Source: Candidatus Saccharimonadota bacterium (GTDB lineage: Bacteria; Patescibacteriota; Saccharimonadia; Saccharimonadales; Saccharimonadaceae). From it: a stretch of 44,371 nt of DNA. The notes beneath the pieces are model-generated. The model searched no databases. It worked only from the letters and a program-made list of their open reading frames with translations, and was not told the origin of the DNA. Where the stretch lies: the NCBI GenBank assembly GCA_017645955.1, contig JAGCNM010000056.1:1-44371 (forward strand). The letters are read 5' to 3'. Shown here one piece after another: positions 1 through 44,371 of the stretch. Numbering within the stretch: the stretch's first letter is position 1; the number at the start of each line of letters is the position of its first letter. A program made the position numbers and the translations under genes.

Positions 1-687
1 CCGAATGAATTTGTCTTTTTAGTGGGTAAATCTGGTGCGGGTAAATCGACTTTAATGAAGATGATTACGAAGGAAGAGAATCCGGATTCAGGGAAGATTA
101 TTATTGGCGGGATTGATTTAGATTATGTAAAAAAGCGTCATATTCCGGGTTATCGACGAAGACTTGGTGTAGTATTTCAGGATTTTAAGTTATTGCCGAG
201 AAGAACGGTTTATGAGAACGTGGCGTTTGCGCTTGAGATTGCTGGGATGAGCGGAAAGGACATTCGTAAGACTGTACCAAAAGTGCTTGAATTGGTTGAT
301 TTGTTAGATCAGGCGAAAAAGTTTCCAGATCAGCTTTCGGGCGGTCAGCAACAGCGCGTTTCGATTGCGCGGTCGGTTGCGAGACAACCAAAGATTTTAA
401 TTGCAGATGAGCCGACGGCAAACCTTGATAAACTTACTACTCAGGAAATTATAGATTTATTAAAGAAGATTAATGATTTCGGGACGACGATACTTGTGAC
501 GACGCATAATGAGAATATTGTGAATAATCTACAAAAAAGAGTAATTACCTTAAAAGACGGTAAAATTGTCAATGATCAGAAGAATAATGGTATTTATGAG
601 CTTGAAGAAACTCCAATTCCGAAGGCGCCGAAACGCGAAGTACAAAAACCTGGGCATGCTTTGAGGCCAAGAAGGAGGGTGATTTAA
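1..687 (+). CDS. ftsE: Cell-division ABC transporter ATPase FtsE (5' end outside window)
   Basis: ATP-binding subunit of the FtsEX complex, which couples ATP hydrolysis at the septum to activation of peptidoglycan hydrolases. The reading frame is open from base 1, so the N-terminus lies upstream; the GTG at 22 is inside the Walker A strand (VGKSGAGKST) and is not a real start. The Q-loop (VVFQDFKLL), signature LSGGQQQR, Walker B ILIADEPT and the switch His (TTHN) are all present in order. The C-terminal tail of about 35 residues is Pro/Arg-rich and ends in PRRRV. Its stop overlaps the ftsX start (TAATG), so the two are translationally coupled. Family identity is firm because of the ftsX neighbour. 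Confidence 0.95.
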   Translation, partial: PNEFVFLVGKSGAGKSTLMKMITKEENPDSGKIIIGGIDLDYVKKRHIPGYRRRLGVVFQDFKLLPRRTVYENVAFALEIAGMSGKDIRKTVPKVLELVDLLDQAKKFPDQLSGGQQQRVSIARSVARQPKILIADEPTANLDKLTTQEIIDLLKKINDFGTTILVTTHNENIVNNLQKRVITLKDGKIVNDQKNNGIYELEETPIPKAPKREVQKPGHALRPRRRVI

Positions 688-1712
688 TGGCGAAAGACGA
701 AAAAGAAAAGAAGTTAAAAAAGAGTTCAAAAAAGAATCTCCGCACGATGCAGAAGAATCGTAGTCGTCATATTGTGCGCGAAAAAGCTCGAATCGTAAAA
801 TACGGAACTAAAGGATTTGGGCGAAATATTTGGCTATCAATGGCGGCGACAGTCGTAATGGCCGTAACATTAATTATTTTGTTTGTGACCGTTGTGGCGA
901 GTGTGATTTTAACTAATACTGCCGAGATGATGAAGGATAAAATCGATATTACGATTTATTTTAAACCTAATACTTCAGAAGAAGTTTTAGCGGAGTTAAC
1001 CGAAATAATCAAGAAAGATTCGAATACGAAGACTGTTGAAACTTCAACTTCAGAAGAGGAATACGAGAAGTTCTTAGCGGAGAATGCGGAGAGTGAGGAG
1101 ATTATTGGGATTTTAGATGATGAGATGAAGGCGTTAATGGTTGAGAAGATGCAATCGACGATGAGGGTAAAAGTTTATGATATTGATAATATAGATAGCA
1201 TCAAAGAGCTTGTGAGCACGAACGAGTTGTTTGTTAATCATATTGATTTAGAAATGGCGCCGACTTATGACGTTAACCGCGCGGAGATTGCGACGATTAC
1301 TTCTTGGGCGCGGATTGCTAGGACTGGTGGGATAATCTTTGCGGGCGTGTTTCTTGTGATTTCGATTCTTATTATTTTCTCAACGATTCGCATGGCAATT
1401 TTCTCGCGACGTGAAGAAATTTATATGATGAAGTTAGTTGGAGCAGATAAGAGTTTTATTCGCGGGCCGTTTTTAGTCGAGGCGGAGATTAGCGGAATAA
1501 TTGCAGGGCTTACAGCGGCGACAATTTCATATTTCGGGTTTAAATTTCTTTCGCCGAAGCTAGCGAATTACGGGATTAATATTGAACAGATTGATAAGAT
1601 ATTAGAATCTAATCAGTTGATTTTAGTTTTTGTTGCTTTTGTGTTTATTGGATTAGTGATTGGTCGGATTTCGGCGCACTTAGCGGTTTCAAAGTATTTA
1701 AAAAAGATGTAA
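687..1712 (+). CDS. ftsX: Cell-division protein FtsX
   Basis: Membrane partner of FtsE. The 341 residues comprise a very basic cytoplasmic N-terminus (about 1-50, Lys/Arg-rich), a first membrane segment at about 55-77, an extracellular domain of about 130 residues that would contact a peptidoglycan hydrolase, and three further membrane segments in the C-terminal third (starting IIFAGVFLVISILIIF). The family motif FSRREEIYMMKLVGA, which follows the second membrane segment, is clear. The start overlaps the ftsE stop by one base. A PcsB-like CHAP hydrolase lies two genes downstream at 3588, which fits the FtsEX-PcsB arrangement known in streptococci; the physical partnership here is inference. 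Confidence 0.95.
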   Translation: MAKDEKEKKLKKSSKKNLRTMQKNRSRHIVREKARIVKYGTKGFGRNIWLSMAATVVMAVTLIILFVTVVASVILTNTAEMMKDKIDITIYFKPNTSEEVLAELTEIIKKDSNTKTVETSTSEEEYEKFLAENAESEEIIGILDDEMKALMVEKMQSTMRVKVYDIDNIDSIKELVSTNELFVNHIDLEMAPTYDVNRAEIATITSWARIARTGGIIFAGVFLVISILIIFSTIRMAIFSRREEIYMMKLVGADKSFIRGPFLVEAEISGIIAGLTAATISYFGFKFLSPKLANYGINIEQIDKILESNQLILVFVAFVFIGLVIGRISAHLAVSKYLKKM

Positions 1713-1730
1713 CTTAATTTAGGTTTTTTC

Positions 1731-1759
1731 TTGACTACTCGGTCGGGGGGGGGTATACT
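1731..1759 (+). promoter_or_regulatory. Promoter with G9 spacer tract
   Basis: TTGACT (1731-1736), exactly 17 nt, then TATACT (1754-1759). The last nine spacer bases (1745-1753) are all G. The ATG of the FISUMP gene follows nine bases after the -10 box and no Shine-Dalgarno is present. The tract is well placed for slipped-strand change of spacer length. Confidence 0.85.
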
Positions 1760-1768
1760 ATATATTAT

Positions 1769-3478
1769 ATGAATAAGGTTATGCCTAAATATTCTTATGT
1801 GGCGAGTTGTGTTTTGTTTTCTGTTACTGCTTTTTCTGGCTTAGTTTTATCTTCTAGTATTGTCTCTGCCGATGACTCGGTAGTAGACGTTATTAATATT
1901 ACAGTCCCAGCTGCTTGTACTTTGGAAGGCATCGGTATGAACTCCCATAATGCAACCATTAACCCGGGTACTTATAATTCAGAAGTAGGAACTACCACAC
2001 TAAAAGCCTTCTGTAATGATAGTAATGGTTTTGCTATATATGCTATTGGATACACTAATAATACAGACGGTAATAATAATCTAGTTTCTACTACTCTAAC
2101 TTCTCCAGTTAATATTCCTACTGGAACTTCTACTTCAGGTAATTCACAATGGGCAATGAAGTTAGCTACTCAGACTAGTCCAGAACCAGCTTATCCTATT
2201 ACTATCCAAAACAGCTTTGATTCCTTCCATACAGTACCAGACGACTATACATTAGTCGCTAAACGTATTGCCGCTACTGATGTGGGTACTGGAGCTACCG
2301 GTTCTATCCTTACTACTACCTACCAAGTCTTCATTTCTAATACTCAACCTGCGGATACTTATACTGGGAAGGTTAAATATGTGATGGTACATCCGAACAC
2401 TCATTCAGCTCCAGTAGCTTGTAATCCTAATGCTACCACTATCTCGGAAGTAAAGTGTATGCAAGATTTCGGCAATGTAGATAGCACTAATAGAGCCGCC
2501 ATCCTTGCCTCCATGACAGCTGGACAACAATACACCATGCAAGACAAACGTGATGGTAAAACCTACACTATCGCTAAACTCGCGGATGGTAATGTCTGGA
2601 TGACGCAGAACCTAGACCTAGACCTCGTCGCGGGCGTGACTTATACAAACGAAGACACCGATATTGGCTATAACGCTACGACCGGCGAATATGAAACTGC
2701 CGCTTGGAGTCCAATGCGCTCTACCTATGCGACTAGTAACTCACAAACTACGACTTGGTGCCAGGGCGGAACTTGGGATCAAAACGGTTATTGCGGACGC
2801 AACGACACTCCCGAGTCCTACGATCCAGGTGACCTTTACTGGAACTCTACTTTAAGTGACTACGATGATTGGAATGCATATTATCAAACTTGCGACTATA
2901 GTACTTCCACTCCAAGTTGTTCAGGTACTAACCCGATCGGAACTTATACATCTAGTACTGGTACTGCCGAGCTTCATTTAGGTAACTACTATAACTGGAC
3001 CGCAGCTGTGGCTATGAACGATAGTAGTAGTCACACTACACAAAACGAACTCATAGAACAATCCATTTGCCCAGCTGGTTGGACTTTACCTAGAATTGGC
3101 GAAGGTGACGATACCTTCTATGCTTTATGGAACTCATACAATATGGGTAACAATGCAAACGGGAGCTTTATTGATGCTAATAATAACGATTCTTACGATA
3201 ATGGCGAAACGGCGCTTTGGACTCAACCACTCTACTTCCCCGCTAGTGGGGGCTTCGATGGCGTGCTGTACGATGTCGGGAGCTTCGGCGTCTTCTGGTC
3301 GCCAGTCGTCGACTTTGAGATCTTTGTTAGGAGCGCGTACTTCTATGTCGATGGTGGCGCCGGTCCGTCGGGCGCCGGCAATCGCGGCGACGGTAGCTCT
3401 ATCCGTTGCGTAGCTCGCCCAGTTTCCTCCTCTATCTCAGGGGGCGGTGGTGGTTCGGAGGAGCCTGGCTATAACTAG
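1769..3478 (+). CDS. Secreted FISUMP-domain surface protein, copy 1
   Basis: Secreted protein of 569 residues with an N-terminal hydrophobic signal segment (about 10-34, ending near VSADD), an N-terminal region of about 200 residues rich in Thr/Asn and probably beta-sandwich, and a C-terminal FISUMP domain (Fibrobacter succinogenes major paralogous domain, a C-type-lectin/FGE-like fold). The FISUMP domain begins at DGKTYTIAKLADGNVWMT, includes CPAGWTLPR and ends at SIRCVARPV. The C-terminus is a Gly-rich tail without LPXTG. Base use changes sharply near the end: 3241-3405 is GC-rich and poor in A. The function is unknown; surface binding is inferred from the fold. The paralog is at 23999. The promoter has a G9 tract and the mRNA should be almost leaderless. 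Confidence 0.85.
   Translation: MNKVMPKYSYVASCVLFSVTAFSGLVLSSSIVSADDSVVDVINITVPAACTLEGIGMNSHNATINPGTYNSEVGTTTLKAFCNDSNGFAIYAIGYTNNTDGNNNLVSTTLTSPVNIPTGTSTSGNSQWAMKLATQTSPEPAYPITIQNSFDSFHTVPDDYTLVAKRIAATDVGTGATGSILTTTYQVFISNTQPADTYTGKVKYVMVHPNTHSAPVACNPNATTISEVKCMQDFGNVDSTNRAAILASMTAGQQYTMQDKRDGKTYTIAKLADGNVWMTQNLDLDLVAGVTYTNEDTDIGYNATTGEYETAAWSPMRSTYATSNSQTTTWCQGGTWDQNGYCGRNDTPESYDPGDLYWNSTLSDYDDWNAYYQTCDYSTSTPSCSGTNPIGTYTSSTGTAELHLGNYYNWTAAVAMNDSSSHTTQNELIEQSICPAGWTLPRIGEGDDTFYALWNSYNMGNNANGSFIDANNNDSYDNGETALWTQPLYFPASGGFDGVLYDVGSFGVFWSPVVDFEIFVRSAYFYVDGGAGPSGAGNRGDGSSIRCVARPVSSSISGGGGGSEEPGYN
3241..3425 (+). other. Adenine-depleted putative variable region with conserved 3' segment
   Basis: By eye only about 19 of the 165 bases in 3241-3405 are A, in an otherwise AT-rich gene, and many codons end in C with varied first two bases. 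The following 28 nt (3398-3425) match the paralog (25595-25622) at 27 of 28 positions. This is the composition and layout expected of a diversity-generating retroelement variable region followed by its homing signal, but no reverse transcriptase or template repeat is in the window. Confidence 0.5.
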
Positions 3479-3506
3479 TTCCTAGTTTTTCTCCCTCCCG
3501 CCTTTT
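3440..3506 (+). terminator. Nested hairpin downstream of FISUMP copy 1
   Basis: A purine-rich arm (GGGCGG and GGAGGAG, from 3440) can pair with CTCCCTCCCGCC ending about 3502, followed by TTTT. A small inner hairpin AACTAG-TTC-CTAGTT lies inside. It overlaps the end of the coding sequence and probably acts as a terminator. Confidence 0.5.
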
Positions 3507-3535
3507 AGTGTTAGAGATTGAGTACAAAAAAATAA

Positions 3536-3564
3536 TTGATTTTAGATGTCGTTTATGCTAATCT
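3536..3564 (+). promoter_or_regulatory. Promoter of the CHAP hydrolase gene
   Basis: TTGATT (3536-3541), 17-nt spacer, extended -10 TGC-TAATCT (3559-3564). A Shine-Dalgarno (AGAGGAG) lies between it and the ATG at 3588. Confidence 0.7.
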
Positions 3565-3587
3565 AGAAATAGAGGAGTAATCATCCG

Positions 3588-4760
3588 ATGAAAAAACAAA
3601 ATCAAAAATTCAAAAAAATTGTGGGCTATGTTAGTATTATGGCGGTTTTTTCTGGGTTATTATTCTTAATTACTCCGGCTAGTGCTTATAATTGTAATCC
3701 TGGCGATACGGAATGTGAAAATGCAAAAGCCAATATGGAACAGAAACAGAACGAAGCCCGAACTTTCATGCAAAAGGCTAGTTCGGTGAGCGAAATTATC
3801 GATCAATTAAATACTGAGATTAGCGAACTAGATAAGTCAATCGCGTCGAATGAGGCAAAGATTAAAATACTAAATAAGAAGATTAAAGAGACCGAAGAGA
3901 AATTAAAAGACAGACAAACGGCTTTAGCGGAACTTTTAGTTAATATGCATTTTAGCGATGATTCGGAACCGATTCGAATTTTAGCGGGGAGTAAATCGAT
4001 TTCGGATTATGCCGAGAAGGCGGCGCGTGAGGAAGTTGCGAAGCAAGAAGTTGCGCTTGCAAGCGAGAGAGTAAAAGAAACTAAAAAAGAATTAGATAAT
4101 CAGAAAGCTGAAGTCGAGGTGGCGCTCGAGGCAAGCGAAAGCGAGAAGATTGTCGCGGCGTCGAAACGGGAGAATCAGAAAACGTTACTTGCTGAATACG
4201 AGAAGAATGCGGATGATGCGGCGGCTGCAGCGAGTTATTGGGAAAACCAGGTAAGAGCGATGGCGTGGAGACCGAGCGGTTCGGCTGGGAGTGGTAGAAG
4301 ATCGTATGATGCGAGAAATACTTATCCGTATAGTAATGTTTGTTCAGAAGATTATGTCTATGACGAAAACATACCTGGTAGTATTGTTTTTCCTTATGGT
4401 GGGCTTGTCTGTCAATGTACGGACTATGCTAGCTATAAAGCTTACGAGAAGTGGGGAATTGTGAATTCGTGGGGTGGTGATGCTTGGGCTTATGTTTATG
4501 CTGGTGGATACACTGTACCGAATAATGGAGCAACGACTTATGTTAATCAAGTCCCGGCGGCGAATACAATTGCGATTTGGCCGGCAACTTGGGCGAATCC
4601 TTATGGACATGTACAATGGGTTGAGAGCGTAAACGCGAATGGAACGATTAATGTAACGGAATATAATGTTGATTGGGCGGAAAATGGTTGTTATGTGAAG
4701 GATTTCTGTTCGCGCGATGGTGTTAGTCCGTATGGCGCTTCATTCTTACATTTTGAATAG
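3588..4760 (+). CDS. Secreted coiled-coil CHAP-domain peptidoglycan hydrolase (PcsB-like)
   Basis: Likely an amidase or endopeptidase that cuts peptidoglycan at division. The signal peptide ends at PASA-Y (about residue 33). A long Lys/Glu-rich coiled coil covers about 45-235, then a Ser/Gly/Arg linker, then a C-terminal CHAP domain (about 250-390). The catalytic Cys is in CQCTDYASYKAYE and the catalytic His in YGHVQWVE, followed by ITV-type strands and NVDW. This is the architecture of PcsB, whose coiled coil is regulated by FtsEX in Gram-positive bacteria. The gene lies downstream of ftsEX, separated only by the FISUMP gene, and has its own promoter and an AGAGGAG ribosome site. Domain call is firm; the FtsEX link is inferred from context. 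Confidence 0.9.
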   Translation: MKKQNQKFKKIVGYVSIMAVFSGLLFLITPASAYNCNPGDTECENAKANMEQKQNEARTFMQKASSVSEIIDQLNTEISELDKSIASNEAKIKILNKKIKETEEKLKDRQTALAELLVNMHFSDDSEPIRILAGSKSISDYAEKAAREEVAKQEVALASERVKETKKELDNQKAEVEVALEASESEKIVAASKRENQKTLLAEYEKNADDAAAAASYWENQVRAMAWRPSGSAGSGRRSYDARNTYPYSNVCSEDYVYDENIPGSIVFPYGGLVCQCTDYASYKAYEKWGIVNSWGGDAWAYVYAGGYTVPNNGATTYVNQVPAANTIAIWPATWANPYGHVQWVESVNANGTINVTEYNVDWAENGCYVKDFCSRDGVSPYGASFLHFE

Positions 4761-4790
4761 TTTTTCCAGTTACTTTTAATCTGCCTATGC

Positions 4791-4796
4791 TATAAT
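4791..4796 (+). promoter_or_regulatory. Extended -10 box for the S41 protease (leaderless)
   Basis: TGC-TATAAT with the ATG only six bases after the box. The transcript should start at or next to the start codon. No clear -35 and no Shine-Dalgarno. Confidence 0.7.
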
Positions 4797-4802
4797 TAAA
4801 TA

Positions 4803-5993
4803 ATGGATAAAGAGTGGAAAGAAAAAAAAGTTAGTTTAGGGGGTGCAATAGTAATTGGAGCGGTTTTGGCTGTTCTCGGCGGTATTATAGGAGCGAACTC
4901 GAGGAGTTGGTTTTCGGGATTTGCGCCGTATTTAGGACTGGATTCTTACGTGAAGTCCGATGTTGACTGGTCGGAACTGGATGAAGTTTATAATAAATTA
5001 AGTAATTCTTATAATGGAGAGATTTCGGTTTCTGATGTGATTGAGGGGGCGAAGAAGGGATTAACCGAGTCGCTAGGCGATACTTATACGGTTTACATGG
5101 ATAAGGAAGAAACAGCGGAATTCTATGATGATTTGCATGGAAATGTTGGTTCGGGAATTGGGATTGAGATGGGGCTGCGCGATGGGTATGTAAGAGTTCT
5201 TAGGACTTTACCGGATAATCCGGCGAAGAAAGCTGGGGTTTTAGCGGGTGATATTATTTATAAAGTTGATGGAGAAGAAGTGTATAGTTTATCGACAGAC
5301 GAAATTGCAAAAAAGGTAAGAGGTGAAACTGGTTCCGAGGTGACTTTAACGGTAGTAAGAAACGGAAAAGAGTTAGATTTTAAAATGAAGCGCGAAGCGA
5401 TTAACAATGTTTCAGCTTATGTTGATTATGACGGAAAAACAGCAATTGTAACAGTCACGAGGTTTGACAATGACACGGGTACGATGGTTCAGCAATTCGC
5501 AAAGGAATTTGAAAGCAAGGGAATAAAGAAGGTGATATTAGATTTGCGTGGGAATGGTGGCGGTTATGTCTCGGCGGCGCAAGATCTACTAAGTCTTTGG
5601 CTTGATGGCGAGAAGGTTTTAATCCAGAAATCTAAGCATTTTGGTAATTCGTCGAGTTCGAGTTCGACTGGTAAAGCGATTTTGAAAGATATGAAGACGG
5701 TTGTGCTCGTTAATGGGTCGTCGGCTTCGGCATCAGAAATTGTTGCAGGTGCTTTGCAAGATTATAAGAAGGCGACAGTCGTTGGTGAGACGACTTATGG
5801 AAAAGGGGTTGTACAGAATCTATATGATCTTTCTAATGGGACCGTATTAAAAGTAACAACAGCGGAGTGGTATACGCCGCTTGATCGTTCGATTAATGGG
5901 ACCGGGATTACTCCTGATGTTGAGGTTGAAAGATCTTATGAGGATATTAACGCGATGCGCGATCCTCAGATGGATAAAGCAAAGGATTTGTAA
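4803..5993 (+). CDS. S41-family C-terminal processing protease with PDZ domain
   Basis: Membrane-anchored serine protease of the CtpA/Prc type, 396 residues, acting outside the cytoplasmic membrane on envelope proteins. One N-terminal membrane segment (about 13-30), a helical region, a PDZ domain (about 95-180, with GSGIGIEM and AGVLAGDIIYKVDG) and the S41 catalytic core. The nucleophile lies in the segment GSSASASEIV (about residues 305-314) and the general-base Lys in TYGKGVVQ (Lys334). It has a leaderless-type promoter, and its stop overlaps the next start (TAATG), so it is coupled to the glycosyltransferase. The substrate is unknown. Confidence 0.93.
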   Translation: MDKEWKEKKVSLGGAIVIGAVLAVLGGIIGANSRSWFSGFAPYLGLDSYVKSDVDWSELDEVYNKLSNSYNGEISVSDVIEGAKKGLTESLGDTYTVYMDKEETAEFYDDLHGNVGSGIGIEMGLRDGYVRVLRTLPDNPAKKAGVLAGDIIYKVDGEEVYSLSTDEIAKKVRGETGSEVTLTVVRNGKELDFKMKREAINNVSAYVDYDGKTAIVTVTRFDNDTGTMVQQFAKEFESKGIKKVILDLRGNGGGYVSAAQDLLSLWLDGEKVLIQKSKHFGNSSSSSSTGKAILKDMKTVVLVNGSSASASEIVAGALQDYKKATVVGETTYGKGVVQNLYDLSNGTVLKVTTAEWYTPLDRSINGTGITPDVEVERSYEDINAMRDPQMDKAKDL

Positions 5994-7255
5994 TGAAAAT
6001 TGTAATTGCTACAGCGGTTTATTACCCAATGACAAACGGGGTGGCGGTCTTTTCGCGGAACTTGGCAATGGGTTTAGTAAAACGGGGTCATGAGGTTTTA
6101 GTTTTATGTCCTTCTCAGGATAGGAAAAATTATACGAAGGTGGAAGATGGGGTTAGGGTAAATCATCTAAAATCGATTGACGTGAAGGTTTATCCGGATC
6201 AGATTAATGATGTGCCGCCGAAAAAACGAGCTTTTGGGGTGACTTGGCCGCATCTTTTCTATAAGAATGGTTTTAAGGTCTCGGTTTTTCCGAAGCGAGA
6301 GATAAAGCGGGCGCTAGATAGTTTTAAGCCGGACGTTGTGCATGTACAAATTTCTGACCCGATTGGTCTTTCGGTGGTTAGTTATGCTAGAAAAAAGAAT
6401 ATTCCGGTTGTGACGACCGAGCATAATCAGCCGGAGGTTTTGACTGAGCCGTTGAAGTTGCCAGGTTTGGTGAGAAAGCCAGTGAATGCGCTATTATATT
6501 CCTATTTTCGTAATCGTCAAAGTAAGAGTGATTTTGTGACGATGCCGACAAAACAGGCGATTGATAATTTGATTTTGTCTCATGGAAAGGAGTTTAAGAT
6601 TCCAGTTGCGGCGGTGTCGAACGGGGTAGACTTGTCTAATTTTAAGCCGGGTAAGGTATCGCCCGAGATTTACAAGAAATATGGTATTCCGGAAGATGTG
6701 CCGATTGTTTTATACGTCGGGCGAGTTGATCCAGAGAAGAAGGTCGGTTCAGTAATCGAAGCATTTTCTAGAATTTGTAAGGATTTAGAAAAAGCGGAGA
6801 TGGTAGTTGTTGGAGATGGTGTCGATAAAGCGAGGCTAAAGAAAATGGTATCTGATTTAGGTATTGTTGATAGGGTGCATTTTCTAGGGCGGGTTTTGCC
6901 GCCGGATTTATATGAGCTTTATAAAGTTGGGGATTTGTTTGCTACGGCGAGTGAAATTGAAACTCAGGGTATAGTTTTAATCGAAGCGGCGGCAACTGGG
7001 TTGCCGTTGATTGCGGTCAATAAAGGGGCTGTGTCTGAAATTTGTGTTAATGATGAAGATGGGTTTCTTTGTGAACCGGGTGATATTGACGGAATTAGTG
7101 AGGCGATGCGAAAAATATTGTCGGATGAGAAATTACAGAAGAAGTTTTCTACGCGGTCTCTTGAGTTAGCGAAGGAACATGATTTGGAACGAACTGTTGA
7201 TAAGTTTATTAATATATATAATAAAGTTCAGGAAATAAAAAAGGGGGGCTCTTAG
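5993..7255 (+). CDS. GT4-family glycosyltransferase
   Basis: GT-B fold enzyme of 420 residues that transfers a sugar from a nucleotide-sugar donor. The N-terminal Rossmann domain begins KIVIATAVYYPMTNGVAVFS, with the Gly-rich acceptor loop. The C-terminal donor domain has VLYVGRVDPEKKV, VVVGDGVDKARL and the EX7E motif region SEIETQGIVLIEAAATGLP. It resembles diacylglycerol or phosphatidylinositol glycosyl/mannosyl transferases, so glycolipid or envelope glycan synthesis is likely, but the acceptor cannot be read from sequence. The start overlaps the S41 protease stop. The last codons lie inside a palindrome shared with the convergent gene. Confidence 0.9.
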   Translation: MKIVIATAVYYPMTNGVAVFSRNLAMGLVKRGHEVLVLCPSQDRKNYTKVEDGVRVNHLKSIDVKVYPDQINDVPPKKRAFGVTWPHLFYKNGFKVSVFPKREIKRALDSFKPDVVHVQISDPIGLSVVSYARKKNIPVVTTEHNQPEVLTEPLKLPGLVRKPVNALLYSYFRNRQSKSDFVTMPTKQAIDNLILSHGKEFKIPVAAVSNGVDLSNFKPGKVSPEIYKKYGIPEDVPIVLYVGRVDPEKKVGSVIEAFSRICKDLEKAEMVVVGDGVDKARLKKMVSDLGIVDRVHFLGRVLPPDLYELYKVGDLFATASEIETQGIVLIEAAATGLPLIAVNKGAVSEICVNDEDGFLCEPGDIDGISEAMRKILSDEKLQKKFSTRSLELAKEHDLERTVDKFINIYNKVQEIKKGGS

Positions 7256-7262
7256 AGCCCCC
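7237..7262 (-). terminator. Terminator palindrome holding both convergent stop codons
   Basis: GGGGGCTCTTAGAGCCCCC (7244-7262) is a near-perfect palindrome. On the minus strand it is followed by six T, a normal intrinsic terminator. The TAG of the plus gene (7253-7255) and the TAA of the minus gene (7254-7252) both lie at its centre. On the plus strand no T tract follows. Confidence 0.8.
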
Positions 7263-7932
7263 GGTATTTGCGGGCCTCCGCCCGCGCTTCGTTTTCCAGG
7301 TTCAGGTATTTTTTAACCTGGTTTTTTGCGACACCTTCGTTGAGTTTTAGGTCGTCGAGCAGCCCAAAGTTTTCTTTCAGCGTCTCGGTGTGGTAGGTTA
7401 TAATTTCCGCCACAATCATTTTTACCAGTGCTCCGAAGATAAAAGCACCGATGACGCCCGAAACGCCGTAAACGAACCATGCGCCAAGTGTTCCGGCGAC
7501 TGTTTCGGTCGGGCCCTGGATTTCCAGATACTTCTTGATAGCGATAATTGCTCCGCAGAAGAATCCGATCAGTCCGAGGAATACGACGAAAATCGACGAA
7601 TTGTTCTTCCAGAAAGACCTGGCCTTTTTCAGTTTCTTGTTCTTTTCCTCGAGTTCGCTTACAGCCGATTTTAACTGGTCCAACTTGTTGTTCCACCACT
7701 CGGCTTTAGAGTGGTAGTCGTTCGCGTCCGCGTCAGCCTTGTTTGCCTGAACTTTGTTCAGGTAATACTCGATTGACCCGATGGTCACAATCGTCTCGGC
7801 TTCCTTGTCGCCGTTATTTGTCTCGTCGGTAAAGACATCTTCGGTTTCGGTTTCAGTTTCGTCAACGACGGAACTTTTTCCGACGATTCTTTGACCGTCT
7901 TCGATCCAGATAACGGTTCGTCTTTCTTTCAT
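7252..7932 (-). CDS. Hypothetical membrane protein with acidic N-terminus and coiled coil
   Basis: Not recognised as any family. The 226 residues comprise an acidic Thr/Glu-rich N-terminus (about 20-50), a predicted coiled coil (about 75-108, with ELEEKNKKLKKA), a membrane segment at about 113-132 (IFVVFLGLIGFFCGAIIAI) and a Gly-rich second segment at about 147-172, then a charged C-terminal tail. It is monocistronic with a strong consensus promoter and a leader of roughly 50 nt ending in a G-rich ribosome site (AGAGGGGG). Codons ending in C/G are commoner than in the neighbours, as in the other orphan genes at 14444, 32235 and 36508. Confidence 0.75.
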   Translation of the reverse strand: MKERRTVIWIEDGQRIVGKSSVVDETETETEDVFTDETNNGDKEAETIVTIGSIEYYLNKVQANKADADANDYHSKAEWWNNKLDQLKSAVSELEEKNKKLKKARSFWKNNSSIFVVFLGLIGFFCGAIIAIKKYLEIQGPTETVAGTLGAWFVYGVSGVIGAFIFGALVKMIVAEIITYHTETLKENFGLLDDLKLNEGVAKNQVKKYLNLENEARAEARKYRGL

Positions 7933-7989
7933 TTTTAATCCCCCTCTATAAAAGTTCGTCTACCCCACACTACATAGGCAGATACTTTA

Positions 7990-8018
7990 ATTATATCACA
8001 CTTTACCTTAAAAGTCAA
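7990..8018 (-). promoter_or_regulatory. Consensus promoter of the 7252-7932 gene
   Basis: Read on the minus strand: TTGACT (8018-8013), 17 nt, TATAAT (7995-7990) preceded by TGA (extended -10). Confidence 0.85.
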
Positions 8019-8024
8019 TATCGG

Positions 8025-8053
8025 TTGCGCTTTTTTCAGATTTGTATTATGAT
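8025..8053 (+). promoter_or_regulatory. Promoter of the 8078 gene
   Basis: TTGCGC (8025-8030), 17 nt, TATGAT (8048-8053). It lies back to back with the minus-strand promoter at 7990-8018. Confidence 0.55.
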
Positions 8054-8077
8054 AATTTAGAATATGGAGGAGTTGAT

Positions 8078-8677
8078 TTGAGAAGTAAAAATAGAGATGC
8101 TCTTTTTGTCCCTGAGGTAAAACGCTCTAATAAGAAAAGGTTAGTATTGATAATTGCGGGCTTTATTATTCTTTTAGGGGTGATTATTGCGGTTGTACTA
8201 TTGTTTTTGCCGAAGAGTGAGGATAAGGTGGTAAATGAAGAACCTACGACGTTTAGCGGTCAGTTGAAAACTCTAACAGACGAGGAGAAGACTATAACTG
8301 AGGAAATCTTAAACAATGAGGCAGAGATAGTTGTAGAGGGGTATAAGCGAATAACTGATGAAGAAGGGGAACACGATGCGGTGGTGATTACGGTAAAAAA
8401 TACTTCTGATAAGAGCGTAAATTTTGCTTTTGAAGTGGTGGCTCTAGATACTAATAACAATGTTTTAGATAAAACTTCTCTTTATGCCGAGGGGATTGGG
8501 CCTGGACAGACGTATGTTTTTAATGCTTTTGTGCTTTCCAAGCTGTCGCCTGAGCAGATGCAGGCGGCACACTATGAGGTTTATAAGGCGAAGACTTATG
8601 TTTTAGATAGCGATCTTCAATCTGAAGAGCTAAAGAATCAGAGTAATCTAAGCCTCTTAAGCGATTTTATGTTATAA
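8078..8677 (+). CDS. Hypothetical single-pass membrane protein with FxLYD-like extracellular domain
   Basis: I choose the TTG at 8078 because TGGAGG sits seven bases upstream; earlier in-frame codons fall within the -10 region of its promoter. The product is about 199 residues: a short basic N-terminus, a membrane segment (about 20-40, LIIAGFIILLGVIIAVVLLF) and an extracellular part. That part (about 95-185) has the pattern of FxLYD or similar Ig-like domains: VITVKNTSDKSVNFAFEVVA, then GPGQTYVFNAF. Such domains are found in surface lipoproteins; the role is unknown. The stop codon overlaps the -10 box of leuS. Confidence 0.75.
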   Translation: MRSKNRDALFVPEVKRSNKKRLVLIIAGFIILLGVIIAVVLLFLPKSEDKVVNEEPTTFSGQLKTLTDEEKTITEEILNNEAEIVVEGYKRITDEEGEHDAVVITVKNTSDKSVNFAFEVVALDTNNNVLDKTSLYAEGIGPGQTYVFNAFVLSKLSPEQMQAAHYEVYKAKTYVLDSDLQSEELKNQSNLSLLSDFML

Positions 8678-8678
8678 T
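8673..8678 (+). promoter_or_regulatory. Extended -10 box for leuS (leaderless)
   Basis: TGT-TATAAT overlaps the stop codon of the preceding gene. The leuS ATG is seven bases after the box; there is no Shine-Dalgarno. Confidence 0.65.
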
Positions 8679-8685
8679 ATGCGGT

Positions 8686-11163
8686 ATGGAAAGATATGAA
8701 CCGCTAAAAATAGAAGAAAAATGGCAAAAAAAATGGGAAAAAGAGAAGCCGTTTAAAGCTTCCGAAAAAGAGGGCGTGCCGAAAATGTTTCTTGCGGAAA
8801 TGTTTCCGTATCCTTCTGGGGCGGGGCTACATGTTGGGCATGTTAGGAATTTTACGATTGTCGATGTTTTGACGCGGTTTTATGAACAACAAAGATTAAA
8901 TGTTTTAAGGCCTTTTGGATATGATACTTTCGGGCTTCCGGCCGAAAATTATGCCATAAAAACCGGAACAGCGCCACAAGAAGTGACGAAGGTTAATATC
9001 GCGAATTTTAGAAAACAGGCGAAGAGATTGGGTTATGCGATTGATTGGGATAGGGAGATTAATACATCCGATCCGGAGTATTATAAATGGACGCAGTGGT
9101 GTTTCTTACAGCTTTATAAAAAAGGTTTAGCATATCAGAAAGAATCGTATCAATGGTGGTGTCCGGTTGACCAGACGGTACTTGCGAATGAACAAGTCGA
9201 AGGCGGGAAATGTTGGCGTTGCGGTCATGAAGTCGAAAAGAAGAAGATGAAACAATGGTTCTTTAAGATTACGGAATATGCGGATGAATTACTCGATTCG
9301 ATTGATGAGCTTGAATGGCCGGAAAAGATTAAAACAATGCAGAGAAATTGGATTGGAAGGAGCGTTGGAGCGGAAATTGAGTTTACGATTGCTCAAGACT
9401 CGTCTTCGTTCGCTTCCTCGCTCGCGCCCGTCGTTACGGGGCTCGCTTCGGCGATTGCTCCCGTTGTCGCAAATGCTCACGAATCCGAGTCTTTGAGCAA
9501 TCGTAAAATTAAAGTGTTCACGACGCGGCCGGATACGATTTACGGGGCGACGTTTTTAGTTCTAGCGCCGGAGTATCCGGGATTACAATATATTGTGAGC
9601 GATGACGCGAGAGAGGCGGTAGAGAAATATAAGGCGGATGCATTAAAGAAGTCGGAGATTGAGAGACAGGAAAACAAGGAGAAGACAGGCGTATTTACTG
9701 GAGCGTATGCGATTAATCCGGCGACAAAAGAGAAAATTCCGATTTATGTAGCGGATTATGTTTTAGCTGGATATGGTACGGGGGCGATTATGGCAGTACC
9801 GGCTTACGATGAGAGGGATAAGGAATTTGCGGAGAAGTTTGATTTACCGGTTGTTGAGGCGGAGCTTTGCGATAGAGATTTGTTCGGCACGCCGAAGACG
9901 ACTTATAAGATGCGCGATTGGTTGATTTCACGTCAGCGTTATTGGGGTTGTCCAATTCCGATAGCTTATGATAAAGAGGGTAATCCGCATCCGATTCCGG
10001 AAGACCAATTGCCGGTTCTAATTCCAGAAGTAAAAGACTATAAACCGGATCATACTGGGCGGTCGGCGCTTGCGAAAGCGAAGGATTGGCTCATGGTTGA
10101 GATTCCGGTAAAGGATCCAAAGACCGGTAAGACGCATATGGAGAAGATGACACGCGAGACAGATACTCTCGATGGATACGCTTGCTCGTCATGGTATCTT
10201 TGGCGTTATGCTTCGCCACATGACAAGAAACATGCTTGGGACCCGGAAGCAATTTCTTATTGGGAGCCGATTGATTATTATTGTGGTGGCGATCATGCTG
10301 TTGCGCATCTACTCTATATTCGTTTTTGGTGTAAATTCTTTGCGGATGAAGGTTATTTACCATTTAGGGAGCCAATTAAGAGACTGCTTTACAATGGTTA
10401 CATTAACGCGCCAGACGGAAAGAAGATGTCGAAATCGAAGGGGAATGTGATTGATCCGCTCGACGTAATTAATGATGGATATGGCGCGGATACCTTGCGT
10501 ACATACGAAATGTTTATTGGGCCATATGATATGGATGCGGCGTGGGATCCACGTTCGGTTGGCGGGGTATATCGCTTCCTTAATCGATGTTATACTTTGC
10601 TAGCGACGTCGCAACCGTCTTCTTCGGACACGCTCAAGGGCGCTCGCCCAAGCGCACGGTCCGAAGAAGAGGTTGCTTCCGTCGCTAATACCGCGCTCCG
10701 TAATCCCCTCAAAGATGAAAACGTAATCATCCGGAATAGGACGATTAAGAAGGTGACGGAGGATATGCATCGGTATAATTTTAATACGGCGGTGGCGGCG
10801 CTCATGGAATTTGTGAATGAGTTATATAAGGTTGGAGCAAGTAAAGAAGACGTAGTCGTTCTAGCGAAGCTATTAAAACCGTTTGCGCCACATCTTGCGT
10901 CGGAAATGCTTGAGAAATTAGATTTGGATGACGAATGGCCGAAGTGGGACGAGAAATATTTAGTTGACGAAACTGTTGAAGTGGTCGTTCAGATTAATGG
11001 TAAGCTTCGAGCGAAACTAACGGTCAATTTAGATGACTTAGAGGACGAAGAAAAGATAAAAAAGATGGCGCTTGATGACGTAAAAGTAAAGATATTTATC
11101 GAAAAAGGCGTGAAGAAAACGATTTTTGTCAAGCGAGCCAGGTTACTTAATATAGTCGTTTAG
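8686..11163 (+). CDS. leuS: Leucyl-tRNA synthetase
   Basis: Charges tRNA-Leu with leucine. The 825 residues show all class I landmarks: HVGH (residues 49-52, HIGH motif), a zinc-type CPVDQTV...CWRCG insert, the CP1 editing domain (VFTTRPDTIYGATF and GYGTGAIMAVPAYDERD), KMSKS (580-584) and a C-terminal anticodon-binding domain. Two low-complexity inserts are unusual: residues about 234-273, at the entry to the editing domain, and about 639-667, between the catalytic and anticodon-binding parts. Both are encoded by DNA palindromes and keep the frame. The 3' end overlaps the convergent tsaC gene by 21 bases. Confidence 0.97.
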   Translation: MERYEPLKIEEKWQKKWEKEKPFKASEKEGVPKMFLAEMFPYPSGAGLHVGHVRNFTIVDVLTRFYEQQRLNVLRPFGYDTFGLPAENYAIKTGTAPQEVTKVNIANFRKQAKRLGYAIDWDREINTSDPEYYKWTQWCFLQLYKKGLAYQKESYQWWCPVDQTVLANEQVEGGKCWRCGHEVEKKKMKQWFFKITEYADELLDSIDELEWPEKIKTMQRNWIGRSVGAEIEFTIAQDSSSFASSLAPVVTGLASAIAPVVANAHESESLSNRKIKVFTTRPDTIYGATFLVLAPEYPGLQYIVSDDAREAVEKYKADALKKSEIERQENKEKTGVFTGAYAINPATKEKIPIYVADYVLAGYGTGAIMAVPAYDERDKEFAEKFDLPVVEAELCDRDLFGTPKTTYKMRDWLISRQRYWGCPIPIAYDKEGNPHPIPEDQLPVLIPEVKDYKPDHTGRSALAKAKDWLMVEIPVKDPKTGKTHMEKMTRETDTLDGYACSSWYLWRYASPHDKKHAWDPEAISYWEPIDYYCGGDHAVAHLLYIRFWCKFFADEGYLPFREPIKRLLYNGYINAPDGKKMSKSKGNVIDPLDVINDGYGADTLRTYEMFIGPYDMDAAWDPRSVGGVYRFLNRCYTLLATSQPSSSDTLKGARPSARSEEEVASVANTALRNPLKDENVIIRNRTIKKVTEDMHRYNFNTAVAALMEFVNELYKVGASKEDVVVLAKLLKPFAPHLASEMLEKLDLDDEWPKWDEKYLVDETVEVVVQINGKLRAKLTVNLDDLEDEEKIKKMALDDVKVKIFIEKGVKKTIFVKRARLLNIVV
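9385..9504 (+). repeat. In-frame palindromic element inside leuS (1)
   Basis: ACGATTGCTCAA plus GACTCG (9385-9402) is the inverse complement of CGAGTC plus TTGAGCAATCGT (9486-9504), with one unpaired base. The interior holds GCTCGCGCCCGTCGTTACGG, which matches the core of the element at 27886-27959 with one difference (C to T). The span is 120 bp, 40 codons. It is Ser/Ala-rich when translated and interrupts the normal LeuS sequence. Confidence 0.7.
10601..10687 (+). repeat. In-frame palindromic element inside leuS (2)
   Basis: Arms 10601-10629 and 10659-10687 are imperfect inverse complements over 29 bases (TAGCGACG outermost, CTTCTTCGGAC innermost). The centre carries further nested pairs CGCT/AGCG and GGGC/GCCC. 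The span is 87 bp, 29 codons, without a stop in the leuS frame. Confidence 0.7.
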
Positions 11164-11640
11164 GTCAATTTCTAGATTTCCTTGACGAAGAATAACTGGC
11201 TTTTCGCGAGAAAAATCGATAATCGTAGAAGGAAGGTGCCCCGTAAGAGATTTCGGGGTGCCTCCTTTTTTGTTGGCAGAAGTAAGAATTAGAGGGCCAT
11301 TTTTAGAGAGGATACTTAGAAATGGGGCGTAGTTTGGAATACGGACACCAATAGTTTTAAAATGATCGTAGTAAAAATGATGGAAATTAGGATTCTTAGG
11401 GAGAATAATAGTTAATTCGCCGGGGACAAATTTTTCGATGAGGGGTTTTGCGGCGGGCGGAATGAGGGCATAGTTTTTAATCTCGTATTTTGAGGTTGGG
11501 ACGAGGGTAAAAATTTTTCCAGAGTCAAAATCACGCTCTTTCAGGCGCATGAGCTCACGAATACCGTTTTCGTCATTTAGTTTTACAGCATAACCTTCAA
11601 CGGTTTCGGTCGGGACAGTCAGGATACTTTGACTTTTCAT
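11143..11640 (-). CDS. tsaC: Threonylcarbamoyl-AMP synthase (TsaC/YrdC family)
   Basis: Makes threonylcarbamoyl-adenylate for the t6A modification at position 37 of ANN-decoding tRNAs. The 165 residues keep the YrdC motifs: VPTETVEGYAV near the N-terminus (usual PTDTVYGLG), LKERDFDSGK, PGELTIILPK, GVRIPNYAPF and LTSANKKGGTP. It is shorter than typical TsaC (about 190-210) and some motif residues differ, such as VEGYAV for VYGLGC, so activity is likely but not certain. It is convergent with leuS, with a 21-bp overlap. Its promoter overlaps that of the divergent methyltransferase gene and its mRNA should be leaderless. Confidence 0.88.
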   Translation of the reverse strand: MKSQSILTVPTETVEGYAVKLNDENGIRELMRLKERDFDSGKIFTLVPTSKYEIKNYALIPPAAKPLIEKFVPGELTIILPKNPNFHHFYYDHFKTIGVRIPNYAPFLSILSKNGPLILTSANKKGGTPKSLTGHLPSTIIDFSREKPVILRQGNLEIDLNDYIK

Positions 11641-11647
11641 AAGAATT

Positions 11648-11657
11648 ATTATATCAT
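11648..11657. promoter_or_regulatory. Overlapping divergent -10 boxes (tsaC and trmH-family gene)
   Basis: Only 23 bases separate the two start codons. On the minus strand TATAAT (11653-11648, preceded by TGA) is seven bases before the tsaC ATG. On the plus strand TATCAT (11652-11657) is six bases before the ATG at 11664. The boxes share two bases, so the polymerases should compete. Confidence 0.65.
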
Positions 11658-11663
11658 ATTATT

Positions 11664-12101
11664 ATGGAATTGACATTAGTTTTGGATAATATTCGTTCGA
11701 CTTATAATGTCGGGGCGATTCTTCGAACAGCGGAGGGACTAGGGGTATTTAGGGTTATTCTCTCGGGTTATACACCAGGAGTACATGATAAAAATTTATT
11801 ACCTCACTTAAGAGAGAAACTAGATAAAGAGATCCATAAAACTGCGCTTGGCGCGGAAGATATGTTAGATATAAATTCGTCTGATGATATAATTTCTGAG
11901 CTAAATTCACTGAAGAAACAGGGGTGGATGATTGTTGGGCTAGAAAATAATATCGAAAATGAGCATCTTTTTAAGTTGAACGATAAGGGACTAGCGGAAC
12001 GATTGTCGGATAAGATAGTATTAGTTTTAGGCGAGGAGGTAAAGGGGATAAATTATTCGTTGTATGATATAATTGACCTGTTTTTAGAAATACCGATGTA
12101 A
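11664..12101 (+). CDS. TrmH/SpoU-family RNA 2'-O-methyltransferase, cut by an in-frame TAA
   Basis: SPOUT methyltransferase that would use S-adenosylmethionine to methylate a ribose 2'-OH in tRNA or rRNA. Motif 1 is DNIRSTYNVGAILRTAE and motif 2 is VLVLGEEVKGI. The frame ends in the middle of motif 3 at FLEIPM-stop (145 residues). The next 22 codons after TAA read GKKESFNVSVAAGIAMYG and on to a TGA at 12168, which is exactly the rest of motif 3. The ancestral protein was therefore about 168 residues and its stop overlapped the next ATG (ATGA). Motif 3 forms part of the SAM-binding knot, so the truncated product should be inactive unless the stop is read through or is a sequencing error. Confidence 0.85.
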   Translation: MELTLVLDNIRSTYNVGAILRTAEGLGVFRVILSGYTPGVHDKNLLPHLREKLDKEIHKTALGAEDMLDINSSDDIISELNSLKKQGWMIVGLENNIENEHLFKLNDKGLAERLSDKIVLVLGEEVKGINYSLYDIIDLFLEIPM

Positions 12102-12170
12102 GGCAAAAAAGAATCATTTAATGTATCGGTCGCGGCTGGAATTGCAATGTATGGTATAATGAATTTATGA
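12102..12170 (+). pseudogene. Severed C-terminal tail of the TrmH-family gene
   Basis: In frame with the upstream gene and directly after its TAA. It encodes the motif-3 remainder (ESFNVSVAAGIAMYG) and ends in TGA (12168-12170), overlapping the glutaredoxin ATG at 12167. It has no start signal of its own. Confidence 0.8.
12155..12160 (+). promoter_or_regulatory. Extended -10 box for the glutaredoxin gene (leaderless)
   Basis: TGG-TATAAT lies inside the severed methyltransferase tail. The ATG is six bases downstream. Confidence 0.65.
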
Positions 12171-12373
12171 TAAAGATATATACAACACCAACTTGTGCTT
12201 ATTGCCATGCTTTAATGGATTGGTTAGATTCTAAGGGTATAGAGTATGAGGAGATAGACGCATCTAACGATGAAAGTATTACTGCTGTGCCGGTGACCGA
12301 GATTGGCGACGTGAGGATTGAAGGATTTGATCGCCCCGCTATTAAAAGAGCTCTTGCGAAATTGGAAAAATAG
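12167..12373 (+). CDS. Glutaredoxin/NrdH-like small thiol protein
   Basis: Thioredoxin-fold redox protein of 68 residues. The active site CAYC is at residues 11-14 after the strand MIKIYTTPT. The cis-Pro loop AVPVTEIGD and the C-terminal GFDRPAIKRAL helix fit glutaredoxin/NrdH proteins that bind glutathione or are reduced by thioredoxin reductase. The CxxC sequence is not the usual CPYC or CVQC, so the electron donor cannot be assigned. The mRNA is probably leaderless, with the -10 box six bases upstream. Confidence 0.88.
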   Translation: MIKIYTTPTCAYCHALMDWLDSKGIEYEEIDASNDESITAVPVTEIGDVRIEGFDRPAIKRALAKLEK

Positions 12374-12415
12374 TGGTAAAATGAATAAAATTATCTATTA
12401 AATTTAAGGAGTAAG

Positions 12416-12574
12416 ATGCCTGAACCTAAGAAACAAAGCAGTCCGCGTAAAACCGGGCTTCGAAGGAGTCATCTTAGACTTGAGCTCGCTAAAAGGGTAA
12501 ACAAGGTTTCCCCTGTTAAAGCTTTTGAAACTAAGAAACGAACCCCTAATTTAAAAGTTAAAACTAATAAATAA
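12416..12574 (+). CDS. rpmF: 50S ribosomal protein L32 (bL32)
   Basis: A 52-residue highly basic protein starting MPEPKKQSSPRKTGLRRSH, which matches the conserved N-terminus of bL32 (PKxKxSxxRxxxRRxH). The zinc-ribbon cysteines of the longer form are absent, as in other Cys-free L32 variants. AAGGAG lies five bases before the ATG. Placement just before nusB puts it in a transcription/translation group. The C-terminal half is diverged, so the call rests on the N-terminal pattern and length. Confidence 0.75.
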   Translation: MPEPKKQSSPRKTGLRRSHLRLELAKRVNKVSPVKAFETKKRTPNLKVKTNK

Positions 12575-12591
12575 AAGAGAAGATTTAAAAT

Positions 12592-13122
12592 ATGGCAAGT
12601 AATCGACATTTAGGTAGAGTTATTGTTCTACAGAGTTTATATGAGTATGAGCTAAGAACTCTCGCTAAAGACCCTGACGTCGATTTGGACATTATTGTCG
12701 CGAAGAATGTTGAGCCTTATGAAAAAGCGTTAGGCGATACGGAATTTGTATATAGTTTGGCACGAAATGTGGTTGAGAATTTTGAGACCTTGGATGCTGC
12801 GCTAGCGCCAATGGCGCCTGAATGGCCGATAGAATCAATTGCGGCTATCGATAGAAATGTTCTTAGGATGGGACTTTACGAGCTTTCGGAATGTCGGGAT
12901 TCGATCCCGCCGAAAGTCGCCATTAACGAAGCGGTTGAGCTCGCTAAAGCGTTTGGGAGTGAGAATTCCTCGAAGTTTATAAACGGGGTTCTCGGTACGG
13001 CGTATAAAAAGCTCGGAATTGTTGAAGAGAATAAAGATGGATCAAGATCTAAGACCGTCGACGGAGCCGACGGCGAGGAGAGCGTTAAAGATACCGGAAG
13101 CGTTGCCGACGGAAAGAGTTAA
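12592..13122 (+). CDS. nusB: Transcription antitermination protein NusB
   Basis: All-helical RNA-binding factor that works with NusE (S10) at boxA in rRNA leaders. The 176 residues begin with SNRHLGRVIVLQSLYEYE (family RxxAlqaLYxxE) and contain PEWPIESIAAIDRNVLRMGLYE and PPKVAINEAVELAKAFGS, then KFINGVLG, all NusB signatures. An acidic tail of about 25 residues beyond the usual end overlaps the start of the Nudix gene in another frame. The start has only a weak purine stretch upstream (AAAGAGAAG). Confidence 0.93.
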   Translation: MASNRHLGRVIVLQSLYEYELRTLAKDPDVDLDIIVAKNVEPYEKALGDTEFVYSLARNVVENFETLDAALAPMAPEWPIESIAAIDRNVLRMGLYELSECRDSIPPKVAINEAVELAKAFGSENSSKFINGVLGTAYKKLGIVEENKDGSRSKTVDGADGEESVKDTGSVADGKS

Positions 13123-13615
13123 AGAGTCGGCCCTCGAGAAGATTAAATCAGCCGTTTTTCGCAAGAAAGCGGCGATTCAGGAAATTGTACGGGAACCGAC
13201 TTCTGGTGGGATTGTTTTTCGATTTACTCCAGACAAGAAAGATATCGAGATTCTTTTAATTCAGGATTCAAAGGAAAGATGGACGATTCCGAAGGGACAT
13301 ATCGAACCGGGCGAAACGGCAAAAGTGACAGCAAGACGTGAAATTGAGGAAGAAACTGGGTTAAAAAATGTTTCGATTCTGACTTGGCTAGGAAAAATCC
13401 ACTTTAAGTATCGTCGGTTGGATAAACTAGTCTTAATGACGACGCAGATATATCTTGTTCAGGCGCTTGATGCGCGAGAAACGCCGACGCCGGAGAAATG
13501 GATGAAGGGGATTAAATGGTTTTCGTTTACGGATGCTCTCGAGGTAATTGAATACGAGGATATTGAAAAATTGATGTTAATTGCGAAGAAGAAGATTCGC
13601 GTTGGCGATTATTAA
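13037..13615 (+). CDS. Nudix hydrolase
   Basis: Hydrolyses a nucleoside diphosphate linked to another moiety. The Nudix box is complete: GHIEPGETAKVTARREIEEE followed by TGL (GX5EX7REUXEEXGU). The strand before it reads RWTIPKGH. Substrate is not predictable; the range includes dinucleoside polyphosphates and oxidised nucleotides. The start is uncertain. The ATG at 13037 gives an 86-base overlap with nusB, and the TTG at 13103 would give 20 bases. The N-terminal 40 residues before the Nudix fold are Lys/Glu-rich and poorly conserved in appearance. Confidence 0.85.
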   Translation: MDQDLRPSTEPTARRALKIPEALPTERVKESALEKIKSAVFRKKAAIQEIVREPTSGGIVFRFTPDKKDIEILLIQDSKERWTIPKGHIEPGETAKVTARREIEEETGLKNVSILTWLGKIHFKYRRLDKLVLMTTQIYLVQALDARETPTPEKWMKGIKWFSFTDALEVIEYEDIEKLMLIAKKKIRVGDY

Positions 13616-13627
13616 ATAGGAGGCAAA

Positions 13628-14332
13628 ATGGACATAAATGAATATCAAGAGTTTGCGAAAGAGAAACTCGGGTTTTCTTTTAAGGATATTAATTTACTAG
13701 TAACAGCTTTGACGCATCGAAGTTATGTAAATGAGCATAAGACAACACACGAGCATAACGAAAGATTGGAATTTTTAGGTGATGCGGTCCTAGAATTAGT
13801 TTCTTCAGATTTTTTGTACCGAAATTACGACGAACCTGAGGGAATTATGACGGCTCTTCGAGCGGCTTTAGTCAGAACTGAGTCGATTGGTGCGGCGGGG
13901 AAGGAATTAGGGTATGAACCGTTAGTAAGATTGTCTAGGGGTGAGAAACAAGGTTCGGAACGAGCTCACGAAGTGATTTTAGCGGATTGCTTCGAGGCGG
14001 TAATTGGTGCGATTTATTTAGATCAGGGGTATGAGGCGGCGAAAGACTTTATTTCGAAACATATTTTGGTTAAAATCGATGAGATTTTAGAGGAAGGCTC
14101 ATGGCGAGATCCAAAGTCTTATGTACAGGAATTGGCACAAAAGATAGATGGAGTGACCCCCGTTTATAAGACTTTAAAAGAGGAGGGGCCAGATCATGAT
14201 AAGAAGTTTACAGTTGGTATTTATGTTGGTAATGCATTAAAGGGTACAGGGACCGGTCATTCGAAACAAGAGGCTCAGACAATGGCAGCAAGAGAAGGAG
14301 TGAAGAAATACCGTGCTGCTGGGGCGAAGTAA
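13628..14332 (+). CDS. rnc: Ribonuclease III
   Basis: Double-strand RNA endonuclease for rRNA and mRNA maturation, 234 residues. The signature HNERLEFLGDAVLELVSSDF is present with its catalytic acidic residues, and DCFEAVIGAIYLDQG provides the second metal-site Glu. The double-strand RNA-binding domain (about 160-230) has DPKSYVQELAQ and the end motif GHSKQEAQTMAAREGVKKY. A strong AGGAGG precedes the ATG. It continues the nusB-Nudix gene series. Confidence 0.97.
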   Translation: MDINEYQEFAKEKLGFSFKDINLLVTALTHRSYVNEHKTTHEHNERLEFLGDAVLELVSSDFLYRNYDEPEGIMTALRAALVRTESIGAAGKELGYEPLVRLSRGEKQGSERAHEVILADCFEAVIGAIYLDQGYEAAKDFISKHILVKIDEILEEGSWRDPKSYVQELAQKIDGVTPVYKTLKEEGPDHDKKFTVGIYVGNALKGTGTGHSKQEAQTMAAREGVKKYRAAGAK

Positions 14333-14355
14333 AGCGCCGCTACCCCTTAAGTAGA

Positions 14356-14384
14356 TTGACTTTTTGTTAAAAGTGTGCTATAAT
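14356..14384 (+). promoter_or_regulatory. Consensus promoter of the orphan 14444 gene
   Basis: TTGACT (14356-14361), 17 nt, TATAAT (14379-14384) with TGC before it. The implied leader is about 50 nt. Confidence 0.88.
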
Positions 14385-14443
14385 TATAGATGGTGTGATT
14401 GCTGCCTTAAACACCGATTATGCCTGAAAGGGGGCGATATGGA

Positions 14444-15073
14444 GTGGCAGAGAATCTTAGAAGTGTTGATGTCATTATGGCTGAGCTCTTTGAGGGCCTG
14501 AGGACGACTAAGAGGGACGGAACTACGAAGAAAGAAGAAGCCGCGCTGAAGAAATACGAGAAGGTGAGATGGGTCCAGTTCGAAATGAACTATTATAGGA
14601 AACATATTCTCCCTTTGAGTGAGATTCATGCGCAGGCGAAGATGTACTTCTCCAAACGATTTCTCGATGGAGAATACATTAGTCAGGTGGATCCTACCGA
14701 ACTCGAAAAGGCTTATAAAAGTCTTGACCATGCGGTCAATGACGGCTGTCACGGACGATGCTATAGGTTGGTTGTCGAGCTTAACGAAGCTCTGACAAGC
14801 AACGGCGTCCGTTCGGTTGGCGACATTGAGGCACTCTTAAATTGGTTGACTTTCTCTCCCGTAGAGAGAAAGGACTCCGAAGGGAACCCGATTATGGAGA
14901 AGCCTTATTATATCCCGGTCGTCGATTTTACCAACCGAGAGCACCTCGAGCAGTTTTATAAGGTTTGGAAAGAATACTACAAGAAAGGATTCCTGCTTTC
15001 GATGCAGGATACTTTCAGAATTGTGGATATCATGTCCAAATCTAAGAAGCTGCCGAAGACGGCCAAAAAATGA
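14444..15073 (+). CDS. Hypothetical soluble helical protein
   Basis: Not recognised. I choose GTG 14444 because AAGGGGG lies nine bases upstream; the in-frame ATG at 14420 has no ribosome site. The product is about 209 residues, rich in Lys/Glu and aromatic residues, with no signal peptide or membrane segment. Notable stretches are RWVQFEMNYYRKHI (about 43-56), CHGRCYRLVVELNEAL (about 103-118) and a basic C-terminus (SKSKKLPKTAKK). It is monocistronic, with a consensus promoter and its own strong terminator. TGA is its stop, which argues that TGA terminates in this genome. Codon choice is more GC-ending than that of the neighbours. Confidence 0.75.
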   Translation: MAENLRSVDVIMAELFEGLRTTKRDGTTKKEEAALKKYEKVRWVQFEMNYYRKHILPLSEIHAQAKMYFSKRFLDGEYISQVDPTELEKAYKSLDHAVNDGCHGRCYRLVVELNEALTSNGVRSVGDIEALLNWLTFSPVERKDSEGNPIMEKPYYIPVVDFTNREHLEQFYKVWKEYYKKGFLLSMQDTFRIVDIMSKSKKLPKTAKK

Positions 15074-15090
15074 CATCAATAAGGGGGAGA

Positions 15091-15121
15091 GGGAGTACGT
15101 ACGTGACTCCCTTTTCTTTTT
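15091..15121 (+). terminator. Intrinsic terminator after the 14444 gene
   Basis: GGGAGT-ACGTACGTG-ACTCCC followed by TTTTCTTTTTTT. Confidence 0.85.
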
Positions 15122-15170
15122 TTATAAAATATGCTAAAATAATTAGGTTATTAATTTTTAAGGAGAAAAA

Positions 15171-15542
15171 ATGCTAGCGATTCGCATGCAACGTAATGGC
15201 CGTACGCATTACCCAACGTATCGGATAGTCGTCCAAGAAGCGCAGCGCCACCCACTTTCGGGTCGCATTGTGGCTGAGGTCGGCAATTATAATCCTGCGA
15301 CTAAAGCTTTAACTTTAGACAAGGAAGCAGTGGAAAAATATCTTAAAAATGGTGCACAACCTTCTTCAAGGGTTGCATTTATTCTTAAGAAAAATGGTGT
15401 GAAGTTACCAAAATGGGTAGAAGTTGCACCAAAGAAGAATTCAAAAGCAAAACATGCCGATAAATTACGCAAGAATCAGCCTAAGGAAGCTCCAGTAGAA
15501 GAAGCTCCGGCTGAAGCGGTTTCGGAAGAGACAAAAGAATAA
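15171..15542 (+). CDS. rpsP: 30S ribosomal protein S16 (bS16)
   Basis: Small-subunit protein that stabilises 16S rRNA folding. The N-terminus MLAIRMQRNGRTHYPTYRIV and GRIVAEVGNYNPATK are diagnostic. At 123 residues it is longer than the usual 80-90 because of a Lys-rich stretch followed by an acidic Ala/Glu/Pro tail. A TGC-TAAAAT -10 box (15135-15140) and a clear AAGGAG precede the start. The stop codon overlaps the outer arm of a 186-nt palindrome. Confidence 0.97.
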   Translation: MLAIRMQRNGRTHYPTYRIVVQEAQRHPLSGRIVAEVGNYNPATKALTLDKEAVEKYLKNGAQPSSRVAFILKKNGVKLPKWVEVAPKKNSKAKHADKLRKNQPKEAPVEEAPAEAVSEETKE

Positions 15543-15726
15543 ACCAAAGAATAAGTTTCTGATAGCCTGGACTTTTGAACTTTTTATTTTTACAACACAA
15601 GTCAAGAAAAAATCTCTTTATTCGCCCTTCGGGCTAGGGAGATTTTTTCGTTGTTGAGTTGTAAAAATAAAGTTCAAAAATCTGGTCTAAATCTCATTAT
15701 GCTATCAGAAACTTATTCTTTGGTTT
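15541..15726 (+). repeat. Giant nested palindrome A between rpsP and the KH gene
   Basis: Outer arms 15541-15566 and 15701-15726 are perfect 26-bp inverse complements. A middle stem pairs a TTTTTACAAC-type left arm (about 15575-15596) with GTTGTAAAAATAAAGTTC (about 15658-15676). The innermost hairpin GAAAAAATCTC...GAGATTTTTTC around GCCC-TTCG-GGC (about 15606-15650) is an intrinsic terminator shape. With the repeats below it fills the 306-base gap 15543-15848, in which I see no gene. Confidence 0.85.
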
Positions 15727-15813
15727 GGTCTAAATCTCATTATAACAATAAAGAACTTGTTCTTTTGTCTGGTTTAAATTTCATTTATGCCAACAAAAAA
15801 ACTATTCTTGTGC
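15683..15813 (+). repeat. Three imperfect direct repeats of about 43 nt
   Basis: Units begin at 15683, 15726 and 15770 with TGGTCTAAATCTCATTAT (third copy TGGTTTAAATTTCATTTAT) and end in related A/T-rich text (AACTTATTCTTT, AACTTGTTCTTT, AACTATTCTTG). The first unit contains the right outer arm of palindrome A; the third runs into the TGC-TATAAT box (15814-15819) of the KH gene. Confidence 0.7.
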
Positions 15814-15848
15814 TATAATTATTAGTATAAGTAACTTAAGGAGATAAA

Positions 15849-16271
15849 ATGGCTACTATTGACCAGCAATTTGTAGAATACATCGTTAAAACTTTAGTCA
15901 ACAATCCAGATAAGGTAGCAGTTGATAGAAAAATCGACGAAAAAGGAGTCTTGCTCAGTCTTACGGTTGATCCGGAAGATGTCGGTAGGGTGATTGGTAA
16001 AAGAGGTGTTACGGCGCAAGCGATTCGTGTCTTACTTAGAGCTTTAGGAACGAAACAAGATGCGAGATTTAATCTTAAAATCGTAAATACTGATGAAGGT
16101 GTTGAGAAGAAACCTGTGGAGGCGAAAACTGAAAAACCAGTAGCTGAAGAACCAGTCGATGAGCCTGAGGAAGCCGATGAGGACGAAGATGATAATGAGG
16201 AAGAGACCTCTTCTGAGTTAGCGGAAAAAACCCGAGCTGAACTTGCTGATTTGGACGATTTAGACATTTAG
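15849..16271 (+). CDS. khpA: KH-domain RNA-binding protein (KhpA/YlqC-like)
   Basis: Small RNA-binding protein of the KhpA family, usually encoded beside rpsP as here. The KH core occupies about residues 1-80; the RNA-binding GXXG loop is GKRG in DVGRVIGKRGVTAQAIRVLL. The C-terminal 55 residues are strongly acidic (EEPEEADEDEDDNEEE type), unlike the 75-80-residue standard form. In Gram-positives KhpA pairs with KhpB (Jag) to regulate division; that role is not shown here. The promoter TGC-TATAAT (15814-15819) and AAGGAG lie upstream. Confidence 0.9.
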   Translation: MATIDQQFVEYIVKTLVNNPDKVAVDRKIDEKGVLLSLTVDPEDVGRVIGKRGVTAQAIRVLLRALGTKQDARFNLKIVNTDEGVEKKPVEAKTEKPVAEEPVDEPEEADEDEDDNEEETSSELAEKTRAELADLDDLDI

Positions 16272-16280
16272 TCTTAAGAG

Positions 16281-16304
16281 ACGGCCCCACGGGGCCGTTT
16301 TTTG
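16281..16304 (+). terminator. Intrinsic terminator after khpA
   Basis: ACGGCCCC-AC-GGGGCCGT followed by TTTTT. Confidence 0.93.
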
Positions 16305-16320
16305 TTTTTTAAAAAAGTGC

Positions 16321-16348
16321 TTGATTTTTCTAGTTGCTTATGTATAAT
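16321..16348 (+). promoter_or_regulatory. Upstream promoter P1 of the rpoB leader
   Basis: TTGATT (16321-16326), 16 nt, TATAAT (16343-16348). Its transcript would reach a terminator about 90 nt later. Confidence 0.7.
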
Positions 16349-16354
16349 AATATT

Positions 16355-16442
16355 TAAGCTAACTGCGAGTCGGCTTGTAAAAACACAATAAGTTGAGAGC
16401 TTATCTATGTCTAGAAATCCGTCTAATTTTAGGCGGTTTTTT
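16355..16442 (+). ncRNA. Candidate short leader or small RNA upstream of rpoB
   Basis: Bounded by promoter P1 and the terminator at 16419-16442, giving an RNA of about 88 nt. It can form ATAAG/CTTAT and the terminator hairpin. No known RNA family is recognised. It could be an sRNA or an attenuator for rpoBC. Confidence 0.4.
16419..16442 (+). terminator. Attenuator-like terminator in the rpoB leader
   Basis: CCGTCTAA-TT-TTAGGCGG (one G-T pair) followed by TTTTTT, located just before promoter P2. Confidence 0.75.
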
Positions 16443-16446
16443 GGTG

Positions 16447-16474
16447 TTGACAATAGAGTTTTTTTAGGTATAAT
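16447..16474 (+). promoter_or_regulatory. Main promoter P2 of rpoBC
   Basis: TTGACA (16447-16452), 16 nt, TATAAT (16469-16474). A leader of about 115 nt follows, with a hairpin TAATCTT/AAGATTA at about 16550-16570, before the rpoB ATG preceded by AGAGGT. Together P1, terminator and P2 account for the 325-base gap 16272-16596. Confidence 0.85.
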
Positions 16475-16596
16475 TGGTATTAAGAAGTAGTGTGCCTTAT
16501 TTTTGTAATCTTATGGATGTGGCGAGTCTAGGGGAAAGGTAGGGCAGTAATCTTCGGCGCTAAAGATTATAATAACACTAATAAAAAAGAGGTAGA

Positions 16597-19500
16597 ATGG
16601 CTACAAAACCGAAGTCAGGTGAGAGAGTATTTTTCACCGAGGGTGACCAAGCTTTGCCTATTCCGGATCTTACAGCACACCAAAAAGATTCGTGGGCAGA
16701 CTTTGTCAAAAATGGACTGAGGGAAGTTTTTGCCGAGCTTAATCCGATTGACGATTATACCGGCCAGAAACTATCGCTCCGTTTTAAAGATTATTATTTT
16801 AAAGAACCAAAGGAATCAGAAGCTCAAGCTAAGTATAACTTAGTAACCTATGAAGCTCCGCTACATGTTTTAGTAGAACTTGAGAACAAGGTTACGGGTG
16901 AGAAAAAAGAACAGGATATCTATTTTGGTGATTATCCTTGGATGACTGAGCGTGCAACTTTCATTATTAATGGAACTGAGCGCGTCATCGTCTCGCAACT
17001 AATTCGTTCGGCTGGTGTTTTCTTTAATGCAGAAACGATTGGTTTAAAGCGTTATTATGGCGCGAAGATTATTCCAGGAAGAGGTGCCTGACTCGAGTTC
17101 GAGACGGCCGCGAACGGTGCGATTTATGTAAAAATTGATCGACGTCGCAAAATTCCAGTTACGACTTTCTTAAGAGCGTTAGGACTTTCGAAGTCTGATA
17201 TTAAATCGCGATTTGAGAAAATCGATAATGGTGAAAAAAGCTATATTGACGCAACGCTTGAGAAAGACACAACTTCAAGCCAAGGCGAAGCTTTACTTGA
17301 GGTTTATCGAAAGTTAAGACCAGGTGATCTTGCTACGGTTGAAAATGCGAAATCAATGATTGAGCGAACATTCTTCGATCCGAAGCGTTATGACTACTCG
17401 AATGTCGGTCGTTTTAAGATTAATCGACGACTTCATTTCGATATGCCGAATAAGCCAGAGTTTAGAACTCTTCAGATGGACGATGTGGTGGCGATTGTTT
17501 CAGAGATTATTCGCTTGAATAATACACAAGAGCCGGCTGATGATATCGATTCATTATCAAATCGTCGCGTAAAGCTCGTCGGTGAGCTTGTCCAAAGGCA
17601 ATTCCGACTCGGTATGCTCCGTTTACAAAGGAATATTCTTGATAGAATGTCAATGGCAAATCCGGAAGACGTAACGCCGTCGCAACTTTTAAATTCGCGA
17701 CCAGTTGTTGCGGCTGTGAAAGAATTCTTTGCTACCTCACAACTTTCGCAGTTAATGGATGAAGTAAATCCGTTTTCAGAGCTTGCGCATAAACGACGTT
17801 TAAGCTCAATGGGTCCTGGTGGTTTGACGCGAGAGCGTGCCGGATTTGACGTGCGTGATGCGCACCCAACTCATTATGGACGTATTTGTACGGTTGAAAC
17901 ACCAGAAGGTGGAAACGTCGGTCTTGTGCTTAACTTTGCAACTTACGCTCGAATTAATGAATATGGTTTCATTGAAGCGCCTTATCGAGTAGTTAAGAAC
18001 GGCAAGGTCACTGACGAAGTTGTTTATATGGATGCTGATACGGAAAACGATATGATTATCGCAGATGCATCAGTTAAAGTTGATAAAAATAGTAAGTTTG
18101 TTGAAGAATGGGTTTCGGCTCGTGTGCATGGAACTCCTTCTCAAGTAGAATCGAAGAATGTGACCCATATTGATGCGGCGCATAAAGAGATTCTTGGTGT
18201 TTCAGCAAGTCTAATTCCATTCGTAGAGAAAAACCGTGTTGACCGTTCTTTGATGGCCTGCGCAATGCAGAAACAGGCGGTCCCTCTACTTAGGAACGAT
18301 AATCCGGTGGTTGGTACTGGTATTGAGCGTGAAGTCGCTAAAAACACTTCACAATTAATCATGGCCAAGGGTTCTGGTGTAGTTAAAAAGGCTGATGGTG
18401 AATCAGTAATTGTAACTTACGATAAGGGTGGAGACGTTGAATATAAGTTACAACACTTCGAAAAGACGAATGATGATCGTTGTTATAATCAGAGAGTCGT
18501 AGTTGCTCGAGGCCAGAAGGTGAAAAAGGACGACGCTTTAATCGAGGGTGCTTCGATTAATAATGGTGAGCTTGCTTTAGGGCGAGATCTCTTGGTTGCC
18601 TTTATGCCATGGCGTGGTTATAACATGGATGATGCAATCGTGATTTCGAATCGTTTAGTCGAAGACGATACTTTAACTTCGATTAATATTAAAGATTTTG
18701 ATGTTGAAGTACGTGAGACGAAACTCGGTCCGGAACAAGTTACGCGAGATATTCCAAATGTTTCTGAACATTCCTTAAGGCATCTTGGTGAAGACGGTAT
18801 CGTGACCGTTGGTGCCGAAGTTAAAAATGGTGATATCCTAGTGGGCAAGATTACACCTAAGGGCGAACAAGAATTGAGTTCTGAGGAAAGATTACTCCGC
18901 GCAATCTTTGGTGAAAAGGCGAAGGATGTACGTGATACTTCAGTTAGAATGAACGGTTCCTCAACTGGTAAAGTAATTGACGTAAGAGTTTATACGAGGG
19001 AACAAGGCCATGAATTAAAGGCTGGCGTCTTGATGCAAATTAAAATCTTTGTCGCTGAGATGAGAAAGATTGGCGTAGGTGATAAGTTGGCTGGACGACA
19101 CGGTAACAAAGGTGTTGTCTCGAGAGTATTACCGGTTGAAGATATGCCATTTATGGCAGACGGTACGCCAATTGATATCGTACTTAGCCCGATGGGTGTG
19201 CCTTCACGTATGAATCTCGGTCAGTTATTTGAGACACACTTAGGTATGGCGGCGAGAGCTTTAGGTTATAAAGTTGCTACTCCATCCTTTAATGGCGTCC
19301 CAGACGAAAAGATTTCGGAAGAATTGAAGAAAGCTGGATTTGCTGAAGATGGTAGAGTACAGCTTTATGATGGTCTAACTGGCGAACCATTTAATGAAAG
19401 AACCTCGGTTGGTGTGATGCATATGCTTAAGCTTCATCATATGGTTGAAGATAAGATTCATGCTCGTTCGACTGGTCCGTACACGATGGTTACCCAACAG

Positions 19501-19977
19501 CCGCTTGGTGGTAAGGCACAAAACGGTGGCCAGCGTTTCGGAGAAATGGAGGTGTGGGCACTCGAAGCTTACGGTGCGGCAACAACTCTTCAGGAAATGC
19601 TCACAATTAAATCAGATGATGTTTATGGACGTGCGAAGGCGTACGAAGCGATTATTAAACATGAACCAATTGAAGGGCCGAAGCTCCCAGAAGGCTTTAA
19701 CGTTCTTGTAAAGGAATTACAAGGTCTTGGGCTTAAGGTTGACCTCCTTGATCATGGTGAATCGGCGGACGCTGGCGATGTAATTGAAAAGACATCTAGA
19801 GAAATTGAAAAAAGTAAAGATGATCAGTCCATCTATGATCAACATAAAAAAGAGACTGAGCCGCAAATCTTAGACCTTGACGATACGGAGGCCGAGGCAA
19901 TGATGGCGGACGAGGGAATAGAAATAACGGAGATTGACGAGGAAGATGGTACAGTTGATCTCGGAGAGGAGTTCTAA
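16597..19977 (+). CDS. rpoB: RNA polymerase beta subunit RpoB with in-frame TGA
   Basis: Catalytic beta subunit. One continuous frame of 1126 sense codons is broken only by TGA at 17089-17091. The context reads KIIPGRGA[13 protein letters not shown]; in RpoB this is the invariant RGxWL(D/E)FE, so TGA stands exactly at the conserved Trp. Before it are 164 residues; after it the frame stays open for 88 codons before the next ATG (17356), so a split gene is unlikely. Later landmarks are normal: the rifampicin-region text [47 protein letters not shown] and the C-terminal [20 protein letters not shown]. An acidic tail follows. Essential, so this is either a sequencing error or real readthrough. 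Confidence 0.95.
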
Positions 19978-19978
19978 G

Positions 19979-22900
19979 ATGGCGTGGATGGATAATTTCA
20001 TTTCAGCTTCTGACTTCGATTCAATTAGATTATCGGTTGCGAGTCGCGATGATATTCTAAATTGGAGTTATGGCGAAGTAACAAAGCCAGAAACGATTAA
20101 CTATCGAACTCAAAAACCAGAACGAGATGGTTTGTTCTGTGAAAGAATTTTTGGGCCAACAAAAGATATTAATCCGCACGATTCTAAACTTAAAGGTGTA
20201 AGAAGTCGCGAGGCGGCGGTAGATAAGGAAGGTAACTTAGTTACTAAATCGATTACTCGTCGTGAACGTATGGGACATATTGCTCTTGCGGCACCGGTTG
20301 CGCATATTTGGTTTATGCGCGGTATTCCTTCAGCTCTAAGTTTACTTCTTGATATTACCGTTAAAAATATTGAGAAGGTTGTATATTTTGCAACATACTT
20401 AATTATTGATGCAAAAACTGATGAGATTGAAAAAGCGCTCGAAAGTTTAGAAGGTCAAACGAATGCTGCGCGAGATGCGATTAAGATTCGTTATGAGAAA
20501 GAAGCAAAGGCTGAAGGCGCTGATGTAAAGGCTCTAGCCGAAGCACAAACGAAAGAAGTTGAAGAACTTGAAGCTGACTATGCGATGCGAAAGTCTACTT
20601 TAGAGTCGTTTAAGAAGGGCGGAGTCATTACTGAAGTCGAATATCGTAATTTACCAGAGGAATATGAAGATTTTATTACGGTTGAGATGGGTGCAACAGC
20701 GATTAAGAAGATGCTTGACGAAGTCGATTTGGATAAATTGATTAGCGATCTTAAAAAAGAGGCTGCTGAAGCTAAAGGCCAAAAAGAAAAGAAGATTCAA
20801 AAGCGTTTGAAAGCACTTGAGGGTATGAATGCGGCTGGGATTAAGCCAGAGGATTTAATTCTAACAGTCATTCCGGTGATCCCCCCGGATCTTCGTCCAA
20901 TGATTGCGCTTCCTGGTGGTCGTTTCGCGACATCAGATTTGAATGATTTATATCGACGTGTGATTAACCGTAATAATCGTTTGAAGAAGTTGATGGATCT
21001 TAACGCTCCGGAAGTGATTTGTCGTAACGAAATGCGCATGCTTCAAGAAGCTGTCGATGCCTTAATCGATAACTCTGCGGCTCATGGTTCGAGAGGAGCA
21101 AACTCGACTAATGGTCGTCGTAAGCTAAAATCGCTTTCTGATTTACTTAAAGGAAAGCAAGGTCGCTTCCGTCAGAATCTTCTCGGTAAGCGTGTTGACT
21201 ATTCTGGACGTTCAGTAATTGTTGTTGGTCCAGAACTTAAACTCAACGAATGTGGTTTACCGAAGCAAATGGCGCTCGAACTCTTTAAGCCGTTTGTAAT
21301 TTCTTGGTTGATTTCTAACGAGCATGCAAATAATATTCGTGCTGCCTCGAGACTGATTGAAGCTAAGGAAACTGTAGTTTGGGATGCGCTTGATGAAGTG
21401 ATTAAAGGTAAATATGTACTTTTGAACCGCGCTCCGTCTTTGCACCGCTTATCGGTTCAAGCGTTCCAACCAAGATTAATTGATGGTAAGGCTATTAAGT
21501 TGCATCCACTAGTTGCGTCAGGTTTTAACGCTGACTACGATGGTGACCAGATGGCGGTCCATCTACCGCTTTCTGACGCAGCACAGTTAGAGGCTAAAGA
21601 ATTAATGTCGGCTTCGAAGAATTTACTAAAGCCGGCTGATGGTTCTCCAGTGCTCGCAATTTATCAGGATGTGGTGCTAGGCGCTTATTACTTAACTTAC
21701 GATAAGCCGGGCACAGATACTGGTGAGGCAAAGGCATTCTCGAGTGTTTACGAAGCTGAAATGGCTTATGACAAGGGAATTATCGCTTTGCAAACCCCAA
21801 TCCGTGTATTTGCTAAGAAAGAAATTAGGAATACGACGCTTGGTCGGGTTATCTTCAATGAGATTTTGCCAAAAGATTATCCGTATGATAACTCAGTTCA
21901 AACCAAGAAACACCTTTCTAAGGTGATGGCGGATATCTTTGACCTTTATGGTTCGGAAGTAATGGTTAAAACCGCAGATGATCTTAAAGATTTAGCCTTT
22001 GAATATGAAACGGTCGCTTCAATTTCTACCGCAAAGGATGATTATCCGACTTATGACGAAATTGACGACTTTATTGCTGAAGGTGATGCTAAAACTGCAC
22101 TTATTCAGCAACAATTCAATGATGGTTTAGTAACCGAAGATGAGCGTCATAAATTAACGGTTGCAAACTGGCGAGATATTGATAAAAAGATTTCTGATTT
22201 CCTTCAGGATAAACTTTCAGAAATGGATACCGATATCGCAGTGATGGTGAACTCTGGTGCTCGTGGTAATATTTCGAACATCAAGCTTGCTTCGGCGGAA
22301 ATCGGTATCATGGTTGATATTAACAACAATGAAATCGAACTTCCAGTTAAGTCTTCTTATAAGAAAGGTCTTAACACACTTGAATCCTTTATTGCGACGC
22401 GAGGCGCACGTCAGGGTCAGGTTTCGACGGCACTTCGTACTGCAGATTCTGGTTATCTTACCCGTCGTCTTGTAGATGTTTCGCAAGATGTGTTTACAAC
22501 GAATGAAGTAGCGGATGATCCGGGCTTTACAGTCTATCGTAATGAAACTGAGCTTTCTGGTATTGGTTTTGCGATGAGGCTGGCTGGTCGTTATACGGCC
22601 GAGGCGGTGCCGGGATATCTCGAAGCAGATGAGCTCATCACGAAGGAAATGGCTGAACAACTTGAAGCGGATGAAAAGATTGAGGCAGTGAAAATTCAAT
22701 CGATTCTTTCGACAACTGCTGTTAACGGAATTCCACGTAAGGCTTATGGCGTCGATATGTCAACTCGTGAGCTCGTTGCGGCGAATGAACCGGTTGGTGT
22801 GATTGCAGCACAGTCGCTTGGCGAACCGGGTACTCAGCTTACACTTGATACGAAACACGGTTCTGGTGTGGCGGGTTCTGGTGCGATTGCTCGAGGTCTT

Positions 22901-23812
22901 CCTCGCGTTGAGGAGCTTCTTGAAGCTAGGACGCCAAAAGGTCAAGCTTATGTCACGCCGATTGATGGTGTCGTTGATGTTTGGGAAGATAATAATCACT
23001 ACATCGTCCAAATTACCCCACAATCTGGTTCAATTGAGAGATACGAGCTTGAAGGCCGAACTCCGATTGTTAAGGATGGCGAGAAAGTAAAAGCTGGTGC
23101 AGTGCTAGTAAAGAAGAGTGGAAAGAGTGCTGCGATTAAGGCTCCGTTTGATGGCATTATTGAGCTTGTCAAGGACGCCATAATCTTAGTGGCTTCTGCT
23201 ACGGCGCCAGTCCGTGTCGAGATTCCTGGTGATGCAGAGTTGGTCGTAAAAGCTAATGACTCTGTAAAAGCTGGTGATAGATTAACTACTGGTTCTCTAA
23301 ATCTACAAGACCTTTTGAAATATAAAGGTATTGAAGCGACTGAGCGTTACATCATGAACGATGTTCTTAACGTTTATGCCGCGCAAGGTCATGAGATTTC
23401 GCCAAAGCATCTAGAAATCTTAGTCAGACAGATGTTCTCTAGAGTTCAAATTAATGATCCGGGTGATTCTGAGTTCGTCTCGGGTGATATTACGTCTAAG
23501 GCGGCAGTCTGCTTGGAAAATTCAGAACTCGAAAAGGCAGGAAAGAAGCCAGCAACTTATACCAACTTGCTACTTGGTATTACGAAAGTATCAATCTTCT
23601 CTGATTCGTTCCTTTCGGCTGCTTCGTTCCAAGACACAACGCGCGTGCTTATTAACGCTTCGATTAATGGTCGTGTTGATAGATTGCGTGGTCTTAAAGA
23701 GAATGTAATCATTGGTCGCAAGATTCCTGTAGGAACGGGTGTGGCGCCACTCGAAGATTTTGAAACGCCAGATTCGAAAATACCGACAGAAGAAGATTTA
23801 GAAAATCTTTAG
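19979..23812 (+). CDS. rpoC: RNA polymerase beta' subunit RpoC
   Basis: Catalytic beta' subunit, 1277 residues. I place the start at ATG 19979 (MAWMDNFISASDFDSIRLSV) because GGAGAGGAG lies just upstream; the earlier in-frame codons lie inside rpoB. Landmarks are the N-terminal GLFCERIFGPTKD, the zipper/lid region with KGKQGRFRQNLLGKRVDYSG, the active-site loop NADYDGDQMAVHLPLS with its three Asp, the bridge helix and trigger-loop region (GARGNISNIKL and ARQGQVSTALRTADSGYLTR) and the C-terminal QSLGEPGTQLTLDTKH. The zinc-1 cysteine cluster of many bacterial RpoC N-termini is not seen. It is an operon with rpoB. Confidence 0.97.
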   Translation: MAWMDNFISASDFDSIRLSVASRDDILNWSYGEVTKPETINYRTQKPERDGLFCERIFGPTKDINPHDSKLKGVRSREAAVDKEGNLVTKSITRRERMGHIALAAPVAHIWFMRGIPSALSLLLDITVKNIEKVVYFATYLIIDAKTDEIEKALESLEGQTNAARDAIKIRYEKEAKAEGADVKALAEAQTKEVEELEADYAMRKSTLESFKKGGVITEVEYRNLPEEYEDFITVEMGATAIKKMLDEVDLDKLISDLKKEAAEAKGQKEKKIQKRLKALEGMNAAGIKPEDLILTVIPVIPPDLRPMIALPGGRFATSDLNDLYRRVINRNNRLKKLMDLNAPEVICRNEMRMLQEAVDALIDNSAAHGSRGANSTNGRRKLKSLSDLLKGKQGRFRQNLLGKRVDYSGRSVIVVGPELKLNECGLPKQMALELFKPFVISWLISNEHANNIRAASRLIEAKETVVWDALDEVIKGKYVLLNRAPSLHRLSVQAFQPRLIDGKAIKLHPLVASGFNADYDGDQMAVHLPLSDAAQLEAKELMSASKNLLKPADGSPVLAIYQDVVLGAYYLTYDKPGTDTGEAKAFSSVYEAEMAYDKGIIALQTPIRVFAKKEIRNTTLGRVIFNEILPKDYPYDNSVQTKKHLSKVMADIFDLYGSEVMVKTADDLKDLAFEYETVASISTAKDDYPTYDEIDDFIAEGDAKTALIQQQFNDGLVTEDERHKLTVANWRDIDKKISDFLQDKLSEMDTDIAVMVNSGARGNISNIKLASAEIGIMVDINNNEIELPVKSSYKKGLNTLESFIATRGARQGQVSTALRTADSGYLTRRLVDVSQDVFTTNEVADDPGFTVYRNETELSGIGFAMRLAGRYTAEAVPGYLEADELITKEMAEQLEADEKIEAVKIQSILSTTAVNGIPRKAYGVDMSTRELVAANEPVGVIAAQSLGEPGTQLTLDTKHGSGVAGSGAIARGLPRVEELLEARTPKGQAYVTPIDGVVDVWEDNNHYIVQITPQSGSIERYELEGRTPIVKDGEKVKAGAVLVKKSGKSAAIKAPFDGIIELVKDAIILVASATAPVRVEIPGDAELVVKANDSVKAGDRLTTGSLNLQDLLKYKGIEATERYIMNDVLNVYAAQGHEISPKHLEILVRQMFSRVQINDPGDSEFVSGDITSKAAVCLENSELEKAGKKPATYTNLLLGITKVSIFSDSFLSAASFQDTTRVLINASINGRVDRLRGLKENVIIGRKIPVGTGVAPLEDFETPDSKIPTEEDLENL

Positions 23813-23858
23813 AGTAGATAACGCTATAATGGTATTTTCTAAAGCGAAACTATAAAAT

Positions 23859-23955
23859 AATACCATTTCGGGACATTACGGAGCCTGGCAAGGCGAGTAT
23901 TAACGCCGGCCGCCCGTGGCGACGGGCCGGCCGGACGCGTGTCCCGAATGGTATT
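23859..23955 (+). repeat. Structured palindromic element B after rpoC
   Basis: Outer arms AATACCATTTCGGGAC (23859-23874) and GTCCCGAATGGTATT (23941-23955), followed by a T tract. The core 23870-23945 contains a GC stem CCGGCCG/CGGCCGG, a single bulged G, CCCGT/ACGGG and a four-base loop (read on the minus strand). It is homologous to element C (27886-27959) in inverted orientation. Another AATGGTATT copy lies at 23829. It probably also terminates rpoBC. Confidence 0.8.
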
Positions 23956-23961
23956 TTTTTA

Positions 23962-23989
23962 TTGTATGTGATAATGCATATGGTATAAT
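23962..23989 (+). promoter_or_regulatory. Promoter of FISUMP copy 2
   Basis: TTGTAT (23962-23967), 16 nt, TGG-TATAAT (23984-23989); the ATG is nine bases after the box and there is no Shine-Dalgarno. Unlike copy 1 there is no G tract. Confidence 0.65.
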
Positions 23990-23998
23990 GGTTTTAGC

Positions 23999-25645
23999 AT
24001 GAGTGGAGGCAAGGGAATCATCCGACTTTCTTTGTTATCAGGTTTTTTGTTCGGATTTACTGTCGTTTCGGGCTTTATTTTGACTTCCTCTTCAGTTTCG
24101 GCCGATGATGCGGTGGTTGATAACGTTAGTATTACGGTGCAAATTTCTTGTTCGATGATAGGTTCTGGAATGGGCTCTCATAATGCGACAGTTAATCCAG
24201 GCACGTATGAAACAAACATAGGTCTAACTACTATGAATGTTTTCTGTAATGATAATGAGGGCTTTGCGGTTTATGCAATTGGTTATACTGATGATATAGA
24301 CGGAAAGAATGTTCTAACTAGCGTTTCGCTTGGGAGTAGTTTTGATATTGTAACAGGAACTGGGACTAGCGGTACGTCGCAATGGGCAATGAAACTTGCT
24401 ACTGATTCTAACGCTATTTATGCGGTTGATTTGCAGAACGGTTTCAATAATTGGCATACCGTACCAGATGAATATACTTTAGTAGCCAAAAGGCTGTCTA
24501 ATACCGATTTAGGTTCGGGAGCTACTGGTGCAAGTATTACTTCAGCTTACCAAGTTTTTATAGCATCTGATCAAATAGCGGGGAGTTACAATGGGCAAGT
24601 AAAATATGTATTAGTGCATCCGCATAATGCTTCTGCTCCGACAGCTTGTAATCCGAGTGCTACTACTATAGCTGAAGTTGTATGTATGCAGGATTTTGCC
24701 AATGTGAGTAGCGCCAATCGTACGGCTATTATTAATTCTATGACTCTCGAACAACAATACACATTAAAAGATATTCGGGATGATAAAATGTATACGGTAG
24801 CGAAATTGGCGGATGGTAATGTTTGGATGACTAAGAATTTGGATTTAGATATAGATAGTGGTACAACGTATACCAATGAAGATACTGATTTAGGTTATAA
24901 TACTACGACAGGCGAATATGGTACTGCTTCGTGGACTCCAATGCGTTCGACTTATACAACTACATCTAATCATAATCAGACATGGTTTAGTGGCGGTTCA
25001 TATGCTCAGTCTATGAATGATACCCCAGAGTCTTATGATCCGGGTGAACTATATTGGAACGGCACACCGAGTAGTTATAGTGAGTATTATGATTATTCGA
25101 GCAGTTGTGATTATACTACTGCGGTTCCGGTTTGCGATGAGTCGCTAAATGTGACTGAAGATTACGTTTCTTCTACGAGTCTAACTCCTCAGTATCATTT
25201 AGGAAACTTTTATAACTGGGCGGCGGCTCTTGCTACTAATGATAGCTCCGTGTATGTTGATGGTGGGATAGTAGAACAGTCTATTTGCCCGGCGGGTTGG
25301 ACTTTGCCGAGAACTGGTACCGGAGACGATTCGTTCTATAATCTTTGGAACCAATACGGTTTAGCTCAAATTTCTGTAAATGGAAATGTTACATTATGGG
25401 GCGCGCCAATTTATTTGACTCCAGCTGGTTCTTTTGTTGGTGCTTTAGCCGGCGTTGGGTTTTCTGGTGGATATTCCACTGGTGTTTCTTATGATACTTC
25501 ACATCCCTGGTACGATCATTTTGCTTGGTCTGCTGGCTATATGATAAATAGCAGTAGTTGGCCCGCAGATGATAGTTATAGGTATAATGGAGCTTCTATC
25601 CGCTGCGTAGCTCGCCCAGTTTCTACAACTATAACAGGAGTTTAG
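23999..25645 (+). CDS. Secreted FISUMP-domain surface protein, copy 2
   Basis: Paralog of the 1769 protein, 548 residues. Signal segment about 8-34 (LLSGFLFGFTVVSGFILTSS, ending near VSADD). The N-terminal domain aligns well with copy 1 (GMGSHNATVNPGTY, FCNDNEGFAVYAIGYT, SQWAMKLAT, NWHTVPDEYTLVAKR). The FISUMP domain has KLADGNVWMTKNLDLD, CPAGWTLPRTG and SIRCVARPV near the end. There is no LPXTG, and only a short Thr-rich tail. Codon choice differs from copy 1 (more G/T), so this is not a recent duplication, yet the 28 nt coding SIRCVARPV are almost identical. It lies alone between rpoC and secY. Confidence 0.85.
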   Translation: MSGGKGIIRLSLLSGFLFGFTVVSGFILTSSSVSADDAVVDNVSITVQISCSMIGSGMGSHNATVNPGTYETNIGLTTMNVFCNDNEGFAVYAIGYTDDIDGKNVLTSVSLGSSFDIVTGTGTSGTSQWAMKLATDSNAIYAVDLQNGFNNWHTVPDEYTLVAKRLSNTDLGSGATGASITSAYQVFIASDQIAGSYNGQVKYVLVHPHNASAPTACNPSATTIAEVVCMQDFANVSSANRTAIINSMTLEQQYTLKDIRDDKMYTVAKLADGNVWMTKNLDLDIDSGTTYTNEDTDLGYNTTTGEYGTASWTPMRSTYTTTSNHNQTWFSGGSYAQSMNDTPESYDPGELYWNGTPSSYSEYYDYSSSCDYTTAVPVCDESLNVTEDYVSSTSLTPQYHLGNFYNWAAALATNDSSVYVDGGIVEQSICPAGWTLPRTGTGDDSFYNLWNQYGLAQISVNGNVTLWGAPIYLTPAGSFVGALAGVGFSGGYSTGVSYDTSHPWYDHFAWSAGYMINSSSWPADDSYRYNGASIRCVARPVSTTITGV

Positions 25646-25707
25646 GAATCTAGTTGTTTTTTAACTACTAGTATGATATTATTATATATAGTTATTCAAG
25701 AGGTATT

Positions 25708-27141
25708 ATGCATTTTTCGACAATTTTCAAATCCCTAAAAAATAAAGACATGCTGAAGCGAGTACTTACGATACTCGGTATTGTTGTGGTTTACCGATTC
25801 TTGGCGCAAATTCCGGTTCCAATGGGCGATGCCTCGACGTTTAAAGAAGCAGTTGCGAATTTGCTCGAAAAATCTGACTTTTCGAATTTCTTAAATTTGA
25901 TTTCGGGTGGTGGGCTCGCGTCGTTTAGCGTCATTTTAGTCGGGCTTTCGCCATATATTACTAGTTCGATTGTGATTCAACTTTTAACAAAGGCGATACC
26001 TTCTTTAGAAGAGCTTTCAAATGATGGTGAGACTGGACGTCGAAAGATTAACCAATGGACGAGATTACTGACGGTTCCGTTAGCCATCGTCCAATCAATT
26101 GCATATATTTTTATTCTTTATCGATCTACATTATCCGCAAACATTGCATCCGAATTTACTCCTACGATGGGCGACTGGGCTTTGTCGGTGACGGCGATGA
26201 CGGCGGGTTCGGTAGTTTTAATGTGGTTTGGCGAGTTGATTACTGAACAAGGTGTCGGGAATGGTATTTCGACTTTGATTTTTGCTTCGATTATTTCGCA
26301 GCTTCCAACAACGATGGCTTCTTTAGGCTCGGCTTTATTTGATACGAGCAGCGGTAGTTTAAGTCTCTTTGGTTGGTTTGAACTTCCAGTTAATCCGACG
26401 ATTTTCTGGATTGTACTCGGTTTTGCGATAGCGATGTTGATAGTAGTTTACTTCCTTGTGAAGCTTAATGAAGCGCAGAGAATCATTACGATTAATTATG
26501 CAAAACGAGTCCATGGTAACTCTTCTTATGGCGGGATAAAATCTATTTTACCGATTAAGATGATTGCAGCTGGTGTAATCCCAGTTATCTTTGCGACGGC
26601 TTTCTTGTCGTTGCCGGCTTTAGTCGGACAGGTTATTACTTCTTTTGATTCTGGTAATGAACTAGGTGCAAAGCTTGTGACGATTTTTACGGCTCCGTCG
26701 GCAAACAACTATGCGACAATGTATCCTGATGGTATTACGGCGCAGTGGTTTGTTTATCCAGCTTTGTATTTCGTTTTAGTATTTATGTTTACTTATTTTT
26801 ACACTTCGATTATCTTTAACACAAAAGAAATTGCTGATAATCTTCAAAAGCAAGGTGGTTTTATTGAAGGTGTAAGGCCGGGGATTTCTACTGCTAATTA
26901 TTTGAGTAAGGTTGTTAATCGTCTAGATTTGTTTGGCGCGTTGGCTTTAGGTTTAGTTGCGATGTTGCCGTTTATTACTGATTATATTTTCATTATAATT
27001 ACTGGGGCGCCGATTGGCTTATCGATTTCTGGTACTGGACTTCTCATTGTAGTGACGGTGGCGTTAGAGAATCTAAGGTCGGTGGATTCTAGAGCTCTAA
27101 TGATAACTTACGATGACTTTGGCAATGAGCTTAAAGATTGA
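25708..27141 (+). CDS. secY: Protein translocase subunit SecY
   Basis: Central channel of the Sec translocon; multispanning membrane protein of 477 residues with about ten membrane segments. Family signatures are LSPYITSSIVIQLLT (second-segment region), TRLLTVPLAIVQ, GNGISTLIFASI, RIITINYAKRVHG and RPGISTANYLSKVVNRLDLFGA. An AAGAGGT ribosome site precedes the ATG. It stands apart from the ribosomal spc-type genes that usually flank it, after the FISUMP gene. The stop is TGA, and it overlaps the start of the sortase gene. Confidence 0.96.
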   Translation: MHFSTIFKSLKNKDMLKRVLTILGIVVVYRFLAQIPVPMGDASTFKEAVANLLEKSDFSNFLNLISGGGLASFSVILVGLSPYITSSIVIQLLTKAIPSLEELSNDGETGRRKINQWTRLLTVPLAIVQSIAYIFILYRSTLSANIASEFTPTMGDWALSVTAMTAGSVVLMWFGELITEQGVGNGISTLIFASIISQLPTTMASLGSALFDTSSGSLSLFGWFELPVNPTIFWIVLGFAIAMLIVVYFLVKLNEAQRIITINYAKRVHGNSSYGGIKSILPIKMIAAGVIPVIFATAFLSLPALVGQVITSFDSGNELGAKLVTIFTAPSANNYATMYPDGITAQWFVYPALYFVLVFMFTYFYTSIIFNTKEIADNLQKQGGFIEGVRPGISTANYLSKVVNRLDLFGALALGLVAMLPFITDYIFIIITGAPIGLSISGTGLLIVVTVALENLRSVDSRALMITYDDFGNELKD

Positions 27142-27811
27142 TTTTAATTGGAAAAGAATTCTTAAATACATATTTTGGCTAGTTGTTGCCGTCTTGTTTA
27201 TAGTATATGTAGTTAGAGTATTAGTTTTTGAACGTAATTATTATAACGAGAAAGAGGGAAGTGAGAGGGCAATTGTTACTGTTGTCGAAGAGGAAGAAGA
27301 ACTGATTGAAGTAAAGCCTACGGAAACGGAAGTGGTTGAGTATATTGTGGCGCCGGAGCGTCCGCGTTATTTGACGGTTGAAAAACTTGGAATCGTAAAT
27401 GCGAGAATTATCCCAATGGGCGTAAACATGAATGGGGAATTAATGACGCCAAATAATATCTTCGACGTGGGTTGGTATGAGGGCTCCGGACTACCCGGGA
27501 TGGGTGGCACGATGATTATTGATGGCCACAATGGTGGACCGCATGTGCACGGAGTGTTTAAAGATTTACCGATTTTAGCCGATGGTGATTTAATTGTAGT
27601 TGAACGAGGAGATGGAGTAGTGTTTAAATATCGCGTAGTTGAGAATAAGTCAATTTTACTTTCCGAATCGGATGCCTATATGACAACTGCTGCACATTCG
27701 CCTGAAAGCGGTAAGGAATCAGTGACTTTAATTACTTGTACTGGGGAATGGTCAGATCAAAGACAGACTTATCTTTCAAGGCAGTTTACCAGAGCAATAC
27801 TCGTTGAATAG
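27128..27811 (+). CDS. Sortase (class E/F-like transpeptidase)
   Basis: Membrane-anchored cysteine transpeptidase that attaches surface proteins to the wall. A membrane segment lies near the N-terminus (about 15-35: YIFWLVVAVLFIVYVVRVLV). The sortase barrel begins LTVEKLGIVNARIIPMG. The catalytic His is in IIDGHNGGP, the Cys in VTLITCTGEW and the Arg in SRQFTRAILVE. I prefer ATG 27128 (14-base overlap with secY) to ATG 27113. Coupling to secY suggests co-expression of export and anchoring. No LPXTG-type substrate is seen in this window. Confidence 0.88.
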   Translation, partial: SLKIDFNWKRILKYIFWLVVAVLFIVYVVRVLVFERNYYNEKEGSERAIVTVVEEEEELIEVKPTETEVVEYIVAPERPRYLTVEKLGIVNARIIPMGVNMNGELMTPNNIFDVGWYEGSGLPGMGGTMIIDGHNGGPHVHGVFKDLPILADGDLIVVERGDGVVFKYRVVENKSILLSESDAYMTTAAHSPESGKESVTLITCTGEWSDQRQTYLSRQFTRAILVE

Positions 27812-27867
27812 ATGTTTTATTTCTTCTTTTAGGACGGTCTCGAAATTGAAAAAAGTAACTGCGGAAA

Positions 27868-27977
27868 ACTAAAATAAAGCAATTTGGGACACGGGTCGCT
27901 CGCGCCCGTCGTCACGGGGCGAGCGCCCTAATACTCGGTCGTAACCTCCGTGTTGTCCCAAATTGCTTTATTTTAGT
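27868..27977 (+). repeat. Structured palindromic element C before infA
   Basis: Perfect 24-bp outer arms, 27868-27891 and 27954-27977, A/T-rich outside and ending in GGGACA/TGTCCC inside. The core 27886-27959 has CGCTCGC/GCGAGCG, one bulged G, CCCGT/ACGGG and loop CGTC, then TAATACTCG. It is homologous to element B with compensatory stem changes. It lies between the sortase stop and the infA promoter. Confidence 0.85.
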
Positions 27978-27978
27978 C

Positions 27979-28007
27979 TTTACAAATGTATTTTTCTGTG
28001 GTATACT
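27979..28007 (+). promoter_or_regulatory. Promoter of infA
   Basis: TTTACA (27979-27984), 17 nt, TATACT (28002-28007). It begins just after the right arm of element C, so the hairpin abuts the -35 box. The infA leader would be only about six bases. Confidence 0.7.
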
Positions 28008-28020
28008 CGAAATGTAATTT

Positions 28021-28245
28021 ATGGCTAGTCAAAAGGAAGTGATTAAGCTCACAGGTAGTGTTGTTGAAGCACTGCCGAATACCCAGTTTCGGGTTGAACT
28101 CGAGAATGGTCATATTATTGTTGCTCACATGAGTGGACGAATGCGAAAAAACTATATTCGTTTAGTCCCGGGCGACAGAGTCGAAGTTGAGTTAACCCCT
28201 TACGATCTTACAAAGGGTAGAATCAGTTTCCGACTCAAAGATTAA
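28021..28245 (+). CDS. infA: Translation initiation factor IF-1
   Basis: Binds the ribosomal A site during initiation. It has 74 residues with a single OB fold: [40 protein letters not shown] and [20 protein letters not shown]. This matches the family over its whole length. It stands at the head of the L36-S13-S11-S4-RpoA series, as in many bacteria. It has no Shine-Dalgarno and a very short leader. Confidence 0.97.
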
Positions 28246-28275
28246 TATTAAACTTTTTAAGTTTGATGTTATGAT

Positions 28276-28345
28276 TTTTACCTTGTTAATTTAACAGGGG
28301 TAAAATTATAAAAAACTTAATGTTGAGATTACGTAACTCAATATT
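28276..28345 (+). repeat. Two adjacent palindromes upstream of rpmJ
   Basis: 28276-28305 pairs TTTTACC with GGTAAAA and TTGTTAA with TTAACA. 28319-28345 pairs AATGTTGAG with CTCAATATT around TACGTA. They could be a terminator or a ribosomal-protein binding site in the leader. Confidence 0.5.
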
Positions 28346-28391
28346 ATGTTTTCAAAACTTAAAAATAATAAGGAAAGGGTATTTTGACACT

Positions 28392-28508
28392 ATGAAAGTA
28401 CGCGCAAGTGTTAAAAAAATCTCACCTGATGACATTATTGTCCGCCGGAAGGGTGTACTTAGGGTCATCAACAAGAAAAAACCTAAAAATAAGCAAAGGC
28501 AGGGTTAA
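28392..28508 (+). CDS. rpmJ: 50S ribosomal protein L36 (bL36), Cys-free
   Basis: A 38-residue protein beginning [10 protein letters not shown] and ending KNKQRQG, diagnostic of bL36. The four zinc ligands of the standard form (Cys/Cys/Cys/His) are absent: the usual CRDCKI is replaced by SPDDII. The true start is ATG 28392, with GGAAAGGG upstream; the open frame runs further upstream but that part is not coding. Confidence 0.93.
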
Positions 28509-28513
28509 AATAT

Positions 28514-28900
28514 ATGGCTAGAATAGCTAGCGTTGTTATCCCTTCCGAAAAACAGGTCTGGATTGCACTGACTTATGTTTACGGAATTGGTAGAACAACA
28601 TCAAAGAAAATCCTTGCGGAGGCTAAAATCGAGCCTACCACTCGGGTGAAAGATCTCACCGAGGCTGATGAACAAAAAATCAACGACATTATTTCAGCGA
28701 AATATCATGTCGAAGGTGATTTAAAGCGTCTCGTGAGCAATAATATTAAACGCTTAAAGGATATTAATTCCTATAAAGGTATCCGTCACAAGGCTAAGTT
28801 GCCAGTTAACGGTCAACGTACTCGTACGAACGCGCGTACTCGTAAAGGTAAAGCGATCGCGGTTGGCGGAACACAACCTAAAGCAGCGAGTAAAACTTAA
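28514..28900 (+). CDS. rpsM: 30S ribosomal protein S13 (uS13)
   Basis: Head protein of the small subunit that contacts 5S-L5 bridges and tRNA. The 128 residues show [50 protein letters not shown] and the basic TNARTRKGK tail, all typical. It starts six bases after the L36 stop. Confidence 0.97.
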
Positions 28901-28909
28901 AGGAGTAAT

Positions 28910-29350
28910 ATGGCAGAAGAGGAAATTAAAAACACAGCTGTCGTCGAGACTCCAGAAGTTTCGGCTAAGGCTGCTAAAAAAGCAAAGAAAATTAAAAGGA
29001 TCGTTAATGCTGGTGCAGTCCACATTCAATCAACGTTCAATAATACGATTATTAGCGTGACTGATAAAAGTGGTGGGGTGCTTGCAGCTTCGTCGGCTGG
29101 TGCAAACGGTTTTCGTGGTTCAAAGAAGGGAACAGCGTTCGCGGCTGGTGTCGCAGCGGAAAAAGTTCTTGATATTGCGAAAAAGAATAATGCACTTAAT
29201 TCAGTTGATGTTTATGTGTCAGGAATTGGGCTTGGTCGCGATGCAGCGATTAGAGCGATTTCGACGGTCGGAATCAAAATCGATAGTATTACCGATGTAA
29301 CTCCGATTCAGCATGGTGGTGTGCGACCTAAAGGAGAAAGGAAACCGTAA
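28910..29350 (+). CDS. rpsK: 30S ribosomal protein S11 (uS11)
   Basis: Platform protein of the small subunit, 146 residues. The core reads GAVHIQSTFNNTIISVTDK, GFRGSKKGTAFAAGVAAEK, VYVSGIGLGRDAAIRA and TPIQHGGVRPKGERK. The N-terminus carries an extra acidic then Lys-rich stretch of about 30 residues. AAAGGAG precedes the ATG. Its stop overlaps the rpsD start (TAATG). Confidence 0.97.
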   Translation: MAEEEIKNTAVVETPEVSAKAAKKAKKIKRIVNAGAVHIQSTFNNTIISVTDKSGGVLAASSAGANGFRGSKKGTAFAAGVAAEKVLDIAKKNNALNSVDVYVSGIGLGRDAAIRAISTVGIKIDSITDVTPIQHGGVRPKGERKP

Positions 29351-29967
29351 TGGCACGAGATTATAATCCTATCGTAAAACAAAGTCGTCGTGAAGGTGCC
29401 GCGCTTGCGCCAAAAGCGCATAAAGTGATGGCAAAGAAGTCCGGAATTCCGGGTCAGCACGGCGATAAGAGAGTAAGAGGTGGTAGCCTTTACCTTACGC
29501 AGCTCCGCGAAAAGCAAAAAGTGCGTAGAATGTATGGGCTTTTAGAGAAACAATTTGCTAAAGTGATGCGCGAAGCGCAAAAAGCAGATGGTTTGACAGG
29601 TGAGAAGTTACTTGAGTATCTTGAACGAAGAGCAGACAATGTTGTTTTCCGTTCGGGATTTGCTTTGACTCGTCGCCAAGCGAGACAATTAGTTTCTCAT
29701 GGACATTTTCTTTTAAACGGTCGAAAAGTCGATATTCCGTCGATTAGATTAAACCCGGGTGATGTTTTAGAGGTTCGTCCTAAATCAGCTAAATCAGAGT
29801 ATTTCAAGAATCTTGCGAATGTTATCGGAGCGTCAAATGCAGTTTCGCTTTCGTGGCTAAAGGTCGACGCAAAAAAGATGAAAATTGAAGTAACTGGTCT
29901 TCCGAAGCGCGAAGAAGCGGAAGCTGGTATTAATGAACAATTAATCGTTGAGTATTACTCACGCTAA
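29350..29967 (+). CDS. rpsD: 30S ribosomal protein S4 (uS4)
   Basis: Primary 16S rRNA binder, 205 residues. It has KKSGIPGQHGDKRVRGGSLY (without the N-terminal cysteine knuckle of zinc-type S4), QLREKQKVRRMYGLLEKQF, LEYLERRADNVVFRSGFA and the S4 RNA-binding domain with ARQLVSHGHFLLNGRKVDIP. It is coupled to rpsK by a one-base overlap and followed by rpoA. Confidence 0.97.
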   Translation: MARDYNPIVKQSRREGAALAPKAHKVMAKKSGIPGQHGDKRVRGGSLYLTQLREKQKVRRMYGLLEKQFAKVMREAQKADGLTGEKLLEYLERRADNVVFRSGFALTRRQARQLVSHGHFLLNGRKVDIPSIRLNPGDVLEVRPKSAKSEYFKNLANVIGASNAVSLSWLKVDAKKMKIEVTGLPKREEAEAGINEQLIVEYYSR

Positions 29968-29980
29968 GGAGAAACTAAAC

Positions 29981-30931
29981 ATGACAACTAAAAATATTCA
30001 CGAAGCAACACTCGCTAGTGTAAAAGAGATTAGTGAGACGCAGGCTGAATTCGTAATAAAGCCACTTTATTACGGGTATGGTAATACTCTTGGTAATTCT
30101 TTGCGTAGAGTTTTGCTTTCAAGCGTAAAGGGAGCAGCGATTACTGCGTTTTCAATTGATGGTTCAAACCATGAATTTGCAGCGATCCCAGGGATTCGCG
30201 AAGACGTAGTTGACATTATGCTCAATCTTAAGAATATTAGGTTCAAGGTTCATTCTGATGCGCCAGTTGAGCTTAATTTAGAGATTAAAGGTGACAAACA
30301 ATCGGAAAAAGATGGTGATAAAAGAGTTGTCGCAGGTGATATTAAATTGCCAGCAGACGTCGAGATTGCTAATCCGAATCAAGTGATTTGTCACATTGAT
30401 GATCCGAAGAAAGTCCTTAAGATGAACTTTATCGTCGAGGCAGGCCGAGGATATCTCACGATTGATGAATCTAGTGAATCTAGAGTCCACTCGGATATGA
30501 TTGCAATTGATGCAGTTTTCTCTCCAGTACTTAGAGTACGTTACAAAGTTGAGAATACTCGTGTCGGTCAAGATACGAATTTGCAACAATTGACTTTGAC
30601 GATTGACACCGATGGTACAATTACCCCGAAGGAAGCCTTCGAAGAAGCAGCGGCGATATTGGTTAACCAATATACTGCACTTGCTGGGTCGACAGTTGTA
30701 GAATCTACGCCGGCGCCTGGAACACATAAAGAAGAGGATGACTCTGGTTTAATGCTTCCAATTGAAGAGCTTGATTTGTCTGCAAGGACAGCTAATGCTT
30801 TACTTAATAATGATATTAAGACGATTCGAGATCTTGTGATGCTTTCTGAAAGTGATCTTAAAGATCTTAAAGGTTTCGGTACTAAGGCGTTAGACGAAGT
30901 AAAAGAAAAGTTAATGGAGTTAAATATTTAA
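29981..30931 (+). CDS. rpoA: RNA polymerase alpha subunit
   Basis: Assembles RNA polymerase and contacts upstream promoter DNA. The start is ATG 29981, eight bases after AAGGAG; the product is 316 residues. The N-terminal domain has YGYGNTLGNSLRRVLLSSVK and GIREDVVDIMLNLKNIR. The C-terminal domain (about 245-316) has LPIEELDLSARTANALLNN and LKGFGTKALDEVKEKL. The linker is Pro/Ser/Asp-rich. An intact alphaCTD means UP elements could be used here. Confidence 0.97.
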   Translation: MTTKNIHEATLASVKEISETQAEFVIKPLYYGYGNTLGNSLRRVLLSSVKGAAITAFSIDGSNHEFAAIPGIREDVVDIMLNLKNIRFKVHSDAPVELNLEIKGDKQSEKDGDKRVVAGDIKLPADVEIANPNQVICHIDDPKKVLKMNFIVEAGRGYLTIDESSESRVHSDMIAIDAVFSPVLRVRYKVENTRVGQDTNLQQLTLTIDTDGTITPKEAFEEAAAILVNQYTALAGSTVVESTPAPGTHKEEDDSGLMLPIEELDLSARTANALLNNDIKTIRDLVMLSESDLKDLKGFGTKALDEVKEKLMELNI

Positions 30932-30932
30932 T

Positions 30933-31358
30933 ATGCACGCCCATGGAATAAGAGGCCGAAAATTCGGTCGCGAAACAGATCAAAGGAGGGCGCTTATTAG
31001 GAGCTTACAATGCTCTCTTATAAAAGAGCAGTCGATCACAACGACACTTGCACGTGCAAAAGAAATTCGTCGGGATACCGAAAAATTGATTTCGCGTGCG
31101 AAGAAAGGTGGTCTTTCTAATCGTCGCTTAATTATCGCGAGATTGAATGATCTTGAGACTGCTACTTTATTAATTAACGAGATTGCCCCTCAAATTAAAC
31201 GAAATTCTGGCTATCTTCGAATTGAACGCGCTGGTTTTAGGCGTGGTGACAATGCGGAGATGGGAACGATAAGTTTTGTGGATGAAATTTCATTCAAAGA
31301 AGATGAGCCTAAGGAAAAGCCGGCTGCTAAGAAGACGGCGAAAAAGGAGGCTAAGTAA
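30933..31358 (+). CDS. rplQ: 50S ribosomal protein L17 (bL17)
   Basis: Lines the peptide tunnel exit, 141 residues. It has the N-terminal RKFGRETDQRRALIRSLQCS (usual RKLGRTxxHRxALLRNL), the SITTTLARAKEIRRDTEKLIS core and GYLRIERAGFRRGDNAEMGT near the end, followed by a Lys/Ala tail. The first residues read HAHGIRG rather than RHR, a small departure. It starts directly after rpoA. Confidence 0.96.
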   Translation: MHAHGIRGRKFGRETDQRRALIRSLQCSLIKEQSITTTLARAKEIRRDTEKLISRAKKGGLSNRRLIIARLNDLETATLLINEIAPQIKRNSGYLRIERAGFRRGDNAEMGTISFVDEISFKEDEPKEKPAAKKTAKKEAK

Positions 31359-31783
31359 TGAAAACTTATAGTCAAAAAGGTTCAGAAGTGAAGCGCGAAT
31401 GGTGGTTGATTGACGCTTCAAGTATGCCGCTTGGAAAATTAGCGGTGGTAATTGCTGATAAGCTAATGGGGAAGTCGAAAGTTACTTATACTCCGCATAT
31501 CGATAATGGTGACTATGTTGTCGTTATTAATGCGAAGGATTTAGTGGTAACCGGTGATAAAATGACACAAAAGAAGTATTATCGCCATAGTGGCTTTCCG
31601 GGCGGGATTAAAGAACTTAGCCTAGAAGAAGTGATTTCTAAAGATCCTTCGAGAGCGATTGCTGAAGCTGTTAAGGGAATGATGCCGAAGAATAAGTTAG
31701 CTGCAGATAGATTGGCGAGACTCAAAGTCTTCCCAGGCGCAGAACATGCTCATACGGCGCAAAACCCAAAGGAGATTAAGTAA
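31358..31783 (+). CDS. rplM: 50S ribosomal protein L13 (uL13)
   Basis: Early-assembly large-subunit protein, 141 residues. It has REWWLIDASSMPLGKLAVVI, GKSKVTYTPHIDNGDYVVVI, KKYYRHSGFPGGIKELSLEE and PKNKLAADRLARLKVFPGAE, then HAHTAQNPK. It overlaps the rplQ stop and the rpsI start by one base each (TAATG). Confidence 0.97.
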   Translation: MKTYSQKGSEVKREWWLIDASSMPLGKLAVVIADKLMGKSKVTYTPHIDNGDYVVVINAKDLVVTGDKMTQKKYYRHSGFPGGIKELSLEEVISKDPSRAIAEAVKGMMPKNKLAADRLARLKVFPGAEHAHTAQNPKEIK

Positions 31784-32178
31784 TGACAAAGAAGTATACT
31801 TACGGTTTAGGTCGTCGCAAAGCTGCAACGGCAACCGCACGTCTTTACAAAGGTAAAGGCGAGATTACGATTAATGATAAGCCAGCACTAGAATATCTTT
31901 CTGGTAATAAGACTTATCTTGCAGAGATTACTGATCCGTTAGCTTTGGCCGAGAAACAGAAAGACTATGATGTAACGATTGTAGTTAAGGGTGGTGGGTT
32001 AGCTGGTCAAGTTGATGCGATTAAGCTTGCTATTTCGAAAGCATTAGTGACGGAAGCAGCTGATCTTCGTCCAGTTCTTAAGAAGGCTGGTATGATGAAG
32101 CGTGATCCACGCGAAAAAGAGCGCAAGAAATATGGTCTTCGCTCAGCTCGTAAGAAAGAGCAGTTCTCAAAGCGTTAA
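31783..32178 (+). CDS. rpsI: 30S ribosomal protein S9 (uS9)
   Basis: Head protein whose C-terminal tail touches P-site tRNA. The 131 residues show YGLGRRKAATATARLYKGKG, VKGGGLAGQVDAIKLAISKA and the end motif RDPREKERKKYGLRSARKKE finishing in SKR, all family hallmarks including the terminal Lys-Arg. It is the last gene of the ribosomal series, followed by a strong terminator. Confidence 0.97.
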   Translation: MTKKYTYGLGRRKAATATARLYKGKGEITINDKPALEYLSGNKTYLAEITDPLALAEKQKDYDVTIVVKGGGLAGQVDAIKLAISKALVTEAADLRPVLKKAGMMKRDPREKERKKYGLRSARKKEQFSKR

Positions 32179-32206
32179 CTTTGGACCCTGGATTTCAGGA
32201 AAAGGA

Positions 32207-32234
32207 AAAGCCGCCCCTTTCGGGGCGGTTTTTT
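32207..32234. terminator. Bidirectional terminator between rpsI and the wall hydrolase gene
   Basis: AAAAGCCGCCCC-TTTC-GGGGCGGTTTTTT: A tract on the left, T tract on the right, so it works for both convergent genes. It ends one base before the minus-strand stop codon. Confidence 0.93.
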
Positions 32235-33188
32235 CTAAGATTCATAGGGGTTTTCGATTGGATTGTTCCGATCGAAATAGATTTTGTATCCGGAGTTGCC
32301 TTCGGAATATTTGTAAAATGCGTTGTGCCATTCTCCTCTAGAGGGAATGGAATCGGCATGGAAGAACAGGATGTCTTTTGGAATTGTTCTTCCGACATCC
32401 GTTTCTCCTGCTTTTTCGCGCTCCCAGCGCATCACGACATCGCTAACTAGGGCGAAGCCGCGTTCTGTGATTGGGTTATTCGCGCTGTAGCCTGTAAACT
32501 GGTACGGGCGCGTACAGATTTCGGCTACAGTTTTACCGAAACCGCCAGCGTCAAGCCGGTTTAAGATAACCCAGATAACCATGCTCCGTTCAGCCATGCT
32601 TACCACGCAATCACATTCGCCGTGATATGTTTTAATCAGTTTGATGATATCATCGACGGTTAACGAGCTATTGTTCGCTAACTCCTCGATAAGCTCATCG
32701 AGGCTCTTGTTGACGTCATAGCTAACCGTATAGCAATTTGATGCTTTTTCGGGTTCGGGCGCTGGTTCTGGCTCTGATTCGACAAGTGTCGGTTCGGGCT
32801 CAGGCTCGGACGTTGGCTCGGGTTCTGGTTCTGATTCAGACATCAACTCAGGTTTAGGTTCTTGGTTAATTTCTTCTTCTTCGGATAGCGGTTCTTCGAT
32901 AGCTAGGACTATTCGTTTGGCGGCACGAGAAATGTTCGCTTTTGACTCGCTTGCCTCCACTTCTTCTATTGACTCTAGTACAATGTCGCCATATGTAATG
33001 CTTTTGTGGGTGACCAACGCCATTGACAGCGCTTTCGGCTTCTCGATGGCAGATTTTTTGATAACGTATTGATCTAGCTCTGCCATACCGAATTCTTTAG
33101 ATTCTTTCGCTGGAAACAGCGCTACTAGTGCGTTGATTATGACTACGAGTATGATTAAAGTAGCAAGAATGCTTTTAAATAAACGCAT
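32235..33188 (-). CDS. Membrane-anchored cell-wall hydrolase (SleB/Hydrolase_2-like)
   Basis: Protein of 317 residues with an N-terminal membrane segment (about 5-25: ILATLIILVVIINALVALFP), a spacer of about 75 residues, an acidic Pro/Glu/Ser repeat linker (about 100-145, SEPEPEP units) that could span the wall, and a C-terminal domain. That domain resembles SleB-type lytic transglycosylases: DCVVSMAERSMVIWVILNRL with the probable catalytic Glu, then TVAEICTRPYQFTGYSANNP and ILFFHADSIPSRGEWHN. It is monocistronic with a consensus promoter and an AGGAGGGA ribosome site. Peptidoglycan cleavage is likely; the family match is made by eye. Confidence 0.8.
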   Translation of the reverse strand: MRLFKSILATLIILVVIINALVALFPAKESKEFGMAELDQYVIKKSAIEKPKALSMALVTHKSITYGDIVLESIEEVEASESKANISRAAKRIVLAIEEPLSEEEEINQEPKPELMSESEPEPEPTSEPEPEPTLVESEPEPAPEPEKASNCYTVSYDVNKSLDELIEELANNSSLTVDDIIKLIKTYHGECDCVVSMAERSMVIWVILNRLDAGGFGKTVAEICTRPYQFTGYSANNPITERGFALVSDVVMRWEREKAGETDVGRTIPKDILFFHADSIPSRGEWHNAFYKYSEGNSGYKIYFDRNNPIENPYES

Positions 33189-33226
33189 TAAATCCCTCCT
33201 TTTTAAGTTGCTACCCCTATCTCTTA

Positions 33227-33255
33227 ATTATAGCATAAACTCAATAAAAAGTCAA
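33227..33255 (-). promoter_or_regulatory. Consensus promoter of the wall hydrolase gene
   Basis: Minus strand: TTGACT (33255-33250), 17 nt, TATAAT (33232-33227) preceded by TGC. The leader is about 30 nt. Confidence 0.88.
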
Positions 33256-33314
33256 TACTAAATAGATTATGAGTAAAAAAAAGAATCCTAATAACTGACT
33301 ATTAGAATTCTACG

Positions 33315-33390
33315 TGGTGGAGTGTGCGGGAATCAAACCCGCGACCTCGGCAATGCGAATGCCGCGCTCTATCAGCTGAGCTAACACCCC
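33315..33390 (-). tRNA. tRNA-Ala (anticodon CGC)
   Basis: The minus-strand cloverleaf is complete, 76 nt with CCA encoded. Acceptor GGGGTGT/ACACTCC carries the G3-U70 pair that identifies tRNA-Ala. The anticodon stem CGGCA/TGCCG holds loop TTCGCAT, anticodon CGC (reads GCG). The T loop is TTTGATT. The promoter box TGA-TATAAT (33404-33399) is eight bases upstream. Confidence 0.96.
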
Positions 33391-33412
33391 ACACGTTTAT
33401 TATATCATATTT

Positions 33413-34789
33413 TTAGAGACTTGGGACTGGAAATTTAAGAGATAAGATTTTTACTTCTTCTCTAAGTTTTGAGATTTCTTTAGATTGTTCTTTTTCAAAA
33501 TCGTTGATAGTTTCATACCCCTGGCAGAGTTTGGCGATTTTTTCCATCCATTCGGCGATTTTCTTCATTTCTTTTTCGCCAAGGCCTCTTGTTGTGATGG
33601 CGGGAGTACCTAAACGAACGCCATTGGGTTTAAAGGCGCCGCCTTGGTCGCCAGGTAGGGCATTGGCGTTTAAGGTAAGCCCGATTAAATCAAGTGCTTT
33701 TTCGTAGATTTTACCGTTAATATCGAAACCTTTCTTCATGTCGGCTAAGATAAGGTGGTTTTCAGTGCCTCCTCCCTGAAGCACGAAACCTCTTTTCATT
33801 AGTTCTTCGGCGAGAGTTTTAGCGTTTTTAACTATGTTTTTTGCGTAGGTTTTAAACTCCGGTTTTAAGGCTTCTCCGAAAGCGACGGCTTTAGCGGCGA
33901 TAATATGCTCTAGCGGACCGCCTTGGGTGCCTGGGAAGACGGCTTTATCGATTAAGGTCGGAATGTTTTCGAGAGTTTTAGATTCAATTTTCTTTAGAGG
34001 TGAACCGACTTTGCCGCGGCTTAAGATAAGGCCGCCACGCGGGCCACGGAGAGTTTTATGGGTAGTCGTTGTCATGACGTTAAAGCCGAAATCTAGGGGA
34101 TTGTCATGGATACCGGCCGCGATTAGGCCGGCAACATGGGCCATATCAGCCATCAGCAAGATTTCATGACCCCATTTTTTCTCGGCTTTTTTACGAATCT
34201 CGGCTACGCGTTTAAAATTAGGAACCTTCATGAAAGCTGAATAACCGACGAGGAGTAGTTTAATGTCGTTTTCGAGGGCAAGTTTTTCCATCTCGTCATA
34301 ATCAATGTCGCCAGTTTTATCGGTTCCGTATGGGACGAATTTGTAGATTTTGGCGCTTCTAGTAACAGGCGAGCCATGAGTTAAATGCCCACCATGACCG
34401 AGGTTCATGGCAAGTACTTTATCGCCAGGTTCGAGCCAAGCAAAATAAACTGCTTCGTTAGCATTGGCGCCGGAATGAGGTTGGACGTTAGCGTGATCGG
34501 CGTTAAATAGTCGACAGGCGCGGTCAATTGCGAGACGTTCGATGCGGTCGACGTTAATTTGGCCACCATAATAGCGGTAATTTGGCAGTATTTCGTCAGC
34601 TATTTTTTCTTCTGACCATTCATTAATACCTTCAAAATTCGGGTAGCCTTCAGAATATTTATTAGTTAAAACTGAGCCCATGGCTTCTAAGACGGGTTTT
34701 GAAACGTAGTTTTCGCTCGGGATGAGTTCTAGACCTTCGCTTTGGCGAACTTTCTCTTGGTTGATTAAATCAAATACTAAATCTTTCAT
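33413..34789 (-). CDS. glyA: Serine hydroxymethyltransferase
   Basis: PLP enzyme that converts serine and tetrahydrofolate to glycine and methylene-tetrahydrofolate, the one-carbon donor used by ThyA next door. The 458 residues show ELIPSENYVSKPVLEAMGSV, NKYSEGYPN, NVQPHSGANANEAVYFAWLE, the PLP-Lys motif MTTTTHKTLRGPRGG, VFPGTQGGPLEHIIAAKA and GVRLGTPAITTRGL. AGGAGG lies just upstream of the ATG. The 200-base gap to folA is filled by palindrome D. Confidence 0.97.
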   Translation of the reverse strand: MKDLVFDLINQEKVRQSEGLELIPSENYVSKPVLEAMGSVLTNKYSEGYPNFEGINEWSEEKIADEILPNYRYYGGQINVDRIERLAIDRACRLFNADHANVQPHSGANANEAVYFAWLEPGDKVLAMNLGHGGHLTHGSPVTRSAKIYKFVPYGTDKTGDIDYDEMEKLALENDIKLLLVGYSAFMKVPNFKRVAEIRKKAEKKWGHEILLMADMAHVAGLIAAGIHDNPLDFGFNVMTTTTHKTLRGPRGGLILSRGKVGSPLKKIESKTLENIPTLIDKAVFPGTQGGPLEHIIAAKAVAFGEALKPEFKTYAKNIVKNAKTLAEELMKRGFVLQGGGTENHLILADMKKGFDINGKIYEKALDLIGLTLNANALPGDQGGAFKPNGVRLGTPAITTRGLGEKEMKKIAEWMEKIAKLCQGYETINDFEKEQSKEISKLREEVKILSLKFPVPSL

Positions 34790-34809
34790 TTTCCTCCTTA
34801 ATTGTCTTT

Positions 34810-34996
34810 AAACTAAAACTATTTTATATTTGTGGTTGTTTCGCGCCAGATTATTTTTTACAACATTTCACTCTATCTTCGCCTCGATCAAGTTGTCTCG
34901 CTCGATACCTCGCTCGCAACTTTACTCGTCTCAGATGAGGAAAGGTTGTAAAAAATAATTGGGCTTACAAATACAAATTTAAAATAGTTTTAGTTT
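34810..34996 (-). repeat. Giant nested palindrome D between folA and glyA
   Basis: Outer arms 34810-34833 and 34973-34996 pair at 23 of 24 positions; the right arm includes the folA stop codon. Inner arms ATTATTTTTTACAAC (about 34850-34864) and GTTGTAAAAAATAAT (about 34944-34958) resemble the middle stem of palindrome A. The loop holds AAGTTG/CAACTT and repeated CTCG words. Confidence 0.85.
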
Positions 34997-35463
34997 TTAA
35001 TGTACTTAATAATGGAATAAACTAAATCATCTTCCGAACCTTTCTTAATTATTGCTTTTTCGTAATTTGATTTATTGAATTCTGGGAAGAAGGTGGTTGC
35101 TTTAGGGTCGGCCTTATCAACTTCGGTTAAATAGAGGGTTTTTGCGTAGGGGAGGAATTGATGATACACGGTTCCGCCGCCGATGACGAATACTTCCTCA
35201 TCTGAATCTTTGTATTTGTCGATAAATTGGTTGATGTCGTGGACGATAGCGTCTGGACCTTCGAAGTCGTGGCGGGAAATGACGATGTTTTCGCGATTTT
35301 TGAGTTTTCCAGGTAGAGAATCCCAAGTTTTGTGTCCCATAATGATTTTATGTCCGTTGGTTTTTTCTCGGAAAAATTTCATGTCTTCTTTAATATGAAA
35401 GATTAATTGGTTGTCTTTCCCAAGTTCGTTATTTTTCCCGATTGCCGCAATAATGCTAATCAT
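34990..35463 (-). CDS. folA: Dihydrofolate reductase
   Basis: NADPH-dependent reduction of dihydrofolate to tetrahydrofolate, regenerating the cofactor oxidised by ThyA. The 157 residues show MISIIAAIGKNNELGKDNQL (family W usually between LGxxN and LP is replaced here), the active-site helix EDMKFFREKTNGHKIIMGHK, TWDSLPG and VFVIGGGTVYHQFLPYAKTL. It starts two bases after the thyA stop, so the two are co-translated. The catalytic Asp appears as the Glu in HIKEDMKFF. Confidence 0.95.
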   Translation of the reverse strand: MISIIAAIGKNNELGKDNQLIFHIKEDMKFFREKTNGHKIIMGHKTWDSLPGKLKNRENIVISRHDFEGPDAIVHDINQFIDKYKDSDEEVFVIGGGTVYHQFLPYAKTLYLTEVDKADPKATTFFPEFNKSNYEKAIIKKGSEDDLVYSIIKYIKN

Positions 35464-35465
35464 TT

Positions 35466-36431
35466 TTACTCCGTAACTGGCATTTTAATGGTGCCGAGGT
35501 TTTCATAATTTTCTAACCTGATGTCTTTTAGGGCTCTTGAACTATCAAAATCATAGAAGTTTTTAATATCCGGATTTAACCAAAGCTTAGGAGGCTCTGG
35601 AAGCGTCCCAGCTTTCTTTGCTTTATCATAACGAGAGATTTGTTCTTTAATGCCGTCGATTTGGTTTTCGTAAATATGGGCGTCATTGGTAATAAATGTC
35701 AGTTGGCCAGGTTTAGCGCCGACGGATTGGGCGATTAAATGACAGAGAACGGAATACTGGACTATATTAAAAGGTAATCCTAGTGGGACATCGGATGAAC
35801 GAGAAGTGACTAATACATTAAGATGGCCATTAATTAAGTTCCACTGAGAGTTCCAGACACAGGAGGGTAGAGCCGCGGTTTCTAACCATTCGTTTTGCCA
35901 TAGAGATAACACCATGCGTCGATTACCGGGGTTAGTTTTTAGAGTTTCGATTAAGTTGTCGATTAAATGATATTTTTTTACAATCCAGCCATATGCCGTA
36001 CCGATGGTATGGGCAAAATTTTCAGACGGTTCGTTAGGATGTTTCTCTTTATAAATTTCGTTAATGTTGCGGCCTTGATATTCGCCAGTTTCGGAAATTT
36101 CCCATTCATTCCATATTTTAACATTGCGCTCTTGTAGCCAACGTACGTCGTTTGAGGCGGCTTGGTAAATCCAGAGAATCTCTAAAACAGCGGTTTTAAA
36201 GCCGACTTTTTTCGAGACTAAGATGGGAAATTCTTCTTCGAGATTAAATTGTAGAACTTGGTGCGGAAGGCGGATGGTTTTTGCCTCAGAAGAGGCCTGG
36301 GCGGCATGGTCGGGGATAGCCGAAGCGACAGATTTACTGCGTTTATCTTTTTTTTGATAGTTTGTAATTGTTTCACCCTGTTTTAAGATGCGACGACAAA
36401 GATCAATGTATTGATCGTCAAATTTGCTCAT
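35466..36431 (-). CDS. thyA: Thymidylate synthase (ThyA type)
   Basis: Methylates dUMP to dTMP with methylene-tetrahydrofolate. The 321 residues show FPILVSKKVGFKTAVLEILW, NVKIWNEW, GTAYGWIVKKYHLIDNLIET, NPGNRRMVLSLW, the nucleophile region ALPSCVWNSQW and SSDVPLGLPFNIVQYSVLCH. An Ala/Ser-rich segment (about 33-50) near the dUMP-binding Arg loop is longer than usual. The promoter (TGG-TATAAT, minus strand 36455-36450) and GGAGG lie upstream. It forms an operon with folA. Confidence 0.96.
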   Translation of the reverse strand: MSKFDDQYIDLCRRILKQGETITNYQKKDKRSKSVASAIPDHAAQASSEAKTIRLPHQVLQFNLEEEFPILVSKKVGFKTAVLEILWIYQAASNDVRWLQERNVKIWNEWEISETGEYQGRNINEIYKEKHPNEPSENFAHTIGTAYGWIVKKYHLIDNLIETLKTNPGNRRMVLSLWQNEWLETAALPSCVWNSQWNLINGHLNVLVTSRSSDVPLGLPFNIVQYSVLCHLIAQSVGAKPGQLTFITNDAHIYENQIDGIKEQISRYDKAKKAGTLPEPPKLWLNPDIKNFYDFDSSRALKDIRLENYENLGTIKMPVTE

Positions 36432-36462
36432 TTAACCTCCATTTCTTCTATTATACCATAAG

Positions 36463-36500
36463 AAAACCCCGAAAGTACTTTTCGGGGTTTTGTTTTTTTT
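36463..36500 (-). terminator. Terminator between the HD gene and thyA
   Basis: AAAACCCCGAAA-GTAC-TTTTCGGGGTTTT. On the minus strand the left arm is preceded by an A tract and the right arm is followed by TTTTC. It separates the HD transcript from the thyA promoter just beyond it. Confidence 0.85.
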
Positions 36501-36507
36501 GGGAGGG

Positions 36508-37329
36508 TTAGCGGCGGTAGTCGTTCTCGCGCCAATGATACCAACAGCCGTTGACTTGAAGTGTCCGCATGATAACAAGCGACGTGAAGAAGCCAGTCTC
36601 ATCATACTGGGCAAGTTTACGGGCTTTGAACCAATCAATTGTCCACATTTCGCTCGCGCGGTAGCCTTTTTTCACCTTTTTGTCGCAAAGAGACATTTCT
36701 TTAAAGTCACGCTCTGAAGGATGGTCACATTTTCTTAATACTGGGGGAGTTTCGTTTAAATCATACTGGAGAGTAACCATAACAGCGGCGACTTTGTCGG
36801 CGCAGTAGATCAGTCTTCCAGTAGAGGAACTTTTGTCTTCCATTTGATCAAGAAGATGTGCGACTCTTTTGATGAACTCAGCGTCACGCGGAGGATACTC
36901 TCGATAGAGGACGTCGTAGAAGAGTTTTTCGTTTCTTCTTTTATCTACTTCATTGTGACTATCGTTGTCGGGGATATCGCCGATAAGGTTTTCCGGAAGA
37001 TCGTGAAGCCGGACGGCTTCCATAATTTCTCTGTAGGAATACCCTTCATCGAGGATACGATTGTCGGTTTGTCTGTACCAGCCGAGCGCGCGATCAGCAA
37101 TCGCGGATACGATGTTCGTATGGGCGCCTACAGATTCGTAGGCTCGCTCATTCTTTGTCAGGTTGTATCTATTATTATAGGAGCGAAGAACTAGGGCCGA
37201 TTCGGCTATTTCGCCGATTTGTGTAGCTATTCCGTACATTTCGTCTGCGCTTGGGGTGTGCCAGGGATTCGTAGTTAATGTCGCTTCATTAAAAATGATA
37301 CGACAGTATTTCTCTTTTACACCTTTCAT
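36508..37329 (-). CDS. HD-domain phosphohydrolase (YfbR-like 5'-nucleotidase family)
   Basis: Protein of 273 residues with the metal-binding H...HD...D signature: His in YESVGAHTNIVSAI, HD in VRLHDLPENLIGDIPD and Asp in IYCADKVAAVMV. The LHDxxExxxGDIP string is typical of the YfbR/HD_3 group, which removes phosphate from deoxynucleoside monophosphates. It lies beside thyA and folA, so a role in deoxynucleotide balance is plausible, but it has its own promoter, a strong AAGGAGG site and a terminator. The C-terminal 80 residues are not typical of YfbR and I cannot assign them. Codon use is more GC-ending than in thyA. Confidence 0.8.
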   Translation of the reverse strand: MKGVKEKYCRIIFNEATLTTNPWHTPSADEMYGIATQIGEIAESALVLRSYNNRYNLTKNERAYESVGAHTNIVSAIADRALGWYRQTDNRILDEGYSYREIMEAVRLHDLPENLIGDIPDNDSHNEVDKRRNEKLFYDVLYREYPPRDAEFIKRVAHLLDQMEDKSSSTGRLIYCADKVAAVMVTLQYDLNETPPVLRKCDHPSERDFKEMSLCDKKVKKGYRASEMWTIDWFKARKLAQYDETGFFTSLVIMRTLQVNGCWYHWRENDYRR

Positions 37330-37366
37330 TTATATCCCTCCTTAAAGGTACTCCTCCCTATGAGTT

Positions 37367-37408
37367 AACTTAGCATGAGTTGACAATTTCGTCAAAGTAT
37401 GCTATAAT
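37367..37408. promoter_or_regulatory. Interlocked divergent promoters
   Basis: Plus: TTGACA (37380-37385), 17 nt, TGC-TATAAT (37403-37408). Minus: TTGACG (37395-37390), 17 nt, TAAGTT (37372-37367). The two -35 boxes form the inverted repeat TTGAC-N6-GTCAA, so each promoter lies inside the other's spacer. Confidence 0.75.
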
Positions 37409-37440
37409 GTAAGTATAAATTGGTCATAAATGGAGTTATC

Positions 37441-38031
37441 ATGGCGAAGAGCCTTTTTTTGTTACTGATTTCAAATATTGTTGGGATTACTTTAGGGTTT
37501 AATTATTTGTCTGCAACAGATACAATTCAGACAAAAACCCCGGGTTTTGATGCGGTACAAACTGAAATCATTCCTGAAATAGTAGAAAATACTCCGCCCC
37601 AGCCGTCAATAGTTGAGACGGCTCCGGTTGTTTTACCGGCACCGGTTTATACCCCGACTTATGTTAATTACAATGTTACTATTGTGACAGATCAGCTTGT
37701 GATTGATGGACTTAGTTATTCGGATATTTATCGAACAGGTAAGTTTATATATGGGCATAATACATACAATCTTTTAGGTAATCTCCCTAGTTTGAAACAT
37801 AATGAGATATTTACTATTACTGAAGGTGGGGTGACTCGTCAGTATCGGGTTATTGATAGTAATATTTACGAAAAAGCAGCTAACGGCTATTTAAACGGTA
37901 GTAAGGCTGTTACTAAGCAAGTTGAAATTTATGCGAATGGATACGATATTTCGATTATGACTTGTTATGGTACGCCATATGGTAATGGCGACGCTTCTCA
38001 TCGTTACGTGTTATTTGCGAATGCTGTTTAA
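37441..38031 (+). CDS. Sortase-like secreted transpeptidase
   Basis: The start is ATG 37441, with TGGAG upstream; the product is 196 residues. An N-terminal membrane segment (about 4-22) and a Pro-rich spacer (about 40-75) precede a small barrel domain. Sortase catalytic residues can be placed: His in FIYGHNTYNLLGNL, Cys in ISIMTCYGTP and Arg in DASHRYVLFANAV. The domain is shorter than the sortase at 27128 and diverged, so activity is inferred. It is followed 19 bases later by the CotH-like gene, which suggests one transcript. Confidence 0.75.
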   Translation: MAKSLFLLLISNIVGITLGFNYLSATDTIQTKTPGFDAVQTEIIPEIVENTPPQPSIVETAPVVLPAPVYTPTYVNYNVTIVTDQLVIDGLSYSDIYRTGKFIYGHNTYNLLGNLPSLKHNEIFTITEGGVTRQYRVIDSNIYEKAANGYLNGSKAVTKQVEIYANGYDISIMTCYGTPYGNGDASHRYVLFANAV

Positions 38032-38050
38032 GACGTGATAAAATGGAGTT

Positions 38051-39355
38051 ATGAAAAAACTCAAGTGGTTTTTCTTGATTCTGTTTGTTTCTAGCGTGTT
38101 ATTAGGGATTAATCTTTTTGTACGCTTAAATAATTATGCTGCTACCGTTAACTATAGCCGAGAACATAATTTGCCAATTATGAGGATTACTTTAAATGGT
38201 GTGACTTTGGAGGAGATTGAAAACCATAGTAAAGATATAAAGTATGAAGGTAATTATCTAGAGTTGACTGAGAAGGGGATGACAACTAGTTTTTCGGAAG
38301 TTGAAATCAAGGGGAGAGGTAATTCTTCTTGGAGTGGAAATAAAAAGCCGTTTCAAATTAAGTTTGATCATAAGGTTGATTTGCTCGGGCTTGGTCCTAG
38401 GAAGAAATATATTTTGCTTGCTAATCATTTCGATTATACTGCGATTAGGAACTCGATGATGTTTAAGTTGGCCGATATGATTGATGAAAAATATCGTCCG
38501 AAGGGCGAATTCGTTGAACTGGATATTGATGGGAGTTATCGGGGGCTTTACTACTTAACAACAAAGGTTGAAATTGCGAAGGGCTCGGTTGATTTAAGAG
38601 ACGAATATGGAATATTGGTTGAAATCGATACTCTGCACGCTTCGAATGAAAATTGTTTGTCAAGTTTTACTGCTGAATGTTTGATTGTGGAGGATGCGGT
38701 TTTTGAAGATGATGAAGTAAAATTAAAAGAAGCGACCGATGATTTTGTGAAAGATTTTAAGCGTTTATTGACGGCTGCGAAGGAAGGTGATTACCAAAAG
38801 GTTAATCAGTTAATTGACCTCCATTCTTTTGCTGAATACTTTTTAATATCGGAATTCGCAGTTAATCCCGACGCCTATATTTCGAGTTTTAATTTTTACA
38901 AAGATGGAAAGGATGATAAGATTCATGCGGGTCCGTTATGGGACTATGATCTTGCGTTCGGGAATCGTAATTGGGTTTGGAACACGACTGATGATTTCTT
39001 CTCGCCGACTGAAACTATGGTCCAGCGAGAGGAAGCTTATATGGATGACTTAGCAAAGAGTGATCAAAGGAAACTGATGTATTATTTGATAGATATCCCG
39101 GAGTTTAGGATAGAAGTTGAGAAGATTTATCGTGATAAGTTGTCTGGGCGACGCGATGAGTTTTTGTTGTGGATGTTTAATGAGGCAGCGACAGTTAGAA
39201 AGGCTGCAGAGCGTAATATGGATAGGTGGGGACGCGATGTAAACAAGTTTTATGATGATGTCTTGTATACATTTGATTGGGTAAAACAGCGGTTTGATTA
39301 TTTTGAAGAAGAGTATGGCGAAAAAGAATGGATTTTTACTCCAGGCGTGGTATAA
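38051..39355 (+). CDS. CotH-family kinase-like membrane protein
   Basis: Protein of 434 residues with an N-terminal membrane segment (about 5-25) and a CotH domain. The motifs are EIKGRGNSSWSGNKKPFQIK, KYILLANHFDYTAIRNSMMF, FVELDIDGSYRGLYYLTTKV and, in the C-terminal half, HAGPLWDYDLAFGNR, which carries the metal-binding Asp pair. CotH proteins are atypical protein kinases of spore coats and are also found in many non-sporulating bacteria on the outside of the cell; the substrate here is unknown. TGGAG precedes the ATG. The stop codon overlaps the -10 box of the following tRNA gene. Confidence 0.88.
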   Translation: MKKLKWFFLILFVSSVLLGINLFVRLNNYAATVNYSREHNLPIMRITLNGVTLEEIENHSKDIKYEGNYLELTEKGMTTSFSEVEIKGRGNSSWSGNKKPFQIKFDHKVDLLGLGPRKKYILLANHFDYTAIRNSMMFKLADMIDEKYRPKGEFVELDIDGSYRGLYYLTTKVEIAKGSVDLRDEYGILVEIDTLHASNENCLSSFTAECLIVEDAVFEDDEVKLKEATDDFVKDFKRLLTAAKEGDYQKVNQLIDLHSFAEYFLISEFAVNPDAYISSFNFYKDGKDDKIHAGPLWDYDLAFGNRNWVWNTTDDFFSPTETMVQREEAYMDDLAKSDQRKLMYYLIDIPEFRIEVEKIYRDKLSGRRDEFLLWMFNEAATVRKAAERNMDRWGRDVNKFYDDVLYTFDWVKQRFDYFEEEYGEKEWIFTPGVV

Positions 39356-39364
39356 TCAAGATAT

Positions 39365-39440
39365 GGGGTGTTAGCTCATTTGGTAGAGCGCTTCCATGGC
39401 ATGGAAGAGGTGAGGAGTTCGAGCCTCCTACACTCCACCA
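39365..39440 (+). tRNA. tRNA-Ala (anticodon GGC)
   Basis: 76 nt with CCA encoded. Acceptor GGGGTGT/ACACTCC contains G3-U70. D arm GCTC/GAGC; anticodon stem CTTCC/GGAAG with loop ATGGCAT, anticodon GGC at 39398-39400; T arm AGGAG/CTCCT. The box TGG-TATAAT (39351-39356) is its promoter element. Confidence 0.97.
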
Positions 39441-39501
39441 TTTAATTATGGAATGATAGCGTCGGCTCGTTCTTCGAATCGAGCCTCCTACACTCCACCA
39501 T
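39419..39501 (+). repeat. Duplication of the tRNA-Ala 3' end
   Basis: 23 nt including the T arm, acceptor and CCA (39419-39441) recur exactly at 39479-39501. The 37 bases between include GGCTCG, which can pair with CGAGCC of the second copy. It resembles the direct repeats left by integration at a tRNA gene, or a local duplication. Confidence 0.7.
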
Positions 39502-39521
39502 AAAACTTTACTAGGTTTATT

Positions 39522-40535
39522 ATGAAAACGATTTTAACAGGTATTAGATCTAATTCGGTATTGACGCTAGGGAATTATCTTGGAGCGCTTTTGCCGATGG
39601 TAAGGCTTGCGAATGAACATTCGAAAGATTATAATGTGCATATTTTTGTGCCAGATTTACATTCTATTATTTCGGATGTCGATGGTGATTTAAGGGAAAA
39701 TACGATTCGAACTTTGAAGTATTGGTTGGCGGCTGGTTTAGAGCTGAATGAAAATATTCACATTTATCGTCAGAGTTATGTTCCGGCCCATTCGGAACTT
39801 TGTTGGATTTTAGATTGTGTTGCGACGATGGGCGAGACTTCGCGAATGATTCAGTATAAGGAAAAATCGAAAGGTCAAGAATCTTGTAATGTCGGGATTT
39901 TTAACTATCCGATTTTAATGGCGGCGGACATTTTACTTTATGATGCTGAATTTATCCCGCTTGGCGAAGACCAGTTCCAACATATCGAGCTAGCGCGTAA
40001 TCTTGCGATTAGATTTAATAATCGCTTTAATGCGGAGATTTTTACAGTTCCCGCTAAGACAAGTGATCAGGTTAAATTCATGGAAGTTGACACTGCGATT
40101 AGGATTCGTGATTTGTTAAATCCGGAGAAAAAGATGTCAAAGTCGACGGTGGCTGAAGGTTCGAAGATTATGCTTGACGATGCGCCGGAGAAGGCTGCAA
40201 AAAAGATTATGTCGGCAACGACAGATTCGCTTGGTAAGGTAAAGTTTGATATGTTTAACCAACCAGGTATTTCTAATTTATTACAGATTGAGGCTCTTGT
40301 GAATGATTTGCCTTTGTCTGAGGTTGTTGCGAAATGGAATGGTGAGACGAAATATGGTGAGCTTAAAAAGGCGGTAGCGGCGAGCGTTTCTACTATGCTT
40401 AGTGATTTTCAGGCGCGCCTAGCGAATATTTCCGATGATGAGGTTTATCGACTCTTAGAGGCTGGCGAGGTGTATGCTAATAAGATTGCTAACGCAAAAC
40501 TATTAGAGGTACAAAAAGCCTTTAAGCTCCGATAA
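39522..40535 (+). CDS. trpS: Tryptophanyl-tRNA synthetase
   Basis: Charges tRNA-Trp. The 337 residues show ILTGIRSNSVLTLGNYLGAL (usual GxxPTGxLHLGNYLGA; here the His of the HIGH-type motif is Thr), DLHSI, CVATMGETSRMIQYKEK, NYPILMAADILLYDAEFIPL, GEDQFQHIELARNLA and the KMSKS loop LNPEKKMSKS. It follows tRNA-Ala at once, without a clear Shine-Dalgarno. It is relevant to the TGA-for-Trp event in rpoB, but its sequence alone says nothing about TGA decoding. Confidence 0.95.
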   Translation: MKTILTGIRSNSVLTLGNYLGALLPMVRLANEHSKDYNVHIFVPDLHSIISDVDGDLRENTIRTLKYWLAAGLELNENIHIYRQSYVPAHSELCWILDCVATMGETSRMIQYKEKSKGQESCNVGIFNYPILMAADILLYDAEFIPLGEDQFQHIELARNLAIRFNNRFNAEIFTVPAKTSDQVKFMEVDTAIRIRDLLNPEKKMSKSTVAEGSKIMLDDAPEKAAKKIMSATTDSLGKVKFDMFNQPGISNLLQIEALVNDLPLSEVVAKWNGETKYGELKKAVAASVSTMLSDFQARLANISDDEVYRLLEAGEVYANKIANAKLLEVQKAFKLR

Positions 40536-40536
40536 A

Positions 40537-40565
40537 TTGACATTTTACCATAAGTATGATATAAT
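40537..40565 (+). promoter_or_regulatory. Consensus promoter of the RluA-type gene
   Basis: TTGACA (40537-40542), 17 nt, TGA-TATAAT (40560-40565), then AAGGGGAT before the ATG at 40578. Confidence 0.88.
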
Positions 40566-40577
40566 AAGGGGATAGAT

Positions 40578-41456
40578 ATGATTCGGACGGGAAAAAAGTT
40601 TAGTAAACCTGAGATGTCGCGTGTAATTAATGGTGATGTGGTTTTAGAGCGCGACGAGGAAAAGCCGGAGAAGATTCGGCTTGATGTTTTGATGGCCGAA
40701 ATTTTTAAGAGCTATAACCGTTCGACGATACAAAAATTTATTGAATATGGGTTTGTTGCGGTTGATGGAGTTTTAGTTAAGAAGCCAAATACTAAATTTG
40801 AAAGAGGCGTGAAGATTGATCTTAAAATTCCAAAAATCATGAAGAATGCCGATTTGGTGCCCGAAGTGATTTATGAAGATAAGGACGTGGTCGTTTTAAA
40901 CAAGCCAGCTGGTCTTTTATCGATGGGTCGAGGTCAGTATTGTCCTGAATATACTTTAGAGAATTATGGTTTACTAGTTCATAGGTTGGACCGTGATACT
41001 TCCGGGGTGATTATCTTGGCGAAAAATGAGGATGTGCAGAGTTTTTTAAAGAAGCAATTTTTAGATAGAACGGCGAAGAAGACGTATTTTGCAATTGTTT
41101 CTGGGAGACCAAAACTTGATGAGGCAAGGATTGATTTACCTTTAGCGCGTGATTTAAAGAGGCCGACTACGTTTCGTGTGGATTCGAACGGGAAGGAATC
41201 GGAAACATTCTATAAAGTGAAAAAAACGAACGATAAATATTCGCTAGTTGAACTTAAGCCGACAACTGGTCGAACGCATCAACTTCGTGTTCATATGAAG
41301 TATTTGGGGCATCCGATTCTCGGAGACTCGGTTTATGGTGGCGAAAAGGCCAAACGTCTGTATTTGCATGCGTATAAATTAGAAATAACCTTGCCGAATG
41401 GAAAGAAGGAATCTTTTGAGGCTAAATTGCCGTCGGAGTTTTCTGATGTATTTTAA
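40578..41456 (+). CDS. RluA-family pseudouridine synthase
   Basis: Isomerises uridine in rRNA or tRNA. The 292 residues comprise an N-terminal S4 RNA-binding domain (about 30-90: RLDVLMAEIFKSYNRSTIQK, GFVAVDGVLVKKPNTK) and a catalytic domain: VIYEDKDVVVLNKPAGLLSM, LLVHRLDRDTSGVIILAKNE with the catalytic Asp, ELKPTTGRTHQLRVHMKYLG and HPILGDSVYGG. Target positions cannot be told from sequence. The connecting segment between the second and third motifs is shorter than in E. coli RluD. It overlaps the next gene by 11 bases. Confidence 0.94.
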   Translation: MIRTGKKFSKPEMSRVINGDVVLERDEEKPEKIRLDVLMAEIFKSYNRSTIQKFIEYGFVAVDGVLVKKPNTKFERGVKIDLKIPKIMKNADLVPEVIYEDKDVVVLNKPAGLLSMGRGQYCPEYTLENYGLLVHRLDRDTSGVIILAKNEDVQSFLKKQFLDRTAKKTYFAIVSGRPKLDEARIDLPLARDLKRPTTFRVDSNGKESETFYKVKKTNDKYSLVELKPTTGRTHQLRVHMKYLGHPILGDSVYGGEKAKRLYLHAYKLEITLPNGKKESFEAKLPSEFSDVF

Positions 41457-42102
41457 TGATTTAGGTCAGATTACTGAAATATGTTTAAAGACTAATTGCG
41501 CGATTTTCGTAATACCTGATAGCTTTGAAGTTTCGATTCCTCAGGCGATTCTTTTGAAGCCTGAAGAAAAGTCGGTTATTACAGTCGAACAAGTAAGAGA
41601 GATAATTGGCCAAGTTTCAACTAAGCAACTAAGCGATCAGTTTATTATCATTCGTCCTGCAGAAAAACTTAGCGAGGTAGCGGCGAATGCCTTTTTGAAA
41701 AATCTCGAAGAACCAAACGACAAGATACATTATCTTTTAATAACAGATAGCCCTTCGAGTCTTCTTCCGACGGTTCTAAGTCGTGCGCGAGTTTACTTTT
41801 GGCGTTCTGAACTAAAAGAAGATTTAGATGCTGATGAGAAAGATAAGGTTTTGGCGAAACGCTTAATAACGGCAAAGCCGGCAGATTTAATTACGATTGC
41901 AGAAGAAATAACAGCAAAAAAGAATGGTACTCGAGCTGAGGCGCTACGAATAGTTGGACTTGCGATTGAGATGCTTTATAAATCGTATTTCATTACAGAA
42001 AAAGAAGTATTTATAAAAAAGTTGCCTGCGTTTTTGGGATTATATGAGAATATTTTACAGAATGGACATCTTAAACTACATCTTGTTGCCGATTTGTGTT
42101 AA
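41446..42102 (+). CDS. holB: DNA polymerase III delta' subunit (HolB-like)
   Basis: Clamp-loader subunit. I choose ATG 41446 with GGAG seven bases upstream; the product is 218 residues. The region ITVEQVREIIGQVS, then ANAFLKNLEEPNDKIHYLLI and LLPTVLSRARVY, is the core of delta'/DnaX-like AAA proteins (the usual LLKxLEEPPxxxxfil and lpTIlSRc). The N-terminal P-loop and zinc module of longer homologs are missing or very reduced, as is common in delta'. It overlaps the pseudouridine synthase gene by 11 bases, so it is co-expressed. Confidence 0.85.
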   Translation: MYFNDLGQITEICLKTNCAIFVIPDSFEVSIPQAILLKPEEKSVITVEQVREIIGQVSTKQLSDQFIIIRPAEKLSEVAANAFLKNLEEPNDKIHYLLITDSPSSLLPTVLSRARVYFWRSELKEDLDADEKDKVLAKRLITAKPADLITIAEEITAKKNGTRAEALRIVGLAIEMLYKSYFITEKEVFIKKLPAFLGLYENILQNGHLKLHLVADLC

Positions 42103-42116
42103 GTTTAATTTTGTGC

Positions 42117-42122
42117 TAAGAT
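42117..42122 (+). promoter_or_regulatory. Extended -10 box for the TPR gene (leaderless)
   Basis: TGC-TAAGAT with the ATG six bases after it and no Shine-Dalgarno. Confidence 0.5.
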
Positions 42123-42128
42123 AGGTTT

Positions 42129-42932
42129 ATGATTGCGATTTTGGCTATTTTGGTTTTTGCGCTTTATTTAGTTTTTTTCTTTCCTCTAGAACCAAAAAAG
42201 AAAAAAGAGGAGGCAAAGTCGCCAAAATATACTGCTCAAATGAAAAAACTGTGGCAAATTGCTCAGACTTCGATGAAAGAAAGAAAACCTTTTCGAGCTG
42301 AGAAGGCGCTTCTTACGATTTTAAAATTTGACGAGAAGAACGCTGCGGCTTATAACCGTTTGGGTATTTTGTATGCGAAAGGGCAAAAGTATGATGAGGC
42401 GGTTGAATGTTTTGAGATTGCGCAGTCATTGGATAATAACCCCGCTTCAATTCATAATGTTGGCTTAATTTATTTGGAGACCGGAGCTTATGAAAAAGCT
42501 GCGATGGCATTTAATCAGGCGATTGAACTAGAAGGTGATGTGCCGGCTCGTTTTTTGGCACTTGCTAAAGCCGAGGAGAAGCTGGGGAATTACAAGAAGG
42601 CAATTGAAGCGCTTGAGAATGCTTATGAGTTAGATCCGAAAATTACAATTTTACGTCAAATTTTATCAATTCATGAGGAGGTTGGCGATACCGAGGCTGC
42701 GACTGCTACAGCGGCGCGTATTGAGGAGCAGATAGCGAGAGATGATGAACTCAAAAAGAGGCGTAAGATAATTACTATGCGACGCAATACGGCTTCTCAT
42801 GTAAATTCTAGTAGCGGAACGTTAAAGAATCCTGTCAGAGCGGTACCAAATCAGAAAAAGGAGTTTAATAAAAAGGACAATAAAGCTCCGGCAAAGATAA
42901 TGAAGACTCACGTCGGTCGAAAAAGAATCTAA
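42129..42932 (+). CDS. Membrane-anchored TPR-repeat protein
   Basis: Protein of 267 residues with an N-terminal membrane segment (about 2-18: AILAILVFALYLVFFF) and a Lys-rich stretch, followed by four or so TPR units (about 45-200): AAAYNRLGILYAKGQKYDEA, ASIHNVGLIYLETGAYEKAA, ARFLALAKAEEKLGNYKKAI and a further unit. The C-terminal 60 residues are very basic. TPR proteins scaffold complexes; the partner is unknown. The mRNA is probably leaderless. Confidence 0.85.
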   Translation: MIAILAILVFALYLVFFFPLEPKKKKEEAKSPKYTAQMKKLWQIAQTSMKERKPFRAEKALLTILKFDEKNAAAYNRLGILYAKGQKYDEAVECFEIAQSLDNNPASIHNVGLIYLETGAYEKAAMAFNQAIELEGDVPARFLALAKAEEKLGNYKKAIEALENAYELDPKITILRQILSIHEEVGDTEAATATAARIEEQIARDDELKKRRKIITMRRNTASHVNSSSGTLKNPVRAVPNQKKEFNKKDNKAPAKIMKTHVGRKRI

Positions 42933-42934
42933 GG

Positions 42935-42962
42935 TTGATTTTTAGCTTGTTTTTGTTATAAT
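42935..42962 (+). promoter_or_regulatory. Promoter of tRNA-Tyr
   Basis: TTGATT (42935-42940), 16 nt, TATAAT (42957-42962). Transcription should begin just before the tRNA at 42973. Confidence 0.75.
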
Positions 42963-42972
42963 AATTATGCGT

Positions 42973-43057
42973 GCTGGAATCGTCTAGTGGCAATGACAAG
43001 AGACTGTAAATCTCTCGCCTTCGGGCTTCGTAGGTTCGAGTCCTACTTCCAGCACCA
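42973..43057 (+). tRNA. tRNA-Tyr (anticodon GTA)
   Basis: 85 nt with encoded ACCA. Acceptor GCTGGAA/TTCCAGC; anticodon stem AGAGA/TCTCT with loop CTGTAAA, anticodon GTA at 43006-43008; type II variable arm with GCC-TTCG-GGC; T arm GTAGG/CCTAC around TTCGAGT. Confidence 0.96.
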
Positions 43058-43069
43058 TTGTGAAATTAA

Positions 43070-43090
43070 GCCTTCTTTAAGGCCTTTTTT
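43070..43090 (+). terminator. Terminator after tRNA-Tyr
   Basis: GCCTT-CTTT-AAGGC followed by TTTTTT. Confidence 0.85.
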
Positions 43091-43215
43091 CATCTGTTCT
43101 GAATCGGTTCGAGCCAGTTCAAATTGTTGTTTCAATTCAGGATATTATTTCTCTTCAGTTATACGCTGCGATTTTAGGGTTTTTGGTATAGTATTAAAAC
43201 TAAATAATGCTATGA

Positions 43216-43221
43216 TATAAT
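43216..43221 (+). promoter_or_regulatory. Extended -10 box for pyrG
   Basis: TGA-TATAAT; a leader of about 45 nt follows, with AGGAGGT at 43258-43264. I see nothing else in the remainder of the gap 43091-43257. Confidence 0.65.
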
Positions 43222-43273
43222 ACTAAAATAGTTATTTACAAACATTAAGTATCTAACAGGAGGTCTCCGCATC

Positions 43274-44371
43274 ATGAAAAGTAGAAAATGCAAATATATT
43301 TTCGTTACAGGTGGAGTTCTCTCTGGCGTTGGCAAAGGTATCACGGCTGCTTCGATTGGCTCAATTTTGAAGGCTAAAGGCTATAGAGTCACTATGCAGA
43401 AATGTGATCCATATTTAAATGTGGATGCAGGATTATTGAATCCGGTCGAACATGGTGAATGTTATGTAACTCATGATGGTGTTGAGACGGATTTGGACCT
43501 TGGCCATTATGAAAGGTTTTTGGACTTTGAAACTAGTAAGTATTCTATTACGCTCTCAGGTTCAATTTATAAAGAATTAATTGAAAGAGAGCGTTCTGGT
43601 GGTTTTCATGGTAAAACGGTGCAGCTTGTTCCACATTTTACTAGCTTGGTTTGCGAGAAGATAGAAAAAGCTTCGGCGGAAAGTGATGTCCATATTGTAG
43701 AAATTGGCGGGACTGTTGGTGATTACGAAGGTTTACCCTTTATTGAAGCGATTAGATTGTTCGCGAACAAGGTTGGGCGTCGAAATTGTTTGTATGTTTC
43801 AGTTGTTTATGTGCCGTTTATTCATACTTCGAATGAACTCAAGACAAAGCCTGCGCAAAATGCCTTAAGAGACCTAAGGGGTTTTGGTATTATACCAGAT
43901 ATTGTGTGCGTTAGGACTGAGGAACCTTGCGAGCGGGGTATTTGTGAAAAAATTGCAGCTTTTTCTGGCATTCCGAGCGAAGCGGTGTTAAATTTACCGG
44001 ATATTAATAGCGTCTATAACGTGCCTTTTAACGTGTTAAAATCTGGAGTTCTGGAAATTTTAAATGAGTTTGTTGGAGACAAAAGAGAGCCAGATATGTC
44101 TGGATGGAAGGAATTTTCAAAGCGATGTGAGCGCTGTCATGCAAAAACGGTAACAGTTGGGTTAGTTGCGAAATATGTAGGTAATGATGATACTTATATC
44201 TGTGTGACTGAAGCTTTGAAGGCCGCAGCAGCTTGGAATAATGTTAATCTAAACTTAAGATGGATTAAAGCTGAAGATGCTGATGATGGTACAGATGAAT
44301 TATTTAAGGAATGCGATGGTTTAGTGGTTCCAGGTGGTTTTGGTGTAAGAGGAACAGAGGGGAAGATTAAG
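43274..44371 (+). CDS. pyrG: CTP synthase (3' end outside window)
   Basis: Makes CTP from UTP with glutamine or ammonia. The first 366 codons are present and the frame is open to the window edge. AGGAGGT lies nine bases before the ATG. The synthetase domain has YIFVTGGVLSGVGKGITAAS (P-loop), KCDPYLNVDAG, DGVETDLDLGHYERF, GKTVQLVPH and EIGGTVGDYEG. The glutaminase domain starts at about residue 290 (TVGLVAKYVGNDDTYICV) and reaches VVPGGFGVRGTEGK at the end of the window. KCDPYLNVD in place of the usual KxDPYxNVD is a normal variant. Confidence 0.96.
   Translation, partial: MKSRKCKYIFVTGGVLSGVGKGITAASIGSILKAKGYRVTMQKCDPYLNVDAGLLNPVEHGECYVTHDGVETDLDLGHYERFLDFETSKYSITLSGSIYKELIERERSGGFHGKTVQLVPHFTSLVCEKIEKASAESDVHIVEIGGTVGDYEGLPFIEAIRLFANKVGRRNCLYVSVVYVPFIHTSNELKTKPAQNALRDLRGFGIIPDIVCVRTEEPCERGICEKIAAFSGIPSEAVLNLPDINSVYNVPFNVLKSGVLEILNEFVGDKREPDMSGWKEFSKRCERCHAKTVTVGLVAKYVGNDDTYICVTEALKAAAAWNNVNLNLRWIKAEDADDGTDELFKECDGLVVPGGFGVRGTEGKIK

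Follow-up and report, generated by a model that had tools for sequence, protein, structure and literature searches.

Adenine-depleted variable regions of probable diversity-generating retroelement targets in a Saccharimonadota draft genome without a matching reverse transcriptase gene

Abstract

The 3′ end of a gene in a Candidatus Saccharimonadota genome is very probably the variable region (VR) of a diversity-generating retroelement (DGR) target, rewritten together with two other genes of the same genome from one adenine-rich template. In three unlinked genes the variation is tied to adenines while the non-A positions are homogenised, and complete cassettes of this type occur within the genus. 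The DGR type itself is already known; the interesting part is the presence of targets without the enzyme.

Background

In DGRs, reverse transcription of a template RNA introduces errors at adenines, and the resulting cDNA replaces the VR (PMC8144416). These elements are known and common in CPR bacteria (PMC8144416, PMC10221324). Here, we investigated an adenine-poor block at the end of a FISUMP gene, its copies in the same genome and the corresponding loci of related genomes.

Materials and methods

The studied genome (G000) is a draft of 912,374 bases in 60 contigs with a completeness of 99.76%, and the window is its whole contig C15 with a length of 44,371 nucleotides. The relatives in the collection belong to the same genus and are ‘Candidatus Saccharibacteria’ bacteria, several of them from goat or sheep gut. 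The three VRs compared as fresh were the copy in the window (C15a) and two copies on contig C55 (C55a and C55b), while a copy on contig C20 was set apart as older. Rows of C15b, whose frame is shifted by one base, were left out of the upstream codon comparison. One relative, G057, was excluded from the template/VR pairs because both its sequences are template-like.

Results

The target gene encodes a protein of 569 aa, whose N terminus is hydrophobic and signal-like and whose C-terminal part contains a FISUMP domain. The model TIGR02145 (Fib_succ_major) matched residues 404–548 with 44.4 bits, above the cut-off of 41.65, and a Pfam search of the protein gave 0 matches. In a check for a C-type-lectin-like fold of the variable domain, the AlphaFold model of the C-terminal 348 residues, based on an alignment of six rows, had a mean pLDDT of 32, too low for use. 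Solved structures related to the target were not found by sequence search, nor were relatives of it found in the phage records searched. The features of the window are as follows.

1769..3478, + strand: target gene, open reading frame with a 569-aa product
3233..3418, + strand: VR, homologous to the relatives’ template (186-base ungapped alignment with the in-genome copies and the G017 template)
3251..3397, + strand: hypervariable, A-depleted part of the VR (copy differences at codon positions 1/2/3 = 20/22/6; A minimum of the contig)
3398..3423, + strand: constant 3′ tail TCTATCCGTTGCGTAGCTCGCCCAGT, common to C15a, C55a and C55b, candidate IMH-like end of the VR
23999..25645, + strand: FISUMP paralog (copy 2), with only the 3′ tail in common with the VR gene

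In the target gene the VR occupies the 3′ end, where DGR targets carry theirs. The initial annotation had put about 19 A among the 165 bases at 3241–3405, which is exact (A 19, C 43, G 60, T 43), and had described mostly NNC, NNT and NNG codons with varied first two bases, which are found as stated. Windows of 165 bases with at most 19 A amount to 95 of the 44,206 in the contig; they start at 3210–3352, every one overlaps the 3′ end of the target, and the count in 3241–3405 is the minimum of the contig. The A-poor block originally drawn at 3241–3425 stands, with better limits, 3233–3418 for the repeat, 3251–3397 for its hypervariable part and 3398–3423 for the tail. With a GC content of up to ~0.62, the block might be taken for a GC-rich domain acquired horizontally or for an effect of codon bias. 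However, A alone is missing: T is normal in the block and no 165-base window across the contig is depleted in T to the same level, which indicates a loss of A beyond mere high GC. The flanking gene and the constant codons are, moreover, common to the copies, and we give this explanation hardly any credence.

A DNA search with the block returned further copies at C55:28065-28285, C55:41975-42188 and C20:3001-3241, each ending a similar gene. The segments C55:28070-28255, C55:41997-42182 and C20:3034-3218 align with 3233–3418, all four in frame and ungapped. Weak DNA matches on contig C50 and elsewhere were at chance level and were dropped as VR copies, and a search of genomic and viral contig collections with the exact degenerate VR pattern gave 0 matches. 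Along the constant tail, C15a, C55a and C55b are identical up to CGCCCAGT; 3398–3423 is a candidate homing end (IMH-like).

In the alignment of C15a, C55a and C55b, 48 out of 162 columns are variable, and codon positions 1, 2 and 3 account for 20, 22 and 6 of them, respectively. The remaining 114 columns are invariant, with only 6 A beside 41 G, 37 C and 30 T. If A is written into the variable columns, mostly AAC and AAT codons result, and a template rich in these codons would have the look that is usual for DGR templates. As this template is known by inference only, drift may account for five of the columns that vary at position 3.

In the same three genes, the codon-position pattern is reversed immediately before the VR. 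Over 108 upstream codons, C15a and C55b differ 22, 15 and 46 times at positions 1, 2 and 3, whereas in the 52 codons of the VR the respective numbers are 13, 18 and 4, i.e. 31 for positions 1 and 2 together. The contrast at position 3 (4/52 versus 46/108) is significant (Fisher 3e-6) and identifies the non-A positions of C15a and C55b as homogenised, as in targets of one template. High position-3 drift upstream and low drift inside argue that the VRs were overwritten from a single source long after the genes had diverged. The VR on C20 differs from the other three at position 3 in 17–19 codons and hence was not recently rewritten. It belongs to the first gene of a tandem pair of FISUMP-type genes (C20 1513-6133, on a 6.3-kb contig), in which it appears as an older A-poor VR.

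Copy 2 matches the tail at 25595-25623 (97%), with one mismatch in 25595-25617, has 31 A among the 159 bases of its gene end and bears no sign of recent rewriting from the VR template. In a further FISUMP gene, on contig C56, the block is too diverged for assignment. Just upstream of copy 2, at 23855-23960, there is a long GC-rich hairpin (MFE −62.5 kcal/mol, z −6.95) without a match in Rfam. The hairpin has partial copies on C40 (90%) and C42, while those on C35 and C32 are weaker; it looks like a member of a dispersed repeat family.

In the genus, an RVT_1 match was present in 98 of 174 genomes. Searching with the inferred template detected A-rich copies adjoining RT (reverse transcriptase) genes, for example in G017, G042, G073 and G026. 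In nine template/VR pairs located beside DGR-type RTs, 258 of 520 template adenines were changed against 23 of 1450 other bases, and 20 of these 23 non-A mismatches fell beyond the repeat, in flanking bases included in two of the alignments. The initial annotation had named mismatches only opposite template A as supporting evidence; this holds almost throughout the repeat of the nine pairs, while the genome’s own template is absent from the assembly. We therefore used the relatives’ templates as stand-ins in a proxy test on the columns of C15a, C55a and C55b. The G017 template has an A in 38 of the 48 variable columns, compared to 7 of the 129 invariant non-A columns (Fisher 2.5e-22), and the templates of G034 and L081 gave the same result.

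Paralog gene conversion combined with diversifying selection, without any retroelement, could be invoked because the genes are paralogous and their N-terminal halves are alike in parts. It would have homogenised positions 1 and 2 too, and it gives no reason to expect A-poor invariant columns or a match of variable columns to template adenines of other species; we consider it very improbable. The reading of the block as a DGR target, proposed from the letters of the window, is instead supported by the codon-position pattern in three copies with its reversal upstream, by the coincidence of variable columns with a relative’s template adenines and by intact target-Avd-RT-template cassettes in relatives.

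One such cassette, L081, has a target that likewise measures 569 aa, followed by the Avd-like gene, the RT and the template. The relatives’ RT has a YVDDF motif and matches PHROG 1423 ‘Reverse transcriptase’. The gene upstream of it resembles Avd weakly; for the G034 piece the match had E 0.0008, well below the curated cut-off. The Avd-like genes at L078:412-1278, L079:3112-3993, L080:810-1697 and L081:3077-3997 have products of ~290–306 aa, in which an Avd-like C-terminal third is preceded by an N-terminal extension of ~190 aa; for this extension, Pfam and NCBIfam yielded no convincing match. At the same four loci the template lies downstream of the RT gene and, read in the VR sense, is antisense to that gene. 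A contig labelled uncultured Clostridia bacterium (L088) has a template, a VR-like block and an RT that shares 54% identity with the one from Saccharibacteria; mis-binning or transfer may account for this.

The initial annotation was right that no RT lies in the window, but its expectation of a template and an RT elsewhere in the genome was not borne out, as neither is in the assembly. An RT profile search of the 60-contig draft had no match at E up to 10, and a second run again had none, with four relatives at E 1e-242 to 1e-225 as a working control. The Avd profile did not match in the draft while 41 other genomes of the genus matched, and in place of an A-rich template copy only the four A-poor VRs were found. 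Among viral contigs searched for the RT, two distant relatives appeared (30–37% identity) and no virus with this core. The lack of both template and RT in a complete genome had been named as a refutation of the DGR reading. Both are lacking here, but from a draft in 60 contigs, so that this applies only by half, and the positive evidence outweighs it.

The dnaK locus is informative about the fate of the core. In G034 the order is dnaK, template, RT, Avd and target, whereas in the studied genome dnaK is followed after 180 bases by the target (C55b) on one unbroken contig. In G012, the closest relative by the dnaK 3′ end (85%), dnaK is followed by a FISUMP gene whose A content is 28%, and the genome lacks an RT. 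In G017 the core adjoins groES/groEL. The dnaK-locus contrast would thus fit a core that was lost here, added in G034 or located elsewhere. As dnaK abuts the target here and the core is interposed in G034, the core should be either unassembled or very recently lost. The contigs of both G034 and G017 terminate inside the target adjoining the core, which suggests that assembly breaks at these repeats are common.

A-poor VR-like blocks occur also in six other genomes of the genus in which a sensitive profile detected no RT (G006, G024, G093, G097, G128 and G137). Completeness is at least 95% in G006, G024, G093 and G097. The VRs differ at position 3 in 10–22 of 67 codons in G093 and in 34 of 67 in G097, compared to 4 of 52 per pair for the three fresh VRs. 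This drift suggests an older inactivity in G093 and G097 and is absent from the three fresh VRs.

Discussion

The variable regions of the targets in this genome look freshly rewritten. In the mechanism that we propose, an RT would copy an A-rich template RNA with errors at adenines, and the cDNA would replace the 3′ end of the gene at 1769–3478 and of the two C55 genes. The three proteins would then have a constant scaffold in common and differ at surface codons that read AAC or AAT in the template. The footprint at the VR points to the cDNA-copying step, and the template probably acted in trans from one locus. Display of the proteins and binding of a ligand, be it a host cell, a phage or a substrate, may be the outcome.

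The VRs might also be fossils, i.e. inherited relics that are no longer rewritten after the strain lost its core. The absence of RT, Avd and template at such high completeness is in favour of this, as are the unbroken 180 bases between dnaK and the target where G034 has its core, the RT-less arrangement beside dnaK in G012 and the existence of drifted A-poor VRs in RT-less G093 and G097. Against it, the three VRs are almost free of position-3 drift, so that any loss must have been very recent, and the core may sit elsewhere, as it does in G017. We regard the fossil explanation as a serious possibility that falls somewhat short of even chances, and we judge a very recent loss of the core in the same way. 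That the core exists in the organism or in part of its population and is missing from the assembly appears slightly the better bet. A more far-reaching and rather doubtful model has DGR targets at fixed sites, with the core as a cassette that comes and goes or is present in part of the population, and with orphan targets that become rewritable when it returns.

Saccharibacteria live attached to other bacteria and have genomes below 1 Mb. With such a host-attached life and so small a genome, they could plausibly vary the recognition of hosts or phages through several secreted or surface proteins that are diversified from a single template. Complete cassettes, fresh targets without core and drifted targets without core form a natural series for studying gain, loss and trans activity of DGRs. 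If the core is merely missing from assemblies, surveys of draft genomes underestimate the number of DGRs.

Among the closest known systems are the cassettes L078–L084 of Saccharibacteria from goat and sheep gut (e.g. RGIG2553, RGIG2349 and RGIG5750), which have the same target family and VR position and a template 67–81% identical to the one inferred here. Their RT, Avd-like gene and template adjoin the target, whereas none of these is in our assembly. With DGRs of Patescibacteria/CPR in general, the likeness lies in the cellular host group, the A-specific VR/template mismatches and the small genome. RT clade 2 is confined to Patescibacteria/CPR and its targets are usually without recognisable domains (Roux et al. 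2021, PMC8144416); in contrast, our target has a FISUMP domain above the cut-off. We found no paper joining ‘FISUMP’ with DGRs in a search mostly outside the subscription literature, and we do not claim a first report. Several VRs served by one template and inverted cassette orders have both been documented (PMC6642488).

For Thiohalocapsa PB-PSB1, DGRs that act in trans on distant targets have been described along with incomplete loci, and one locus is intact in part of the population only (PMC10907252). Our case resembles it in targets remote from an RT and in VRs that fit one template at all non-A sites, but phylum, RT clade and targets are different, and the proof there came from reads and a complete genome. 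With the DGR of Bordetella phage BPP-1 (Mtd/brt/avd), the expected mechanism is the same, mutagenic retrohoming into the 3′ end of the target. Unlike in BPP-1, the relatives’ template is antisense to the RT gene and their Avd-like protein has a long N-terminal extension.
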